A stretch of DNA of 64,000 bases from Nostoc carneum NIES-2107 (GTDB lineage: Bacteria > Cyanobacteriota > Cyanobacteriia > Cyanobacteriales > Nostocaceae). Positions 1 to 64,000 of this stretch are shown here, piece after piece. How positions within the stretch are numbered: position 1 is the stretch's first letter; each line of letters opens with the position of its first letter. The DNA is taken from NCBI GenBank assembly GCA_002368155.1, contig AP018180.1, forward strand, positions 3,288,719 to 3,352,718. Reading direction: 5' to 3'. The position numbers and the translations under genes were made by a program. Below the pieces are notes generated by a model. That model saw only the letters and a list, made by a program, of their open reading frames with translations. It had not been told where the DNA came from and ran no database searches.

Positions 1-354
1 TCTTCTACGGTAGTTATTCGAGGGATGAACACCGAAGAAATCCGGATGTTAGGGCCATTGCAGGTAATTGCACGAGAAGCGATCGCGGGTGCATTATTAG
101 GTGCCATGTTAGGTACAGTCGCCACCGTCTGGGCTTACTTCCTCCAAGGAAAATTAGAAGTTGCGATCGCAGTAGGAACTAGTTTGGTCGCTATTTCTGT
201 TTTAGCTTCAATTTCTGGTTCCGCACTACCATTTTTATTTCGCTTACTCCGCCTCGATCCCGCTTTAATGTCTGCACCATTTATCACCACAGCAGTTGAT
301 GTTTTAGGTGTTTTAATCTATTTCAACTTAGCGCGGGTAATTTTAAATTTATAA
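1..354 (+). CDS. mgtE: Magnesium transporter MgtE, C-terminal part (5' end outside window)
   Basis: The frame is open from base 1 (SSTVVIRGMNTEEIRM...) and ends at TAA 352-354, so only the last 117 residues are present. They fit the membrane domain of MgtE-type Mg2+ channels: three hydrophobic segments and the typical end (LPFLFRLLRLDPALMSAPFITT, then VDVLGVLIYF). In the family this domain forms the dimeric pore and the missing N-terminal and CBS domains gate it by Mg2+. The ATG at 25 is internal to the family domain and is not the start. The family call rests on the last segment and is fairly secure. Confidence 0.8.
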   Translation, partial: SSTVVIRGMNTEEIRMLGPLQVIAREAIAGALLGAMLGTVATVWAYFLQGKLEVAIAVGTSLVAISVLASISGSALPFLFRLLRLDPALMSAPFITTAVDVLGVLIYFNLARVILNL

Positions 355-488
355 AATTTGAGTAATTATAGTAAATTAATTTTCGCCGCACTGTACTAAA
401 GAAATATACCTGATTTCCTCTATTAGATATATGTATTGTGGAAGTTAGTAAGTTAGCTTGAAATCAGTAGCTCTCAAAGGTGACAAAA

Positions 489-656
489 ATGTTGAGAATA
501 TTAATATCAATTCTGATGTTTGTATTCTTATTCTTGTTTGTAACTTCTCCCTTTGCTGCCCTTGCTGGTTTAATGCTTATCTTGTTCATCGCAGGTGCTA
601 TCGTGCTATTAGGGAATATTTTCCAAGCGCTTCTGGGTACTGATGGGAATAGTTAG
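489..656 (+). CDS. Small hydrophobic membrane protein, 55 aa
   Basis: ATG at 489 is preceded by AAAGGTGA five bases upstream, a good ribosome binding site. It opens a 55-residue frame: MLRILISILMFVFLFLFVTS, then FAALAGLMLILFIAGAIVLL, then GNIFQALLGTDGNS. Two hydrophobic stretches (about residues 3-20 and 22-42) predict a two-helix or hairpin membrane protein. A longer overlapping frame at 458-643 has a cysteine- and arginine-rich nonsense composition and is rejected. No family recognised. It stands alone between mgtE and a repeat element. Confidence 0.55.
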   Translation: MLRILISILMFVFLFLFVTSPFAALAGLMLILFIAGAIVLLGNIFQALLGTDGNS

Positions 657-748
657 TAGAGAATTATTTCTTTTTGAGGCAGAAGACAGGATAGAAAATA
701 AGATTTTTTATTTTTACAGCATATTTCAGGTAAATAAGGTATATGGGT

Positions 749-935
749 CAATACGCTTGGCTTAAGCTCATTAGCAATTGATTTTTCAGTTATTCAAGAA
801 GCCAGATCAATTGGGGGATTCTCCCCCAAACCCCCGATTGGGTGACGGTTGCGTCCCCCAAACCCCCTCCAAAATTATTGTTCTGTTTTTTTGTTGAGTA
901 ACTAGTTTTTTGGTTTTGTTAGCAATTAATTTTCT
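749..935 (-). repeat. MITE-like element, 203-bp family, copy 1 (one end truncated)
   Basis: Read on the minus strand this matches the complete copy at 47558-47760 almost base for base: AGAAAATTAATTG..., the G-rich core GGAGGGGGTTTGGGGGACG, and the terminus GCTTAAGCCAAGCGTATTG. The terminus equivalent to AATACAGTTCAGTTAAG is missing, so this copy is truncated at about 935. A third copy lies at 4429-4703. No protein is encoded. Confidence 0.8.
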
Positions 936-1297
936 ATGGGTAGGGGCAAAGCAGTGCTTTGTCCTGACAATTATCTGTACTGTAATTCTCTAGTTGTGTA
1001 TCTTATTGAGTTGTAAAATGCTGTATATAAAAATCAGAAATTTGAGTGGATAAAGAACAGAGAAATAAAAATTTGGATAAAAAACGCAAATTTTAACAAA
1101 GATTGCAAAAAATAGGTAGGCGCACAACAATTTTGTGCTTTCACGAATTATTTAATGTCTCGCGAACATAATTTAAATTGGCAAAAAATCCAAATCTAAC
1201 GGAAAGGCTGATAAAAATTTCTAAGCTTTCAATTATGATGATTACCCATTACCCATTACCTATTACCCAATCCCCAATCCCCAATCCCCAATCCCTT
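936..1297. other. AT-rich intergenic region between repeat and tetR
   Basis: No reading frame of note. It holds AT-rich sequence and, at its right end, a heptanucleotide array running up to the stop codon of the tetR-type gene. No RNA gene or convincing terminator seen. Confidence 0.5.
1244..1294. repeat. Heptanucleotide repeats (ATTACCC / AATCCCC)
   Basis: About seven degenerate 7-bp units, first ATTACCC-type then AATCCCC-type, end just before the 3' end of the tetR-family gene. Such short tandemly repeated repetitive sequences are typical of heterocystous cyanobacteria. Confidence 0.85.
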
Positions 1298-1900
1298 TTA
1301 ATCTCTCATTAATCCATCTAACAAAACAGAAATCATTTCATTAACAATAAATTCCTTTGGTGCAGCATTAGCAAATGTAGTGGCAAAAGGCAGACTTTCG
1401 ATTACAGACAGAAAGAATCCTGCTAGTAATTGGGGACGTACATTGCGAATTTCACCACGTTGTTGTGCTTGAGCAAATATTTGACAAATAGGGTCAAAAA
1501 TGCATTCAGATGAGCAAGCAGATAACCTGGCAGTATTTTCTGCATCTAACAAAGGCATATCTGTATGTACCATGCTCAAAAAATGGATGGGAGGCTGAGA
1601 GATAAACCACGCACCAACTGCAGATAATTGCGATCGCAAATTATCCTCATTTTCACTAATGGCTTGCTGTAAACCCAAGCGATGGCGTTCAAACATTCGC
1701 TCGGTGACGGCTACAAAAAGTTGCTCTTTGCTGGAAAAATGATAGTACAAAGAAGCTTGACGGATACCAACTGCCTGAGCAATATCCCTCATTGTGACTG
1801 GATTGTAGCCTCGGGTGTGAAATAGGTGTTCTGCTTCATCAAGAATGCGTTCTCTTCCACTGGATGAGACTTGTTTTGGAGAGTTGCGATCGTCTGGCAC
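1298..1900 (-). CDS. TetR/AcrR-family transcriptional regulator
   Basis: About 200 residues with an N-terminal TetR helix-turn-helix (ILDEAEHLFHTRGYNPVTMR, then DIAQAVGIRQASLYYHFSSK) and a helical ligand-binding C-terminal half. There is no ATG near the 5' end. GTG at 1900 is preferred because AGGTAGG lies seven bases upstream; TTG at 1906 is the alternative. It is divergent from the Rieske-FAD oxidoreductase at 2392, so it may control that gene or itself; this is inference from position. Ligand unknown. Confidence 0.85.
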   Translation of the reverse strand: MPDDRNSPKQVSSSGRERILDEAEHLFHTRGYNPVTMRDIAQAVGIRQASLYYHFSSKEQLFVAVTERMFERHRLGLQQAISENEDNLRSQLSAVGAWFISQPPIHFLSMVHTDMPLLDAENTARLSACSSECIFDPICQIFAQAQQRGEIRNVRPQLLAGFFLSVIESLPFATTFANAAPKEFIVNEMISVLLDGLMRD

Positions 1901-2391
1901 TCCCAAACCTACCTAACGTTTAGTAGTCAACTTTTAAATATTATATTACACTGTCATCTAAAGGATGAAGTGTGAAGTATGAAAGCTGAAGTCAAGAGTT
2001 TTCTCAAGCATCAATGCATTAAATATGATTTTGGCATTTATTTTGTAAAATAATCTGCTTTTTTTTGCATCCAAATCTCCCGATTGATCGTCTGTGGTAC
2101 AAATAGCCTGAACTAGCAAACGTGAGGGTAAATTATTGACAAAAACAACATTAAATTATATATAGTTATCCTGAATGCAAGATTTAGCTTTTGCATCAAG
2201 GTTTTTGCAAGTCAACACCCAAAACGAATATTTTTACAACTGAAATAGGATTGCTATAGTTTGTCCTTTCCTCACGAAATTAACTGCTGAGGATTAACAC
2301 TGAAATGGGAAAAATACTCCATAAAAAAGGCTAGCTGATAGCCATGATTTCATGCCAGTAATTTATCATCAAGAGTTAATTCTGTAACCAA
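1901..2391. promoter_or_regulatory. Divergent promoter region tetR / FAD oxidoreductase
   Basis: A 490-bp AT-rich gap between two divergent genes. Just upstream of tetR (1911-1921) is the near-palindrome CTAACGTTTAG, a possible operator for the regulator. No open frame and no recognisable riboswitch. The +1 sites cannot be placed by eye. Confidence 0.35.
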
Positions 2392-4332
2392 ATGAGCCAA
2401 TTATCGAATTTGCCAGAATCATCGCCTATTTCCCGCCGCACACTGCTCAAGTGGTTCGGTATTGGTGGTATCGCTGGAGTAACTGGATACTCTCGTTTCA
2501 GTAAGCCACAACCAACTGTTTTTCAAAGAGATACCCTAAAGTTACCAAGAATATTAAATCAACCAAAAAGTGTAGTAGTAATCGGGGGTGGATTAGCAGG
2601 TTTAGCCTGTGCATACGAATTGAGTCAGAGGGGATTTATTGTGACACTTTTAGAAAAATCCTCTCAACTCGGCGGTAAAATTGCTAGTTGGCAAATTGAG
2701 GCCGTTGGTGAAAAATTTATGATGGAACATGGTTTTCATGGCTTTTTTCCCCAGTACTATAACTTGAATGGTTTAGTGACAGAATTAGGGATCAAGGATC
2801 ATTTTCAATCATTAAACTTTTATGCAGTAGTTTACCGCGATCGCAAATATCAACCCGAGGTATTTCGCCCCAGTCGTTCAGCCTTTCCTTGGAATATTAT
2901 AGATTTAGCGATCGCTTCTCCCAACCGCTTAAAATGGGGGATTAATTTAGTTAATTTCAAACACTTGCAAGTTTTTCAAGCTATTACAGGTTTTGAGCGC
3001 GAAAAGAATTATCAACGCTTCGATAATATATCTGTTGCAGAATGGGTAGAATCTGAATTTCCCCAAGGTTTATACGATTTATATTTTCTACCTTTTGCTA
3101 AATCGAGTTTGAACGCACCAGACATGATGAGTGTGGGGGAACTGATGCAGTTCTTCCATTTCTATTTTTTTGGCAACCCAGAAGGGTTAGCTTTTAATGG
3201 TACTAAAGACGATATGGGAACTAGTTTAGTTAAACCTATCGCCAAGGCAATTTTAAATACAGGCGGTAAAATCATCACTGGTGCAAACGTGAGTGAAATT
3301 GCGGCTGTTGAGGGTAAGGTTGATTCACTAAAATATTTTATTGGCAGTAATAATAATAGCGTTCCTTTTTGGGTAAAGAAAAACTCAGTTGTTACTGACG
3401 AAAAAATCGAATATTTTGGTGCTGCTGATGAAGTATTTGCTGCAAGCGTTGGGAATCAAGAAGCGATTTCGCTTACCTGTACTCATCAAGGTTGTACTGT
3501 AAAAAAAGCTGATGATGGTAAATTCCATTGCCCTTGTCATGGTGCGGTATTTGCGGCTGATGGTAAAGTTTTAAAAGGGCCAGCACAACGAGATTTAGCT
3601 AAGTTTAAAATCGTTCAAAAGCAAGATACAGAATTACAACTGATAGCAGCCAATGAAGCATCATCATCTCCAGAGACAATTACAGCCGATTATTATGTCT
3701 TTGCGACTGATGTACCAGGAGTACAGCAACTATTTAAACGCATGAACGGGGATGTCGATGAAAAAGTGCGATCGCAAGTTGCAAATTTAAGCATCGCCGA
3801 TCCATTTGCAGTGTGTCGTTTCTGGTTTGATCGCGATTTTGAATGGGAACAAAGCAATTTTACTTCTTTATCTGGCTACCAGCTAACTGATAGCATTACC
3901 CTGTATCACCGCATTCAAGAACAATTTATTGACTGGGCACAGCGTACAGGTGGTAGTGTGGTAGAATTACACGCCTACTGCTATAAAGAAAAAGAATTTC
4001 CTACTCAAGAAGCATTGTTAACTACTTTTGAGCAGGAATTATACGAAATTGTCCCGGAATTAAAGCAAGCAAAAATTCTGCATCGAGAATTAGTTAATCA
4101 GCATAACTTTTCTGGATATCCACCTAATAGTTACGCAGAACGTCCCGAAACTAGCACCAGTGTTGCTAATTTAATTTTTGCTGGTGACTGGGTAAAAATG
4201 CCATTTCCTTGTGGATTGATGGAACGCGCTGTGAGTAGCGGTTTATTAGCAGCCAATGAGATTTTATCGCGTGAAGGGTTACAGAGGCGATCGCTTTTAT
4301 CTGTAAATCCAGAGGGGTTACTGCAAATTTAA
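2392..4332 (+). CDS. FAD-dependent carotenoid-desaturase-like oxidoreductase with inserted Rieske [2Fe-2S] domain
   Basis: 646 residues. The N-terminus has a twin-arginine-like start (SRRTLLKWFGIGG, R15-R16), then an FAD-binding motif at 61-90 (VVVIGGGLAGLACAYELSQR) and the HGFHGFFPQYYNL segment seen in carotenoid desaturase/aromatase relatives. A Rieske cluster site is inserted mid-protein: C363-T-H-Q-G-C368 and C380-P-C-H383. The C-terminus returns to the flavoprotein fold (FAGDWVKMPFPCGLMERAVS). The architecture recalls CrtU/CruE beta-carotene desaturase/methyltransferases of aromatic carotenoid synthesis. That assignment is from memory of the family, not proven here. It is followed by a strong hairpin. 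The FAD-plus-Rieske call is firm; the substrate is uncertain. Confidence 0.75.
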   Translation: MSQLSNLPESSPISRRTLLKWFGIGGIAGVTGYSRFSKPQPTVFQRDTLKLPRILNQPKSVVVIGGGLAGLACAYELSQRGFIVTLLEKSSQLGGKIASWQIEAVGEKFMMEHGFHGFFPQYYNLNGLVTELGIKDHFQSLNFYAVVYRDRKYQPEVFRPSRSAFPWNIIDLAIASPNRLKWGINLVNFKHLQVFQAITGFEREKNYQRFDNISVAEWVESEFPQGLYDLYFLPFAKSSLNAPDMMSVGELMQFFHFYFFGNPEGLAFNGTKDDMGTSLVKPIAKAILNTGGKIITGANVSEIAAVEGKVDSLKYFIGSNNNSVPFWVKKNSVVTDEKIEYFGAADEVFAASVGNQEAISLTCTHQGCTVKKADDGKFHCPCHGAVFAADGKVLKGPAQRDLAKFKIVQKQDTELQLIAANEASSSPETITADYYVFATDVPGVQQLFKRMNGDVDEKVRSQVANLSIADPFAVCRFWFDRDFEWEQSNFTSLSGYQLTDSITLYHRIQEQFIDWAQRTGGSVVELHAYCYKEKEFPTQEALLTTFEQELYEIVPELKQAKILHRELVNQHNFSGYPPNSYAERPETSTSVANLIFAGDWVKMPFPCGLMERAVSSGLLAANEILSREGLQRRSLLSVNPEGLLQI

Positions 4333-4358
4333 GTTGATTTGCGAAAATTGCGGTGTCT

Positions 4359-4391
4359 AGATTCCCGACTTCTTTGAGAAGTCGGGAATCT
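4359..4391. terminator. Hairpin downstream of FAD oxidoreductase (dispersed palindrome)
   Basis: Inverted repeat AGATTCCCGACTT / AAGTCGGGAATCT with a short loop, 27 bp after the stop. Variants of the same palindrome occur at 21735 and 37488. It is therefore a dispersed repeat that probably also serves as a terminator here; no long T-tract follows. Confidence 0.55.
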
Positions 4392-4428
4392 AAATTTTGC
4401 AGTCATGATTTATGACTATATCTAAATA

Positions 4429-4703
4429 CATACAGTTCAGTTAAGAAAATTAATTAATCATAAAACCAAAAAACTAGTACAAGTCGGCGTAAATAAACAG
4501 ACCATCTGTAATTGCTAAAAGGCTTGTGCTATAACTATTCTTTCTTTTTACTTTTGACTTTTTACTTTTGCCTTGTTGTACTAGTTACTCAACAAAAAAA
4601 CAGAACAATAATTTTGGAGGGGGTTTGGGGGACGCAACCGTCACCCAATCGGGGGTTTGGGGGAGAATCCCCCAATTCTTCTGGCTTTTTTAATAAGTGA
4701 AAA
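4429..4703 (+). repeat. MITE-like element, 203-bp family, copy 2, with nested insertion
   Basis: Starts with the terminus ATACAGTTCAGTTAAG and carries the same G-rich core as copies at 749 and 47558. It is interrupted by 101 bp at 4479-4579, and its right end breaks off at about 4703, a few bases from the stop codon of the SMR gene. Open frames within it are spurious. Confidence 0.75.
4479..4579. mobile_element. 101-bp nested insertion flanked by ACTAGT duplication
   Basis: Comparison with copies at 749-935 and 47558-47760, which read straight through ACTAGTTACTC, shows an extra 101 bp here. It is bounded by ACTAGT on both sides (4473-4478 and 4580-4585). The insert begins ACAA and ends TTGT, so with the duplicated hexamer the junctions form a 10-bp inverted repeat ACTAGTACAA / TTGTACTAGT. 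No coding capacity. Confidence 0.65.
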
Positions 4704-4710
4704 ATCATAT

Positions 4711-5031
4711 CTATTTAGCAGAATTTAACCCAATTACCCCAATAATTATCAACGCTATAGACATGAGTTTTATACTACTAGCAGATTCGTGGAAGAAAAT
4801 AATACCAATCAGTGCAATTAATGTAGTTCCTAAACCAGCCCAAAAAGCATAAGCAACACTCACATCAATTTTTTGCAAACATAAAGTCATACAAGTAAAA
4901 CAAAGCCCATAACATATAAAAATTGATACTGAAGGAACAATATTAGTAAATCCCTGGGACAACTTCATACAAGTTGTACCTACAACTTCAAAAATTACTG
5001 CTCCAATCAAGTAAAACCAACTAATTGACAT
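4711..5031 (-). CDS. Small multidrug resistance (SMR/EmrE-type) efflux protein
   Basis: From ATG 5031 the protein is 106 residues, the usual SMR length, with four hydrophobic helices. Glu15 in helix 1 (FYLIGAVIFEVVGTTCMKLS) matches the essential EmrE Glu14, and AYAFWAGLGT matches the helix 3 family motif. It should act as a proton-coupled dimer exporting cationic drugs or small polar compounds from the inner membrane. An upstream TTG (5094) would add 21 unrelated residues and is rejected. Its 3' end abuts a truncated repeat element. Confidence 0.88.
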   Translation of the reverse strand: MSISWFYLIGAVIFEVVGTTCMKLSQGFTNIVPSVSIFICYGLCFTCMTLCLQKIDVSVAYAFWAGLGTTLIALIGIIFFHESASSIKLMSIALIIIGVIGLNSAK

Positions 5032-5458
5032 ATTGATAATAAAGGCTGGGTGAGGCTGGATGATAAATAAGAGCCTTTTATTATCTCTAGTCAAAGGCTA
5101 AAAAGCAATAAGTAAAAATATTGTGATTGATTAGATAAAATTTTCTTGATCAAGATACTTGTAGCAATTAAATATTAGGTAGTGTAGCGTAATTATTAAC
5201 TGCTATAAGTATATTTCAACAACCTAATAGCAATACTATAGCGTTTCCTAATCTACTGAAATACAAATTTATCTGCGTACCCTTCGGGAAGCCGCTACGT
5301 GTCTATATCTTCTTTCATAGGCGGTTAATTTATTATTGCTCTACCTCACTAATATAGGAACCGCTACATATATTTGCGGTTTCTTTGACCAAGACATAAT
5401 TTATATCTCTAATAGAGGGATGAGGAAGAAATAATCAACGATCAACCCCAAACAGCAA
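5032..5458. other. Intergenic region with dispersed repeat
   Basis: No gene. Positions about 5235-5375 hold a degenerate dispersed repeat (ATAGCGTTTC..., ACAAATTTATCTGCGT..., GGCGGTTAAT..., TACCTCACTAATAT) that recurs near 15085-15190. A small insertion, CCCTTCGGGAAGCCGCTACG, sits at about 5280. The promoter of the following permease must lie at the right end; no cobalamin riboswitch motif was seen. Confidence 0.5.
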
Positions 5459-6448
5459 ATGATTAAAGCCAAACACCGCCTATTTTGGGCGATTTTACTC
5501 TTAGTTACAGCGCTGGTAGTGACGCTAGTGCTTTCCTTATCTCAAGGTGCAGTACCTTTGAGTTTAGACGAATTGTGGCAAGCTATTCTGCACCAAGGCG
5601 AACGCATTAAGCAAACAATTGTCTGGGATTTACGACTCCCACGGATTGTTGCAGCTTTAACTGTGGGTGCAGCTTTGGGAATGTCTGGTGCATTGTTGCA
5701 AGGAATGTTACGTAATAGCCTGGCTGATCCTTTTATTTTGGGTATTTCCGCTGGCGCAGGGTTAATTGTCATTGTGATGGTGGTGTTGCAAATCTTCCCC
5801 GCAGCAATTCCTCTAGCGGCGTGGCTGGGAGCAATTGTTACATCAGCTATAGTAATTTTCCTGGGTCGTGCAGGGTCAGGAATTGCCGTGGAACGCTTGA
5901 TTTTAGGTGGTGTGGCGGTAAGTTCTTTATTTGGTGCAGTGCAAAGTACGTTACTTTTAGTAGCAGAAGACGGTCAAATTCAAATTGCCCTTAACTGGTT
6001 AGTTGGGAGTTTGAACGGACGCGGTTGGAAAGAAATCGCCACGGCTGGGCCTTACATTATCGTGGCATTACTGGGCGGATGTTTACTAGCGCGATCGCTC
6101 AACGTTTTGGCTTTAGGTGATGATTTAGCTTTAGGTTTAGGCGTATCATTAACGCGATCGCGTTTATTAATTGGTGGTGTTGCAACTTTACTCGCCGCTA
6201 GTGCAGTCAGCATTGGTGGTTTAATCGGCTTTGTCGGCCTTGTGGTTCCTCACGGTGTGCGCCTCATTGTCGGCACAGATTATCGCTTCGTATTACCACT
6301 TTCCGCCTTAGCTGGTGCATGGTTACTCATCTTTGCCGATTTACTCTCTCGGCTGGGAGCCATAGAATTACCAGTAGGTTCAGTCACCGCCTTGCTAGGT
6401 TCACCATTATTTATCTGGTTACTTTATCGCCGTTCGGCTGGGAGTTAG
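5459..6448 (+). CDS. FecCD-family ABC transporter permease (iron-siderophore/B12 type)
   Basis: 329 residues and about nine to ten hydrophobic segments. It carries FecCD hallmarks: [40 protein letters not shown], and [16 protein letters not shown] near the end, where the permease couples to the ATPase. In this family a dimer of the permease moves ferric siderophores, heme or cobalamin across the inner membrane. The cognate ATPase follows after a heptamer repeat block. No periplasmic binding protein or TonB receptor gene is in the window, so the substrate is undetermined. Confidence 0.88.
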
Positions 6449-6449
6449 G

Positions 6450-6594
6450 GACTGGGGACTGGGGACTGGGGATTGGGGACTGGGGACTGGGGATTGGGGA
6501 CTGGGGATTAGGGACTGGGGACTAGGAATTTTAGATTTTAGAAAAATTGAATTACCAATTACCTATTACCAATTACCTATTACCAAATAATGCT
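6450..6594. repeat. Heptanucleotide arrays splitting the transporter operon
   Basis: About ten GGGGACT/GGGGATT units (6450-6525) are followed by ATTACCA/ATTACCT units (6551-6589). The array starts directly after the permease stop codon and ends just before the ATPase ATG, occupying the whole 146-bp spacer. It also supplies a false N-terminal extension ([14 protein letters not shown]) if translation is read from TTG 6547. Confidence 0.85.
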
Positions 6595-7371
6595 ATGCCT
6601 TTAGAATTACAAAACCTGACTGGCGGTTACACCTCAGATCCCATTATTCAAAACATTAACTTGACTCTCCAAACAGGAGAATGGTTGAGTTTAGTTGGTG
6701 CTAATGGTTCTGGGAAATCTACCTTATTAAAATTACTCAGTCGCATTCTTTCGCCACAGCAAGGAACAGTATTACTTGATGGCAAAGAAATTCACTCTCA
6801 ACCACCACATTTAGTTGCTCAAAAATTGGCATTGTTACCGCAACAGCAAACTGTACCTGTGGGCTTAACTGTGCGACAATTAGTTAGCTTAGGACGGACA
6901 CCCCATCAACCTTGGTGGCAATGGGAATTAACAGCTAAAGACAAGCAGAAAGTCGAAGCAGCTATTACTAAAACGCAACTAGAAAAATTTAGCGATCGCC
7001 TGGTTGAACAACTTTCTGGGGGTGAAAGACAACGGGCTTTTTTGGCTTTAGCTTTGGCACAAGAACCACAGGTTTTATTATTGGATGAACCGACAACTTA
7101 TTTAGATATTAACTATCAATTACAACTCTTAGAATTACTCAAAGATTTAAATCAGCAACAAGAATTAACTATTGTCACAGTATTACACGAATTAAATTTA
7201 GCGGCGCGCTATAGTTCCCGCATTGCTTTATTAAAACAAGGTCAACTTTGGGATGTAGGTACACCAGCAGCCGTCCTCACGCCAGATGCGATCGCCCAAG
7301 TCTTCGGCGTGGAATCTGTGATTATCCATACGCCAGTCGGTTTACAGGTTTGTGCGATCGCGGCTGTGTGA
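6595..7371 (+). CDS. FecE-type ABC transporter ATP-binding protein
   Basis: 258 residues from ATG 6595. Walker A GANGSGKST, Q-loop region ALLPQQQTV, signature LSGGERQR, Walker B VLLLDEPTTYLD and switch His in VLHELNLAARY are all intact. It is the nucleotide-binding subunit for the upstream FecCD permease. Starting at TTG 6547 would add repeat-encoded residues, so the ATG is chosen. The operon link is inferred from order and strand. Confidence 0.9.
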   Translation: MPLELQNLTGGYTSDPIIQNINLTLQTGEWLSLVGANGSGKSTLLKLLSRILSPQQGTVLLDGKEIHSQPPHLVAQKLALLPQQQTVPVGLTVRQLVSLGRTPHQPWWQWELTAKDKQKVEAAITKTQLEKFSDRLVEQLSGGERQRAFLALALAQEPQVLLLDEPTTYLDINYQLQLLELLKDLNQQQELTIVTVLHELNLAARYSSRIALLKQGQLWDVGTPAAVLTPDAIAQVFGVESVIIHTPVGLQVCAIAAV

Positions 7372-7406
7372 AGGGGAGGGGAAGGGAAAAAGGAGAAATT
7401 ATTATT

Positions 7407-7446
7407 ACCCATTACCCATTACCCATTACCCATTACCCCTTCCCCC
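7407..7446. repeat. Heptanucleotide repeats (ATTACCC)
   Basis: Five tandem ATTACCC units followed by C-rich sequence, immediately after the ATPase gene. Same repeat class as elsewhere in the window. Confidence 0.85.
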
Positions 7447-7512
7447 TCCCATTTGTTATATAACTTCCCATTCATGGGAACACTAGTTAATAAATGAGAT
7501 TTTATTAACATA

Positions 7513-10500
7513 GTGAGTTTTAGTGTTATGGTGGCTGCATTATTTAAAATTCCAGGATACCAAATTGAGCAACAAATCTATGCGGGAGATAGAACAGTTG
7601 TCTACCGGGGAATTAGAAAGCTAGATTCACATCCTGTAATTTTAAAATTGATGCGGAGTGAGTACCCGAGTCTCAACGAAGCTATTCAATTTCGTAACCA
7701 GTACAATATTACAAAAAATCTCAATATCTGCGGTGTTGTTAAACCATACAGCCTGGAACAATATGGTAATGGTTATGTGCTGGTAATGGAAGATTATGGT
7801 GGTGTATCTTTATCCCATTACCTGAAGCAACATCTTGTTGGGGGTAAGTTACCTCTAGGCGAATTTTTTCCGATTGTGATCGCAATTACTACAACTCTGG
7901 GTGAACTGCACAGACAACGCATCATTTACAAAGATATTAAGCCAGCTAATATATTAATTCATCCTGAAACTAAGCAAATTAAAATTATTGATTTTTCTAT
8001 TGCTTCTTTATTACCACGAGAAAGTCAACAAATACAAAATCCTAATGTTTTAGAAGGAACTTTGGCTTATATTTCTCCAGAACAAACTGGCAGAATGAAT
8101 CGGGGAATTGACTATCGTACAGATTTTTATTCTTTGGGTGTAACTTTTTATGAGTTGTTGACAGGAAAGTTACCCTTTGAATCAGCCGATCCCCTGGAGT
8201 TGGTTTACTGTCATATTGCTAAAATGCCTATGGCATTGGATAACAGGAGAGAAATTCCCCAAGTACTGTCTGATATTGTCATGAAACTGATGGCGAAGAA
8301 TGCCGAAGACCGCTATCAGAGTGCCGCAGGTTTAAGATATGACTTAGAACATTGTTTTAGTCAATGGCGAAAAAACAGCGCGATCGCACCTTTCGCACTG
8401 GGACAAAGAGATATTAGCGATCGCTTTTTAATTCCAGAAAAACTCTATGGACGACAAGGCGATGTTGAGAAGTTACTACAGGTATTTGACCGGGTTGCAG
8501 GTAATCGAGAACAGACACCAACTTCTAATTTATCATCTCAAAGTGAACTAGTTTTAATAGCAGGTTTTTCTGGTATTGGGAAAACTGCTGTAGTCAATGA
8601 AGTTCATAAGCCGATTGTGCGGCAAAAAGGCTATTTTATTGCAGGTAAGTTTGACCAGTTTCAGCGTAACATTCCCTTCTTTGCTTTTGTGCAAGCTTTA
8701 GAGGATTTGATGTCACAAATTCTCACCCAAAGCGATAGCCAAATTGCTGATTGGAGAACCAAAATTTTAGCTGCATTGGGGGATAATGCTGAAGTTATTA
8801 TTGATGTGGTTCCGGAACTGAAAAGAATCATTGGTACCCCACAACCTGTCACAGAACTTGCTGGTAGTGCTGCACAACAAAGATTTAATCGCTTATTTCG
8901 CAAATTTATTCAGGTATTTGCTACTCCCGAACATCCTTTAGTAATATTTTTAGATGATTTGCAATGGGCAGATACAGCCTCATTGCAATTACTCAAAATG
9001 TTAATGAGTGAAATTAAAATTAGGAGTTTATTAATCATTGGTGCTTATCGGGATAACGAAGTTACAGATAACCATCCCTTAATGCTGACATTAGATGAAT
9101 TACGTAATCTTCAAACTCAAGATAAAATCACCACAATTACTTTAGCGCCACTCACCGCTACAGATATCAATCATTTATTTGCTGATAGTTTAAGCTGTAA
9201 GTTAAAAGAAGCATTACCTCTTGCCAAACTAATTTATCAAAAAACCCAAGGAAATCCTTTTTTTAGCTTGCAAATTTTAAAAAGTCTTCATGCAGAAGGG
9301 CATATTAATTTCGCCCCGGAATTCGGCATTTGGCGATATGACTTGCATCAGGTAAATAATTTAACGCTTACAGATAATGTGCTGGAGTTTATGGTGCTGC
9401 AATTGCAGAAATTACCACCAGCTACACAAAATATCTTAAAGTTAGCGGCTTGTATTGGTAATACTTTTGATTTAGCAACTTTAGCAATTGTCTATGAAAG
9501 ACCTTTGGTCGAAACCGCAGCTAATTTATGGTCAGCTTTAACTGAAGGTTTAATTATACCCAGAAATCAGACATATAAATTCTTCCACCAAGAAGGTAGT
9601 ACATCTCAACTTCATAGCTTTGGCAAAACTTTTCATGGTGATGATTATGTTTATGATTTTCTCCACGACCGCGTTCAACAAGCTGCTTATTCTTTAATTG
9701 ATGAATCACAAAAACAAGTTACGCATTTACGGATTGGCAAGTTACTCTTAAAAAATATTGCTACTGATACCCAAGAAGAAAATATTTTTGAAATTGTCAA
9801 TCATTTGAATATAGGATTACAATTAATTACTGATTCAGCAGAAAAAGAGCAAGTAGCACGGTTAAATTTACAAGCAGGATGTAAAGCGAAAGCTGCCACA
9901 GCTTACACCACAGGCTCCCAATATTTAGCAATTGCTATGGAATTGTTAGCCGATAATAGCTGGAACACACAATATGCATTAACTTTTGCAATTTATAAAG
10001 AACGAGCAGAAGTTGAGTATTTAAATAGTAACTTTATTCAATCTAATGCCCTCATCCAAGAAGCATTAAGCCAAGCAAAATCAGCACTGGAGCAAGCTGA
10101 ATTATATAATCTGTTAATTGTGCAGCATACAATGCAAGCTGATTATGCCTTAGCTATTGAGGTTGGTAAACAAGCTTTATCACTGTTGGATATTGATTTT
10201 TCCAAGGCTAATCTTCAATCTTTGATTGATGCCGAAATTGCAGAAATTAACGCTAGTTTAGCAAATCGCCCAGTTATTTCGCTTTTAGATACACCCATAA
10301 ATACAAATCCCATTTATAGTTCTGCAATTAAATTACTCATTAATTTAGATCCGCCTACTTATATTAGTTCCGCACTGGATTTATATATTTTGGTGACAGC
10401 CAAAGCGACTAATCTGTCAATTAAATATGGTAATGTGGCGGAATCTGCTAAAGCCTATGTTAATTATGGTTTTCTTTTAGGTTCCACCTTAGGAGATTAT

Positions 10501-13062
10501 CGTACAGGTTATGAATTTGGGATTTTAGCGACTCAAATAGCTGATAAATTTCACGATCAAGGTCAAAAATGTAAGGTAAATTTATTGCTGGGTAGTTGGT
10601 TACATAATTGGAGTAAACCAGCATATTTAGCAATTGCTATTAACAATGCTGGCTACCAAGCTGGCTTAGATGCAGGAGAATTACAATTTGCGGGTTATAA
10701 TTTGTTTGGTAATATATGCAATCAATATTTTCAAGGTGCTAACTTAAATAATATTTGTGCAGATATTAGCAAATTTCTGCCATTTACTCACCAGACAAAA
10801 AATACTGTCATATCTGAGATATTACTGGAAATCCAACAGGTAATCGATAAATTAATTGACGATTCCTCACAGCCATCTGCAGCAGAATTACAGCAGATTA
10901 GCCAATCAGCTATGGCGCTGGCGATCGCGCATATTTTAAAAGCGCAATTAAATTATTTACAAGCACAATTTGATATTGCTTTACATCACATTACCCAAGC
11001 AGAAAAATATCTGCCCGCAATTTTTGGTTTTACGACTTCAGCTAGTTATCCTTTTTATCACTCTTTAATTTTAGCGGCGCTTTATCCCCAAGCATCTCAA
11101 GAAAGACAACGTCAATATTGGCAAACTTTAATTAACCATCAAAACCAAATCAAAATTTGGGCAAATTCCTGCCCGGAAAACTTTGAGCATCGCTATTTGT
11201 TAATTCAAGCAGAAATTGCGCGAATTACTAACCGAGAATTAGAGGCGATGGATCTTTATGATCGCGCGATCGCCTCGGCGCAAATTCATGGATTTACGCA
11301 AAATGTCGCTTTAGCTAAGGAATTAGCTGGGAAGTTTTGGTTCGCTAAAGGTAAAACCAATATTGCTCAACTCTACCTCAGCGAGGCGGTAAACGCTTAC
11401 ATCCAATGGGGAGCCATCTCCCAAGTTAAATTTTTAGAAGCACAATACCCACGCTTATTAAAGAAAACGCCAAATTTGTCGCCGCTAGAAACTGAACCTC
11501 GCCAAAAAAGCACTATATCCACAACTAGCATAAATTTCTCAGCACAACTAGACTTTGCGGCTTTTTTGAAAGCCTCCCAAGCGATCGCAGGAGAAATTCA
11601 ACTCGAACAACTCTTAGCGATTTTAATGCAAGTCATGCTAGAGAATACTGGCGCAAAAAAATGCGTACTATTATTAGCCAAGCACCAGCAGTTAGCGATC
11701 GCCGCCACAGCTAGCTTTGATGGAGACAAGATTCTCTCTCAAATTCACCTCTCAGCCATCCCTTTAGAAGCTAGCCAAGACATCCCCCAGGCTGTCATCA
11801 ACTACGTCAAGCGCACCTTTGCACCCTTGGTAATTGATGACATTGCTAGCGAATCTCGCTTTGCTAGCGATACTTACATCGCCTCCCAGCAACCGCGCAG
11901 TGTGCTGTGTACTCCCATCCTGAATCAAGGCGAGTTGATGGGTGTATTGTACTTAGAAAATCAACTGACAGCGGGAGTTTTCACCCGCGATCGCTTAGAA
12001 GTAGTGCAACTTTTAACCAGCCAAGCTGCTATCTCCCTAGAAAACGCCCAACTTTACACCGATTTATCGCAAACCACAGCCGAACTCCAACAAGCAAATA
12101 CCCAATTGGCAGCATATTCTCATACTTTAGAGGAAAAAGTTGCCGAGCGCACAGCACAATTAAATGCTCAAACACAACAATTAGAAGCAGCATTTAAAAA
12201 CTTACAAACTGCCCAAACGCAACTGATTCAAAATGAAAAAATGTCAGCTTTAGGACAGCTAGTAGCAGGAATTGCTCATGAAATTAATAACCCCATTAGC
12301 TTTATTTTTAGCAATCTTGCTCCAGCTACAGAATACATTAATGATTTAATCTATGTATTGCAATGTTACCGTCAACAATATCCCCAACCTACACCACAAC
12401 TGCAAGAAGAAATTGCCGATATTGAACTGGATTTTATCACCCTAGACTTACAAAAAATTCTCCATTCTATGGAAGTTGGGGCAGAAAGAATTCGCGATAT
12501 TGTCGTCTCATTGCGAAATTTCTCACGTCTGGATGAAGCTGAAATTAAAGCTGTAGATATTCACGAAGGGATTGATAGTACTTTAATGATTTTGCAAAAC
12601 CTCCTGCAAGCGAAATCAGAACGACCAGAAATTATTGTCAGTAAACAATACGGAAAACTTCCTTTAATTGAATGTTATGCCGGACAAGTTAATCAGGTAT
12701 TTATTAACCTAATTATGAATGCTATCGAAGCTTTAGATGATGCCATGATTCAAGGAAAGATGACTGAGATTCCTCAAATTTGTATTCGTACAGAACTGTA
12801 TGAATTAGATAAAATCAAGATTTACATTGCTGATAATGGTATAGGCATTAGCGACAGCATCAAGCCTTATTTATTTGACCCCTTCTTTACTACGAAACAA
12901 GTTGGCAAAGGCACAGGTTTAGGCTTATCTATCAGTTACCAAATAATTGTTGATAAACACCAGGGAATATTAGAATGTCAATCAACACCAGGTGCAGGTG
13001 CAGAGTTTGTGATTACACTACCAATTCGGCGGCCCAGGTTTAATCTCGGTGTAGATATTTAA
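7513..13062 (+). CDS. Giant hybrid: Ser/Thr kinase - AAA ATPase - GAF - histidine kinase
   Basis: 1849 residues from GTG 7513; ATG 7528 is possible. Order: protein kinase-like domain (about 15-270; Lys45, Y139-K-D141 in place of HRD, D160-F-S in place of DFG), ORC/AAA ATPase (about 310-600; Walker A GFSGIGKT 351-358, Walker B LVIFLDDLQWAD), a helical repeat region (about 780-1300), GAF (about 1395-1545), coiled coil, then HisKA with H1589 (IAHEINNP), N-box, IADNGIGI and GKGTGLGLSI. This matches the cyanobacterial dual-kinase family (HstK-like). The kinase retains the catalytic Asp. The cognate response regulator is not adjacent. The C-terminal half is paralogous to the kinase at 59307. Confidence 0.92.
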   Translation: MSFSVMVAALFKIPGYQIEQQIYAGDRTVVYRGIRKLDSHPVILKLMRSEYPSLNEAIQFRNQYNITKNLNICGVVKPYSLEQYGNGYVLVMEDYGGVSLSHYLKQHLVGGKLPLGEFFPIVIAITTTLGELHRQRIIYKDIKPANILIHPETKQIKIIDFSIASLLPRESQQIQNPNVLEGTLAYISPEQTGRMNRGIDYRTDFYSLGVTFYELLTGKLPFESADPLELVYCHIAKMPMALDNRREIPQVLSDIVMKLMAKNAEDRYQSAAGLRYDLEHCFSQWRKNSAIAPFALGQRDISDRFLIPEKLYGRQGDVEKLLQVFDRVAGNREQTPTSNLSSQSELVLIAGFSGIGKTAVVNEVHKPIVRQKGYFIAGKFDQFQRNIPFFAFVQALEDLMSQILTQSDSQIADWRTKILAALGDNAEVIIDVVPELKRIIGTPQPVTELAGSAAQQRFNRLFRKFIQVFATPEHPLVIFLDDLQWADTASLQLLKMLMSEIKIRSLLIIGAYRDNEVTDNHPLMLTLDELRNLQTQDKITTITLAPLTATDINHLFADSLSCKLKEALPLAKLIYQKTQGNPFFSLQILKSLHAEGHINFAPEFGIWRYDLHQVNNLTLTDNVLEFMVLQLQKLPPATQNILKLAACIGNTFDLATLAIVYERPLVETAANLWSALTEGLIIPRNQTYKFFHQEGSTSQLHSFGKTFHGDDYVYDFLHDRVQQAAYSLIDESQKQVTHLRIGKLLLKNIATDTQEENIFEIVNHLNIGLQLITDSAEKEQVARLNLQAGCKAKAATAYTTGSQYLAIAMELLADNSWNTQYALTFAIYKERAEVEYLNSNFIQSNALIQEALSQAKSALEQAELYNLLIVQHTMQADYALAIEVGKQALSLLDIDFSKANLQSLIDAEIAEINASLANRPVISLLDTPINTNPIYSSAIKLLINLDPPTYISSALDLYILVTAKATNLSIKYGNVAESAKAYVNYGFLLGSTLGDYRTGYEFGILATQIADKFHDQGQKCKVNLLLGSWLHNWSKPAYLAIAINNAGYQAGLDAGELQFAGYNLFGNICNQYFQGANLNNICADISKFLPFTHQTKNTVISEILLEIQQVIDKLIDDSSQPSAAELQQISQSAMALAIAHILKAQLNYLQAQFDIALHHITQAEKYLPAIFGFTTSASYPFYHSLILAALYPQASQERQRQYWQTLINHQNQIKIWANSCPENFEHRYLLIQAEIARITNRELEAMDLYDRAIASAQIHGFTQNVALAKELAGKFWFAKGKTNIAQLYLSEAVNAYIQWGAISQVKFLEAQYPRLLKKTPNLSPLETEPRQKSTISTTSINFSAQLDFAAFLKASQAIAGEIQLEQLLAILMQVMLENTGAKKCVLLLAKHQQLAIAATASFDGDKILSQIHLSAIPLEASQDIPQAVINYVKRTFAPLVIDDIASESRFASDTYIASQQPRSVLCTPILNQGELMGVLYLENQLTAGVFTRDRLEVVQLLTSQAAISLENAQLYTDLSQTTAELQQANTQLAAYSHTLEEKVAERTAQLNAQTQQLEAAFKNLQTAQTQLIQNEKMSALGQLVAGIAHEINNPISFIFSNLAPATEYINDLIYVLQCYRQQYPQPTPQLQEEIADIELDFITLDLQKILHSMEVGAERIRDIVVSLRNFSRLDEAEIKAVDIHEGIDSTLMILQNLLQAKSERPEIIVSKQYGKLPLIECYAGQVNQVFINLIMNAIEALDDAMIQGKMTEIPQICIRTELYELDKIKIYIADNGIGISDSIKPYLFDPFFTTKQVGKGTGLGLSISYQIIVDKHQGILECQSTPGAGAEFVITLPIRRPRFNLGVDI

Positions 13063-13074
13063 CATAGATAGATT

Positions 13075-14136
13075 TTAGAATCTCACGATACCTTGTAATT
13101 CTGATAGCATCTGCTCTAAAATATCTGCCATAATTTCCTGATTCAAATCATGTAAAATTCCTGGGCCATTGAGAAACTCTTGAATTGTAATTTTTTGTTC
13201 TTTAAAGTCTTTCACAAAATCCCGAATTTCTGTAACTATATTCATTTGACCCTCTATTTCATCTAACATTTGATTAACAGAGTCCACTCCTGCTTTTGCC
13301 GCTTTACGATGATCCGCAACCATTGCGCCTTCGGGAGTATGTTTCGCCTGACGCAGTTCCCGTTTTAAATTCTCATATTGATTTTTCAAAATTTGGTTTT
13401 GCTGTTCGAGAGTCTTACATCTTCTAGTTAAATCATCTTCGCTATTATTATCAATAGATTCGCCTAATTCATGCTGACGTTCAATTTCTAAAAGTCTGGC
13501 TAAATCTCCTTCTTGGTAAGCTTTATTAATTTCCTTCATGATTTCTGTATGGTACATTTGCGTTTCGCTATCTTTCACCTTATCTGGATGAAAGATTTCC
13601 GCTAACCTGAGAAATGTTTGGCGAATTTTCCGAGATTCATCTTTTCTAGTTCCCGAATTATCTCCCCATTCTTGTTGTCTTTGGTGATGTTGATCGCGAT
13701 TCTCCTCACTCTCTTCCTCGAAATCAAACTCTTGCCTTAAATTTTCAAAGAGTTCATCTAGTTCTGTATCTTCTTGCTTGCTTTCAATTTTGGGACTAAT
13801 CACTCCTGCTAACTGCAGGTTACGATAAAGTAATTTGATATTTTTTAGGCTTTGTTTACCTAACTTCCTGGTAGTAAATATTTCCTCGAATAAAGCATGA
13901 ATTTCCTGATCTATGTCAGTCATCTGTTTTAACTTGGGACTAGCACGATGAAATATCTCTGTTGCTAAAGAACGCATTTTCTCGACAAAATTTTTTAATT
14001 CTGTGCGCTTGCGCTTAATCTGTTTTAGTAGCGATTGATGTTCCTTTTCTAGCGCCCCTAAGTAGATATGTAACTCCGAAAGTGCTAATGGTGTAGCTGG
14101 AACTGAGTGAGATTTCGATGATTTTGTGCGCGGCAT
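13075..14136 (-). CDS. J-domain (DnaJ-like) coiled-coil protein
   Basis: 353 residues. A J-domain-like segment with HPD at 183-185 (LAEIFHPDKVKDSE) lies centrally, not N-terminally, between two charged coiled-coil regions (about 20-110 and 225-300). J-domains stimulate Hsp70 ATPase activity through HPD. No zinc-finger or classic C-terminal substrate domains are present, so it is not DnaJ proper. It converges with the giant hybrid kinase with only 12 bp between stops. Substrate or localisation unknown. Confidence 0.75.
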   Translation of the reverse strand: MPRTKSSKSHSVPATPLALSELHIYLGALEKEHQSLLKQIKRKRTELKNFVEKMRSLATEIFHRASPKLKQMTDIDQEIHALFEEIFTTRKLGKQSLKNIKLLYRNLQLAGVISPKIESKQEDTELDELFENLRQEFDFEEESEENRDQHHQRQQEWGDNSGTRKDESRKIRQTFLRLAEIFHPDKVKDSETQMYHTEIMKEINKAYQEGDLARLLEIERQHELGESIDNNSEDDLTRRCKTLEQQNQILKNQYENLKRELRQAKHTPEGAMVADHRKAAKAGVDSVNQMLDEIEGQMNIVTEIRDFVKDFKEQKITIQEFLNGPGILHDLNQEIMADILEQMLSELQGIVRF

Positions 14137-14770
14137 AAAATACCTAAAAAACTCAAGGGTTAAATAAATAACGCAACTATTAAGTTTATGAGTTATTAGT
14201 TACAGAAGATACTCTCTAGATGATACATGATTGCTGTAATAAGTACTCGCACAAAATTAGATTCATGCGTAAAGTTAAACCACAACAGGCGAGAAGTATA
14301 TTTGATCAATCAAATACAAGGGTGCGTTCACACAGAGAATACGGCATCATCTAAAACTTTTGGTATTATAAAGCAGGAAGTTATTAAATTGTTGTAAAAG
14401 CTACATTTCCGCAATTGAACGCAGCTTTGTTAATTTCCAAGTACTACTCAAGACATAGAAGTTAAAGAATAAGAATAAATTTTAGGAAAAATTTAGGATT
14501 TTTATAGGCTTTCCCTTTCAGAATGAGCGCAATAGCTGTTGTAGTTCTGTGGATAATCAAGTACTATCTGACGAAATATAAATAAACCCCACTGGTTAGT
14601 TCTAGAGGAGGTGATGCCTAACAGGTTTTCCGTGCTATTTATGGTAATACCAAATGTAATTCTAGCTATGCAACTGTCAAAACCATTGATAGCATAGGAT
14701 TTTCACAATTTAAATTACTAAGTAAGAGTTCTGATATTGCCATGTCTACTACTATTAGGTAGGTAACATT
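14137..14770. other. Intergenic region with a possible 27-codon ORF
   Basis: A 630-bp AT-rich gap. At 14606-14615 AGGAGGTGAT is a ten-base match to the anti-Shine-Dalgarno complement, and ATG at 14614 overlaps it, opening a 27-residue frame (MPNRFSVLFMVIPNVILAMQ...) to TAG 14695-14697. The start codon inside the SD makes normal initiation doubtful. No other feature recognised. Confidence 0.3.
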
Positions 14771-14980
14771 ATGCATATGTCCATTTGGCTATTTATTGCC
14801 GCTACTTCTTATACTTTAGGTGCTATTATCCAATGGCTACAACTAAGAAATAAACTTACCGAGATTTACGAATATACTAATTTTCCCATAGTTTGGGCAG
14901 CAAATTTAGTTTCAATATTTGTCTGTTTTATTAAAGCTTTAGTTTGGCCTTATATTTTGTTGCTCGATCAGGAAAATTAG
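14771..14980 (+). CDS. Small membrane protein, 69 aa, unknown function
   Basis: Two hydrophobic segments (IWLFIAATSYTLGAIIQWL and VWAANLVSIFVCFIKALVWPYILLL) are separated by a charged loop. ATG 14771 or ATG 14777 could start; AGGTAGG lies about nine bases before the first. No family recognised. It stands alone. Confidence 0.5.
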   Translation: MHMSIWLFIAATSYTLGAIIQWLQLRNKLTEIYEYTNFPIVWAANLVSIFVCFIKALVWPYILLLDQEN

Positions 14981-15009
14981 TACCGCTGTGCGGAATTCAA
15001 AAGTTCCAT

Positions 15010-15029
15010 AGACGCGATTAATCGCGTCT
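15010..15029. repeat. Perfect 20-bp palindrome AGACGCGATTAATCGCGTCT
   Basis: A self-complementary dispersed repeat. The same or a one-base variant occurs at 23799, 24842 and 33606, each followed by CTGTAC or CTCTAC-like sequence. Around it (14981-15266) are other dispersed repeats and the inverted pair GGTGCGTTACG / CAACGCACC at 15211-15239. Confidence 0.8.
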
Positions 15030-15266
15030 GTACAAATTGGCAAAGCTGATATTTTGTCAGAAATCAAATCGGATTCCTATATATAGCGTTTCGTAGTTTA
15101 GAGACGTACAAATTTATCCGCGTGTATCTGTGTTTATCCTTTGTAATCGGCGGTTAATCTTTGATTGCTGTACCTCACCAATATGGGAAGCGCAATAATT
15201 TAGCTATGCTGGTGCGTTACGCTGCGCGACAACGCACCCTACGGTAATTTTATTTTTAAATCAACT

Positions 15267-15932
15267 CTAATATCTTTTGAGGGCTAAAGTTAAACCATCG
15301 CCAATAGGAACTAGAGAAATTGTTACCCTTTCGTCGTCGCGTAACTTTTGATTGAAGATCCGAATAGCTTGGGTACTTTCATCTTGAATTTCTGGATTGG
15401 CAACTCTTCGTGACCATAAAACATTATCGATCGCAATCAATCCCCCGGGACGGATCAATTGTAAAGCCCGCTCGTAATAACCGTCATAATTGACTTTATC
15501 AGCATCAATAAAAGCAAAATCAAAGGTATTAGCTTGGCCAGTAGCTAACAAATTATCTAAAGTTGCTAAAGCTGGTGCTAATCGCAGGTCAATTTTATCG
15601 ACTACTCCGGCTTCTTGCCAATAAAGCCGCGCGACCGCAGTATATTCTTCGCTGACATCACAGGCGATAATCTGACCATCAGCTGGCAGCGCCAAGGCTA
15701 CCGAAAGCGAACTATAACCCGTAAATACCCCAACTTCCAAGGTTTTCTTCGCGCCAATTAACTGCACTAGCAATCTCATCAACTGTCCTTGTTCGGGAGA
15801 AATCTGCATATTCCCACTAGGATGACTGGCTGTTTCTTGGCGTAATCTCTGGAGAATTTCCGGTTCCCGCAGGGAAACTGCTAGCAAATAACTATAGAGT
15901 TGTTCATTCAGTCCAAGAGTTCGCGTTGACAT
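15267..15932 (-). CDS. Class I SAM-dependent O-methyltransferase (caffeoyl-CoA OMT family)
   Basis: 221 residues, the normal length for the cation-dependent OMT family (Methyltransf_3). SAM-binding motif I is TLEVGVFTGYSSLSVALALP. The acidic metal and substrate motif is FDFAFIDADKVNYDGYYERA, followed by LIRPGGLIAIDNVLWSRRV. It transfers methyl groups from SAM to catechol-type hydroxyls; the cyanobacterial substrate is unknown. Monocistronic by context. Confidence 0.9.
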   Translation of the reverse strand: MSTRTLGLNEQLYSYLLAVSLREPEILQRLRQETASHPSGNMQISPEQGQLMRLLVQLIGAKKTLEVGVFTGYSSLSVALALPADGQIIACDVSEEYTAVARLYWQEAGVVDKIDLRLAPALATLDNLLATGQANTFDFAFIDADKVNYDGYYERALQLIRPGGLIAIDNVLWSRRVANPEIQDESTQAIRIFNQKLRDDERVTISLVPIGDGLTLALKRY

Positions 15933-16000
15933 AGTAGATTAGAGAATTCGGCTCATCAACCGCTATACTATCGCTGGAGAGTGATCTGTAAAAAAGAACT

Positions 16001-16405
16001 ATGTTGCGGTTAGTGTTGACAGCTTTACTAGTGCTATTGACAGCCTGTGGTACGATTGGGCTGCTACCCACTAATCAGTTAGTGCAAAAAGCGATCGCAC
16101 TTCAGCTAGAACAAACGCAACAACAACTTACCCAAAAGCTGGATTTGGACTTAAAAGGCTTTGATATTGAAAAGCTAGCAATTAGCGAACAAAAACCTCT
16201 CACCATCGAAAATTTACCTGCTTTTCGGGTGCGGGGAACCTACGACTTAATAATTAAATTACCTAAGAGACGCTTGACGCAACTGCAACAACCTTTTGAA
16301 GTGTATCTGCAAATTCAACGAGAAGGTAAAACTTGGCGATTGCTTTTACCAGAAAGGGTAAACAAAGATACTCAACCTATTTGGCATAGCTATCTCATCT
16401 TGTAG
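16001..16405 (+). CDS. Putative lipoprotein, 134 aa
   Basis: N-terminal signal with a lipobox (MLRLVLTALLVLLTACGT), Cys16 being the expected lipidation site. The mature part is a small, mostly hydrophilic domain with no recognised family. Probably anchored to a membrane and periplasmic. It is divergent from the methyltransferase, sharing a 68-bp promoter region. Confidence 0.65.
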   Translation: MLRLVLTALLVLLTACGTIGLLPTNQLVQKAIALQLEQTQQQLTQKLDLDLKGFDIEKLAISEQKPLTIENLPAFRVRGTYDLIIKLPKRRLTQLQQPFEVYLQIQREGKTWRLLLPERVNKDTQPIWHSYLIL

Positions 16406-16512
16406 CTAATTGTGCAATTCTAAAAACTATCATACGTATTACCGTAAAACTGCCCAAGCCTAGCCATCATTGAGGTAAGCTATTACGCTTTTCAATTACA
16501 CAATCACTCGGA

Positions 16513-16581
16513 TTGGGGACTGGGGATTGGGGACTGGGGATTGGGGATTGGGGACTGGGGATTGGGGATTGGGGACTGGGA
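16513..16581. repeat. Heptanucleotide array (GGGGATT / GGGGACT)
   Basis: About ten degenerate 7-bp units upstream of the next gene. Read as protein it gives the heptad-like [15 protein letters not shown], which would be a false N-terminal extension of that gene. Confidence 0.85.
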
Positions 16582-16585
16582 ACTG

Positions 16586-17395
16586 ATGACAGATCAATCA
16601 TTTGACTATAGGCAGGGGAATATGTATATTAATTTTTTCGTCAGTTCTATTGTCGGAATTTTAGTTATAGTACTGGGGACTTTTGGGATACTGCAATGGT
16701 TGCACATCCCGGCTGGTAGCTTTCTCGATTGGGCTATTGGTGGTGCAAGCTTTTGGTGGCTATTGGTAATTGTTACTGTACCCTGGAATGTGCATTTTCA
16801 GGCGAAAGAAGTGTTAGCAGAAGGCGCACAGTCCAAAGAAAAGGGAATTCCTGTAGATGAGAAACAATTAAAGTATGTCAAACTTTTAGCCAAGCGATCG
16901 CTGTGGTTGGCGATCGCTTTACATATCATTTCCACCATTGGACTTTATACCCTCGCCGCCACAGGTATTAGTGCTGTAGGATACATCAGTTCCGGTGCAG
17001 CTTTGTTATTAACCGTCCTCCGTCCAGCAATCCGCGCCTACGAATATTTATACACAAGATTGCGGATGATTCGCCAAGAATGGCAATATCCCCGTGAAGA
17101 TATTGTGGAACTGCGCGATCGCTTTTCCATCTTGGAAGAAAAAGTCAAATCTTTGGAAGACAGGCTTGATCCAGAAAACTCTTACTCCATTCCTGCAACT
17201 CAACAGAGGTTTAGTGAAGAAACCCGCCGCGACTTAGCCAGAATCGTCGCCAATTTGGAAGAACTGCGCGCCACCAACCAAACCGAACACGAACGATTAT
17301 CCAGAGAAGCCAGAAATGCGATCGCGCAACTTTCCACTGACGGACAATTTCTCGATCACGTTCGTGAAATTATCCGATTTTTCAAAACAGCGTAA
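16586..17395 (+). CDS. Membrane protein with C-terminal coiled coil, unknown function
   Basis: Four hydrophobic stretches in the N-terminal half (VGILVIVLGTFGILQWL, ASFWWLLVIVTVPW, SLWLAIALHIISTIGLYTLA, YISSGAALLLTVL) are followed by a charged helical region (about 150-265) predicted as coiled coil (LRDRFSILEEKVKSLEDRLD). ATG 16586 gives 269 residues; ATG 16622, behind AGGGGA, gives 257. The upstream ATG at 16541 lies in the heptamer array and is rejected. No family recognised. Confidence 0.6.
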   Translation: MTDQSFDYRQGNMYINFFVSSIVGILVIVLGTFGILQWLHIPAGSFLDWAIGGASFWWLLVIVTVPWNVHFQAKEVLAEGAQSKEKGIPVDEKQLKYVKLLAKRSLWLAIALHIISTIGLYTLAATGISAVGYISSGAALLLTVLRPAIRAYEYLYTRLRMIRQEWQYPREDIVELRDRFSILEEKVKSLEDRLDPENSYSIPATQQRFSEETRRDLARIVANLEELRATNQTEHERLSREARNAIAQLSTDGQFLDHVREIIRFFKTA

Positions 17396-17550
17396 TTAGC
17401 ACAATACAGCTTTACAAATTTAAGTTGGGCTTATATTCTTTTTGTGTCATTTTTCCTTTGTATTGATCTAGGAGAAATGGCATTGTTTTTAATCAATATT
17501 TAAGTTCATCAGCTTCATATCAATTAAATATCAGCTGATATTATTGACAA

Positions 17551-18138
17551 TCAAGTAACTTGACGAGGAAAAACAGCAGCTAAATCTAGCGTTGGAGATA
17601 AAGGCAAAGGTAATTCCACTGATTGATTGGCTAAAAATATCCGTTTGAAGCGATAGCCAAAATTACCTTGAGAATCTTGATAAGGTTCGCTGTAAGCTTC
17701 TAATTGTTTAGCAACTAAATTAAATATCCAGTAATGAGGAATTTCAGCCTCAGCATATAAAGGCATTTTGACATTGCGATCGTAATCTAAAGATGAATCC
17801 GCAATTTCAATAACTAAAAATATATCTGGCGGCGTAGGGTGTGCAGATAAATAGTTATCTGCTGTCGAACGAACTATAGCAAAATCAGGTTCTGGTTCAC
17901 TACCTGATGGTAAATTTATAGGGTCTTGGCACTGTAACTCAGCTTTTCCAGCGACTAATTTACCTAGTTCTCGAATTAGATTTCTGCAACAGGTTGTGTG
18001 TGCTGTTCCTTTAGCTATCATCTGCACTAGTTCGCCGCGAATGAGTTCGACACGTTCGTCTTCGTGGAAAAAACCTAATTCAATTAAACGATGGTATTCG
18101 TTCACTGTAAAGCGTCGCGTTGTTATCTGACTCAGCAT
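17551..18138 (-). CDS. Uma2 family (DUF820) PD-(D/E)XK nuclease-like protein
   Basis: 195 residues, typical length. It shows the family pattern: FTVNEYHRLIELGFFHEDER near the start, EPDFAIV, and the core LVIEIADSSLDYDRNVKMPL. Uma2 proteins are very numerous in filamentous cyanobacteria and have a restriction-endonuclease-like fold; their role is unproven. Solitary gene. Confidence 0.88.
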   Translation of the reverse strand: MLSQITTRRFTVNEYHRLIELGFFHEDERVELIRGELVQMIAKGTAHTTCCRNLIRELGKLVAGKAELQCQDPINLPSGSEPEPDFAIVRSTADNYLSAHPTPPDIFLVIEIADSSLDYDRNVKMPLYAEAEIPHYWIFNLVAKQLEAYSEPYQDSQGNFGYRFKRIFLANQSVELPLPLSPTLDLAAVFPRQVT

Positions 18139-18228
18139 TGGAGTTACAGTTGAGGTTTTACGTCTTTTCTATTTTTACAAATTTATTACTTTGGTGCGAT
18201 TACTATTGGTAGTTTCAATCCAGCTAAT

Positions 18229-19569
18229 TTATATTCCATATAAACGTTTGACCATCGCCGTAATTTTGGCACCATAATCTAAATCTGCTGACCAGCGCCC
18301 GGATAATTGATCAATTAATGGTGCAATTCCCCGCGTCACAAATCGAAATCTGGGGTCTACAACTTCATTTACTAAAGGTTCTAAACTAGCATAAGCTTTT
18401 AAATGTTGGATATGTGCCCTCACACCAATTCTGGCACTTTCAAAAGATGCTGCTTGTGTAGCACCGCCAATTGTCCCTAAACCAGCAAAGTTATTTTGCT
18501 CGGGTTTAATATCACCACCAAAGCGTAAAAATCCGGTTTCTACACACATTTGACAAAAGGCTATATCGTAATTAACTCCTTCTACGCTGGCTTCTTCTCG
18601 GTAGAGTTTTGGTATATCAGGAAATCGCACTAAAGCATTCTCATTATTATTCCTCAAGAATACTTGTAACTGCACTTCTGAAGTATTACCATTCGAGACA
18701 ATTCTATCTAACTGTCCGGGGCAAACTACCAAAATAGAACGCAATTGTACAGTTTTAGTTGCCGCATCCCAACCCACAGAGACATTAAAGTCTCGCAGTT
18801 CAATTGCTTTGACATACACTACTTTATGATAGGTAATACGACGAACTTCGGGAACTTTTGATAAATCAACTCGCAAGCGGTCTGCTAAATCAATGGGAAT
18901 ATAAGCATTACCATTCACAAGTATGCCTTTTTCGGCGTAATTTTGCCCATTAACACTAATATTAATCGGAGGATAAGTTACCTCTGGTGTATTGCCTTGG
19001 CTAGGGTCAACTACACGACTCCAAGATGCCAAGCCATCGGCAATTCCTAAAGCAAAATCGCGGCGACGGCTTTGCAATAAAGACCTATCTTCAGGACTGC
19101 TGAGAAATCCTACTTGCATCAACAAAGCAGCGATCGCAGTTTGTCGGCAAAATGCTAACTTACCTAATCCACTATCAGTATCAGGTCTAACTCCGCGATT
19201 TGGTAATTGGGGTACACGGCGTACAAGTCCAACTAATAGCAGTTCCGCATTGCTTTTACGCTGATCGTTACTGGCAATATAGAAGACGCTAGCCCCGCGT
19301 ACATTTGGGCTAGTAGCTGCATCAGCGTGAATTTCTAACGCCACATCGGTGGAACGTCCACGAGCATTAATCCAGGCTATTGTATCCGCTGCACTCAAAT
19401 CATCGGGAACAGACAAAACTTCAAAACTCCGCGCCCGCAGTTCTGTTACAATCAAATCCCGCAACAGAATCATTTCTCTAGCTTCTGTTGTCCCGCCTGC
19501 GATCGTCCCTGGATCGATTCCGCCAGCTTCTTTACCACCGTGAGCAGCAGAAATAAAAATACGCCCCAT
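18229..19569 (-). CDS. Bifunctional peptidoglycan hydrolase: amidase_3 plus glucosaminidase
   Basis: 446 residues. The N-terminal part (about 1-185) is an N-acetylmuramoyl-L-alanine amidase_3 domain (ISAAHGGKEAGG, ALEIHADA, LMQVGFLSSPED). A middle stalk-like segment (about 200-275) follows, then a C-terminal glucosaminidase-like domain (about 330-446; FCQMCVETGFLRFGGDIKPE, NNFAGLGT). Together they could cut both the peptide link and the glycan strand. No signal peptide is visible, which is odd for a wall hydrolase. Amidase confident; glucosaminidase probable. Confidence 0.8.
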   Translation of the reverse strand: MGRIFISAAHGGKEAGGIDPGTIAGGTTEAREMILLRDLIVTELRARSFEVLSVPDDLSAADTIAWINARGRSTDVALEIHADAATSPNVRGASVFYIASNDQRKSNAELLLVGLVRRVPQLPNRGVRPDTDSGLGKLAFCRQTAIAALLMQVGFLSSPEDRSLLQSRRRDFALGIADGLASWSRVVDPSQGNTPEVTYPPINISVNGQNYAEKGILVNGNAYIPIDLADRLRVDLSKVPEVRRITYHKVVYVKAIELRDFNVSVGWDAATKTVQLRSILVVCPGQLDRIVSNGNTSEVQLQVFLRNNNENALVRFPDIPKLYREEASVEGVNYDIAFCQMCVETGFLRFGGDIKPEQNNFAGLGTIGGATQAASFESARIGVRAHIQHLKAYASLEPLVNEVVDPRFRFVTRGIAPLIDQLSGRWSADLDYGAKITAMVKRLYGI

Positions 19570-19693
19570 CTTCAGTATTTCCTCTTATAAGACTCAGCCT
19601 CAGCCATGCTATCTATATTTCTTGGTTGAGCAACAACAATATAATATCCATCAGGAGTACCTAATCATTTCTCCTTTGTCTTTTCTCCCAAGT

Positions 19694-19797
19694 TGGTTGG
19701 GGATTGGGTACTGGTGATTGGGGACTAGTGACTGGGAAAAAATAACCTAATAACTCTTAGTTTTTGACTTTTGACTCTTGACTCTTGACTCTTGACA
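19694..19797. repeat. Degenerate heptanucleotide repeats before dnaG
   Basis: GGGGATT/GGGGACT-type units (19697-19735), then TTGACTC units (19759-19797) ending five bases before the dnaG ATG. They occupy the normal position of the ribosome binding site, which is otherwise not visible. Confidence 0.75.
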
Positions 19798-19801
19798 AAC
19801 T

Positions 19802-21718
19802 ATGCAAATCCCCCGCTTGCACCCGGATACAATTGAAGAAGTTAAACAACGTGCTGATATTGTAGATGTCGTCTCTGAGTATGTAGTTTTACGCAAGCGC
19901 GGTAAAGATTTTGTGGGATTATGTCCGTTCCACGATGAGAAAAGCCCTAGCTTTACTGTTAGTCAGACTAAGCAAATGTATTATTGCTTCGGCTGTCAAG
20001 CTGGGGGAAATGCGATTAAGTTTGTGATGGATGTGGGTAAGCGTTCCTTTGCGGAAGTGGTGCTAGATTTAGCACGGCGTTACCAAGTACCTGTACAAAC
20101 TTTAGAACCTGAGCAAAGACAAGAATTGCAGCGTCAGCTGTCTTTGCGTGAGCAATTATACCAAGTTCTCGCTTCTACAGCACAGTTTTATCAACACGCC
20201 CTCAGACAATCTGCTGGGCAAAAAGCCCTACAGTATCTTAAAAGCGATCGCATTCTTAAAGAAGAAACAATACAGCAATTTGGCTTAGGTTATGCTCCCG
20301 CAGGGTGGGAAACTGTTTACCGTTATTTGGTAGATAGTAAACATTACCCAGTGCAACTAGTAGAAAAAGCGGGATTGATTAAACCCCGCAAGGAAGGGGG
20401 CGGTTATTATGATGTGTTTCGCGATCGCTTAATGATTCCCATCCGCGATATTCAAGGACGGGTAATTGGCTTTGGTGGGCGAACCCTTACCGATGAGCAA
20501 CCAAAGTATCTCAATTCCCCGGAAACTGAGCTGTTTAGTAAAGGTAAGACTCTCTTCGCCCTGGATCAAGCCAAATCTGGGATTTCGCAATTCGATCAAG
20601 CTGTGGTGGTAGAAGGATATTTTGATGCGATCGCTCTCCACGCTGCGGGTATTAATAATGTTGTCGCTTCCTTGGGTACTGCTTTAAGTTTAGACCAAGT
20701 GCGCTTGGTATTACGCTATACCGACTCAAAACAATTAGTTCTCAACTTTGATGCGGATAATGCAGGTACTAACGCCGCATCTAGAGCGATTGGAGAAATT
20801 GCCGAACTCGCCTATATGGGAGAAGTGCAACTGAAAATTCTCAACATCCCCGATGGTAAAGATGCCGATGAATACTTACATAGCCATACCCCAGAAGACT
20901 ATCGCCAACTTTTAACTAATGCTCCCCTGTGGCTAAATTGGCAAATTGACCAAATTCTCAAAGACCGTGATTTAAAACAGCCTACAGATTTTCAGCAAGT
21001 CACACAAAGCATAGTAAAATTGCTGAAAAACATAGTTAATAAAGATACGCAAAATTATTATATTTCCTATTGTGCGGAAATCCTCAGCTTGGGAGATAGC
21101 AGACTAATTCCGTTACGAGTCGAAAATCTGCTGACTCAAATTTCCCCTGCTAACAATACTTCTCAACCCATACAAATTAAAAAAAAATGGGAGAACAATA
21201 AAGCTTCCCAGGCTACAGTTACAACTAGCGAACGCGGTTTGCTAGAACGTGCAGAAGGCTTATTATTGCGGATTTACTTACATTGTCCTGAACAGCGCCA
21301 AACAATTTTAAATGCATTAGAAGAGAGAGACTTACAATTTAGCCTTTCTCATCACCGCTTTTTATGGCAAAAAATTATCGAGTTACCAATTCAGGAAATA
21401 GACTTAATTTCAAACCTGCAAGATAGATACCTAGAATTAGCTGAGGATTTGAATTTAGTATCTCATTTGTTTCATTTAAATGAGAAAAGCAAGAAAGATA
21501 TCATGCGGACTCCGCAAGTAGTTCAGGCTGCGATCGCTTGTATGGAACGGGTAATGAGAGAAAAGCGCTATCGTCACTTTTTGGAACTATGGCAAGAAAC
21601 TGATCCAGAAGCAGAACCAGAAAGATGGCAATCATATTATCAAGCTTTTTATAACGAAAAACTCCAACTTCAGGAATTAGACCGTCAACGCCAATTTTCC
21701 ATCACAGACTTGGTTTAG
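19802..21718 (+). CDS. dnaG: DNA primase DnaG
   Basis: 638 residues, full length. The N-terminal zinc-binding domain has C41, H44, C62 and C65 (CPFHDEKSPSF, MYYCFGC). The catalytic core follows, with the TOPRIM Glu motif VVEGYFDAIALHAAGI and the DXD-type LNFDADNAGTNAASR. A less conserved C-terminal helicase-binding region completes it. It synthesises RNA primers at the replication fork. Its 5' flank is heptamer repeat, and a palindromic hairpin follows the stop. Confidence 0.97.
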   Translation: MQIPRLHPDTIEEVKQRADIVDVVSEYVVLRKRGKDFVGLCPFHDEKSPSFTVSQTKQMYYCFGCQAGGNAIKFVMDVGKRSFAEVVLDLARRYQVPVQTLEPEQRQELQRQLSLREQLYQVLASTAQFYQHALRQSAGQKALQYLKSDRILKEETIQQFGLGYAPAGWETVYRYLVDSKHYPVQLVEKAGLIKPRKEGGGYYDVFRDRLMIPIRDIQGRVIGFGGRTLTDEQPKYLNSPETELFSKGKTLFALDQAKSGISQFDQAVVVEGYFDAIALHAAGINNVVASLGTALSLDQVRLVLRYTDSKQLVLNFDADNAGTNAASRAIGEIAELAYMGEVQLKILNIPDGKDADEYLHSHTPEDYRQLLTNAPLWLNWQIDQILKDRDLKQPTDFQQVTQSIVKLLKNIVNKDTQNYYISYCAEILSLGDSRLIPLRVENLLTQISPANNTSQPIQIKKKWENNKASQATVTTSERGLLERAEGLLLRIYLHCPEQRQTILNALEERDLQFSLSHHRFLWQKIIELPIQEIDLISNLQDRYLELAEDLNLVSHLFHLNEKSKKDIMRTPQVVQAAIACMERVMREKRYRHFLELWQETDPEAEPERWQSYYQAFYNEKLQLQELDRQRQFSITDLV

Positions 21719-21734
21719 TTAAACCTTTTTGCTC

Positions 21735-21767
21735 AGATCCCCGACTTTTTGAAAAAGTCGGGGATCT
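21735..21767. terminator. Hairpin after dnaG (dispersed palindrome)
   Basis: AGATCCCCGACTTTTTG / AAAAAGTCGGGGATCT forms a near-perfect stem 17 bp after the stop. An identical palindrome is at 37488-37520 and a variant at 4359. Likely terminator as well as repeat; no T-tract follows. Confidence 0.6.
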
Positions 21768-21900
21768 AAATCCAGCGAAGGTAGGGAGAATTTTTTTAAT
21801 TCGGTATTATCTAGTTTTTTTGGATAAGAAATATAAAGTCTTGATGTATCAAATTTTCGGTGAATACTAAAGTTATTTAATAGTTGATTTTGAAACTTCT

Positions 21901-22359
21901 ATGAATGATGATTCAAAATTCTTTTTAATGTTTGGTTCAATATTTGCGGGTATTGGCGGTCTATTTGCTGTTATAGGCATTGTTTTTTTCATTAATACTC
22001 ACTCTTTTGTCAAAACAGCCGAATCTCTACCAGGAACTGTAATAGATTTCAAGTTACGTTCATCAAGAGATAGTAAGGGTCGATCATCTTCTGCTTATTA
22101 TCCAATTGTTAAATTTACACCCAGTTCTGGTCAAGAAACTATATTTGAATCCCATACAGGTAGTAAGCCACCAGCATTTAAAAAAGGTCAGCAAGTAGAA
22201 GTTTTATATCACCCTCAAGACCCGGATTCTGCCATGATTAATTCTTGGTTTGAGCTATGGTTTTTGCCTACAATGTCTACTGGGTTGGGTTCAATTTTCG
22301 TATTGGTCGGAGGAGCCGTACTAGTTATACCTTTGCGGAGGTTGGTAAGTTTTAAGTAA
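21901..22359 (+). CDS. DUF3592 membrane protein
   Basis: 152 residues with N- and C-terminal hydrophobic segments (FGSIFAGIGGLFAVIGIVFF and STGLGSIFVLVGGAVLVI) flanking a beta-rich domain typical of DUF3592 (GTVIDFKLRSS, YYPIVKFTPSSGQE, VEVLYHPQDPDSA). Function unknown. Convergent with the transposase remnant, whose stop is 14 bp away. Confidence 0.8.
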   Translation: MNDDSKFFLMFGSIFAGIGGLFAVIGIVFFINTHSFVKTAESLPGTVIDFKLRSSRDSKGRSSSAYYPIVKFTPSSGQETIFESHTGSKPPAFKKGQQVEVLYHPQDPDSAMINSWFELWFLPTMSTGLGSIFVLVGGAVLVIPLRRLVSFK

Positions 22360-22373
22360 CAGACCCTTGTATC

Positions 22374-22432
22374 TTATACCAAGTTGAAAAAAGAATGCGA
22401 AAGATTGTAGGGGCAAGGCACTGCCCATACGC
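22374..22432 (-). repeat. Partial TACCAA-type MITE-like element at transposase remnant end
   Basis: TTATACCAAGTTGAAAAAAG, GAATGCGAAAGATTGTAGGG and GCAAGGCACTGCC match the left half of the elements at 23679 and 50069 (as complement). The copy stops in the middle of the central palindrome and supplies the last codons and stop of the transposase remnant (NLSHSFFNLV). Confidence 0.7.
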
Positions 22433-22527
22433 GACCACCAATTCGAGCAATAATCCAAGTAGCCCAAGCAAGAGAGTCAGGAGGATAGGGATTTTTTTGA
22501 AGTTTAGTGTTACCTTCTACAGTTGGT

Positions 22528-22555
22528 GCGTAGGCGTAGCCCGCCGCAGGCATCG
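22528..22555 (-). repeat. 28-bp dispersed repeat inserted in frame
   Basis: GCGTAGGCGTAGCCCGCCGC plus AGGCATCG, encoding MPAAGYAYA on the minus strand. A copy with three mismatches sits in the phytochrome gene at 55309-55336 in the same reading frame (MSTTGYAYA). Confidence 0.75.
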
Positions 22556-22946
22556 TTAACAAGCATTGCTGTTGCTCGTGGGAAAAAGTAACAGTAGCAG
22601 GTAAATCAGGATTGTCCCGACTCTGAATGAGTTGTAAAATTCGCACAGCCACAGACAAAGCTAATAGGGTTAGTCGTTGAATGGCGGCAATCGACTCAAG
22701 CTGAGTGGTTTCGAGATTTAAAGCGGCAGTTTTGAGGATGGCAAATAAGTTGTTCAATTCGCCATCGCCATGTGTACCATCTAATTGATTTATAGAGCTT
22801 GTTCGAGACAAACAACTTGGTGGGTGGTCAACAATCGCGCCTTGAATTGGTTCAGTACCCAATGGCTGGTTGACTTCCACAGCTTCCACGGCATAAAGGC
22901 TGACACTAGGGGGATAATCTTTGGCACTCAATTTATCTGGACGTTA

Positions 22947-23319
22947 ATCCTTGTTATTTCTGGCTTGCTTAAGTCTTAATTTAGTTAAGAATGACAAATT
23001 TTTTATATCTTTTGATAGATGTTTCAATCAGATTAATAGATAATTAGAAAAAGCTTCTAGTAGGTCTGGTACTAGAAGCCCGTCAAACTATTGCTTGGTA
23101 ATTGCAGTATATGCATTTATGATTAACTGTCTCTTCTACTAGAAGCATTAGGCTGAAGCTTTAAAGACTGTTTCTAAAGAGATGGAATTACCAGATGCGG
23201 TTTTGACTTCTACTTTGAGGTACTAATCTAGTTTGAACTTATGGTAGAAGCACAATATTTTATTTCTACCTACTATTAAGACCGTAGCAACAAATTGCAG
23301 TTTACTTGCTTTGGAACTT
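22947..23319. other. Intergenic region with strong hairpin
   Basis: No gene. A perfect 10-bp stem GCTTCTAGTA / TACTAGAAGC with loop GGTCTGG lies at 23053-23079, and a further TACTAGAAGC occurs at about 23138. This could be part of a structured transcript or a dispersed palindrome. Nothing else recognised. Confidence 0.4.
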
Positions 23320-23538
23320 ATGGACTTTAAATACAGGTGGAAAAATGGCAGCAAGCCCAACCGAGATCAAGCAGCTACGAGCGAGCATTTGTTAGATGAA
23401 AGTCAGTTTGAAAACGAACAAGACCGCTCAATAGCTGAACAGATGGCAAGGAAACATTTAAACGTACCTCTAAGCACTGCCGATCAAGACCAATCTGTAT
23501 TACCACAAGCTGCTCCATCTGAACAAAAGCAGAAGTAA
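23320..23538 (+). CDS. Small hydrophilic protein, 72 aa, unknown
   Basis: From ATG 23320 it encodes a polar, probably disordered protein (DFKYRWKNGSKPNRDQAATS, EQMARKHLNVPLSTADQDQS). No family or clear ribosome binding site seen. Composition is protein-like (many Gln, Glu, Ser), so it is kept at low confidence. Confidence 0.4.
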   Translation: MDFKYRWKNGSKPNRDQAATSEHLLDESQFENEQDRSIAEQMARKHLNVPLSTADQDQSVLPQAAPSEQKQK

Positions 23539-23678
23539 TACTCATGGGTGAGCAAAATTAAAAGCAGAGGTAGCATAGGAAAAAGAATCAGAGCTTTGTC
23601 TTTGCCAAAATTGGATAATCAAATTGCTACAACTCCTTGATTAAGAACTAGTTTTTGGGGAAACTTGTCTCTGTTACC

Positions 23679-23775
23679 TTATACCAACTTGAAAAAAGAA
23701 TGTGACAGATTCTAGAGGGCAAGGCAGTGCCTTGCCCTCTAGAATATTATTGATGTGTCGCAAACATTATTTGAT
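23679..23775 (+). mobile_element. TACCAA-type MITE-like element, near-complete copy
   Basis: Begins TTATACCAACTTGAAAAAAG, has the palindromic core GGGCAAGGCAGTGCCTTGCC, and ends GTGTCGCAAACATTATTTGA. Same family as 28417, 50069 and the half copy at 22374. No coding capacity. The right terminus is degenerate. Confidence 0.7.
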
Positions 23776-23798
23776 TTTCCATAAGAGACGCGATTTAA

Positions 23799-23818
23799 AG
23801 ACGCGATGAATCGCGTCT
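23799..23818. repeat. 20-bp palindrome AGACGCGATGAATCGCGTCT
   Basis: One-base variant of the palindrome at 15010, with a partial copy just upstream (23786). It ends six bases before the stop codon of the SDR gene and may act as its terminator hairpin. Confidence 0.7.
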
Positions 23819-23823
23819 CTACG

Positions 23824-24660
23824 TTAAACGCCGCTGTAGATGCTAAAACCACCGTCTACAGGTACAACTACGCCGTTGATGAAACTAGAACCAGCGCTGC
23901 ATAACCAAATTACTGTGCTGAGTAATTCTTCAGGTTCGCCAAAACGTCCGGCTGGGGTATGTTCAATAATTTTTTGTCCGCGATCGCTTAAACTACCATC
24001 AGGATTTAGCAGTAAATCTCGATTTTGTTCGCCAATAAAGAAACCAGGTGCGATCGCATTCACCCGCAATCCGGCTCCATATTTTTGTGCGAGTTCTACC
24101 GCTAGCCAGCGCGTAAAGTTATCTATCCCCGCTTTCGCTGCTGAGTAACCCACCACCCGAGTAATTACACGGATAGCAGACATAGAAGAAATATTCACAA
24201 TACAACCCCGAGGCTGATTTTTTTCTACCATTGCTTGACCAAAAACTTGGCTAGGTAATAAAGTCCCCACCAAATTCAGACTTACCACCTGCTCAAAAGC
24301 TGTGTGTGGCATATCAAAGAAAGTAGCATCAGGTGTAATTGTGGCAGCCGGGACATTACCACCAGCCGCATTGATTAAAATATCTATCTGACCCCAACGC
24401 TGTAAAACCGCATCTCTGGCGATTTCTAATTGCGCGCGATCGCTCACATCTGCCAACACCGCCACACTTTCCCCACCATTAGCGATAATATCCTTAACTA
24501 CCGCCTCCGCCCTTGCCTCATTGCGCCCCAGAACAGCCACCCGCGCCCCCGCCAAACCTAAACCGCGTGCGATCGCACCACCCAACACACCCGATGCACC
24601 TGTAATTACTGCTACCTGGCCTTGCAGGCTAAAAAGTTTATCCAATATTAAATTCGGCAT
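23824..24660 (-). CDS. uxuB: SDR-family D-mannonate oxidoreductase (fructuronate reductase, UxuB type)
   Basis: 278 residues. Rossmann motif TGASGVLGGAIARGLG, NAG-type motif INAAGGNVP, catalytic Ser (NISSMSA) and Y-S-A-A-K. APGFFIGEQNRDLLL and the end VVVPVDGGFSIYSGV resemble the SDR enzymes annotated as mannonate oxidoreductase in Bacillus-type uronate pathways. In that role it reduces D-fructuronate to D-mannonate with NAD(P)H. The glucuronate isomerase gene directly upstream on the same strand supports this. ATG 24660 is preceded by GGGGAA. A generic SDR is the fallback. Confidence 0.78.
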   Translation of the reverse strand: MPNLILDKLFSLQGQVAVITGASGVLGGAIARGLGLAGARVAVLGRNEARAEAVVKDIIANGGESVAVLADVSDRAQLEIARDAVLQRWGQIDILINAAGGNVPAATITPDATFFDMPHTAFEQVVSLNLVGTLLPSQVFGQAMVEKNQPRGCIVNISSMSAIRVITRVVGYSAAKAGIDNFTRWLAVELAQKYGAGLRVNAIAPGFFIGEQNRDLLLNPDGSLSDRGQKIIEHTPAGRFGEPEELLSTVIWLCSAGSSFINGVVVPVDGGFSIYSGV

Positions 24661-24693
24661 TAATAATTCCCCTCAAACTGTTTTCAAAGCCTT

Positions 24694-24767
24694 AGATCCC
24701 CCCAACCCCTACAAAGGAGCAATAAGAGTCTTCAAGTCCCCCTTAAAAGGGGGATTTAGGGGGATCT
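24694..24767. repeat. Palindromic dispersed repeat (AGATCCCCCC...GGGGGATCT)
   Basis: Outer inverted ends plus an inner perfect hairpin TCCCCCTTAAAAGGGGGA at 24737-24754, lying between uxaC and the SDR gene. It could cause partial termination within the operon. Sequence type is common in cyanobacterial intergenic DNA. Confidence 0.6.
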
Positions 24768-24841
24768 AGCAATTTAGAAGCCTAAACAAGTAATTTAAAA
24801 ACACCCCCTAGCCCTATTCTCTCGACTCAGCACTCTTGTAC

Positions 24842-24861
24842 AGACGCGATTAATCGCGTCT
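24842..24861. repeat. Perfect 20-bp palindrome AGACGCGATTAATCGCGTCT
   Basis: Identical to the palindrome at 15010 and overlapping the 3' end of uxaC: the stop codon lies within the right half of the palindrome. Confidence 0.75.
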
Positions 24862-26292
24862 CTGCAATTTATAAGCATTCTTTGCGAGGTCGTAAGCTAC
24901 AGCCGCAGCCATGTCATAGCCTTCCTCTTCCTCAATTAACCCGCGGACTACCAACCCTGCTAACCAATTACAAGCTACACGCCGCCAAACAGCGTGACGG
25001 GCGGGAATGGAAACGAAAGCCCGTGTATCATCGTTAAATCCAGCAGTATTGTAAAGCCCCGCAGTTTCCATTACCTGATTGAAGTAGCGCTCCATACCAT
25101 TAACGCTATCGTGAAACCACCAGGGCGGCCCAAGCAATACAGCGGGATAATGCCCAGCTAGCGGCGCTAACTCCCGACTATATGTGCTTTCATCCAAGCC
25201 AAACAAAATTAAATGGAAGTCTTTATTATTACCGTAAGCATTTAACAACGGACGCAGATTTTGCGTCCACTCGATTTGTACAGGAATATCTGCACCTTTA
25301 TCAGACCCAAATCGCTCAAAGATAGCCGGGTTATGGTTACGCATAATACCGCAATGCATCTGCATCACTAAGCCATCTTCCACGCTCATTCGCGCCATTT
25401 CCATGAACATATGACCAGTAAACTGCTCTGCATCACTGGAATTGAGCTTATTATTTAATGCTCTGGCAAAGATAGCTTCGGCTTCTTGGTCAGCAAGGCG
25501 TGCTGTATAAGGTGTAGCAGCACTGTGGTCAGTAGCTGTTGCACCCATCTTTTTAAAGAAAGCCCGACGTTCTTCTAAAGCTTGGATAAAAGCGGCGTAA
25601 GTATTAATTTCTCTACCTACAGCCCTTTCTAACTGAACCAGATTGTCCCGCCATCCGGGAACGTCTAAGTTGACAACTGCATCTGGTCGAAAAGTTGGTC
25701 TAATTTGGGTAAAATGCTCTCGGTGTAAGGATTGATGGTGTTCTAAATTATCGCTAGCTGCATCAGTGGTACAAAGCACTTCTATATTGAAGCGTTTAAA
25801 TAAAGCCCGGGGTGAAAACTCTGGTAAAGCTAACTGTTTTTCTAGATAATCATAGATATTGCCAGCATTACGCGAATTTAAAGGCTCATCCACACCAAAG
25901 ACATTGATTAGTTCATCTTTCAGCCACAAACCAGAGGGTGTACCGCGAAATAGATAAAAATGGTCTGCAAATATCTGCCAAATTTGGCGATGGTCAGTTT
26001 CTATGGGTGTACCATCTTTGGTAGGTATGCCGAGAGCTTCTAAAGGTATGCCCCGACTATAAAGCATCCGAAAAATATAGTGGTCGGGAATGATCAATAA
26101 TTCCGTTGGCGAACCAAATCGGGCGGCGGGATTCGCTAACAAAGCTGGCTCTACATGACCATGTGGACAGACTAGGGGTAGAGTAGATATGTTGTCAAAA
26201 AATTGACGCGCGATTTGTCGCTGTACTGGTTCTGGAGCAAAACAGCGATCGCTTGATAAACTACGTTTTTTAGTTAACATCTTATTGTTCAA
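24850..26292 (-). CDS. uxaC: Glucuronate isomerase (UxaC family)
   Basis: 480 residues, usual length. It has the metal-binding PHGHVEP near the N-terminus, RMLYSRGIPLEALG, the central VEDGLVMQMHCGIMRNHNP, and TRAFVSIPARHAVWRRVACN near the end, all UxaC-like. It converts D-glucuronate/galacturonate to fructuronate/tagaturonate. It lies upstream of the UxuB-type SDR on the same strand, with lacI-type regulator and gluconokinase genes nearby, so a small uronate module. Mannonate dehydratase (uxuA) is not in the window. Confidence 0.93.
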   Translation of the reverse strand: MNNKMLTKKRSLSSDRCFAPEPVQRQIARQFFDNISTLPLVCPHGHVEPALLANPAARFGSPTELLIIPDHYIFRMLYSRGIPLEALGIPTKDGTPIETDHRQIWQIFADHFYLFRGTPSGLWLKDELINVFGVDEPLNSRNAGNIYDYLEKQLALPEFSPRALFKRFNIEVLCTTDAASDNLEHHQSLHREHFTQIRPTFRPDAVVNLDVPGWRDNLVQLERAVGREINTYAAFIQALEERRAFFKKMGATATDHSAATPYTARLADQEAEAIFARALNNKLNSSDAEQFTGHMFMEMARMSVEDGLVMQMHCGIMRNHNPAIFERFGSDKGADIPVQIEWTQNLRPLLNAYGNNKDFHLILFGLDESTYSRELAPLAGHYPAVLLGPPWWFHDSVNGMERYFNQVMETAGLYNTAGFNDDTRAFVSIPARHAVWRRVACNWLAGLVVRGLIEEEEGYDMAAAVAYDLAKNAYKLQRRD

Positions 26293-26525
26293 TAAAGTTT
26301 ATTTTGGTAATTGGTAATTGGTAATTAGTAATTAAATATTTCTGGTGTAATCTATGTTTTAGAGTTTATGTTTGCCGCTGATTTTAAAGAAATTAATATT
26401 AGCATTTATGAGACAGAATGGTTTCCATTGGATTAGCACAGTAGTGAAAAAATGAATACAATTTAGGTCTTTAATTGTTGAATCAGAGATTGCTTATTTC
26501 CGCCGTATTGTATTAGAATTTTTCA
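26293..26525. promoter_or_regulatory. uxaC upstream region
   Basis: AT-rich leader of uxaC with TTGGTAATTGGTAATT repeats (26305-26330) next to the start. AATGG-TTT-CCATT at 26418-26430 is a short inverted repeat that could be a LacI-family site, but it differs from the palindrome near gntK. Promoter not placed. Confidence 0.3.
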
Positions 26526-26767
26526 ATTACTCATTACTCATTACTCATTACTCATTACTCATTACTCATTACTCATTACTCATTACTCATTACTCATTAC
26601 TCATTACTCATTACTCATTACTCATTACTCATTACTCATTACTCATTACTCATTACTCATTACTCATTACTCATTACTCATTACTCATTACTCATTACTC
26701 ATTACTCATTACTCATTACTCATTCCCCATTCCCCATTCCCCATTCCCCATTCCCCATTCCCCATTA
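26526..26767. repeat. Long heptanucleotide array (about 28 x ATTACTC, then about 6 x CATTCCC)
   Basis: A virtually perfect 7-bp tandem array of ATTACTC from 26526 to about 26722 changes abruptly to CATTCCC units up to 26767. It runs into the lacI-type gene and encodes its last 20 or so residues, including the stop. Far more homogeneous than other arrays here, suggesting recent expansion. Confidence 0.95.
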
Positions 26768-27791
26768 CCAATTTCCTCGCCGTAGTTCCTCTCTCAATTA
26801 AATAAGGAGATAAAACGCGATTTTCTACAGTTTTATCCTGTAATAAATCAAGTAATATTTGCATAGCTGCGCGACCAATTTCTAACATTGGTTGACGGAC
26901 TGTTGTTAGCGGTGGCGTAATATAACCGCCTAAAGCAATACCATCAAATCCTACTAAACTTAAATCCTGCGGGACGGAAATACCTAATTTTTTACAGGCT
27001 AAGAGCGCGCCCACTGCTACCATATCGTTGTAACAAAAGATGCTTGTTACGTTAGCTTTGACTAACTGAGGTAGCATCTGTTGTCCGGTGACAACATCAC
27101 TGGTTCTGGTATTATCTTCTTCTCTAATTGCTATCCAATCATCTATCTGTGGTAGATTAGCTTCACTCAGAACCGTTTGATAACCTTCTAGGCGTAACTG
27201 ATTTGATAAACTGCGATCGCCTACACCCAAGTAGCCTATAGAAGTATGTCCTAAGCTGACTAAATGCTCTACAGCTAACCTAGCTCCTAAGTAATCATCT
27301 ATTCTGACTGAGTGAAAAGATTCGGGTTGGTTTGCAGTTTGGCTATTAATAAAAATTGTGGGTGTAGCTATTTGCCCTATTTGCTGGGTATGGTTTGTAT
27401 TAATTCGAGAATCAGCTACTAAAATACCATCTACCCGACGACGATAAAAATTATCAATCGCTGCTATTTCTTGCTCAACATTTCGGTGGGAAGTACTTAA
27501 CAACACACTCAAACCTGAGGATCTAGCTATCTGTTCTATTCCTTCTACTACCTCCGCAAAAAACGGATCTGCAATTGAAGTTACTACTACCCCAATGGTA
27601 TTAGTTCTTTGAGTTTGTAAACTTTGAGCAATCCCATTGGGAACATAGCCCATTTCCCGCGCTAGTTGTTTAATTTCTTCTCGCACTTTAGGGCTAATTA
27701 ACGGACTATCTCGCAAAGCACGTGAAACCGTGGTATGCGAAACACCTGCTTTCCGAGCAATATCTTCTATGGAGATTTTTCTTTTGCTCAT
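26709..27791 (-). CDS. LacI-family transcriptional regulator
   Basis: 360 residues. N-terminal HTH (SIEDIARKAGVSHTTVSRAL) and hinge are followed by a periplasmic-binding-like sugar domain (NTIGVVVTSIADPFFAEVVE, SIFCYNDMVAVGALLACKKL). The natural end is near RGTTARKLV. The last residues MGNGEWGMGNGEWGMSNE are encoded by the heptamer array and are an acquired tail. Divergent from gntK, with a perfect palindrome between them. It probably senses a uronate or gluconate intermediate and controls this cluster. Confidence 0.92.
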   Translation of the reverse strand: MSKRKISIEDIARKAGVSHTTVSRALRDSPLISPKVREEIKQLAREMGYVPNGIAQSLQTQRTNTIGVVVTSIADPFFAEVVEGIEQIARSSGLSVLLSTSHRNVEQEIAAIDNFYRRRVDGILVADSRINTNHTQQIGQIATPTIFINSQTANQPESFHSVRIDDYLGARLAVEHLVSLGHTSIGYLGVGDRSLSNQLRLEGYQTVLSEANLPQIDDWIAIREEDNTRTSDVVTGQQMLPQLVKANVTSIFCYNDMVAVGALLACKKLGISVPQDLSLVGFDGIALGGYITPPLTTVRQPMLEIGRAAMQILLDLLQDKTVENRVLSPYLIERGTTARKLVMGNGEWGMGNGEWGMSNE

Positions 27792-27811
27792 TTATTATCT
27801 TACTACGCTTT

Positions 27812-27827
27812 ATGCACACGTGTGCAT
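27812..27827. promoter_or_regulatory. Putative LacI-family operator ATGCACACGTGTGCAT
   Basis: Perfect 16-bp palindrome with a central CG, the hallmark of LacI-family sites, in the 75-bp spacer between the divergent lacI-type gene and gntK. It lies 21 bp upstream of the regulator start and 40 bp before the gntK ATG, well placed for repression of both. Confidence 0.75.
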
Positions 27828-27866
27828 GATAATATTAATTATTAGGAAAATTGAGATATTTGTCAA

Positions 27867-28352
27867 ATGATTATTCTGGTAATGGGTGTTTCTGGTTCTG
27901 GTAAGACCACCATCGGAAAACTGCTAGCCGAAGCTTTACACTGGAAATTTAGCGATGCTGACAGTTTCCACTCACCAGAGAATGTAGAAAAAATGCGGAG
28001 TGGTATCCCCTTAACGGAGGCTGACAGAATACCTTGGTTGCAAGATTTGCAAACAGCTATTAAAACCTGGCTACAAGAAAATCAAAATGTGGTGTTAGCG
28101 TGCTCAGCATTAAAAGACAGCTATCGCCAAGTTTTGTTAGTGGATAGCAACCTCGTCAAAATAGTCTACCTCAAAGGGTCTTATGAGTTAATCCAAAAGC
28201 GCTTGCAAGAACGCCAAAATCATTATATGAGTGCAACTTTATTAGATAGCCAATTCCATACTCTGGAAGAGCCATTAGACACCCTATATATAGATATTTC
28301 AGAATCACCACAAGTAATTGTGCAAAATATTAGAACAGCTTTAGGAATTTAG
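27867..28352 (+). CDS. gntK: Gluconokinase (GntK type)
   Basis: 161 residues, standard length. P-loop GVSGSGKTTIGKLLAEAL, then FSDADSFHSPENVEKMRSGI (substrate region), LTEADRIPWLQDL and VLACSALKDSYRQVL, all typical. It phosphorylates D-gluconate to 6-phosphogluconate. Expression is probably repressed through the upstream palindrome by the divergent LacI-type protein. Confidence 0.93.
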   Translation: MIILVMGVSGSGKTTIGKLLAEALHWKFSDADSFHSPENVEKMRSGIPLTEADRIPWLQDLQTAIKTWLQENQNVVLACSALKDSYRQVLLVDSNLVKIVYLKGSYELIQKRLQERQNHYMSATLLDSQFHTLEEPLDTLYIDISESPQVIVQNIRTALGI

Positions 28353-28416
28353 AAATTGGTAATTGGTAATTGCTAGGGTGTGTTTTCGCGCAGCGCACTG
28401 CCGCATTGATGGTACA

Positions 28417-28515
28417 TTATACCAATTTTAAAACATAATACGAAAGATTGTAGGGGCACGGCAATGCCGTGTCCTCTAGCGTATATTTATGTGTCATTCC
28501 ACGTTAGGATTTGAT
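28417..28515 (+). mobile_element. TACCAA-type MITE-like element
   Basis: TTATACCAATTTTAAAACAT, core GGGGCACGGCAATGCCGTGT, end TGTGTCATTCCACGTTAGGA. A more diverged copy of the family at 23679 and 50069. It lies in the convergent space between gntK and the Rieske oxygenase gene. Confidence 0.65.
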
Positions 28516-28524
28516 TTTATTAAC

Positions 28525-29547
28525 TTAATTTTGAATCTTAACTTTTGAATTTACCCCAGATTTTGACCAGCGAGAAGGTTCTAGTTGGTTAACATACTCC
28601 ATATATTTAGCTAAAGGCTGATCGATACTCAAAAGTAATTTATGATTAAAGCGAATATTATCGTAAATCTTGCCGTCTTCATCTCTGAGCATATAGTAAG
28701 CCAAGCGAGTACAAAATAGCAAAAACTTACTGAGCAAATATCCCACAAATCCGTTACGTTTTGCAGTTACATAAATAGGTTGAATGCGCGTTCTACCAGG
28801 TGCTATGGGAGTATAAGCATATATCATGTGCAACGGCGGAAATAGCCGGACATTTTTCATCATTGTTAACAACCCAATACACCCATTAGCATAGCGCATC
28901 AAATATTCATAGCTAGAACCTAGAAATTTGTTTCCTAACCTTTCTCGCCAGGTGGTTTGGGGAAATTGTCCCCGCATTGTAAAGTCAATTTGTGTGCCTA
29001 ACTCGCTACGATGTAGCGACAAATCCATTTTGATATCTAAATGATGAATTGTTTTTAAATGTTGAGCATCAATCCCATTCATCATACAAATATGGTGATG
29101 ACAGCTTCTTTCAAATGCTTTATCAGGTTGAGCAACAATTTCTTTACCCTTTAATTCATCAAAATCTGCCACACCTTCTGGCGCTACAGCATCAGGATAA
29201 ATCCAGATAAAACCATATTTTTCTGCTGTTGCATAAGCTTGAACTTTGGCTTGATTCGGAATCTCTGATTGGCAAGGAATATTTTTACAAATACCTGTTT
29301 CATCAAACGCCCAATGATGAAACGCGCAACGAATCCAATTCCCCTGAACTTGCCCAATTCCTAAATCTGTTCCCAAATGTGGACAGTAAGCATCTAAAGC
29401 TCTTACTCGTCCATCTTCACCACGAAATATGGTAATCCTTTGACCACAAATTTCTACAGATTTGGCTTGTTTTTGAGGTAATTCTTTACTCGTACAAGCA
29501 ATATACCAGCCCTTAGCAACTATATTCCAGTTGTTAAATATTTGCAT
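28525..29547 (-). CDS. Rieske non-heme iron oxygenase
   Basis: 340 residues. N-terminal Rieske site C55-P-H57 and C74-x2-H77 (AYCPHLGTDLG, CAFHHWAFDETG). The mononuclear iron site is D160-x2-H163-x4-H168 (NGIDAQHLKTIHHL). It should be an oxygenase with an external reductase that hydroxylates or demethylates a hydrophobic substrate. CruH-like roles in carotenoid modification or sterol/lipid oxidation are possible but unproven. It follows the Mpo1-like gene by 30 bp on the same strand, probably one operon. Confidence 0.85.
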   Translation of the reverse strand: MQIFNNWNIVAKGWYIACTSKELPQKQAKSVEICGQRITIFRGEDGRVRALDAYCPHLGTDLGIGQVQGNWIRCAFHHWAFDETGICKNIPCQSEIPNQAKVQAYATAEKYGFIWIYPDAVAPEGVADFDELKGKEIVAQPDKAFERSCHHHICMMNGIDAQHLKTIHHLDIKMDLSLHRSELGTQIDFTMRGQFPQTTWRERLGNKFLGSSYEYLMRYANGCIGLLTMMKNVRLFPPLHMIYAYTPIAPGRTRIQPIYVTAKRNGFVGYLLSKFLLFCTRLAYYMLRDEDGKIYDNIRFNHKLLLSIDQPLAKYMEYVNQLEPSRWSKSGVNSKVKIQN

Positions 29548-29577
29548 AATTACTTATTTATATTTTTACTTCATACT

Positions 29578-29955
29578 TCAGCCTTTAGAGGACTGATAAT
29601 TATTCAATATTTCTTGTCTTTGGCGAATATCATCTTGATATTTACCTATGAATACCCTAAATAGCATTTTACCTAAACAGTAAGAAGCTCGCCAAGAAAA
29701 CACAGCATCTTGTAAATCTATATGGCTACGCTCAAATAAGAAATGTCCGGTTAACCCAATTAGCTGAGTTAATGGTAAGCCTAAGAGTAACCATAAGTTT
29801 TGTAGCTTCCAAGCAGAAAACAGCAATCCGTAGAAAAAGAATATACCTAAGATATGCAAAGCTATATTAATAGGATGCTGATGTTTGAGAACAAAAACAT
29901 CCCAATAATCTGTAAAAGGATGATCCAGAATTTGATTACTAATTTGATTTCTCAA
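29578..29955 (-). CDS. Mpo1-like (DUF962) membrane protein
   Basis: 125 residues with family motifs HPINIALHILGIFFF and IGLTGHFLFERSHID, which contain the conserved His residues, plus three to four hydrophobic segments. Yeast Mpo1 is an Fe(II)-dependent dioxygenase in alpha-oxidation of 2-hydroxy fatty acids. The bacterial role is unknown. First gene of a likely two-gene operon with the Rieske oxygenase, suggesting a shared lipid or aldehyde substrate (inference). Confidence 0.75.
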   Translation of the reverse strand: MRNQISNQILDHPFTDYWDVFVLKHQHPINIALHILGIFFFYGLLFSAWKLQNLWLLLGLPLTQLIGLTGHFLFERSHIDLQDAVFSWRASYCLGKMLFRVFIGKYQDDIRQRQEILNNYQSSKG

Positions 29956-30138
29956 CTTGGCTTCCTATATTGCGAAAAGGTCAAACAATTTTGGATTTTG
30001 GATTGACTCCATAGATAAATCTAGAGGCTTGAGGATTCTATAGATATTGAAATGAATTTTATTTGCGTTCAAAAAATCGGCAATTTTCTGCCTGAACTTT
30101 GGGAATTATAAAGCAGAAAACCTTAATAATCCCAAATT

Positions 30139-31929
30139 ATGCAAATCTGTCAAAATCTTCATTGCTCAAATCCCTTTAACCCTGATAGTAACAATTTTTG
30201 CATGAGTTGCGGACACAGCAACTTTGGTAAGCTACTGGGAAACCGCTACCGCGTCTTAAAACTATTAGGTGAAGGCGGGTTTGGCAAGACTTACGCCGCA
30301 GAAGACACAGGTAGATTTGATGATGCTTGTGTGATCAAACAATTCTTTCCTCAAGTATCGGGAACCGCCGCATTAACTAAAGCAGCAGAATTATTTAAAC
30401 AAGAAGCAAAACGTCTGTTTGAATTGGGAGAAAATCATCCTCAAATTCCTAGGTTATTGGCTTATTTTGAACAAGGCTCAAGCTTATATTTAGTACAAGA
30501 ATTTGTTCAAGGACAGACTTTATTGGCAGAACTACACCAACAAGCCTTTAGCGAAGAACAAATTCAGCAACTTTTAGTTGATTTATTACCAGTTCTGCAA
30601 TTTATCCACGATCGCAACGTCATTCATCGAGATATTAAACCAGAAAATATCATGCGCCGTCAAAAAGATGGCAAACTGGTGTTAATTGACTTTGGTGGTG
30701 CAAAACAAGTTACCCAAACGAGTTTAGCCAGACAAGCTACAGGAATTTATACTATCGGTTATGCGCCAAGTGAGCAAATGGCAGGATTTGCTTCACCAGC
30801 CAGTGATTTATATGCCTTGGGTGCAACTTGTGCGCGTTTGTTAACTCAATCCTTGACTACACAAGATGCAAATGGAAACCTCTGCGATCGCCTTTATGAT
30901 GCTTATAATGCTGAATGGTTATGGCGCGAAAGATTGCAGGAAAAAGGTGTAACGCTGAGTGATGAGTTAGGACAAATTCTTGATAAGTTGCTTAAACACG
31001 TCGCTAGGGAAAGATATCAATCAGCCACACAAGTTTTACAAGATTTAGATTCTCAGAAAAAAATTCCAGTAGTTTTACAACCTAAATCTACTCCGGTTCA
31101 ACTCAGCCAAGAACGTAATACTTTACCCTTAAAAACTTTTGAGTTTAATACCAGAAATGTAAATGCAAGAGGTATAGAATGTTACTTACAATCTCGCAGA
31201 GCAAACTTCTTTATAGAAGACTTAGGAAAAGGAGTGATTCTAGAAATGGTATCTATTCCTAGCGGTACATTTATGATGGGTTCACCGCAAGGAGAAGGGT
31301 ACGAACGAGAAAAACCGCAGCATGAAGTTAAGGTGTCTGGCTTCTTCATAGGTAAATATGAAGTCACCCAAGCGCAGTATCAAGCAATTATGGATAGTAA
31401 TCCCTCCAAATTCAAAGGTGAGAAACATCCTGTAGAACAAGTAAGTTGGAATCAAGCAATAGAATTTTGTCAAAGATTGAGTAAGAAAACAGGACGCATC
31501 TATCGGCTACCTAGCGAAGCAGAATGGGAATATGCTTGTCGTGCTGGAACTACTACACCTTTTTCTTTTGGTGAAACCATTACCACTAACTTAGCCAACT
31601 ATGACGGAAATTATACATACGATTTTGGTTCAAAGGGTCAATATCGCCAGCAGACAACACAAGTAGGTAGTTTTTCACCTAATTTATTTGGGTTATATGA
31701 TATGCATGGCAATGTTTGGGAGTGGTGTGAAGATTATTATCATGAAAATTACCAAGGTGCACCTACTGATGGTAGTGCTTGGTTAACTGCTGGAGATAGT
31801 AGCTATCGACAGATACGCGGTGGTTCTTGGTTCAATGTTCCAGGTTACTGTCGCAGTGCAAATCGCAGCAGCATCGGAGTAGATAAGCATAACTTCTACA
31901 TTAGTTTTCGTGTCGTTTTTAGCGCCTAA
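30139..31929 (+). CDS. Ser/Thr protein kinase fused to formylglycine-generating-enzyme-like domain
   Basis: 596 residues. Zinc ribbon (C4, C9, C21, C24), then Hanks-type kinase (about 35-300): G44-E-G-G-F-G49, K67, H163-R-D165, D184-F-G186. A linker leads to an FGE/sulfatase-modifying domain (about 365-596): MVSIPSGTFMMGSP, EVTQAQYQAIM, RLPSEAEWEYACRAGTTTP, LYDMHGNVWEWC, RGGSW. Only one Cys (C571) is present where true FGE has a catalytic pair, so this is more likely a ligand-binding C-type-lectin-like fold. The final stretch (565-590) looks like a diversity-generating-retroelement target. No reverse transcriptase nearby. Confidence 0.9.
   Translation: MQICQNLHCSNPFNPDSNNFCMSCGHSNFGKLLGNRYRVLKLLGEGGFGKTYAAEDTGRFDDACVIKQFFPQVSGTAALTKAAELFKQEAKRLFELGENHPQIPRLLAYFEQGSSLYLVQEFVQGQTLLAELHQQAFSEEQIQQLLVDLLPVLQFIHDRNVIHRDIKPENIMRRQKDGKLVLIDFGGAKQVTQTSLARQATGIYTIGYAPSEQMAGFASPASDLYALGATCARLLTQSLTTQDANGNLCDRLYDAYNAEWLWRERLQEKGVTLSDELGQILDKLLKHVARERYQSATQVLQDLDSQKKIPVVLQPKSTPVQLSQERNTLPLKTFEFNTRNVNARGIECYLQSRRANFFIEDLGKGVILEMVSIPSGTFMMGSPQGEGYEREKPQHEVKVSGFFIGKYEVTQAQYQAIMDSNPSKFKGEKHPVEQVSWNQAIEFCQRLSKKTGRIYRLPSEAEWEYACRAGTTTPFSFGETITTNLANYDGNYTYDFGSKGQYRQQTTQVGSFSPNLFGLYDMHGNVWEWCEDYYHENYQGAPTDGSAWLTAGDSSYRQIRGGSWFNVPGYCRSANRSSIGVDKHNFYISFRVVFSA
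31831..31911 (+). other. Candidate DGR variable region at end of kinase-FGE gene
   Basis: After GGSW the codons ttc aat gtt cca ggt tac ... agc agc atc ... cat aac ttc tac att agt are dominated by NNC/NNT triplets. These sit where template repeats of cyanobacterial retroelements encode AAC/AAT (Asn). The invariant frame CRSANR and FRVV is kept. No second copy (template) was seen in this window. Confidence 0.4.
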
Positions 31930-32070
31930 GGAATAAACATCACATCACCAACCAAAACTACAACCCCAATCAAGTGCAAATTTTTATCCTTTGCACAACA
32001 CACAACTAGACCTTATATGATGGACTAACCGAATAAATCGCTTTAGAAGATTGGGAATAATAATGGTTTA

Positions 32071-33552
32071 TTATTGACTCTTCATCTGGTCAATTAAAAC
32101 AAAACGAATATCCCGCTTCTCTGCCATCAACTTAATACCTGGCTGTTGCAAATTTAAAAAATTTAATCCTATTTCTTTTCCACTAATTAAAAACTCAGTA
32201 GTAGCAATTTTATAAGTTCTTTTAACATCAAGTGGTTGACCATTAATTAACCAATTTCCTGAATTGGTTTCTTGAGTGACTTTGGCTGTTTGCAAATAGC
32301 CACCAGTACCTTTATTAAGTTGTCCTTGATCCAATAGCCTTTTTAACAGCGCTCCATTTATCTCTATCGCCACAACTTTACCGCCGAAAGGTAGTATGCG
32401 AATCACATCATATTGAGTAATTGGGCCGGGTGGAATCACATCATCAATCCGAATTGAACCACCATTAAATACGGCCAAATCGGCATCAGGTACTTCTTTC
32501 AACATCGCCGCTGCAATTAAATCTGTTAACTGGGTGGATTTATTGCGAACGCTAGATTCTAAACCATCTAAAGCAAATGAAAGTTTCGCAATTTGCTGAT
32601 CTGGATTAAAACCGTTGGCGCGGAATGCTTGATAACCTTTTTCTAGCCATTCTCTGACTACCTTTGCTGTTTTTGGTTCGTCAGGAATTTTTTCGGTAAT
32701 TGGTACTAGCCGAGAGTTAACTGCCAAACTTTTTTTGACAGTATCGTAAATCAATTGGTGAATGTAAACTGTACGAGCATTAGCATCAGCTTTAAAAATT
32801 GGGGTCAAATCTCGACCCCGCCATGCCTGGATATTTTCGTGCTCGTGACCACCCAGAATAATATCAATTTCTGGTACAGCTTCCGCTAGTTGGATATCGC
32901 TGCTATAGGGCAAATGGGTAATGGCAACTATAATATCCGCTTTCCCCTTCAGTTCCTTGACTTGCTGTTGAGCTGTTGCAATGGGATCTGTGTAACTAAC
33001 GTACTTAGCTGGATTACTATTTAAGGTAAGACCAATTAAACCTACCCTGACTACAGCACCGCGATCGCCTTTGACATTCAAGACAATGGAACGCGGTACA
33101 CTTTTGAAAGGCTGTCCTTTGCTATCTGATACATTACTCGATACCCAGCGAAAGCGAGATTCTTGCAATCTTTGATAGAACAGATGTTCTGGTAAATCAA
33201 ATTCATGATTACCAAAAGTCGCATAGTCAAAGCCGACAGCATTCATCACCGCTACCATTTGCTGACCGGCTAGCGGTACACCATTAATTTTCGCAGTTCC
33301 TAAAGCCGAAGGGCTAAATGCATCTCCTGCTAACACCGTGTATGTACGAGGGTTGGCTTTGTAAAGTTGTTGACGTAGGGTAGCGACACGCGCCAACCCG
33401 CCACGAGTTCCCCCTTCTACTGGAGTGATTTCATAGATGTCATTTAGTTGCAGCAGGTTAATATTCACAATTTCCGCTAATGCCGGAGTAGTTAAAGCTA
33501 CCGTCGCCAATAGCTGTAAAACAATGCTGCACCCCTTCGGGATTAGTTTCAT
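32071..33552 (-). CDS. Periplasmic 5'-nucleotidase / metallophosphatase (UshA-like)
   Basis: 493 residues with a signal peptide (residues 1-26, ending PALAE). The metallophosphatase domain has LLQLNDIYEI, LAGDAFSPS, FGNHEFDLP and LGGHEHENI. The C-terminal 5_nucleotid_C domain has LAVFNGGSIRIDDVIPPGPI, YDVIRILPFGGKVV and TTEFLISGKEIGLNF. It likely scavenges phosphate or nucleosides from nucleotides in the periplasm. The first metal motif reads LNDIYE instead of the usual NDxHG/NDFHG, a variation seen in cyanobacterial members. Confidence 0.88.
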   Translation of the reverse strand: MKLIPKGCSIVLQLLATVALTTPALAEIVNINLLQLNDIYEITPVEGGTRGGLARVATLRQQLYKANPRTYTVLAGDAFSPSALGTAKINGVPLAGQQMVAVMNAVGFDYATFGNHEFDLPEHLFYQRLQESRFRWVSSNVSDSKGQPFKSVPRSIVLNVKGDRGAVVRVGLIGLTLNSNPAKYVSYTDPIATAQQQVKELKGKADIIVAITHLPYSSDIQLAEAVPEIDIILGGHEHENIQAWRGRDLTPIFKADANARTVYIHQLIYDTVKKSLAVNSRLVPITEKIPDEPKTAKVVREWLEKGYQAFRANGFNPDQQIAKLSFALDGLESSVRNKSTQLTDLIAAAMLKEVPDADLAVFNGGSIRIDDVIPPGPITQYDVIRILPFGGKVVAIEINGALLKRLLDQGQLNKGTGGYLQTAKVTQETNSGNWLINGQPLDVKRTYKIATTEFLISGKEIGLNFLNLQQPGIKLMAEKRDIRFVLIDQMKSQ

Positions 33553-33605
33553 ATTTAGCTGGTAATCACTTTGAATCTACGGAATTGATTTTACATGAGT
33601 TGGGG

Positions 33606-33625
33606 AGACGCGATGAATCGCGTCT
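33606..33625. repeat. 20-bp palindrome AGACGCGATGAATCGCGTCT
   Basis: Copy of the dispersed palindrome (15010, 23799, 24842), between the nucleotidase start and the end of the upstream GHL10 gene; possible terminator. Confidence 0.7.
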
Positions 33626-33644
33626 GTACAAGAATTCCTAATTC

Positions 33645-35228
33645 CTAACTCCCAAGTGCTGTTTGTCCCTGAGTACCATAGCGATTGACTGCGGAAATGG
33701 CGACGCTATCAATCTTGGCTGGAGAGTTAACACTATTGAATAAGTAGGAAGTTTGCGATCCGGGAAGGATGGTTGTATTCCACTGATTGCCAGTTTTGGT
33801 TTGCATTACCCATAACCAAGCTTTTTCTGGTGCTGGAGATTGCCAGGTGAGTTTATTGATTTTACCTGTTGTATCTCGCTCAACGTTGAGTACAGGTTGA
33901 GCAGGTTGTGTCTTGTCTAACCAGGGAGAAGCGGGAATCAGCGCAGGAGTAGAGTAAGCTTCCTTTTCTAGTAAATTGGAGATGCGATCGCGGTTTTGCA
34001 TGATCGGCTTCATACTATAGTGAATGTTGCCTGTTGAGCCTGCAGAATTACGCGTTGACTTAATTTGAGAGATAATTTCATTGGCTGGCCAAGCAGCAGA
34101 ACTGCGATCGCCTACACGACTAGTAAAATTACCTGGCCAGATATGTCTTCCTTGTTGGTTCTGCTGAATCCACCAATTGAGCAAAACCGGATAACTTTGT
34201 TGAGGCTTGTCAATTCTCCAATATAACTGCGGCGAAAAGTAATCTAACCAGCCATTAATTAACCATTGACGGGAATCAGCATATAACTGGTTGTAAGCAT
34301 CAAAAGACCCGCCACCATTGAGACTCTTTGTCTGAGAGGGGTAGCCTGGCCGCCAAATACCGAAAGGACTAATACCAAACTTGACCCAGGGTTTTTCCTG
34401 TTTAATTGCTTGATATAGATGTTGGACTAATGTATTGATGTTTTCCCGTCTCCAGTCATCACGGCTGAGTTTCCCTCCAGTTTGCTGGTATTTCTGCCAA
34501 CTGGGTGCATCAGGAAAATCTATCGTACCTCTACTATTTTGTTCTGGATAAGGATAAAAATAATCGTCAAGATGGACTCCGTCTATGTCGTAGCGCTTGA
34601 CGACATCCATCACCACATTGACAGTATAGTCTTGAACTTCTGGTTCACCTGGATCTAACCAAAGATATCTACCATACTTCTTCACCCAATCGGGATGCGC
34701 TTTACTAACATGGTTAGCCGCTACTGCTGATTTTGATTGACCGTGACGGGCGCGGTAGGGATTAAACCAAGCGTGTAATTCTATGCCGCGCTTGTGTGCT
34801 TCATCAACTGCAAAAGCTAAGGGATCGTAATTTGGGAATGGTGCTTTACCCATTTCTCCGGTCAAAAATTCCGACCAAGGTTCATAAGCAGAAGCATACA
34901 AAGCATCAGCAGCTGGGCGTACCTGCAAAATCACTGCATTCAATTTTAAAGACGCAGCGCGATCGAGCATAGCAATCAGTTCTGCTTGCTGCTGTGATGA
35001 TGTTAATCCTGGTCTGGAAGGCCAATCAATATTAGCAACTGTCGCAATCCATGCACCCCGGAACTCTCTTGTCGGTTGAGGCGGGAGAACCTGAGATTGT
35101 ATTGGGGGAAAGGTTTCTGCGGAATAGACTGCGGGCGTAACTGCCAGTAGTAATGTAGTAATAAAAATTGCTATTAAATAGCAGTAACGTAGTTTTTTAC
35201 GGAATAACAAGCGAAACATTTTGATCAT
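33645..35228 (-). CDS. GHL10 (DUF187) family glycoside-hydrolase-like protein, secreted
   Basis: 527 residues from ATG 35228. Signal-anchor (YLIAIFITTLLLAVTPAVYSA), then the GHL10 domain: REFRGAWIATVANIDWPSRP, LNAVILQVRPAADALY, HAWFNPYRA, YDIDGVHLDDYFYPYP, PQLYWRIDKPQQSYP. A C-terminal fibronectin-like segment follows. Such proteins may act on cell-wall or exopolysaccharide. The longer frame to 35348 adds a Ser/Pro-rich tail made by GATGAGG heptamer repeats and is rejected as start. ATG 35219 is also possible. Confidence 0.85.
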   Translation of the reverse strand: MIKMFRLLFRKKLRYCYLIAIFITTLLLAVTPAVYSAETFPPIQSQVLPPQPTREFRGAWIATVANIDWPSRPGLTSSQQQAELIAMLDRAASLKLNAVILQVRPAADALYASAYEPWSEFLTGEMGKAPFPNYDPLAFAVDEAHKRGIELHAWFNPYRARHGQSKSAVAANHVSKAHPDWVKKYGRYLWLDPGEPEVQDYTVNVVMDVVKRYDIDGVHLDDYFYPYPEQNSRGTIDFPDAPSWQKYQQTGGKLSRDDWRRENINTLVQHLYQAIKQEKPWVKFGISPFGIWRPGYPSQTKSLNGGGSFDAYNQLYADSRQWLINGWLDYFSPQLYWRIDKPQQSYPVLLNWWIQQNQQGRHIWPGNFTSRVGDRSSAAWPANEIISQIKSTRNSAGSTGNIHYSMKPIMQNRDRISNLLEKEAYSTPALIPASPWLDKTQPAQPVLNVERDTTGKINKLTWQSPAPEKAWLWVMQTKTGNQWNTTILPGSQTSYLFNSVNSPAKIDSVAISAVNRYGTQGQTALGS

Positions 35229-35397
35229 TGGGAGTTGGTGAGGAGAAGCAAGTGAGAAAGGTGAGGGGGATGAGGAAGATGAGGGGGATGAGGGGGATGA
35301 GGGAGATGAGGAGGATGGGGGAGATGAGAGAGAAATAGCAAAACCCAATTACCTATTACCCATTACCCAATCCCCAGTCCCCATTCCCCATTCCCCA
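35229..35397. repeat. GATGAGG and CCCCATT heptanucleotide arrays upstream of GHL10 gene
   Basis: Degenerate GATGAGG/GGATGAG units (35250-35330) give the artefactual Ser/Pro reading frame. They are followed by ATTACCC and CCCCATT units (35347-35397). The promoter of the GHL10 gene must lie in or beyond them. Confidence 0.8.
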
Positions 35398-35580
35398 TGA
35401 CGACCTTATTTTATGAACCATTCGTTTGACAAGTAGCAGGCAGATCTTGTTCCCTGAAACTATTGCTGTGCCTGAAAAACTGATAAATTCTGTTTATAGA
35501 ATGGAATAATAAAGGGTTAACAATATCCATTTCTTTCTTACCCCTGGAGAGCGCTAGCCAGCAATCGGTAATTATATTTC

Positions 35581-37212
35581 ATGAATCTGATTTATTTTCT
35601 TTTACGTTCTTCATGGGGACTTGTTGCGATCGCGATCGTTACTGGATTCCTGAGTGGTGGTAGTAGTGCGGGATTAATTGCCCTCATTAGTTCTGCTGCT
35701 AATCCCGGTACCTCGTCACCCCTAACAGTTATAGCTTGGGGCTTTGTCGGTTTGTCCATAATTGCATTAGTTACCAGTATCATTTCTCAGGTGATGTTGG
35801 TTCGCCTCTCACAAAATGCCATTTTGCAATTACGGATGGGTTTAAGCCGTCAAATACTGGGTTCGGAGTTAAGCCATTTAGAACATTTAGGCAATCCTCG
35901 ACTATTAGCAACTCTCACAGAGGATGTACAAGCTGTAGCGAATGCGGTGTATATCATTCCTTTCTTGTGCATTGATATTTCAATGGTTTTGGGTTGCCTG
36001 GTGTATATTACTTGGCTATCTTGGGTTGTACTGTTCTCCGTTATTGTTTTGATGCTGGTAGGTGTAGGTAGCTGCCAATGGTTGTTGAATAAAGGCGAGA
36101 AATTGCTGGCGTTAGCACGTGAGGATCAAGATGTTTTATTTAAGCATTTAGGCACCATCACTGGCGGAGTTAAGGAACTTAAACTTAATTATCAACGCCG
36201 TCAAATATTTTTAACCAAAAACCTGCAAACCACAGCCGATAACTTCCGCAATCACAATGTCCAAGGACTTACCCTATTTGCTACCACTACAAGCTGGGGA
36301 AAGCTACTGTTCTTTTTTGCGATCGGTTTTTTACTGTTTGCATTACCTAAACTACTAACTATTAGTCCACAAACTCTTTCTGGCTTCATCTTGACCTTTA
36401 CTTATTTGATGTTGCCAATGGACAATATTATCAACAATCTGCCGCAAATCAGCAAAGCTAATGTCGCTTTGCAAAAGATAGAATCTCTTGGTTTATCTTT
36501 AGCTAGTCGTGCGGAAGTATCGACAACAGTACCGCCCAAGTTTAAATCTACTTGGCAGACTCTACAACTAAAGGGAATTAGCCATACATATTACACCGAG
36601 CAAGAAGATAGTAGTTTTATTCTTGGCCCTATTGATTTAAAATTGTCTCCGCAAGAATTGGTATTTATTGTAGGTGGTAATGGTAGCGGTAAATCGACTC
36701 TGGCAAAGCTAATTACTGGACTCTACATCCCTGAAAAAGGAGAGATTTTATTAGATGGTGAGCCAATTAACGAACAAAATCGAGAATGGTATCGCCAGCA
36801 TTTTTCTGTAGTGTTTTCTGATTTCTATTTATTTGATGAACTTTTAGGCATAGAAAATCCTGATTTAGATATTCAAGCTACAAAATACTTAAAGCAACTG
36901 CAACTTGACCATAAAGTAAAAGTAGAAAATGGCAAACTTTCTACCACTTCTCTTTCTCAAGGACAGCGTAAAAGGTTGGCTTTACTCACAGCTTTATTAG
37001 AAGATAGACCAATTTATCTATTTGATGAATGGGCAGCAGACCAAGACCCATTATTCAAAGAAATATTCTACACTCAGCTATTAGCAGAATTGCGAGCTAA
37101 AGGTAAAACGGTGATTGCAATTAGCCACGATGATCGCTATTTTCATTTAGCGGATCGGGTCATCAAGTTAGACTACGGTAAAATTGAGTATGACCATGAA
37201 TATGGCAAATAA
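35581..37212 (+). CDS. Cyclic-peptide-export-type ABC transporter (SyrD/PvdE family)
   Basis: 543 residues: six-helix membrane domain (about 10-300) fused to an ATPase (about 330-540). Walker A GGNGSGKST, Q-loop FSVVFSDFYLF, a modified signature LSQGQRKRLALL, Walker B PIYLFDEWAADQDP and His switch ISHDDRYF. These features, especially DEWAADQDP, match exporters of nonribosomal peptides and siderophores. No NRPS gene is in the window, so cargo is unknown. Stands alone. Confidence 0.88.
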   Translation: MNLIYFLLRSSWGLVAIAIVTGFLSGGSSAGLIALISSAANPGTSSPLTVIAWGFVGLSIIALVTSIISQVMLVRLSQNAILQLRMGLSRQILGSELSHLEHLGNPRLLATLTEDVQAVANAVYIIPFLCIDISMVLGCLVYITWLSWVVLFSVIVLMLVGVGSCQWLLNKGEKLLALAREDQDVLFKHLGTITGGVKELKLNYQRRQIFLTKNLQTTADNFRNHNVQGLTLFATTTSWGKLLFFFAIGFLLFALPKLLTISPQTLSGFILTFTYLMLPMDNIINNLPQISKANVALQKIESLGLSLASRAEVSTTVPPKFKSTWQTLQLKGISHTYYTEQEDSSFILGPIDLKLSPQELVFIVGGNGSGKSTLAKLITGLYIPEKGEILLDGEPINEQNREWYRQHFSVVFSDFYLFDELLGIENPDLDIQATKYLKQLQLDHKVKVENGKLSTTSLSQGQRKRLALLTALLEDRPIYLFDEWAADQDPLFKEIFYTQLLAELRAKGKTVIAISHDDRYFHLADRVIKLDYGKIEYDHEYGK

Positions 37213-37607
37213 TTACTTGCTGACAATTTTTGTTATAAAAATAGTATTTGATTGATGAAATACACAGGTGCGTTAGCCTTTGGCGTAACGCACCCTACAA
37301 ATGAAAAACTCCACCCACAAGGGGATGGAGTTTTAGGGCATCGGGAATGGGGAATGGGGCATGGGTAAGAGTTCCCAATGCCCAATGCCCAATGCCCCAA
37401 GTCGGCGGGCGGCTATCCCTCTTCACCCACAAGGGGATGGAGTTTCCCGCCGACTTCCAATGAATATCAAGTATTTTAGCGAGATTTAGATCCCCGACTT
37501 TTTGAAAAAGTCGGGGATCTGGGCAACAACGTTTACTTGAGTAAGTGCTACTCCACTATACAAATACTAAAAGTTATGGGCAATTTTACTCGCAAGAATC
37601 CTAATTA
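37213..37607. repeat. Repeat-rich intergenic region
   Basis: No gene. It contains GGTGCGTTAGCC / GGCGTAACGCACC (37268-37293), a hairpin ACTCCACCCACAAGGGGATGGAGT (about 37304-37331), GGGAATGG and CCCAATG heptamers (37342-37400), GTCGGCGGGCGG / CCCGCCGAC ends (37400-37456) and the palindrome AGATCCCCGACTT...GGGGATCT (37488-37520). A pile-up of dispersed palindromes. Confidence 0.65.
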
Positions 37608-37931
37608 TCAATTGGGTAATGTATTAGGGTTTTTGCTAGGTAGATTGTCTTTTTTAATCTGCGGTAGTGAGTTTATCTTTAGCACTGGTTCCTTCGGTTC
37701 AATTTGTCTTGTTTGGAGATTTTGAATTTCTCTCTCCATCAAATATTGCCCTTGTCTAAAAAATTGCTCGGAACTTGATGGTACTAAGTCACGAGATAAA
37801 TGTTGCGCTTGTTGTGGTGTTAAGCTTGGTATTTGTTGAGCATTAACAGCATTTTGACCTGCTAATAAAAAAGCTGTTGAAAAACCCAAGGCTGTTACTT
37901 TTAAAAAGCGGGTAAATATCAGGTTCAACAT
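37608..37931 (-). CDS. Small secreted protein, 107 aa, unknown
   Basis: Clear signal peptide (VTALGFSTAFLLAGQNAVNA, cleavage after A-N-A about residue 30) followed by a short polar mature chain (SLTPQQAQHLSRDLVPSSSE, QYLMEREIQNLQTRQI). AGAGAGG lies upstream of the ATG. No known domain. Probably periplasmic. Confidence 0.6.
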   Translation of the reverse strand: MLNLIFTRFLKVTALGFSTAFLLAGQNAVNAQQIPSLTPQQAQHLSRDLVPSSSEQFFRQGQYLMEREIQNLQTRQIEPKEPVLKINSLPQIKKDNLPSKNPNTLPN

Positions 37932-38127
37932 GATTTATACCTCTCTACCATAAATGCTAGTTCAAACCATGTTGTATTGGTCTGACTATTACTAAAATAA
38001 AATGATTTACTGGTGATAACCTCCTGCTAATGGGTTAATTCATCAACGAATTCAACAGCACAATATTGAAGAAATTATCACAAAATAATTTTCTCTTACT
38101 AAAGAGTTGAGTCCGGATATTTAAATA

Positions 38128-38270
38128 GGACTTACGCAAGTGTCACATTTTTCTCGTTTAGGCTGTCAAGAGTCAAGAGTCAAAAGTCCAAAAAACCTGA
38201 ATTTTTGACCCTTGACTGTTGACTGTTGACTCTTAAACAAGAAGTTTGGTGTACCAGTTGCGTAAGTCTT
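38128..38270 (-). mobile_element. GACTTACGCA-type MITE-like element
   Basis: Termini GGACTTACGCAAGTGTCAC and (complement) GACTTACGCAACTGGTACAC form imperfect inverted repeats around a middle made of TTGACTC-type heptamers. A second copy at 60609-60793 reads in the opposite orientation, and one end survives at 50767. No coding capacity. Confidence 0.75.
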
Positions 38271-38662
38271 GTTAAAGTTAAAGTCTTGACTAAAAATTTA
38301 TAAAATGTCGGCGGTAAACTTTCTTACTTTGTGGGTGGAGAGACACAGGGCATAGTGCCGCCATTACTTGGAAACTGCATCTGCTTGTGGGTTGAGTTTT
38401 TATACAGCAAATTGCAAGTTTGTGAGGTAAAGCTTATCGTCGATTGTAGGGCAACAAATATTGTTTTGCCCTAGTAGTCTGGCAACTCAACTTTGCTGGG
38501 TGAAGAAACGAACCACGAAGACACGAAGTACTCAAAGAAAGAGGAAAAGAAGAGAACTAGAAAATTTAATGCACCTAGCATAGTTCCCTTGTCAGACTAC
38601 TAGCCATCTGCTTTATTTATTTAAAAAACGCTGTAATTTATCGAACATAATATAAAAATTGT
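38271..38662. other. Intergenic region before NB-ARC gene
   Basis: No gene. It contains GTCGGCGG-type repeat debris (38306-38345) and the 133-bp inverted-repeat element at 38471-38603. Promoter of the following gene not identified. Confidence 0.45.
38471..38603. mobile_element. 133-bp MITE-like element with CTAGTAGTCTG termini
   Basis: Left end CTAGTAGTCTGGCAA and right end TTGTCAGACTACTAG are inverted repeats (14 of 15 bases). CTAG at both borders may be a duplicated target. The interior includes GAACCACGAAGACACGAAGT, a purine-rich repeat. Only one copy in the window. Confidence 0.6.
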
Positions 38663-40150
38663 ATGTCAAACTCGCTGAGGGCATCGACAGCAGGATTAAC
38701 AATTGTAGACAAGGCGCGCCAACGTCTGGGATGGACGAAAACCAGTACGGCGCGATGGTGGCAAGATGCCCATACTTCTAGAGCTACTTTACGTCGATTT
38801 TGGCAAGGCGATCGCATTCAGCGCGAAATCTTCATTGCTATTTGCGAAGCTGTTGGCATTACCGATTGGGAAGCGATCGCAGATGCTTCTGGGCTAGAAT
38901 TAGAAGTTATTGCAGACTTCTCTCAACCCTACATTGATTGGCATGATGCACCGGATGTCGAAAGCTTTTATGGGCGCAATCAGGAATTGCAACAGCTAGA
39001 AGAATGGATTTTAGCTGGTTGTAAAGTAGTTACTATTGTTGGAATTGCGGGGATTGGTAAAACTGCTTTAGCGCTGGCTGTGGCGGATCGGATGCAGTCA
39101 AAATTTGATTGTTTGATTTGGCGATCGCTTTCTGCTGTACCTTCCCTAATATCGCTGCTGGATACGCTGGTGCATAACTTTGAGGAAACTGTTATTGCTG
39201 ATATCCAGCAAGGAACAGCGCAATTTTTACACCATTTGCACAAACATCGCTGTCTGCTAATCCTCGATGGTTTAGATGGGGTTTTGTCGCAGCCAGAATA
39301 TATTCAATTTATTCAGAAAATTAGCCGCGATCGCCATCAAAGTTGTATCCTGATTACCAGTCGCGAACAACCAAGCGCGATTGAAATCAACAATCAAACA
39401 GTTAGCTGTGTAAGTCTCAAGGGTTTACCAAAAGCCGAGGCTTTAGAACTATTGCAATCTAGAGGATTTACTTCTAAACAACTGGGAATTTCCGCCTTAA
39501 TTCAACTTTATCGCGGTAATCCCCTAGCGCTAAAACTTGTCACCCCATTAATTCAGTCTGTATTTGCGGGGAACATCACCGCATTTTTGAGTCAGAATAC
39601 CCTGGTGATTGGCGATCGCTTACGTTTTATCTTAAAACAGCAATTCCAGCAACTCTCGGAATTACAACAGGATATTCTCTACTGGCTAGCTATTTGGCAA
39701 GAACCTGTATCATTCTCGCGATTGCAAACCCATCTGCTGATATCCGTTGATCCAGCGATGGTGTTAGAAGCAATTATGGCATTAGAAAGGCGATCGCTTT
39801 TAGAAAAATGGGTGGGTATGGCAGAAGCCTCATTTACCTTGCAACCCTTAGTGATGAAAATTGTCACCGATGAATTGGTAGAACAGGCTGCAAAAGAGAT
39901 GCAACAGGTAGCGCAGACTCATGAGATTCATCATTTTAAGGTTTTGCGAACCCATTGGTTACTGCGTCCCGGTAGCGATGATATTGTAGGCGATCGCATT
40001 TTGCATCAACTGCGCGAAAATCTCTGGCGGGTGTATGGTGCGACTCTACCAGAAACACTAAATCAGATACTATTGCTATTAAAGGATAAATCTCCTTGGG
40101 CGATTGGTTACATTGCTTGTAATCTCACAGCATTGCTATTCAAAAGTTGA
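38663..40150 (+). CDS. NB-ARC (STAND) NTPase lacking a repeat sensor domain
   Basis: 495 residues. N-terminal helical domain (about 1-90; LTIVDKARQRLGWTKTS, RATLRRFWQGDRI), also found on cyanobacterial NB-ARC proteins. NB-ARC ATPase (about 105-370): Walker A GIAGIGKT 127-134, CLLILDGLDGVL, SCILITSREQ, GNPLALKL. Winged-helix region (about 330-400) and a C-terminal segment ending AIGYIACNLTALLFKS. In relatives the chain continues into WD40 or pentapeptide repeats at this point; here it stops. STAND proteins act as signalling or defence switches. Function unknown. Confidence 0.8.
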   Translation: MSNSLRASTAGLTIVDKARQRLGWTKTSTARWWQDAHTSRATLRRFWQGDRIQREIFIAICEAVGITDWEAIADASGLELEVIADFSQPYIDWHDAPDVESFYGRNQELQQLEEWILAGCKVVTIVGIAGIGKTALALAVADRMQSKFDCLIWRSLSAVPSLISLLDTLVHNFEETVIADIQQGTAQFLHHLHKHRCLLILDGLDGVLSQPEYIQFIQKISRDRHQSCILITSREQPSAIEINNQTVSCVSLKGLPKAEALELLQSRGFTSKQLGISALIQLYRGNPLALKLVTPLIQSVFAGNITAFLSQNTLVIGDRLRFILKQQFQQLSELQQDILYWLAIWQEPVSFSRLQTHLLISVDPAMVLEAIMALERRSLLEKWVGMAEASFTLQPLVMKIVTDELVEQAAKEMQQVAQTHEIHHFKVLRTHWLLRPGSDDIVGDRILHQLRENLWRVYGATLPETLNQILLLLKDKSPWAIGYIACNLTALLFKS

Positions 40151-40309
40151 CAACATTTGCAGTCATAAAAAATAATTAACCGTAGATAGAAGATGATTAA
40201 CGCAGATAAATTTATTTGTACTTCAGTAGCAATTCACGTAGGATGCGTTAGCGATAGCGTAAAGCATCTGATATTTTTTCTATATAATTCGTAGTTGATA
40301 TTTTTCAAA

Positions 40310-41098
40310 ATGCTTTTTTTAGATAAAGTTGTTTGGATTACTGGCGCATCATCTGGTATTGGTGAAGCATTAGCTTATCAATTTGCTCATCAAGGTGCAA
40401 AGCTAATTATTTCCTCAAGAAAAGAAGAGGAATTGCAAAGAGTTAAACAGCAAATAAAGAGCGAATGTTTAATTATTCCCTTAGATATTACCGATGGTAT
40501 AGCTATAGAGAATGCAGTTACTACAGCGATAGCTCATTATGGCAAAGTAGATGTATTAGTAAATAATGCAGGTATCAGCCAACGTTCTTTAGCTGTTGAT
40601 ACTCAAGAAATAGTTGACAGAAAAATTATGGAAGTTAACTATTTTGGCACTATTAATATAACTAAAAAAGTTCTGCCATATATGATTAAACAAGGTGGCG
40701 GACAAATTGCGGTGACTTCCAGCCTCGTAGGAAAATTTGGCTTTCCGCTACGTTCAGCTTATGCAGCCTCAAAACACGCGCTACATGGATGGTTTGAGAC
40801 ATTACAGATAGAATTAAAACCAGAAAATAAGATTTTTATTACTATAATTTGTCCTGGTCGAATTAAAACTAATATTTCCGCGAATGCTTTAACTGCTGAT
40901 GGCAGTTTATATCGGCAAATGGATGAAGGGCAAGCAAAAGGGATGACGGCTGAGGTTTGCGCGCAAAAAATCATCAAAAGCATTTATCGCCAGCAGCGAG
41001 AAGTTTATATTGGTGGTGCTGATATTTTGATGGTGTATTTTAAAAGATATTTACCATCATTATTTTATTGGATAGCAAAGCGCATTAATCCCACTTAA
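40310..41098 (+). CDS. Short-chain dehydrogenase/reductase
   Basis: 262 residues from ATG 40310 (TTG 40295 would add five). TGASSGIGEALAYQFAHQGA nucleotide-binding motif, NNAGISQRS, catalytic Ser (VTSSLVGKFG) and Y-A-A-S-K. It resembles classical membrane-associated SDRs of the DHRS7 type (C-terminal YFKRYLPSLFYWIAKR). Substrate not predictable. Confidence 0.9.
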   Translation: MLFLDKVVWITGASSGIGEALAYQFAHQGAKLIISSRKEEELQRVKQQIKSECLIIPLDITDGIAIENAVTTAIAHYGKVDVLVNNAGISQRSLAVDTQEIVDRKIMEVNYFGTINITKKVLPYMIKQGGGQIAVTSSLVGKFGFPLRSAYAASKHALHGWFETLQIELKPENKIFITIICPGRIKTNISANALTADGSLYRQMDEGQAKGMTAEVCAQKIIKSIYRQQREVYIGGADILMVYFKRYLPSLFYWIAKRINPT

Positions 41099-41100
41099 TT

Positions 41101-41205
41101 TTACTCTTCCACTCCATGTAAGCAAGCTATTAAATCCTCTTGACTTGTAAAATCTAACAATGCTTCGCCTAAATCTTCTAATTGAATATTAGGTAATTGG
41201 AGAAT
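41101..41205 (-). pseudogene. Rpn-family / DUF4351 nuclease C-terminal fragment
   Basis: On the minus strand the frame reads EKILQLPNIQLEDLGEALLD then FTSQEDLIACLHGVEE and stop. This is the typical end of cyanobacterial Rpn/PD-(D/E)XK proteins with a DUF4351 tail. A TAA precedes it in frame and the N-terminal nuclease part is missing, so it is a remnant. Confidence 0.6.
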
Positions 41206-41751
41206 TTTCTCTTACAATTCCGGTGCGATCGCGCCAAATTAACCGAAAAGTTGGCGTATAATTACCAACTAATAATAATTTCCTTAACACCTCTTGTTTG
41301 ACTGATTCAAATTTAGCGTGGAATCTTCACAGATTAAATACCGGGTTCCGAAGATTGCTGTATTTAGCATCGTTTTTTAAATCGCATACTGCAACCACAA
41401 GATGTGACATTAGCAGATAGAGTTTTTGGCACTTATGTATACTTGGTAGTTGTGAAAGCTCAACGGGAGTCGGCGGTTTTTCGCAGTCATCATTGCCAAA
41501 AACTGATTTTCACAGGGGAAAGCGTTTAAGTGAAGATGACTATTTGGTGATTGGGTATAAGTTTTACAAAAACTGCTTCACCAAGGTAGCGATCGCATTG
41601 AGCCAAGAGTACTCAAACGCCGATCCAATTCATATCCTCCCATGACCAAATCTCGACACGCTATCAAACCCCAGATCGCTGCACAAAAACTTTAAGTAAG
41701 TGCCATTCCACTCTACATCTGCGATTGTATCTTTTTTGAAGAGTAAGTCCC
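41206..41751. other. Decayed mobile-element region
   Basis: No intact gene. It contains the IS4 remnant at 41392-41567 and other short open stretches without clear family. Sequence on both sides of the remnant gives no inverted repeats that could be paired by eye. Confidence 0.5.
41392..41567 (+). pseudogene. IS4-family transposase internal fragment
   Basis: One frame reads QPQDVTLADRVFGTYVYLVV, then VKAQRESAVFRSHHCQKTDF and HRGKRLSEDDYLVIGYKFY. It matches the central part of cyanobacterial IS4 transposases, including the second catalytic Asp (LADRVFGTY) and GKRLSEDD. N- and C-terminal parts are missing. The remnant at 22374-22946 covers a more C-terminal part of a similar protein. Confidence 0.75.
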
Positions 41752-42390
41752 TTATGTTCCCGCACGAGAGCGAAGATGATCGGGTATATGATGGCGATCG
41801 CCTAATATTTCTAACAAAGGGCCATTAACATCAAATTTCACCATACTTACCGACGCGACTAAAATATTCACTCGGTAGCGATAGCGTCCTAAATCAATTC
41901 CTAGTAAACTGCAAAGCAGAATCCGAATTGTAGCTTTATGGGAAACTACTAAAACATTACCTTCAGGATGTTTTTCTTGAATCTCCGCAATTACAGGCAT
42001 AGCACGGTTAGCAATATCTACTGCCGTTTCTCCACCTATAGGCGCATTCCAAGCGGGTTCTGTCAACCATTTGACATAGTTCTCTGCATACTTCTCTTGA
42101 GCAAAAGATTTACTCTTAGTTTCCCATCTACCGTAACTACCTTCTCTAAGTCCATCACGCAACTGCATATCCATACCAATAGCATCACAGAATGGCTTGG
42201 CTGTTGCAATTGTGCGCTTCATCGGGCTAGCATAAACTGCTTCCCACTGCAGTTTTTGATAAACATCGGCGAAACTCTCCGCCATCTGTATCCCTTCCGC
42301 AGTCAACTCCGCATCAGTCTCACCGCAGAAATTACCACTCTGACTAAAAGTAGTTTCTCCATGTCGCAGTAAATATAAATTGAGTGTCAT
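41752..42390 (-). CDS. Histidine phosphatase (phosphoglycerate-mutase-like) family protein
   Basis: 212 residues from ATG 42390; the longer frame to 42444 adds a dubious tail. Catalytic LRHGETTFSQSGNFCGETDA, MKRTIATAKPF, LREGSYGRWE and VVSHKATIRILL provide the phosphohistidine and acid residues. Likely a broad phosphatase (alpha-ribazole phosphatase or sugar phosphatase type). No operon partner. Confidence 0.88.
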   Translation of the reverse strand: MTLNLYLLRHGETTFSQSGNFCGETDAELTAEGIQMAESFADVYQKLQWEAVYASPMKRTIATAKPFCDAIGMDMQLRDGLREGSYGRWETKSKSFAQEKYAENYVKWLTEPAWNAPIGGETAVDIANRAMPVIAEIQEKHPEGNVLVVSHKATIRILLCSLLGIDLGRYRYRVNILVASVSMVKFDVNGPLLEILGDRHHIPDHLRSRAGT

Positions 42391-42850
42391 AGCTTGTATC
42401 GCGATTGTGATTGAGGAGTTTGTGCAACCATAAAATAACATCAATCTCGCAATCGAGTATGTACCCTTAGGACAAACTATTCAACCAAAAAAGTTAATTA
42501 ACCACCAACTTTTAAAATCGCAAACATTATTGTGATTTGGTAGTATTTAAGTCTCAAGGTAGTTTCCCTTACCCTTTCCAATACTGCTCGGTTAAGGATT
42601 TTAAACTCTTAATTTGGTTTGGGGAAAAGGTGAAAGGGTAAGGGTTAAAGGTTTTTTCTTGCCCCTTTTCCCCTTCCCCTTTTGCCCTTAACCGACAAGT
42701 ATTGTTACCCTTTCCCCTTTTACCCTTCCCCTTTTACCCGAAAATTATTGTGGGCTGTGCTGGCTATAAACAGGTACGGGTATTGCTATAGGTTTTTGTC
42801 ATAAACCCGAACTTACCAACTGATAAATTTGCACTAATCTATTAATTAGG
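42391..42850. other. Intergenic region with MITE
   Basis: No gene. The centre is occupied by the 126-bp element at 42579-42704. C-rich TTACCC/TTTCCCC runs continue to about 42740, which may have been the target site. Confidence 0.5.
42579..42704 (+). mobile_element. 126-bp MITE, copy A, with 10-bp target duplication
   Basis: Ends CAATACTGCTCGGTTAAGG and (complement of right end) CAATACTTGTCGGTTAAGG: 19-bp inverted repeats with two mismatches. Flanked on both sides by TTACCCTTTC (42569-42578 and 42705-42714). Copy B at 48945 is the same length and differs at about two bases. No coding capacity. Confidence 0.9.
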
Positions 42851-42936
42851 AAGCTTGAGATTAAGCTTTAAGAAATAAAAAGTTAATTGCTGACAACAAC
42901 AAGAGTTTTTACCTACAACCAAGCTTGAGATTAAGC
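42851..42936 (+). promoter_or_regulatory. Two 16-bp direct repeats upstream of hsp20
   Basis: AAGCTTGAGATTAAGC occurs exactly at 42851-42866 and 42921-42936, start-to-start 70 bp, the second ending 37 bp before the Hsp20 ATG. Each has a partial dyad (GCTT...AAGC). No CIRCE element is present, so these could be an alternative heat- or stress-responsive control site. Confidence 0.5.
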
Positions 42937-42973
42937 CTCCTCAACCCAAACATTGCTTCTTAGAGGTGATAGT

Positions 42974-43444
42974 ATGGCACTTATGCGTTGGAATCCATTT
43001 CGAGATATTGACCGTTTAGAACCATTCCGCGAAATTGATACTTTACAACGGCAAATGAACCGCTTGTTCGAGGAATTAATGCCAACAACTAACGGTGGTG
43101 AAGGTATCGGATTTGGCTTCGTTCCATCTGCGGAAATGGAAGAAACTGATGATGCAATTCGCCTAAGACTTGAAATTCCTGGTTTGGAAGCAAAAGATAT
43201 CAATGTAGAAGTAACTACCGATTCAGTTTCTATTAGCGGTGAGAGGAAATCTGAAACTAAGACCGAAGAAAACGGTGTAGCTCGCTCGGAATTCCGCTAT
43301 GGTAAATTCCAACGGGTGATTCCCCTACCTTCCCAAATTCAACATGAAAAGGTAGAAGCCGAATATAAAGATGGCATTCTTAAACTTACATTACCGAAAG
43401 CAGAAGCCGACAAACAAAAAGTTGTCAAGGTAAATATCGGTTAA
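42974..43444 (+). CDS. Small heat shock protein Hsp20 (alpha-crystallin family)
   Basis: 156 residues from ATG 42974, with AGAGGTGAT five bases upstream. N-terminal arm MALMRWNPFRDIDRLEPF, alpha-crystallin domain about 45-145 (RLRLEIPGLEAKDINVEV, FRYGKFQRVIPLP) and the end GILKLTLPKAEA. An ATP-independent holdase chaperone protecting proteins and membranes during stress. Preceded by two 16-bp direct repeats and followed by a strong terminator. Confidence 0.95.
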   Translation: MALMRWNPFRDIDRLEPFREIDTLQRQMNRLFEELMPTTNGGEGIGFGFVPSAEMEETDDAIRLRLEIPGLEAKDINVEVTTDSVSISGERKSETKTEENGVARSEFRYGKFQRVIPLPSQIQHEKVEAEYKDGILKLTLPKAEADKQKVVKVNIG

Positions 43445-43463
43445 TTAGGTTTTGGCTAAGGTT

Positions 43464-43506
43464 GCGATCGCACTTTGACTCATCATCGAGGTGCGATCGC
43501 TTTTTG
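43464..43506 (+). terminator. Rho-independent terminator of hsp20 built from HIP1 sites
   Basis: GCGATCGCAC (43464-43473) pairs perfectly with GTGCGATCGC (43491-43500), followed by TTTTTGTT. The stem arms contain the HIP1 octamer. Confidence 0.8.
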
Positions 43507-43513
43507 TTGGAAG

Positions 43514-43735
43514 TGGGTAATTGGTAATTGGTAATCGGTAATTGGTAATCGGTAATTGGTGTTTGTTATTTTTCCCCTTATCCCCAGTCCCCAGTCCCCA
43601 GTCCCCCATCCCCAGTCCCCAGTCCCCAATCCCCAATCCCCAATCCCCAGTCCCCAGTCCCCAGTCCCCAGTCCCCAGTCCCCCATCCCCAGTCCCCAGT
43701 CCCCAATCCCCAGTCCCCAGTCCCCAACCCCTAAC
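43514..43735. repeat. Large heptanucleotide block (GGTAATT, then CCCCAGT/CCCCAAT)
   Basis: GGTAATTGGTAATC units (43516-43562) are followed by about 22 CCCCAGT/CCCCAAT/CCCCATC units (43580-43733), ending at the stop codon of the GCS2 gene. Several overlapping frames through it give Pro/Ser- or Gly/Trp-rich peptides and are artefacts. Confidence 0.92.
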
Positions 43736-45080
43736 GCCTCACGGAATTAGCAACCTCAACTTCCCGATCTAAAGCTGCTAAGGGGTGCTGAGTATCGAGT
43801 CGTAATACCTGTGCTTCTAATTTGTCACAGCACTCTCTTACTAAACGCAAACCGTCATCTCGAGAAAGTTTGGCGGTGGTAGGTGTAAATTCTGCCAAAA
43901 TATCCGCTTCTATACTGTGATAATGGTCTAGTTGCGATCGCAATTTTGTTAAATACTTTGTACCTTCGCCGCCATCTGTAATGGCAAATTGCAATACAGA
44001 ATCGAGGTAAGCTTGAACTTTCGGGTGTTTAACTCCTTCTGTCGCTGCAGCATATAATAGTTCGCCATTTAAATATTCAAAATCTGGCACCCATAGGTAA
44101 TCTCCGCTGACTTCAAAGGTATATAATTCCTTAGCTGGTCTAACTGTTAAGTGCTGGCTTCTGACTCGATGGGCAGCTTTTTCTAAAAGTGCAATTACAG
44201 CAATAATGACTGATGGATAGTTGCTGTCAATACATCTAATTTCTACAGTACCCAGTTTATTGAGCCTGATGGGATTCCATGCTGATTTAAATAAGCTTCC
44301 TCCCGCCTTTAAAAACTGCTGGCGTTCGATTCCGGCTTTATCTAAGGCTTGCAGCCAAGCATAATAGCGGGCAAATTGCTGCTCAACTAAGCTTTCCACG
44401 TTCTCAGCATAAGGCATCAATCCGCCGACTGGCTGTAAATAAGTATATACACCATCCCAACCAAAGATTTCGCTACCACGATAACGAATTGTGTGAGCAG
44501 CTAACCCAATCGCCTCACCCTCATAAAAAGGACAAGCACGTCCCAAAGAAATTAATGCTGAGTCAAAAGCTGTAGCCAAGTTGTAAATATTAAGTAGTTC
44601 CTCTCGCTCTGTTGCTGTAGAGTCATAGGATACAGCCACACGTGAATCGATTACCCCAGGCGCTACTTCTAAATGCAGGTGTACACCCGTACATTTCCCC
44701 GCGTGCAAAAAGCGATCGTAGCCTACTGTCCGCGCTTGGATATGATAATTCGGATGGTCGCGCATCACTGGCATAATATGCAAAGGGTAGCTAGACAGAG
44801 GATAAAGCCGCAAACCCATTTGTCGCGCTACAACTAACGCCAATTTGAGATTTTTTAAATACTCTGTAGCTAGCTCTGAGCCAGAGTAAGCTGGTGGAGT
44901 ATTAATTTCTACAATACTTTTGACGAACTCTGGCACAAAGTAATTAGGGTTTAAGCCTTGAGTTTCCGCCATCAAATGACAACCCTGCAAAAACTCATCG
45001 CCACGATTGCTGAGTTCGCCTGTCTCATCTACTAGGAAAAACTCTTGCTCAAGACCCATGCGACGTTGTAATACATCCAT
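43731..45080 (-). CDS. GCS2-family glutamate-cysteine ligase-like (carboxylate-amine ligase)
   Basis: 449 residues. GCS2/YbdK-type motifs: [67 protein letters not shown]-dependent ligation of an amine to a glutamyl carboxylate is the family reaction. Whether this one makes gamma-glutamylcysteine is unknown. Starts at ATG 45080; its stop abuts the heptamer block. Confidence 0.85.
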
Positions 45081-45450
45081 AATCCCAAATATTTTGTTAA
45101 TGAGGTTACGGGTCTTGCCAACGTTTGGAACTTCTTGAGAGAAAGGTAACTGTTCAGTTCAGCAGTTGAGCGATCGCATTAACTCCAAAACTGGAAGACC
45201 CTATCAGTAAATATCTCAATACCCAACAAGCTAATTGCTACCCGTGGGTAGTTGTGATTGATCAAAAAATAATGCTCAAATTCTGAACAAGCTTTATTGT
45301 CCTATATCAGCCTCCGCCGATATCACTTTCGCAACAGAGCTACAAAGTCGGGTAAAAGAAGATTTGGGGAAAGGTAAAGGGTTAAGGGTAAAAGGGTTCT
45401 GGCTTTCTCGTGAACTGATCAATATTACATCAAGGCGTTGGGCACAAATG
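45081..45450. other. Intergenic region upstream of GCS2 gene
   Basis: No gene recognised. A purine-rich run GGGGAAAGGTAAAGGGTTAA lies at about 45365. It leads into the 63-bp tandem repeats. Confidence 0.4.
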
Positions 45451-45670
45451 AGTTGATGTTTTCTATAAATGAGAACTCGTTCATAGTAAAGCTCAACTCG
45501 TTTTTCATAAATAAGTTGATGTTTTCTATAAACAAGAGCTTGTTTATAATCAAGGTCAACTAATTTTTTATAAATAAGTCGATGTTTTCTATAAATGAGA
45601 GCTTGTTTATAATTAAGGTCAACTCGTTTTTTATAAATGAGTTGAGGTTTACTATCAATGAGAACTCGTT
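45451..45670 (+). repeat. 63-bp tandem repeats (3 full plus partial), decayed coding repeat
   Basis: Units start AGTTGATGTTTTCTATAAA at 45451, 45514 and 45577, with a partial fourth at 45640: spacing is exactly 63 bp. The period is a multiple of three and one frame encodes a 21-residue unit (MFSINENSFIVKLNSFFINK). The frame is broken by TAA in unit 2, where the others have TCG. After the array it runs on to 45797. Possibly the remains of a repeat protein gene. Confidence 0.7.
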
Positions 45671-45817
45671 AATCAAAAACCTGAAGGTGTTAACTAAAAA
45701 TGCCTTCAGGCTCGCTACAAATGGGTTAGTTTTAGCATTGACAATGATGCGTTACGCTGTCGCTAACGCATCCTACTTTTGGACTCTTGACCCTTGACCT
45801 TTTGACATCCTGACAAA

Positions 45818-46579
45818 TTACCTACCAGCAGCAATTTTTCTTTCAATCACAGAAATTCGCTCTTTTGTTCCTGGGTGATCGCTTAAAAATGATGGTTGGG
45901 AAGACTGGTTAAGTAACTTTTTCAAGAATGCAGGCATAGCTTTTGGATTGTACCCGGCTCGTTTCATATACTGCAAGCCTTTGTCATCGGCGTTATATTC
46001 GGCTTCGCGGCTATTGGGTAAATCTACAGCCAGCTTGTAGGCGATCGCAGTGACAGCGCTTTGGTCTAAACCAGCTAGCGAAGCTGCACCTTGTGCTAGT
46101 TGGGTTTGCTTCAATTTATTGATTAGGTCGTTGTTGCAAATATGACCTATTTCATGACCCATCACTGCTGCTAGTTGGTCTTCGTTATCTGTTGCTTTTA
46201 ATAACCCAGTATTAACATATACATAACCCCCTGTGGTTGAGAAGGCATTAATACTAGAATCTTGGACTACATAAAAGTGAAAAGGAATTTCTGAGCAGTT
46301 ACTAGCTCTAGCTAACCGTTGACCAACACGGTTAACATAAGCATTAGTTTGAGAATTTGAATTTAATCTGTAATTTTGCTTGACCTGCTGGTGAATATTT
46401 TGACCCAGTGTAACTGTTTGCTTTGGGGAAACGTTGGAAAGTTGCAACAACTGAATTCCATTAAATAGTAACTGACCCCAGGGAACCGCACTGGCTGGCG
46501 CAAGAGAAGTTAATCCTACACCTACAGCAGTACCCATGCCGAGTAGTACAGAAACACCTTTACGTAATTTTGGAAGCAT
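45818..46579 (-). CDS. M48-family metallopeptidase, secreted
   Basis: 253 residues from ATG 46579. Signal peptide MLPKLRKGVSVLLGMGTAVG ... APASA. Zinc site HEIGH in AAVMGHEIGHICNNDL, third ligand in NSREAEYNADDKGLQYM, and LSDHPGTKERI near the end. Probably a BepA/LoiP-like periplasmic or thylakoid-lumen quality-control protease. TTG at 46585 would add two residues. A 10-bp inverted repeat lies upstream. Confidence 0.9.
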   Translation of the reverse strand: MLPKLRKGVSVLLGMGTAVGVGLTSLAPASAVPWGQLLFNGIQLLQLSNVSPKQTVTLGQNIHQQVKQNYRLNSNSQTNAYVNRVGQRLARASNCSEIPFHFYVVQDSSINAFSTTGGYVYVNTGLLKATDNEDQLAAVMGHEIGHICNNDLINKLKQTQLAQGAASLAGLDQSAVTAIAYKLAVDLPNSREAEYNADDKGLQYMKRAGYNPKAMPAFLKKLLNQSSQPSFLSDHPGTKERISVIERKIAAGR

Positions 46580-46622
46580 AACCAAAAATGAAAAGTTAAC
46601 AACAAATGAAAAGTCAGGTTTG

Positions 46623-46649
46623 TGTAATTTACCTATGCAGTAAATTACA
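46623..46649. promoter_or_regulatory. Inverted repeat TGTAATTTAC-N7-GTAAATTACA
   Basis: Perfect 10-bp arms with spacer CTATGCA, 44 bp upstream of the M48 peptidase start. Size and place fit a dimeric regulator operator or a 5' hairpin; the regulator is unknown. Confidence 0.45.
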
Positions 46650-47029
46650 AGTTATTATCAAAAAATATTAAAAAATCTTTGATGCAATTATGCTAGCTAA
46701 GAGCTAATAGCAGTTATCTCATTTACCTTGATAGGTAATCTCTATTTAATATTTTAGCTAAAAAACTGCCAAACGAGCCAGCACAAAGGAGTAATTTGAT
46801 TTGCTAAGTCATCATTTTACTATCAGTCCTGAGTCAGTTGCCCAAAGCGACTGGATGTAAAATGAATGAGCTTGCTTATATTGAATTTTTGAAATTCACG
46901 TATAAATTAACGTAGCGTCAGCGTAACGCACCCCTTTCAATGAGGATTTAAACCCCACCCATAACGGCACAACCTGTCTTAGCTTAGGGACTCTAATCCT
47001 CTGTTTAATTACGAATTACGAATTAGTAA
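46650..47029. other. Intergenic region between M48 and thioesterase genes
   Basis: No gene. It has a dispersed repeat fragment AACGTAGCGTCAGCGTAACG (46911-46930) and ATTACGAATTACGAATTAG at 47008, adjoining the thioesterase 3' end. Confidence 0.4.
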
Positions 47030-47479
47030 TTATGTTGAAGTTGTTAAATTTGCGTTCTGATAATCTAAATATTTTTGTTGTAATTTTTCGGGGACTGGGA
47101 CAGGGCGATTATTTTGAGAACTGAGAAATGCTCCTTTTTGTATAGCTACCGCAGCTATCACATTGTTAGCTAATATTTCTGCTTGTACAGTCCACTTCAA
47201 CCGCCCTAAACTACCTACCCATAAACGACCTATAACTTTATCAATCAGTTTTACTGGACGTTTATATTCAATTTCGGTACCAGCAACAATAGGTATATAT
47301 CCTTGCTCAATTTGTTCATTAAGCGGCAAATGTTCATTTAAAAACTTTAAACGTAAATCTTCTAGCCATCTGATATAAACTATGTTGCTCACAATGCCAG
47401 CAAAATCAATATCATAAGTTCTCACAGGAATGGTAAGCTCTACTTCCAATGGTCTTTGCAAGTTGTCAATCAATAACAT
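47030..47479 (-). CDS. Acyl-CoA thioesterase, 4HBT hot-dog family
   Basis: 149 residues. RTYDIDFAGIVSNIVYIRWL carries the active-site Asp of the 4-hydroxybenzoyl-CoA thioesterase type; EIEYKRPVKLIDKVIGRLWV is also typical. It hydrolyses an acyl-CoA thioester, substrate unknown. A perfect palindrome 24 bp upstream matches the site before the nearby tetR-type gene, so it is likely repressed by that regulator. Confidence 0.85.
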   Translation of the reverse strand: MLLIDNLQRPLEVELTIPVRTYDIDFAGIVSNIVYIRWLEDLRLKFLNEHLPLNEQIEQGYIPIVAGTEIEYKRPVKLIDKVIGRLWVGSLGRLKWTVQAEILANNVIAAVAIQKGAFLSSQNNRPVPVPEKLQQKYLDYQNANLTTST

Positions 47480-47502
47480 AATTTCTCCTGCTTATAAAAA
47501 TT

Positions 47503-47518
47503 AAGACCATATGGTCTT
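47503..47518. promoter_or_regulatory. Putative TetR operator AAGACCATATGGTCTT (thioesterase)
   Basis: Perfect 16-bp palindrome with half-sites GACC/GGTC, 24 bp upstream of the thioesterase ATG. A related site, GACCGCATGGTCTT, lies just upstream of the TetR gene at 48821. Confidence 0.75.
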
Positions 47519-47557
47519 TTTATTTACAAAAAAAGCATAATCAATGTAGCTATAGCT

Positions 47558-47760
47558 AAATACAGTTCAGTTAAGAAAATTAATTGATGACAAAACCAAA
47601 AAACTAGTTACTCAACAAAAAAACAGAACAATAATTTTGGAGGGGGTTTGGGGGACGCAACCGTCACCCAATCGGGGGTTTGGGGGAGAATCCCCCAATT
47701 CTTCTGGCTTCTTTAATAACTAACAAATCAATCGCTAATGAGCTTAACCCAAGGGTATTG
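47558..47760 (+). mobile_element. 203-bp MITE, complete copy, with 10-bp target duplication
   Basis: Ends AAATACAGTTCAGTTAAG and (complement) CAATACCCTTGGGTTAAG. Flanked by AGCTATAGCT on both sides (47548-47557 and 47761-47770). Interior G-rich core GGAGGGGGTTTGGGGGACG. Truncated relatives at 749 and 4429. It sits between the thioesterase and tautomerase genes and may have split a former operon. Termini resemble those of the 126-bp family. Confidence 0.85.
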
Positions 47761-47816
47761 AGCTATAGCTATGCCGTACAATCCACAGATAGAATGAGCT
47801 ACAAAATTTGCAATGC

Positions 47817-48206
47817 TTAAACTTCCACTTGATAATTCAAGATTAATTCATCTCCTGGTAAGCCTCTAATACCCCAGTTATATTTAGGTGTTTCAAAAAA
47901 AGTAATCTCAATATCAGCTACAGCAATATTAAACTGTTCATTAATCTTTTGAAAAAGTTGGCGAATCAACTGTTTTTTAGTTTCCACAGAGCGTCCTTCA
48001 AACATCACAATCTCGATAATGAGATATTGCTGCGACCTATCCGAAGGATAGTAAAAATCATTTGCCTCTAGTGGAAAGAAGCGATGAAATCGTTTTTCAG
48101 GACTAATTTGTAATACATCAATTAAAGCACTATGAATAGTATTGGATAACTCCGCTTTAATCGGGTTTAATTTATCTGCTAAACCATATACTTTGACTTG
48201 TACCAT
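47817..48206 (-). CDS. Tautomerase-superfamily protein without N-terminal proline
   Basis: 129 residues, resembling the tautomerase_2/MSAD-like group (MVQVKVYGLADKLNPIKAEL, HRFFPLEANDFYYPSDRSQQ, IEIVMFEGRSVETKKQLIRQ). Catalysis in this superfamily uses Pro1 exposed after Met removal; here residue 2 is Val, so activity is doubtful. It lies 21 bp downstream of the tetR-type gene on the same strand and is probably co-transcribed and autoregulated with it. Confidence 0.8.
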   Translation of the reverse strand: MVQVKVYGLADKLNPIKAELSNTIHSALIDVLQISPEKRFHRFFPLEANDFYYPSDRSQQYLIIEIVMFEGRSVETKKQLIRQLFQKINEQFNIAVADIEITFFETPKYNWGIRGLPGDELILNYQVEV

Positions 48207-48227
48207 GATTTTTTATATGAGCTAAAA

Positions 48228-48821
48228 TTACGAATTTCTTTGATTATTGATGTATTGATTTAGGTGATTAATCGCCCTTTGCATATGAATCGTATCATCA
48301 TATAACTTACTCATCATCATCGCTCCTTCTAGAGTTGCAATAATGATAGTGGCAGTTTCATCAGCATCTACCTCAGCGCGAATTTCACCTCTAGAAATTC
48401 CTTTTTCTATAATTAAGCGAATTAGTTCTCGCCAAGAGTTCATCGCTTGTTGAGTGCGTTCTCGTAAGGCGGGATGAGCATCATCACTTTCAATTGCAGT
48501 ATTTAATATTGGACAACCTCCTTTGATGGGTGGGTTATCTACAAAACTGCTAAATACTCCAATAATGGCTTGTAAACGTTCAATAGCATGGCGTTTACTA
48601 CGCAATGCAGCTCTAGTATGCTGAGTTACAGTGGCGATCGCAAAATCAAAAGCCTGTAGTGCTAAGTCATCCTTACTTTGAAAATGATTGTAAATTCCTC
48701 CTTTTTGCAATCCTGTCACCCGCATGATGTCCGAAATTGACGAGCCAGCATACCCCTGTTGGTTAAACAGTTCTGCAGCTTGTCGGATAATTTTTGCTTT
48801 GGTTTCTTCGCCTTTGGACAT
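48228..48821 (-). CDS. TetR-family regulator (NemR/LmrA-like C-terminus)
   Basis: 197 residues. HTH GYAGSSISDIMRVTGLQKGG, IYNHFQSKDDL. The C-terminal domain contains GGCPILNTAIESDD, the conserved Gly-Gly-Cys segment found in TetR proteins of the NemR/LmrA type, where the Cys can sense electrophiles (family knowledge). GACC-N4-GGTC palindromes precede this gene and the thioesterase gene, suggesting autoregulation plus control of the thioesterase. Confidence 0.88.
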   Translation of the reverse strand: MSKGEETKAKIIRQAAELFNQQGYAGSSISDIMRVTGLQKGGIYNHFQSKDDLALQAFDFAIATVTQHTRAALRSKRHAIERLQAIIGVFSSFVDNPPIKGGCPILNTAIESDDAHPALRERTQQAMNSWRELIRLIIEKGISRGEIRAEVDADETATIIIATLEGAMMMSKLYDDTIHMQRAINHLNQYINNQRNS

Positions 48822-48834
48822 CTAAATTATTTCC

Positions 48835-48846
48835 GACCGCATGGTC
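48835..48846. promoter_or_regulatory. Putative TetR operator GACCGCATGGTC (autoregulatory)
   Basis: Half-sites GACC and GGTC separated by GCAT, 13 bp upstream of the tetR ATG. It matches the site at 47503 in GACC--ATGGTCTT. Position over the start region fits self-repression. Confidence 0.65.
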
Positions 48847-48944
48847 TTAAGTAATTTATCATGGTCAAATCTCAAGGGTCAACAGTCAAGAGTCAAAAGT
48901 TATGATTCTTTCCCGTAGGCTGCTCGTATATATGGACTCTTACC

Positions 48945-49070
48945 CAATACTGCTCGGTTAAGGATTTTAAACTCTTAATTTGGTTTGGGGAAAAGGTTAA
49001 AGGGTAAGGGTTCAAGGTTTTTTCTTGCCCCTTTTCCCCTTCCCCTTTTGCCCTTAACCGACAAGTATTG
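48945..49070 (+). mobile_element. 126-bp MITE, copy B, with 10-bp target duplication
   Basis: Nearly identical to copy A at 42579 and in the same orientation. GACTCTTACC flanks it on both sides (48935-48944 and 49071-49080), proving insertion. No coding capacity. Confidence 0.9.
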
Positions 49071-49240
49071 GACTCTTACCTAACAGATTTCTATGTGTTA
49101 AAAAAGTAGAGTCAGTCTAAAAGATTACCGCACCGTACAAATTATTAGATTATTGCTGACGTACTCTTAAAGTTATTTTTCGTCGGTCAACTAAGTCTTG
49201 AGACTGTCAGGGTATGTTTAATTAGAAAGTGTAGGATAAC

Positions 49241-50044
49241 ATGATAGTGACAGACTCTAGCTACGTATTTGCTAAGTCACAAAATTCTCCGGAACTGAAA
49301 AGACTGCAAACAATTGAAAAAGTATTCGATCCAGCAACTCGCAAACGAATACTAGCAACAGGCCTAACAACAGGTTGGCGATGTCTGGAAGTAGGCGCAG
49401 GGGCTGGTTCTATTATGCGATGGATGGCAGACATCGTTGGTGAAAGCGGCAATGTTGTGGCTGTAGACATGGATACTAGGTTTTTACAAGACTCCCAGCC
49501 ATCGAATGTAGAAATCTTACAAGAGGATATTCGATATTTAGAGCTAGAAAAGCATTCTTTTGATTTGATTCATGCACGTTTTGTTCTCGTCCATATCCCT
49601 GACTTTCGAGTTGCATTATCTCAAATGCTGAGTATGTTGAAACCAGGTGGATGGATTGTGCTGGAGGAGCCTGATTTTGCTGCTGCTAGGGCAATTGTAG
49701 GAAATTCACAAGTACTGCAGTCAGTGAATCGAGTTAATCAAGCTATCTTGCAGATGTTTGCGAATAAAGGACTTGATTATGCTTTGGGTGTGAAGTTACC
49801 TGCTATTTGCCAAAGACAAGGATTACAGCTGTTATCTGTAGACAATGATACACCCCTAGCTAATGGTGGTTTTGGGATAGCAACAGTGATGAAGATGTCT
49901 GCTATGCAACTTGCACAGGCTTATATTGCAACTGGTCAAGCTAATCATGAGGATATTGAACATTATTGCCAATTTGCAGATGATCCCAGTACTTGGGCTA
50001 TTTATCACGCCACAGTAGGAGTTGTGGCTCAACAATCTGCATAA
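49241..50044 (+). CDS. Class I SAM-dependent methyltransferase
   Basis: 267 residues. Motif I LEVGAGAGSIMRWMAD, acidic VVAVDMDTRFL, motif post-II SFDLIHARFVLVHI and LKPGGWIVLEEPDF. A small-molecule methyltransferase of the Methyltransf_11/25 type; substrate unknown. Upstream lies MITE copy B. Confidence 0.88.
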   Translation: MIVTDSSYVFAKSQNSPELKRLQTIEKVFDPATRKRILATGLTTGWRCLEVGAGAGSIMRWMADIVGESGNVVAVDMDTRFLQDSQPSNVEILQEDIRYLELEKHSFDLIHARFVLVHIPDFRVALSQMLSMLKPGGWIVLEEPDFAAARAIVGNSQVLQSVNRVNQAILQMFANKGLDYALGVKLPAICQRQGLQLLSVDNDTPLANGGFGIATVMKMSAMQLAQAYIATGQANHEDIEHYCQFADDPSTWAIYHATVGVVAQQSA

Positions 50045-50068
50045 TTTATTTGGGGATGATTTATCTTA

Positions 50069-50170
50069 ATACCAATTCAAATAATGTTGGCGACACATCA
50101 ATATATTCTAGAGGGCAAGGCAATGCCTTGCCCCTACAGTCTGTCGCATTCTTTTTTCAAATTGGTATTA
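50069..50170 (-). mobile_element. TACCAA-type MITE-like element, complete copy
   Basis: Perfect 11-bp terminal inverted repeats TAATACCAATT / AATTGGTATTA and a central palindrome GGGCAAGGCAATGCCTTGCCC. In opposite orientation to the copies at 23679 and 28417. No coding capacity. Confidence 0.8.
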
Positions 50171-50239
50171 CGCACAGATGCAAAGAGAAGAAGTTTTAAA
50201 TTTCAATCCGTTAAATTTCATCCCATCATTGAGTAACTA

Positions 50240-50278
50240 AAAGATGTGACTCTCCACCATGCTACGAATCACATCTTT
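50240..50278. terminator. Bidirectional terminator hairpin
   Basis: AAAGATGTGA / TCACATCTTT perfect 10-bp arms between the convergent methyltransferase and the 93-aa gene, with A/T flanks on both sides. Confidence 0.65.
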
Positions 50279-50323
50279 AAAGGTTGTCAACTAGACTTTG
50301 TTGTCACTGTTTTAATTAATTTT

Positions 50324-50605
50324 TTAGCTGGCACTTAACCTTTGCAATAATTCTGTATATTTATCGAAATAAGGCTCATTCTCAATCATGCCATTATCGG
50401 TGCAGGGATATTCATTGCCATCCAACCAGACTAGGGTAAAGGGATTAATTCTTTTCTCTTTTGCCAAAACTTTAGCTGCGAGGACAACTAAATAATTAGA
50501 GGTAACAATATCTCCACCTTGTAGTTTTAAGGCGAAGTCTTCTGCTAATCCATCGGGAACAGAGTCATGTTCAGCGTTATAGTAAAGTTTAGACATTGTA
50601 GTCAT
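50324..50605 (-). CDS. Conserved-looking small soluble protein, 93 aa, unknown
   Basis: Acidic, globular-looking sequence (KLYYNAEHDSVPDGLAEDFA, INPFTLVWLDGNEYPCTDNG, YFDKYTELLQRLSAS). ATG 50605 or ATG 50596 could start; neither has a strong ribosome binding site. No family recognised. Confidence 0.6.
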   Translation of the reverse strand: MTTMSKLYYNAEHDSVPDGLAEDFALKLQGGDIVTSNYLVVLAAKVLAKEKRINPFTLVWLDGNEYPCTDNGMIENEPYFDKYTELLQRLSAS

Positions 50606-50766
50606 GCTTTGGAATAATGTTGGCGTTTAAAGTCCATGAAAGTGACTCCATAAATTAGTTATGTTGATGCTTTTACCCTGGCATACATAACGGCATTTAT
50701 AGTTTCTGCTTTTTTGGTTATGCTTCCATCAAGCTAGGATTTCATTGAACCGATCAATTATATATA

Positions 50767-50808
50767 TGACTTAAGCAAGTGTCATATTTTTTTCGTTGAG
50801 GTTTGTCT
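50767..50808. repeat. One-ended remnant of GACTTACGCA-type element
   Basis: TGACTTAAGCAAGTGTCATA, TTTTTTTCGTTGAGGTTTGTC resembles one terminus of the elements at 38128 and 60609; the rest is absent. Confidence 0.55.
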
Positions 50809-50850
50809 AGGGGAGGAATTTCGCTTTAGTTTGAAGGATTCAAAGTTTCG

Positions 50851-52521
50851 CTAAAAGTGTTTGGCATAATCAGCGCTATGTTGCTTGGGTAAGGTGACGG
50901 TTACAGTAGTTCCTTGACCTACTTGACTGGATAATGTAATCTTTCCGCCATGTAACTCCACACAAGATTTAGCGATCGCTAATCCTAAACCTGTACCGGG
51001 AATTGTCCCGACGTTACTTCCCCGGCCAAAGGATTGAAATAGGTGTTCTTGGTCTGCTATTGGTATGCCAATGCCTTGGTCTGTGATGGAAAACATCACT
51101 TCTGATTCTTTGCCCAGCAGCCGCACTTCTACAGTACCCCCTTGGGGAGAATACTTAACTGCATTGGACATTAAATTGACAAATATCTGCTGCAACAGCC
51201 CGCGATCGCCCCAAAAATCTTGGTAATTTCCACTGCTATGAAAAATTAATTCATGGCGATCGCTAATTAGTTCTTGCTCTTGTTCCATCAAATCACCGAA
51301 AAATTGCAGCAGATTCAGGGGTACAGGCTGAAATCTGGTTTTGTCGAGTTCGATTTGGTTGACCATCAGCATATTATCCACAAGTTTGGCCATAGACCTA
51401 GCTTTGTGTTCAATAATTCCTAGTAACTTCTGTTTTTTCGGATCGTCTAAATGCTGGCCATGTTTAATCACAGTGGATGCTGCTGCCAAAATCGAAGTTA
51501 ATGGGGTGCGATATTCGTGGGAAACTGTGGCGACAATTTGAGATTTAAATGCATTGAGTTGCTTTTCTTTGGCTAAGGCGGCTTGAGTTTGGGCGAGTAA
51601 TTCTGCTTGTTGAATTGCGATCGCTAATTGTACCGATAATTCATTGAGCATTTCTACTTCATCAGCTTGCCAACCTCGTTCTCCGGAACTGTGGTGAGCA
51701 ATCAACAAGCCCCAAAGCTGATCTTCCTGCTGATCGTTGTTACTTAAATGAATGGGCGCTACTAAATTTTCCTCATTCTGAAATTGTTCTAGTAGCTGCA
51801 AATAAAAATTACTCCAGCCAGCATTGTAGAAATCAGACATGGGTAATTTACATCCCCAATGTTGGTTTTCGCCCCCCACCTGATTACAGACATTTTGGAT
51901 GTTATTGTATGCTGGGAGCGCTCCGCAACACTCAATTGAGCAAGCTACAGTTTTACCTTCAATTTCGGAGGTGAACTGATAAACCATGACGCGATCGCAT
52001 TTGAGCAGCTGCTGTACTTCTACTACTGCTGTGTTTAAAATCTGCTCTAAGTCAAGAGACTGGCGGATTCGCAGCGCTGTTGTGGCAATTAAACGCTGTC
52101 GTTCTCGATGTTTGTAGAGTTGGGCTTGTAAATAAGATTGCTTGGTGGCATTGCGAACAGCTAGTTGCAGTACCTCTGGTTTCAGATATTGCTTGACTAA
52201 ATAATCTTGAGCACCCTGTTTCATAGCTTGGACGGCTACTTCTTCATCACCGCGTCCAGTCAGCATAATTACTGATATACAAGTATCCAGCATTGTCTGT
52301 TTTAATTTATCAAAAAAATCCAAGCCACTCATATCAGGCAGGCAAAAATCCAGCAGAATCACATCACAGCCAAATTCTTGACATAACGCCAAGCCGCTTT
52401 CTGCACAGTCTGCCTCTAAAATTTGGTAGGACTGATAGGGATCTTGTAAAAGATATCGACGATAGATTTTCCGATCCGCAGCACAATCATCAATGATCAG
52501 TAGCGTCGATGTGTCCAACAT
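50851..52521 (-). CDS. Response regulator - GAF - histidine kinase hybrid
   Basis: 556 residues: REC domain (about 5-125; acceptor D58 in DVILLDFCLPDMSG, K in LVKQYL), GAF domain (about 155-310; DRVMVYQF, LWGLLIAHHSSGER), HisKA (SHEYRTPLTSILAAA) and HATPase (LMSNAVKYSPQG, ITDQGIGIP, GTGLGLAIAKSCVEL). The GAF has no bilin Cys in the usual context. It follows the phytochrome and its response regulator on the same strand after a 414-bp gap and may be downstream in that phosphorelay (inference). Confidence 0.9.
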   Translation of the reverse strand: MLDTSTLLIIDDCAADRKIYRRYLLQDPYQSYQILEADCAESGLALCQEFGCDVILLDFCLPDMSGLDFFDKLKQTMLDTCISVIMLTGRGDEEVAVQAMKQGAQDYLVKQYLKPEVLQLAVRNATKQSYLQAQLYKHRERQRLIATTALRIRQSLDLEQILNTAVVEVQQLLKCDRVMVYQFTSEIEGKTVACSIECCGALPAYNNIQNVCNQVGGENQHWGCKLPMSDFYNAGWSNFYLQLLEQFQNEENLVAPIHLSNNDQQEDQLWGLLIAHHSSGERGWQADEVEMLNELSVQLAIAIQQAELLAQTQAALAKEKQLNAFKSQIVATVSHEYRTPLTSILAAASTVIKHGQHLDDPKKQKLLGIIEHKARSMAKLVDNMLMVNQIELDKTRFQPVPLNLLQFFGDLMEQEQELISDRHELIFHSSGNYQDFWGDRGLLQQIFVNLMSNAVKYSPQGGTVEVRLLGKESEVMFSITDQGIGIPIADQEHLFQSFGRGSNVGTIPGTGLGLAIAKSCVELHGGKITLSSQVGQGTTVTVTLPKQHSADYAKHF

Positions 52522-52934
52522 AAAAGTATGAGGATCTGGGAGATTAATAGAGTTTTTGAGAACTAGGTGATTAGCTATTGCATAATTCTAAAAATAATCT
52601 AAAATAAATATAAATAAAAGCTAAAATTTGTTGAAGAAACTTAAAGCGCTCGGCTAACTTGCCGGAAACATCACTCCAGTATTTAGTTATCAGCATTTAG
52701 TTGTCAGCAACTAGTGGGTAAATCCTAGAAATAGCCACTGAGAGGGGGAAATAACGTGACGCGAAGAGCCAAGCGATCGCGCAGACATAGAAATTTAGAC
52801 ACACTGAGAACAACCATCCAGTGTGAATATCCAACGCCAGCACTCATCGACGGATACAATTTGCTGCTGTATCCCGTTCCGCAACCGGAGTTGCTAGCTA
52901 GTATTTCAGCTATCGAATATACACAAAGCTACTC
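52522..52934. other. Gap in the light-signalling cluster
   Basis: Mostly AT-rich, with TATTTAGTTATCAGCATTTA and GTTGTCAGCAACTAGTG at 52680-52710. It contains a weak plus-strand small ORF (listed separately). The promoter of the REC-GAF-kinase gene must lie at its left end. Confidence 0.4.
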
Positions 52935-52968
52935 TCAGGCTGGCGGAGTATTAGCCTCTAGCCAATAA
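52756..52968 (+). CDS. Doubtful small basic ORF, 70 aa
   Basis: GTG start at 52756 with GAGAGGGGG about nine bases upstream. Encodes an Arg-rich N-terminus (MTRRAKRSRRHRNL) and a neutral remainder (PTPALIDGYNLLLYPVPQPE). Its 3' end overlaps the opposite-strand response regulator by 34 bp. No family; kept only because of the good ribosome binding site. Confidence 0.28.
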   Translation: MTRRAKRSRRHRNLDTLRTTIQCEYPTPALIDGYNLLLYPVPQPELLASISAIEYTQSYSQAGGVLASSQ

Positions 52969-53378
52969 GCGACAAACGCTTGAATTGTCTTTTGGAGTTC
53001 TTGTGCATCCATCGGCTTAACAAGATAACCATTTGCACCCTTTTGGTAACACAATTCAATATCCTTAGGATTTGATGAAGTAGTGAAAACCACAATCGGG
53101 ATTTCTTTAAAACAGGTGTCTTGCTTAAGCCTTTCTAAAATGTCACGACCATCAATCCCCGGTAAATTGAGGTCAAGCAGGATCACAGAAGGTTTAATAC
53201 CCACAGAAGATTTTTCATTGTTGCCCTCTTGATAAAGTAAATCTAAGACCTCGTCTCCATTGGTACAGCGATAGATAGGGTTTTGCACAGCCATGCGACG
53301 CATTAACCGTTGCAGCATCCTAAAATCTTCATTGCTGTCCTCAACCACGAGCAGAGGTTCATGAAGTTTCGTTGTCAT
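52935..53378 (-). CDS. Rcp1-type single-domain response regulator
   Basis: 147 residues from ATG 53378. REC fold with acidic pair E13/D14 (VVEDSNEDF), phospho-acceptor D69 (VILLDLNLPGIDG), Thr (VFTTSSNP) and Lys (LVKPMD). Long Rcp1-like alpha4-alpha5 region. It follows the phytochrome gene by 57 bp, so it is the likely direct phospho-acceptor of that sensor. No output domain, so it passes the signal on. TTG 53393 is a less likely start. Confidence 0.93.
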   Translation of the reverse strand: MTTKLHEPLLVVEDSNEDFRMLQRLMRRMAVQNPIYRCTNGDEVLDLLYQEGNNEKSSVGIKPSVILLDLNLPGIDGRDILERLKQDTCFKEIPIVVFTTSSNPKDIELCYQKGANGYLVKPMDAQELQKTIQAFVAYWLEANTPPA

Positions 53379-53435
53379 CAGTTGTCTTAACAAAATGCAA
53401 TAATTAAAAAGATTTTTGTTACTTATCTTAAACTA

Positions 53436-55700
53436 TTACAGCGTAAAATAAAACGTTGAGCCAAGGCCAACAGTAGACTCAAGCCAGATTTGCCCGTTGT
53501 GCAGCTCGACAATTTTCTTAACAATCGCTAATCCTGCGCCAACTCCACCCCCGAATTTTTCTTGGGAGTGGAGACGCTTAAATAAGCGGAAGATAGTTTC
53601 CCGATGATGTTCGGGAATCCCAATCCCGTTATCGCGCACGTAAAATACAGGTGCAGAATTTTCGCCTATACTATAGCCAATCTCTACCCATTGTTCTGGT
53701 TTATCGTTGTATTTCAGCGCATTGCCAACCAAGTTACTAAAAACTTCGTTCACCAACACAGCATCACAGGAAATTGTTGGTAAAGGTCGAGGAATGCGAA
53801 TATCCAAAACGTGAGAGTATTGGCGACTAGCATAAAAGATATCAATTACTTGGGTGATTAATTCGTTCAGGTCAGTAGTTTTGGCGCGCAGTTGTGCTTT
53901 TCCTAACTGTGCCAGTCGCAACAAAGCATTAATCAGCGCTTCCATCCTTACTGATAAGGTGACTACTGTTTCTATGTATTCAATCGCCTCAGCATCCAGT
54001 ACATTGGCGTAGTCTTCTATCAGCACAGTTGAGTAATTATAGATACCTCGCAAAGGTTCCTTTAAATCGTGAGATGCAGCGTAAGCAAAGGAACTGAGTT
54101 CGCGGTTACTGCGTTCTAACTCTAAGTTAATTTTGGCTAACTCATCGGCTTTAGAAAGTACAATCCCCACGATCGCATTTCTGAGGGCGATCGCACTATC
54201 CAGTTCCGATTTTTTCCAAGGTAGGGCAGTTAATTGTACTGTTTCCTGCCATTTGGCAAAGGATTTTCGCGGCCCCAAGGTGATATTACCATCAACATCA
54301 AGGTGAATAGAGTCATTGGGGTTTCCTGCCCAATTCACCGTTTGCATCACTTCCGGGCGAAACCAGAGAATGTAATAGCGCCGCACTTGCGAAATCCGCA
54401 GTAGCAACAAGCCGCTAGCAGTATCTTTAAAGACAATCCCATCGGGGTAAAGCTTGGCTAAAGAATCGGTATAAAATAAATTTTCCCGTACCTGAGTATC
54501 TGCCCATTCAATTAACGCCTGAACTTGCTCAAGATTGGGTGTTGCGCCCACCAGCGTAATTTCATTATCCAAACAAACTGCGGCACCAGCAGCACTGACA
54601 ACATCCAGCAAGCGGATTTCTGGTTTAATCAAAGCATCAATAAAATTATCAGCTTGGGAAATGGAAGCTAATAATTCAGACTGGAGGGCTTTTAGCTTCA
54701 CTTCATAATCCCATTCCGAATGACTAACTTTGTGCGCTAACTCTGAAGAGACAATTTGTCCGAGAAATTCGCAGATTTTTCGCACTTCGTAAGCAATATA
54801 CTTGGGCGTGTGATGATGGCAAGATATTAAGCCCCAAAGCTTCCCTTCCTGCATCAGCGAGATTACCAATAACGCCCTCACACCCATATTTTGATGGAAT
54901 TCCACACAACAAGCATCCACACCCCTGAGTACAGACAAGCTTAAATCTAGAGGTTGATGGGTTATGGGATGATTTATGGGAACGAGGTTAACTGCTTGAG
55001 CATTGAAATCTGGAATAAATCGCAGTTTGCAGCGAGTATATAACTCTCGACTCTCGACAGGAATATCTGTTTCGGGATAATGTAGCCCTAAATATGGTGG
55101 TAATTCCTCCTGTTTGGCTTCCGCAACGACAGCACCAGACCCTTGCTCATCAAATTGATACGCCATGACTCGGTCAAACCCTGTGATTTTGCGGAGTTCT
55201 CTAACTACCAAATCTAAGAATTCTACCAGATTAGCAGTGCTTTGCATTTGGGCGATCGCATCACTTACTAAAGCATGAAAACTCAAGAAACTGATTTCGG
55301 AAGCAGATGCGTAGGCGTAGCCCGTCGTAGACATCGCTTCCAACTCCACAATCAAAACATCTGCTGTGCGATGCACTATGCAATCAAAAAAACGCTCTTG
55401 ATGATTAGTGATGATTGATACTTTACAACTGCTGACACTACCAATATTTTTTTCCCAGCACTGCTTGATAGTTGCAGTTTGTTGTTCATCAAATAAGCTG
55501 TCTAAAGATTGACCCAGCAAATCTTGAGTAGCTTTGCCAAAGTACTGCTGTGTATTGTTACTAACTTGCAGAATCACTAACTGGGAATTCAGTGCCAGTA
55601 GCACACCATGAGGTTGAATTGAGCCAGTTAGATGAATCGCTCTGCGATCGTGGTTAGTCAAAAAAGGATTTTGGGCTGTAGTCTCTTCTGACTGGCTCAT
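53436..55700 (-). CDS. Cyanobacterial phytochrome histidine kinase (PAS-GAF-PHY-HK)
   Basis: 754 residues. PAS (about 15-120; IHLTGSIQPHG, no N-terminal bilin Cys), GAF (about 140-315; YPETDIPVESRELY with the conserved Asp), PHY (about 330-505; LGPRKSFAKWQE), HisKA (SHDLKEPLRG) and HATPase (NLVGNALKYND, VRDNGIGIP, GGGVGAGLAIVKK). The Cph1 chromophore Cys is present as C264, but the next residue, normally His, is also Cys (DACCVEF). A 28-bp repeat adds MSTTGYAYA at 123-131 in the PAS-GAF linker. Red/far-red sensor kinase paired with the Rcp1-type regulator. Confidence 0.94.
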   Translation of the reverse strand: MSQSEETTAQNPFLTNHDRRAIHLTGSIQPHGVLLALNSQLVILQVSNNTQQYFGKATQDLLGQSLDSLFDEQQTATIKQCWEKNIGSVSSCKVSIITNHQERFFDCIVHRTADVLIVELEAMSTTGYAYASASEISFLSFHALVSDAIAQMQSTANLVEFLDLVVRELRKITGFDRVMAYQFDEQGSGAVVAEAKQEELPPYLGLHYPETDIPVESRELYTRCKLRFIPDFNAQAVNLVPINHPITHQPLDLSLSVLRGVDACCVEFHQNMGVRALLVISLMQEGKLWGLISCHHHTPKYIAYEVRKICEFLGQIVSSELAHKVSHSEWDYEVKLKALQSELLASISQADNFIDALIKPEIRLLDVVSAAGAAVCLDNEITLVGATPNLEQVQALIEWADTQVRENLFYTDSLAKLYPDGIVFKDTASGLLLLRISQVRRYYILWFRPEVMQTVNWAGNPNDSIHLDVDGNITLGPRKSFAKWQETVQLTALPWKKSELDSAIALRNAIVGIVLSKADELAKINLELERSNRELSSFAYAASHDLKEPLRGIYNYSTVLIEDYANVLDAEAIEYIETVVTLSVRMEALINALLRLAQLGKAQLRAKTTDLNELITQVIDIFYASRQYSHVLDIRIPRPLPTISCDAVLVNEVFSNLVGNALKYNDKPEQWVEIGYSIGENSAPVFYVRDNGIGIPEHHRETIFRLFKRLHSQEKFGGGVGAGLAIVKKIVELHNGQIWLESTVGLGSTFYFTL
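55309..55336 (-). repeat. 28-bp dispersed repeat inside the phytochrome gene
   Basis: GCGTAGGCGTAGCCCGTCGT plus AGACATCG, three mismatches from the copy at 22528. Read in the same frame in both genes (MSTTGYAYA here). It falls between the PAS and GAF domains. Confidence 0.75.
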
Positions 55701-56023
55701 ATATTTACTATCATCGCAAGCTTATTCTTGCAATGCCGTAATTAAATTTTACATTTCTTTAAACCATAACAGAAAAATCTATACACAACGCAACAAAGCA
55801 CGCTTAAAAATTATATTTTTTAGGGAAACTGCTGTTTAGATGGGTTTCCAACAGAATGTCTTCCTCTCTAGGTAATTAGTGCTAGCAACGTAGTTCTACT
55901 GAGAAGCAAGCTACGCGTAGCCTCTCCGCCAAGACAAGCAGCGCCACTCATTCGTTGTTTCCACATTGTCGTTTCAGAAATCAAAAAGTAAATTGTAATC
56001 GATGTTATTTATATTAATGACCA
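55701..56023. promoter_or_regulatory. Divergent region: phytochrome / lipase-like gene
   Basis: AT-rich promoter-type sequence with one dispersed repeat, GAAGCAAGCTACGCGTAGCC (55901-55920). No gene. Promoters for both genes must lie here; elements not resolved by eye. Confidence 0.4.
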
Positions 56024-57271
56024 ATGCTAGTATTTTTTATTCATGGTGTTGCTGAATCAAAAGTTAAATTTGCCCAAGATTTAAAATATCTGATTAAAGA
56101 TGAATTATCACAACGTGGTCAAGATTTCCCATATTTCCATTCTGGATTTTATGCTGATGTTTTAAATAAAAAAGACAAAATATGGAATTGTATTGATAGA
56201 GATTTAAAAGACCTGAAATCACAAAATCCTAATGTTAATCTTCAAGATATATTTCGCGGACAAGAAATAAGAAGGGAATTTATCTCTGATTTTGTAGGAG
56301 ATGCTTTCACATACCTTAACCCAGAACGAGGTGCGAAAATCCGAGAAGCAATTGCTGGGCATTTAGAAGATTTTATCAACAATCACCCTGGAGACAAAGA
56401 TTTGCATATTGTTGCCCATTCTATGGGAACTATTATTTTATGGGATATTTTGTTTTCAGATAAATTTCAACCTGGTGATGCAGCATTTAAATTTCGTTCA
56501 TTAATACTGGAAACAGTTAGATTAAAAAGCATTATTACTATGGGTTCACCTATAGTTTTATTCAATATGATGTTAGATATTAACCCTGAACAGGTTAATA
56601 AGTTTGCGCTGTTATTTCATCAACAACCTATTAGATGGGCTAATATTATTCATGCTTCGGATTTAATTGCCTATCCTATAAGCTCTAGCTTAAAAATCAA
56701 TGGAGTTTCTAATTTATCAGTACAAGATAAATTTATATCAACTGGTGCTAATGATTTAGAAAAGACTGTACGTGGATTAGCTGAGTTTCCTGCTATTGAA
56801 GCCGCTAGTAAAGTAAATCCAAAAATCAATCAAGCTTTTTCTTTGGCAGCGATTGCTTCTGGTGCAGGAGATGGTCATACTAATTATTGGAAATGTACTC
56901 AAACCGCAAAAATTATTGTAGATAATATGTTGGGTGATGAGGAAAAAATAATAGATATAGTTATTGAGCGTCTCAAGAAAGTTTCTGGCATGACAATTAC
57001 AGTATTAGAGGATACAGAGTCAGCACATAAAACAGAGCCAAAAATGGATAAGGCTTGGGAACAATACTTTGGTAAGGTTGATAAACTAAAAGAGCATTTT
57101 TATTTTGCAGATGGCAGTGGCCAACTAAGAATGCGAGATAATATTGCTCAAATACCTCATGTTTCTATCTATAATGAATTAGGAAATTGTCAGTTTAAGG
57201 GTTATGTTGGTTTAATTCATGCTAACGGACTAAGGCAGGAAATAGAAGCTATTAAACAAAAATACTGTTAA
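56024..57271 (+). CDS. Lipase-like alpha/beta hydrolase
   Basis: 415 residues. N-terminal FFIHGVAESK (oxyanion-hole HG), nucleophile elbow AHSMG with Ser133 (DLHIVAHSMGTIILWDILF), and DGHTNYW at about 283-289, likely holding the catalytic His. The Asp is not assigned. The remainder is polar with Lys-rich helices. It resembles cytosolic serine esterases of the SERAC1/PGAP1-like type; substrate unknown. Low GC compared with its neighbours suggests possible transfer. Single gene. Confidence 0.7.
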   Translation: MLVFFIHGVAESKVKFAQDLKYLIKDELSQRGQDFPYFHSGFYADVLNKKDKIWNCIDRDLKDLKSQNPNVNLQDIFRGQEIRREFISDFVGDAFTYLNPERGAKIREAIAGHLEDFINNHPGDKDLHIVAHSMGTIILWDILFSDKFQPGDAAFKFRSLILETVRLKSIITMGSPIVLFNMMLDINPEQVNKFALLFHQQPIRWANIIHASDLIAYPISSSLKINGVSNLSVQDKFISTGANDLEKTVRGLAEFPAIEAASKVNPKINQAFSLAAIASGAGDGHTNYWKCTQTAKIIVDNMLGDEEKIIDIVIERLKKVSGMTITVLEDTESAHKTEPKMDKAWEQYFGKVDKLKEHFYFADGSGQLRMRDNIAQIPHVSIYNELGNCQFKGYVGLIHANGLRQEIEAIKQKYC

Positions 57272-57356
57272 AAGTAAATTGACTTAAGAGTAAGAGGTTA
57301 TTTATAAAGCATTGATGGAGCGTTACTACGCAAGTAATTTCAAAAATCAAATATGA

Positions 57357-57388
57357 TAAAAAAGCGCTGCTTTTTGAGAAGCAACGCT
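57357..57388 (-). terminator. Rho-independent terminator of peroxiredoxin-glutaredoxin gene
   Basis: On the minus strand AGCGTTGCTT...AAGCAGCGCT forms a stem with one mismatch, followed by TTTTTT, 24 bp after the stop. Confidence 0.8.
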
Positions 57389-57411
57389 GAACTTGAGATA
57401 ATTAAAAAAAT

Positions 57412-58146
57412 CTATCTTCCGCCAAAGTAAGATGCTAAAGCTTCAGAACCACCAATAAGTTGTCCATCAATAAATACTTGGGGAACTGTTGTTGCACCTG
57501 TAATCGCTTTTAAAGAGTTCGTAGTAACATCCTTACCTAAAACAATTTCTTCATAATTCAAATTATGCTCCTTGAGCAATTCTTTTGCACGGGCGCAGTA
57601 AGGACAACCTACTTTAGTAAACAGAGAAACCAGCTTCGGTTTTACAGCTTCAGGGTTAATGTAACGCAGCATTGTCTCAGCGTCGGATACCTTAAAGGGA
57701 TCGCCTGGTTCTTCCGGTTCAATGAACATGTTGTCAATTACACCATTTTTGACAAGCATAGAATAGCGCCATGAGCGTTTACCAAAGCCCAGTTCGGTTT
57801 TATCTACTAGCATTCCCATACCTTCAGTAAATTCTCCGTTACCATCAGGTATCAAATTAACATTAGTGGCTTCTTGGTCTTTAGCCCATTCATTCATGAC
57901 AAAGGCATCATTGACGGAAATACAAACAATATCATCCACGCCATTTTCTTTAAATACATTCGCCAACTGGTTATAACCAGGTAGATGGCTAGAAGAACAA
58001 GTGGGTGTAAAAGCACCTGGTAAGGAGAAGACAATCACTGTCTTATCAGCAAACAGGTCATCAGTGGTTATATTTACCCATTGGTTGTTTTTACGAGTAC
58101 GAAACGTAACATTAGGAACTCTTTGCCCACGGCGATTGGATAGCAT
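57412..58146 (-). CDS. Hybrid peroxiredoxin-glutaredoxin (glutathione peroxidase activity)
   Basis: 244 residues: Prx5-type domain (about 1-160) with peroxidatic C50 ([15 protein letters not shown]) and a C-terminal glutaredoxin (about 171-244) with C181-P-Y-C184 and [18 protein letters not shown]. The fusion lets glutathione and the attached Grx recycle the peroxiredoxin, reducing H2O2 and alkyl hydroperoxides. AAGGAGA lies upstream of the ATG. A terminator hairpin follows. Confidence 0.95.
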
Positions 58147-58319
58147 AAGGTCTCCTTAGATAATCTATTGATTGAGAGTTTCAAAAGTCAAAGGGCTTAT
58201 ATTATTAGCTTTTGCTCTGTTGTGTATGAGATTTCATTTCTGTCGGGATATACTAGTAAAATTGTCAACTTATTAACAACTTTCTGGAGTAGTAAAAGCC
58301 AGAGAATAGCCTCTAGCCT

Positions 58320-59216
58320 CTAACCCCGAGACTGAATAAAAGGTGCGATCGCAGCCACAAATTCTGCGGTAGATTCATAGGGTAGGACATTGCGCCCAGT
58401 CAATTTAGCTCCTTGTCCTTGGGGTAAATAAGCAAGGTAGTTAGCTAAACGTTCGTCTGGCGTTTCTGTTTGCCCTTCTTTGCTAATATTTGATGCTTTA
58501 TCGCCAACAACAACTAATGCGGGTTGTTGAATAGCAGCGATATCATGACTATAATTCTGTCGCCAAAACCCAGCTAAAAAAGAAAATACTGCATGACGAT
58601 TGGCGCTATTTTCTGCACCTTTAACTAAAGTATTTAACCATTCTTGATCGGCTGTCTCACTACTAGCAAATAGTTGACGAGTGGAAAAAGAACGCAAAAA
58701 TTTGGGAGTGCGCGCATAGCGATAAAAAGCATAACCCAACGGTGAATCAAAGAGATTCCAAGCTAGCTTTTGCTGCCAAGCTGGAGATTCTTTCGTCATA
58801 ATCGGCCAAGCTGGAGGACTAGCTAATACTAGGGAATCAATCAAGTTTGGTTCTATTTGCACTAATTTAATTGCACTACTTAATAACGCACCTTGCACTA
58901 TGACAATTACAGGTGTTTGCACAACATTTTTTAAGAAATAATGCAATTGTTCCGCCCAATCGCTAGGAGTATAGGCGACGTGAGGCATATCACTTTCACC
59001 ACATCCTAATAAATCAGGATTATAAATAGGATTACGATGCCCTGCTTGATACCATTCATGACAAAATCTTTGCCAAAACTGCCGTGATAATCCCACACCG
59101 ATGGGATGAATTAATAGTAAAGGGATACCTTCAGAATTTACATTATTAGGTTGATGAACTTCGTAAGCACAGCGATAATTGTGCCAAGTGTAAAACTCTG
59201 TATAATTTGCTGCCAT
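58320..59216 (-). CDS. Alpha/beta hydrolase fold protein lacking the nucleophile Ser
   Basis: 298 residues from ATG 59216; GTG 59231 is possible. LLLIHPIGVGLSRQFWQRF, NPDLLGCGESDMP and PALVVVGDKAS give the fold. The expected GHSxGG elbow reads IVQGALLSSAI, with Ala in place of Ser, so classical esterase activity is unlikely. Such QGALL-type proteins occur in photosynthetic organisms. Role unknown. Confidence 0.85.
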   Translation of the reverse strand: MAANYTEFYTWHNYRCAYEVHQPNNVNSEGIPLLLIHPIGVGLSRQFWQRFCHEWYQAGHRNPIYNPDLLGCGESDMPHVAYTPSDWAEQLHYFLKNVVQTPVIVIVQGALLSSAIKLVQIEPNLIDSLVLASPPAWPIMTKESPAWQQKLAWNLFDSPLGYAFYRYARTPKFLRSFSTRQLFASSETADQEWLNTLVKGAENSANRHAVFSFLAGFWRQNYSHDIAAIQQPALVVVGDKASNISKEGQTETPDERLANYLAYLPQGQGAKLTGRNVLPYESTAEFVAAIAPFIQSRG

Positions 59217-59306
59217 ACGTTCAGATATCACTGAAAAATCATTTTTATCATATAATTACTCGCTATATTTGGGAATCTTATTAATAAATCTACTTAGATA
59301 TGCAAA

Positions 59307-60425
59307 ATGCAAAAATCTCCTTGGTTTTTCTTGAGCAGGATGGCATTATCAATATTCTGCGCCGAGACATTTGTGATGTTACTATTCCTGGTTTTACCAA
59401 AAATACCGGATTTGCTTGAGACTTTTTTAGATTCTACGCTACTGACAATCCTAATTACACCATCTTTATATTTTTTCCTTTACCGTCCCTTAAATCTTCA
59501 AATGTCAGAGCAATTACTGATAGAAAAAGAACTCAGAAACTCAGAAATTCATTTAAAACAACAGACTCAAAATCTAGAGCAGATAACACAAAAGCTTCAG
59601 CAAGCACCTCAATTGCTCCTCGCTGAAAAGATGTCTAGCCTAGGACGGCTAGTAGCTGGTATTGCACATGAAATTAATAATCCTGTAAATTTTATTTTGG
59701 CTAATCTCTCTTATCTGAGTGAATATTTTCAAGCCCTTGTAACTATTTATGAAATATATCAGCAACGTTATCCTCAGCTGGATTCTGAAATGCAAGCTTT
59801 GAATCAACAATATGATTTAGAATTTGTAGTCAATGATATCCCAAACCTTTTAGAGTCGATGCAAAGAGGCGCAAGACGTATTCATAAAATTGTCTTGGCA
59901 CTGCGTAATTTTTCTCGTCTCGATGAAGCAGAGATAAAATCTGTAGATATTCATGATGGTATTGATAGTACTTTGTTACTCCTGCAACATCGACTGAACC
60001 CTCAACAGGATAATTCTGGTATTCAAGTTATCAAACACTATGGTGAATTACCCAATGTGGAATGCTATCCAGACCAGTTAAATCAAGTATTTATGAATAT
60101 TTTGAGTAATGCTATTGACATTTTAGAAAATGATATTTCAAAAGATGAGCGCATTATTGAAATTCGTACGCATTCTTTACCTAAAAATGTAGTTGTCATT
60201 AGTATTAAAGATAATGGGCAAGGAATGAATGCAGAAGTTCAAAGACAATTGTTTGAACCGTTTTTTACAACTAAAGAAGTTGGAAAGGGAACAGGTTTGG
60301 GATTATCTATTAGTTATCAAATTATTGTCAACACACACAAAGGTTCATTAAAATGTATTTCAGCACCTGGCGAAGGGGCAGAGTTCGTCATTGAAATTCC
60401 ATTATTTATAGATGCTAAAATTTGA
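59307..60425 (+). CDS. Membrane-bound sensor histidine kinase
   Basis: 372 residues. Two N-terminal hydrophobic segments (RMALSIFCAETFVMLLFLVL, LLTILITPSLYFFLY), coiled coil, then HisKA with IAHEINNPVNFILANL and HATPase (QVFMNILSNAIDIL, IKDNGQGM, PFFTTKEVGKGTGLGLSISY). The kinase core is a clear paralogue of the C-terminus of the giant hybrid at 7513 (shared RNFSRLDEAEIK-VDIH-GIDSTL). No sensor domain beyond the membrane segments and no adjacent response regulator. Confidence 0.92.
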   Translation: MQKSPWFFLSRMALSIFCAETFVMLLFLVLPKIPDLLETFLDSTLLTILITPSLYFFLYRPLNLQMSEQLLIEKELRNSEIHLKQQTQNLEQITQKLQQAPQLLLAEKMSSLGRLVAGIAHEINNPVNFILANLSYLSEYFQALVTIYEIYQQRYPQLDSEMQALNQQYDLEFVVNDIPNLLESMQRGARRIHKIVLALRNFSRLDEAEIKSVDIHDGIDSTLLLLQHRLNPQQDNSGIQVIKHYGELPNVECYPDQLNQVFMNILSNAIDILENDISKDERIIEIRTHSLPKNVVVISIKDNGQGMNAEVQRQLFEPFFTTKEVGKGTGLGLSISYQIIVNTHKGSLKCISAPGEGAEFVIEIPLFIDAKI

Positions 60426-61077
60426 GGCTGGTATAATGAGCAGCTATAGTATTTTGCGATTTAATACCCAGGATATGGATTAGTAATGGTAATTTATCTC
60501 TATCTAAAGAAATAGTAACTTACATGACATGAGTTAATTTGCTATAAAGACTTATCATGCATCTTACTGAAGTAGGAAATAATTTAACAATAATAAAATT
60601 TTATCCATGACTTACGCAGTTGGTACACCCATCTTCTGCTTTAAGAGTCAAGAGTCAACTGTCAAATGTCAAAAATTCAGTTTTTTGGACTTTTGACGTT
60701 TGAACGCCAGTTCACTCAACGGAGGGAACCTCCGCACGTGACTGGCTCCCCTTGACAGCCTAAACGAAAAAAATATGACACTTGTGTAAGTCCTAAATTT
60801 TAGGAAAAACCAGTCACTGATTAAGCTGTAAATCATCCCTAAGACAGTAGTTTTATCCCTTTATTTTATATATCAATTATTTTAGTAATTATATATTTTT
60901 GGCAGTATTGCATAATTTAAATTTCTTAAATAGCCAATACTGAATGCGGTAATTACCTCAATAAAATTAATTACACATCCTCTATTCCTTTGCCTTCACC
61001 TGGAACCTTAATTTTGCTCAAGCACTTGTTTACTAACTTTCAGTAATCACAGCGCTGAATATGCCAAGGAAAAAGTG
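60426..61077. other. Intergenic region holding a MITE-like element
   Basis: No gene. AT-rich flanks surround the GACTTACGCA-type element at 60609-60793. The promoter for the DUF2231 pair should be at the right end. Confidence 0.45.
60609..60793 (+). mobile_element. GACTTACGCA-type MITE-like element with internal 45-50 bp insertion
   Basis: Termini GACTTACGCAGTTGGTACAC and (complement) GGACTTACACAAGTGTCATA; middle of TTGAC-type heptamers as in the copy at 38128. Relative to that copy about 45-50 bp (from about 60700 to 60752, ACGCCAGTTCACTCAACGGA...) are extra, including the small palindrome GGAGGGAACCTCC. Confidence 0.75.
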
Positions 61078-61572
61078 ATGTCTGCTTTACCTCTAAATAG
61101 TCAGAATCTCCCGTACCCCGATCCTCTACATCCCATCATTGTTCACTTTGTGATTGCGATGGTGTTTTTCTCGTTTTTCTGCGATGTTGTGGGCTATTTT
61201 ACCCGCAACGTGCGTTTATTGGAGGTGAGTTTCTGGAATATGTTTGTGGCTGCGATCGCTATTTTTATGGCGGTGATCTTTGGTCAGTTTGAAGCGGGTT
61301 TAGCCAATATTTACGCAGCGGCTCAACCAACGCTGAATTTTCATACTGTTATGGGTTGGTCGTTAGCGGCGATTGTCGTGGCGATCGCAGCTTGGCGGTT
61401 AGTGATTCGCAACCGCCGTACCCAAAAAATACCACCTGCTTATTTAGGTGCAGCAACATTTTTAATTTGTCTGATGTTCTTGCAAGTGTATTTGGGAAGC
61501 AAGCTGTTTTGGGTGTATGGCTTTCATGTAGAGCCAGTTGTGGAAGCAATGAAGCGGGGAGTCTCGGGATGA
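61078..61572 (+). CDS. DUF2231 membrane protein (first of a pair)
   Basis: 164 residues from ATG 61078, with AAGGA eight bases upstream. Four hydrophobic helices and the family His motif DPLHPIIVHFVIAMVFFSFF, plus FHTVMGWSLAAIVVAIAAWR and YGFHVEPV. DUF2231 proteins are predicted membrane heme or redox proteins; function unproven. Its TGA overlaps the next ATG (ATGA), indicating translational coupling. Confidence 0.85.
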   Translation: MSALPLNSQNLPYPDPLHPIIVHFVIAMVFFSFFCDVVGYFTRNVRLLEVSFWNMFVAAIAIFMAVIFGQFEAGLANIYAAAQPTLNFHTVMGWSLAAIVVAIAAWRLVIRNRRTQKIPPAYLGAATFLICLMFLQVYLGSKLFWVYGFHVEPVVEAMKRGVSG

Positions 61573-62174
61573 ACTCGCAGCTTATCGATCAGTTGGGATT
61601 AAAACTCACTGTTAACGGACTACCTTACGAAATTCCTCTGCATCCCCAACTAGTGCATCTAACATTGGGTTTATTTATTATTGCCATCCTCTTTGATATC
61701 GCAGCCACACTTTTTCCTATAGAAAAACCGATTTTTAAATTTTTAGGTCTTCCTGCTATCCGTGCGGGTCTGTTTGATGTCGGTTGGTACAATCTCCTAG
61801 CGGCGGCGACTGTAACTTTTTTCACTGTGGCGGCGGGATTTTTTGAGCTACTGCTAGCAAACCCACCAGTTAACGAAAAGAGTGCTTGGGGTTTGAGCGC
61901 TCCTTTAACAATGCTGTTGCATGGTTTAGGTGGCGTGTTGTTGTTAGCAACTATGGTGGGAATGGCTGTGTGGCGAGGCTTACAACGCTACCGTTGGCGC
62001 AAAGATTCACCAAGACAGGTGCAGTGGAGCTACTTGTTACTAGGAATTGTCATCCTCGGCATTTTATATGTTCACGGAACATTAGGGGCGCAATTAGGAG
62101 AAGAGTTTGGCATCCACGTTACTGCTGCAAAATTACTTCAGCAAGGTAAAAATCCTGATTTGTTACTCAAATAA
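61569..62174 (+). CDS. DUF2231 membrane protein (second of a pair)
   Basis: 201 residues from ATG 61569, overlapping the previous stop by four bases. PLHPQLVHLTLGLFIIAILF repeats the HP-x2-VH motif of the first protein; LTMLLHGLGGVLLLATMVGM and EFGIHVTAAKLLQQ follow. Probably a heterodimer partner of the first DUF2231 protein. The frame is open further upstream to 61356, but that part overlaps the first gene and is spurious. Confidence 0.85.
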   Translation: MNSQLIDQLGLKLTVNGLPYEIPLHPQLVHLTLGLFIIAILFDIAATLFPIEKPIFKFLGLPAIRAGLFDVGWYNLLAAATVTFFTVAAGFFELLLANPPVNEKSAWGLSAPLTMLLHGLGGVLLLATMVGMAVWRGLQRYRWRKDSPRQVQWSYLLLGIVILGILYVHGTLGAQLGEEFGIHVTAAKLLQQGKNPDLLLK

Positions 62175-62427
62175 TTATGCTTGTCTATTATTTCATTGCG
62201 GGTAACTATAGCAAGAGTAATTTCGGTGTAAGTTCAGCTAGTTTATTTTGGCATTGTGTTGATGTTGTGTGATACCAATTCAATACCTTACTGCTACAAA
62301 TTACTTCATCTGCTTGCCTATGCGTATCATTTTTAAAATGAAGCAGTATGAGTGTTTTTATTTTCCCATCTCTACATTTAGCGAGCATAAAATCATTCAA
62401 AAAATCGATGTTTCTCAGGAGTATTCA

Positions 62428-62679
62428 ATGAACTTGTTATTACAACAATTACCAGGCTCAGAGCTTGCACCCAAAACAATTCAAGAAACCCCATCACCAG
62501 GTGCAGCACAAGACCCACTCATTGCCAAAAATCTGCAAAAAGGTCAGTATGTCGGCATTATTGGGCTAGCGATCGCACTAGTTGCGGCTGTGGGCTTTTT
62601 TAGCCGCAGAGTTGAATATGCGATTTTGCTAGCTGTTATTCTTAGCTTGGGTTTAATAGCCTTTTTCTTATTTCTCTAA
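62428..62679 (+). CDS. Small membrane protein, 83 aa, unknown
   Basis: ATG 62428 has AGGAG eight bases upstream. Polar N-terminus (NLLLQQLPGSELAPKTIQET) and two C-terminal hydrophobic segments (YVGIIGLAIALVAAVGFF, YAILLAVILSLGLIAFFLFL). The frame extends upstream to 62269 but that part is non-coding in character. Lies between the DUF2231 pair and the flavoprotein, possibly the same transcript. Confidence 0.65.
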   Translation: MNLLLQQLPGSELAPKTIQETPSPGAAQDPLIAKNLQKGQYVGIIGLAIALVAAVGFFSRRVEYAILLAVILSLGLIAFFLFL

Positions 62680-62754
62680 GCAAATATGTTCTGAGTCATT
62701 TGTCAATACAAATGGCTCTTTATATTGGTTGATATATTGGGGAGTACGGGAATA

Positions 62755-62800
62755 AATAATTAACCGCAGATGGAAGAGGATAAACGCAGATACAGCAGAT
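62755..62800. repeat. Dispersed repeat (AATTAACCGCAGATGGAAGA)
   Basis: AATTAACCGCAGATGGAAGA GGATAAACGCAGATAC resembles 40176-40220 (AATTAACCGTAGATAGAAGA...) and parts of the repeats near 5280 and 15130. Small dispersed repeat, non-coding. Confidence 0.5.
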
Positions 62801-62857
62801 TAGGCGTGAAAAAATAGCAATTTAACTATCTAAAAATTTTGCAAGGGAAGAGATTTT

Positions 62858-64000
62858 ATGAGCAACCCAGTTTATCAAACTGTGATTCTAGGTGGTGGCT
62901 TCACAGGTCTATTTACTGCTTTACATTTAGCTCACGAACATTATCCTCGCTCAGTCATATTAATTGATAAAAATGAGCGCTTTTGTTTTAAGCCATTACT
63001 GTATGAATATTTCGATGGCGAGATGGATAGTTTTCAAGTAGTACCCCGCTTTTCGGAATTACTTCAAGGTAGTGGTGTAATTTTTGTTCAAGATACCGTC
63101 GATTCCATAGACTTGCAGCAACGAGAAGTAAAATTAGCTTCGGGAAATTCCTACAGCTACAGTAATTTAGTCTTAGCTTTGGGTAGTGTGACTGGCTATC
63201 ATCAGGTTAAAGGTGCAAAAGAAAATGCTTTCCCATTTTGGACACAAGCAGATGCGATCGCACTCGATAAACATTTGCGTGACTGCTTACAAAGAGCCTT
63301 GCAAACTGAAGATGCAGAACAACGCCGACAATTGCTAACGGTAGTCATAGTTGGTGGTGGTGCTTCTGGCGTAGAAATGGCAGCAACTTTAGCAGATTTT
63401 CTCCCGCTTTGGTATAGCGCTTTAGGCGGAAATCCTCAGGAAATCCATGTGGTTTTGCTCAATCATGGTGACAAAATTCTCGACGGCGATATTAACGATC
63501 CGCTACGCCCAAACGCCGAACAAGAATTACGAAAACGCACTGTACCAATCGAAATTCTCAGGGGAGCAGAAGCCACTGCGGTTGACTCCAACTCTATTGA
63601 ATATAAAACTAACGAGCAAGTTAAAACTTTACCAACTTACACCACAATCTGGACAGCCGGAACTTCCAACCATCCCTTAATTCAAGACTTACCAATTCCC
63701 AAAGAAAACCGCGATCGCCATAATCACCCCCTAGTTACGCCTACTATGCAACTGCTCGACTTTCCCGAAGTCTTTGCAGGCGGTGATTGTGTAGCAGTTC
63801 AGGGTAATTCCCTACCACCTACAGCGCAAGTCGCTTATCAACAAGGCGCTACTATTGCCAAAAATTTAAAAGCGATCGCTCTCGGAGAAGAACTGAAACC
63901 TGTGAAAGTTAATATCCGGGGAACTCTCTTAAAGTTGGGGTTAAATGATGCTGCTGCTAACCTTTTCAATGTTTTTGAAGTTGCAGGCGAACCCGCACAC
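62858..64000 (+). CDS. Type II NADH dehydrogenase-like FAD/NAD(P) oxidoreductase (3' end outside window)
   Basis: ATG 62858 with AAGGGAAGAG upstream; open to the window end (381 codons). FAD motif TVILGGGFTGLFTALHLAHE, second nucleotide motif VVIVGGGASGVEMAATLADF, and FPEVFAGGDCVAVQ before PPTAQVAYQQGATIAKNLKA, the layout of NDH-2 (NdbA/B-like) enzymes. It would oxidise NAD(P)H and reduce quinone at the membrane surface. The C-terminal membrane-anchor region is not seen. Confidence 0.88.
   Translation, partial: MSNPVYQTVILGGGFTGLFTALHLAHEHYPRSVILIDKNERFCFKPLLYEYFDGEMDSFQVVPRFSELLQGSGVIFVQDTVDSIDLQQREVKLASGNSYSYSNLVLALGSVTGYHQVKGAKENAFPFWTQADAIALDKHLRDCLQRALQTEDAEQRRQLLTVVIVGGGASGVEMAATLADFLPLWYSALGGNPQEIHVVLLNHGDKILDGDINDPLRPNAEQELRKRTVPIEILRGAEATAVDSNSIEYKTNEQVKTLPTYTTIWTAGTSNHPLIQDLPIPKENRDRHNHPLVTPTMQLLDFPEVFAGGDCVAVQGNSLPPTAQVAYQQGATIAKNLKAIALGEELKPVKVNIRGTLLKLGLNDAAANLFNVFEVAGEPAH

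Follow-up and report, generated by a model that had tools for sequence, protein, structure and literature searches.

Two copies of a 126-bp MITE between divergent genes

Within the window, that is the whole 64,000-nucleotide stretch of Nostoc carneum NIES-2107 DNA analysed here (C1:3288719-3352718), two copies of a 126-bp MITE lie on the plus strand in gaps between divergent genes, each 5' of both of its neighbours. According to Pfam, the neighbours of copy 1 (42579..42704) encode a histidine phosphatase and an Hsp20 protein, and those of copy 2 (48945..49070) a TetR regulator and a methyltransferase. The copies are equal at 124 of 126 bases, copy 2 carrying two substitutions relative to copy 1; no coding capacity was seen, and ORFs of at least 60 aa are absent from the element. 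In copy 1, the left terminal inverted repeat CAATACTGCTCGGTTAAGG (42579..42597, plus strand) and the right one, CAATACTTGTCGGTTAAGG (42686..42704, read on the minus strand), match at 17 of 19 positions (89%) and thus form an imperfect inverted repeat; in copy 2, they occupy 48945..48963 (plus) and 49052..49070 (minus). Each copy is bracketed by a perfect 10-bp target duplication that differs from that of the other, namely TTACCCTTTC at 42569..42578 and 42705..42714 for copy 1, and GACTCTTACC at 48935..48944 and 49071..49080 for copy 2, the flanks of copy 1 being pyrimidine-rich and similar to the MITE interior. An earlier note on this DNA had described the two near-identical copies, their 19-bp inverted ends and the differing perfect direct repeats, and all three descriptions hold, with the proviso that the inverted repeat is imperfect. 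With up to three mismatches allowed, four occurrences of the 19-base end were counted in the window, where 0.01 would be expected.

The window contains further repeats. A second MITE family is represented by a 203-bp element at 47558-47760 with ends AAATACAGTTCAGTTAAG / CAATACCCTTGGGTTAAG, of which the left resembles a 1.5-kb IS4 type, and with a perfect 10-bp duplication, AGCTATAGCT, at 47548-47557 and 47761-47770; a decayed copy lies near 742-935. At 17 places examined in the genome, this family shows a perfect duplication in seven cases, 9/10 in one, 8/10 or fewer in seven and no clean end pair in two, ends and duplication having been optimised together without a control. Two arrays were also seen, a tandem one of 7- and 14-base units (TCCCCAG...) at 43581-43760 and a 63-bp direct repeat array, also an imperfect palindrome, at 45446-45697.

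Copies and target duplications across the genome

A search of the whole genome (9.36 Mb in 4 contigs), as the earlier note had proposed, returned at least 41 BLAST matches to the 126-bp sequence, a lower bound with 40 of 273 first-look candidates scored. Genome-wide, the MITE ends occur 265 times at up to three mismatches, compared to nine for a reversed control pattern, and 28 elements are complete with both ends exact (spacer 60-90), versus none in the control. Among the 41 copies, the duplication is perfect in 26, matches at 9/10 bases in eight and at 8/10 in two, while four copies have 7/10 or fewer and one lacks clean ends. A duplication of at least 9/10 is therefore found in 34 of 41 copies but in 0 of 1560 mispaired controls, which were built from flanks of the same copies under the same ±3 optimisation and reached 8/10 just once.

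A wider related set comprises elements of 103-170 bp. Its 39 loci yielded 25 extra elements, which were picked by their duplication (at least 8/10), are thus biased and were left out of the chance test, together with 17 further ends lacking a partner. The 149-bp (L313, L322) and 170-bp forms (L316, L325, L328, L330) consist of the MITE plus an internal insert of 23 or 44 bp, respectively, containing GCGTAGCGTCTCCGCAGGAG, which differs by one base in L313 (GCATAGCG); no such form lies in the window. We take the insert to resemble the small dispersed repeats of Nostoc. Separately, a subfamily (L040, L049, L054, L315, L323) has its left end changed to CAATACTACAAGGGATAGC, or CAGTACTATAAGGGATAGC in L049, with duplications of 8-10/10, as if the inner part of the left end were perhaps not strictly required.

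Empty sites in related genomes

Same-genus genomes were aligned across the region, and alignments longer than 40 bases were considered. At copy 2, both G081, the genome matched to Tolypothrix sp. PCC 7712, and G082 lack the element and have a single GACTCTTACC. G081 is also empty at copy 1: a lone pyrimidine-rich stretch agrees with the duplication at 9/10 positions, and the 40 bases left of copy 1 are contiguous there with the right flank. In G003 and G081, the gene to the left of copy 1 aligns at a large distance from this right flank, and the two are on different contigs in the draft genomes G082 and G083. Other genomes are uninformative for an empty site at copy 2, G003 and G083 having about 500 bp extra at this position, and G056 and G084 aligning only further out. 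By eye, these roughly 500 extra bases in the TetR/methyltransferase gap (L223 in G003, L229 in G083), absent from the window, look like an acetyltransferase gene.

The empty sites, which the earlier note had suggested seeking in related strains, demonstrate transposition of the window copies. That note had called the duplications direct proof of transposition; the transposition stands, but it is the empty sites and not the duplications alone that establish it. Since both G081 sites are empty with one target copy each, both insertions occurred in the N. carneum lineage after its split from G081, the less likely alternative being a traceless loss in G081.

Autonomous IS4-type elements with the same ends

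Partner IS elements were found through the domain PF13006, which forms the N-terminal part of IS4-type transposases and is matched in 32 of 80 genomes sampled from the family, with MITE-type ends around many of the matches. In two elements, L154 (2150 bp) and L155 (2194 bp), both ends read CAATACTGCTCGGTTAAGG, the 10-bp duplication is perfect and an IS4 transposase of 466-468 aa is encoded. The sequence CAATACTGCTCGGTTAAG at both ends together with a perfect 10-bp duplication is common to L154, L155, L269 and L273; a 10-bp duplication was also seen in L276, and a perfect one in L293, where one end reads CAATACTGTTCGG. Overall, cognate IS elements with the left-end sequence CAATACTGCTCGGTTAAGG at both ends belong to other genera and measure 2150-2213 bp. 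At two positions (TG for GC, one position for GT), the right end of the MITE departs from these IS ends. The three cognate transposases examined all combine PF13006 and PF01609 and possess the YREK motif, and both that were scanned with NF033592 (IS4 family) exceed its cut-off. Furthermore, CAATACTGCTCGGTTAAGG fits every fixed position of the IS4-subgroup end consensus, -AATR--------WTW----. IS4-type mobilisation, as proposed in the earlier note, thus gains support from autonomous elements outside this genome.

These elements are themselves bracketed by duplications of the same length in several instances. In G018, one identical 2194-bp sequence is present in 11 copies, six with perfect, differing 10-bp duplications and five without any, and in G067 three of four copies have perfect ones. 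In the named collections, 17 loci are two-ended with a spacing of 2.15-2.21 kb (14 on genome contigs, three on plasmids), and the 10-bp duplication is present in eight and absent in nine; five of the eight are copies in Calothrix sp. PCC 7716 with identical flanks, reflecting one insertion in a repeated segment. Missing duplications may result from recombination between copies. A second, related IS type of about 1.5 kb ends in CAATACGGTTCAGTTAAG, CAATACGGTTCGGTTAAG or CAATACTTTTCGGTTAAG.

We also asked whether internal deletion of a sampled IS could have given rise to the MITE, and found no support for this: compared with 15 IS interiors, the MITE interior scored no better than shuffles against 14 (the score was reached by 30 to 100 of 100 shuffles), and against one IS by 2 of 100. 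Because its interior is unlike those of the IS elements, the MITE is tied to them solely by ends and duplication length.

Search for a partner transposase in the N. carneum genome

Our survey of this genome covered the families PF01609 (DDE_Tnp_1) and PF13006. The former has 71 matches at E ≤ 0.001 in several classes, none of them within the window, and the latter has none in the entire genome, so that the IS4 remnants which the earlier note had placed in the window could not be recovered. Queried with the cognate transposase, the genome gave a best match of E 0.009 at 21% identity, located on another contig than the window. Of the 71 PF01609 loci, 43 were examined (30 plus 13; most of the other 28 repeat the same size classes), and at none of them is the transposase enclosed by MITE-like ends (up to three mismatches) at the spacing of an IS. 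This survey revealed no IS4-subgroup transposase in the genome; an IS with the same termini, for which the earlier note had advised a search, was likewise not found here and is present in other genomes. As a separate observation, a transposase locus of about 1.45 kb (L098 at C1:7758200 and L099 at C1:1345200) is bordered by CAATACTGTAGCCAAA, and repeats of this sequence also lie close together beyond the end of the locus.

The likeliest alternative is that another transposase still encoded in this genome, outside the IS4 subgroup, cross-mobilises the MITE. The 71 PF01609 matches of several classes offer candidates, and the L098/L099 class has borders, CAATACTGTAGCCAAA, whose first seven bases are common to the MITE; however, none of the 43 loci has the appropriate pair of ends, and CAATACTGTAGCC follows the MITE end no further than position 7-8 and is also clustered beyond the gene. 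We consider this alternative improbable. Less room is left for the notion that the copies are old, fixed repeats, immobile since the genus diverged. Five of the 41 copies, with 7/10 or fewer duplication bases or without clean ends, would suit such an age, but duplications are perfect in 26 of 41, the window copies differ at just two of 126 positions, and both window sites are empty in a genome of the same genus, which contradicts this idea outright for these two copies.

The MITE can fold end to end as a single long hairpin (z -4.1 as DNA, and -4.6 and -5.5 for the two strands as RNA). Promoter and terminator scans performed at about chance level, with three promoter-like sites near copy 2, outside the MITE, versus 0.9 expected. 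That the repeat is retained as a regulatory hairpin, a terminator or RNA element whose mobility is incidental, is very unlikely: it could draw on the strong folding potential and on the position of both window copies 5' of two divergent genes, but inverted ends by themselves add to a hairpin, the Rfam search returned nothing at the gathering score, and there were neither terminator-like sites in the scanned regions nor promoter-like sites within either window copy.

We therefore favour, with a probability of roughly 0.87, that the MITE is a non-autonomous DNA transposon mobilised in trans by an IS4-family transposase of the IS4 subgroup with a 10-bp duplication. What is observed in its support are the multiple copies, the ends, the 10-bp duplications, the empty sites and the autonomous IS with the same ends and duplication length. 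An IS4-subgroup transposase would recognise the MITE ends in trans and presumably move the element by cut and paste, a staggered cut of the target producing the 10-bp duplication; this lineage would once have possessed the transposase and then lost it.

Orphan state and plasmids

Of 80 genomes, 47 contain the exact end motif CAATACTNNTCGGTTAAGG, and they represent 36 of 56 genera; the control gave no match. Eleven genomes have at least 10 exact ends, and an intact transposase (at least 70% identity) was found in three of them (G018, G059 and G067), in which a sizeable share of the ends belongs to the IS copies. Within the genus, the MITE is carried by seven of eight genomes, that of N. carneum included, and an intact cognate transposase was found in one of eight, G081, as three copies of 466 aa at 70% identity. 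These copies are located on a 176,706-bp contig identical over 5001 bases to the plasmid NZ_CP063788.1 of Tolypothrix sp. PCC 7712. On this plasmid, the IS of 70% identity has ends reading CAATACTGTTCGG, a close variant, and not CAATACTGCTCGG, and its two two-ended copies both lack the 10-bp duplication, as does the single two-ended copy on a plasmid of Tolypothrix sp. PCC 7601. In the latter strain, a related MITE copy (82% identity) and a cognate IS reside on one plasmid, and in total the MITE is present in 14 plasmid records from Nostoc, Tolypothrix, Microchaete and Aulosira.

Other genomes retain pieces. An 82-aa transposase piece at 70% identity is kept in G083, and pieces at 65% (G003) and 50% identity (G084) lie near ends of the 1.5-kb IS types. 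The 56% gene of G080 belongs to a 1474-bp element with CAATACTTTTCGGTTAAG ends and a perfect duplication, and its matching part contains an in-frame stop. On the simplest interpretation, the N. carneum lineage possessed the transposase, perhaps plasmid-borne, while the copies spread, and has since lost it. A plasmid like that of Tolypothrix sp. PCC 7712 would be a plausible source of the transposase, a suggestion to which we give slightly less than even odds.

A small divergent gene in the partner IS

Cognate IS elements differ from the 1.5-kb type in a small additional gene with a product of about 126 aa, part or all of which was detected by motif search in 17 of 17 two-ended cognate loci, and in none of five two-ended loci of the 1.5-kb type. 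Examples are L273:2022-2399 on the minus strand, L267, L269 and others, as well as the plasmid loci L352-L362. The gene is under purifying selection, with a median dN/dS of 0.08 (27 of 36 pairs with finite dS, nine sequences). Its product is modelled by AlphaFold as a helix, three strands and a helix (pLDDT 90), for which Foldseek gave no match at E ≤ 0.001. Likewise, comparison with PHROGs, PADLOC, Pfam, NCBIfam and PDB sequences revealed nothing convincing, the best weak matches being a PADLOC model (E 0.01 over 18 residues) and a PHROG (E 0.09). Pieces of the accessory gene also lie beside the same end in a 425-bp two-ended element of G076, without a duplication, and next to the same end in G019 and G012, where one end only was seen.

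The small gene is present in 30 of 80 genomes at E ≤ 1e-5 and was not found in that of N. carneum. Eight of the 30 loci were inspected, chosen as seemingly outside a cognate IS, and in all six loci scanned from these a neighbour matches a transposase profile, namely IS4_3 (Tn5-like), ISKra4 or NF041680/IS701-like; three of the six matches fall below the curated cut-off, the transposase gene there being split or partial. On plasmids, the gene lies beside a transposase or a fragment of one in 10 of 11 records (11 of 39 sampled), four of these neighbours being recognised by annotation alone and two being only fragments with weak matches; in the remaining record, it lies beside a DUF6399 protein. 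With respect to orientation, the gene is divergent from the transposase in the IS4-subgroup elements, and follows it on the same strand in the ISKra4 and Tn5-like cases seen.

In 2008, according to the available text of PMC2266710, passenger genes were not yet known in IS families or IS4 subgroups other than IS231. Among the later publications listed on passenger genes in IS4 and ISKra4 elements, judged by title and the start of the abstract and with most subscription journals outside the search, none dealt with the small gene. Since one of its neighbours is annotated as ISMic1, the gene may lie inside an already named IS. Speculatively, the small protein might be an accessory factor shared by unrelated transposases (IS4 subgroup, Tn5-like IS4, ISKra4 and IS701-like), and orphan MITEs might move only when a plasmid brings both transposase and factor; we regard this combined proposal as unlikely, at well below even odds.

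Relation to known elements

The 126-bp element falls in the MITE size class (about 70-300 bp, non-coding) and has terminal inverted repeats and a target duplication; a partner IS, which a MITE does not require, was not found in the same genome. The classification of its partners follows Table 1 of PMC2266710, as far as available, in which the IS4 subgroup is given the ends -AATR--------WTW----, a duplication of 10-13 bp and a typical size of 1400-1650 bp. Compared with this description, the autonomous relatives share the end consensus, the 10-bp duplication and a YREK transposase, but they are larger (2150-2213 bp, where 1400-1650 is a typical and not a strict range) and contain the extra divergent gene, whereas the MITE itself codes for nothing. 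The IS231 subgroup is described in the same text by ends of the form CAT-------AA--TAA--- and by passenger genes. It is similar in that its members, also of the IS4 family, can carry extra DNA between the transposase and one end; however, the ends of IS231 start with CAT and those of the MITE and IS described here with CAAT, which places them outside this subgroup.

IS4-family elements without a transposase have a precedent in MIC231, the IS231 cassettes. Among cyanobacterial MITEs, Nezha (Zhou et al. 2008) was proposed to be mobilised by ISNpu3-like elements (the available text of PMC3049150), and the 126-bp MITE, compared to it by description only, may belong to the Nezha family or a sister of it. 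For the end sequences themselves, a search of literature text gave matches which, among those listed, were unrelated by title. In Anabaena sp. 90, the available text of PMC3542288 reports 147 MITEs without an IS sharing their ends. By description, this resembles our case in that many MITEs occur in a Nostocales genome devoid of an end-sharing IS (PMC3542288, available text), but its authors considered an autonomous mechanism, whereas here the partner IS lies outside the genome.

The 126-bp element is thus a new MITE of a known IS4 type, and the notable parts are its orphan state and the small gene of its partners. MITEs for which the host genome offers no partner are still puzzling, and for this one the partner type was found outside the genome, so that it becomes testable whether visiting plasmids drive orphan MITEs. 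In addition, the small gene offers a simple candidate for a cofactor or regulator of transposition that could be portable.
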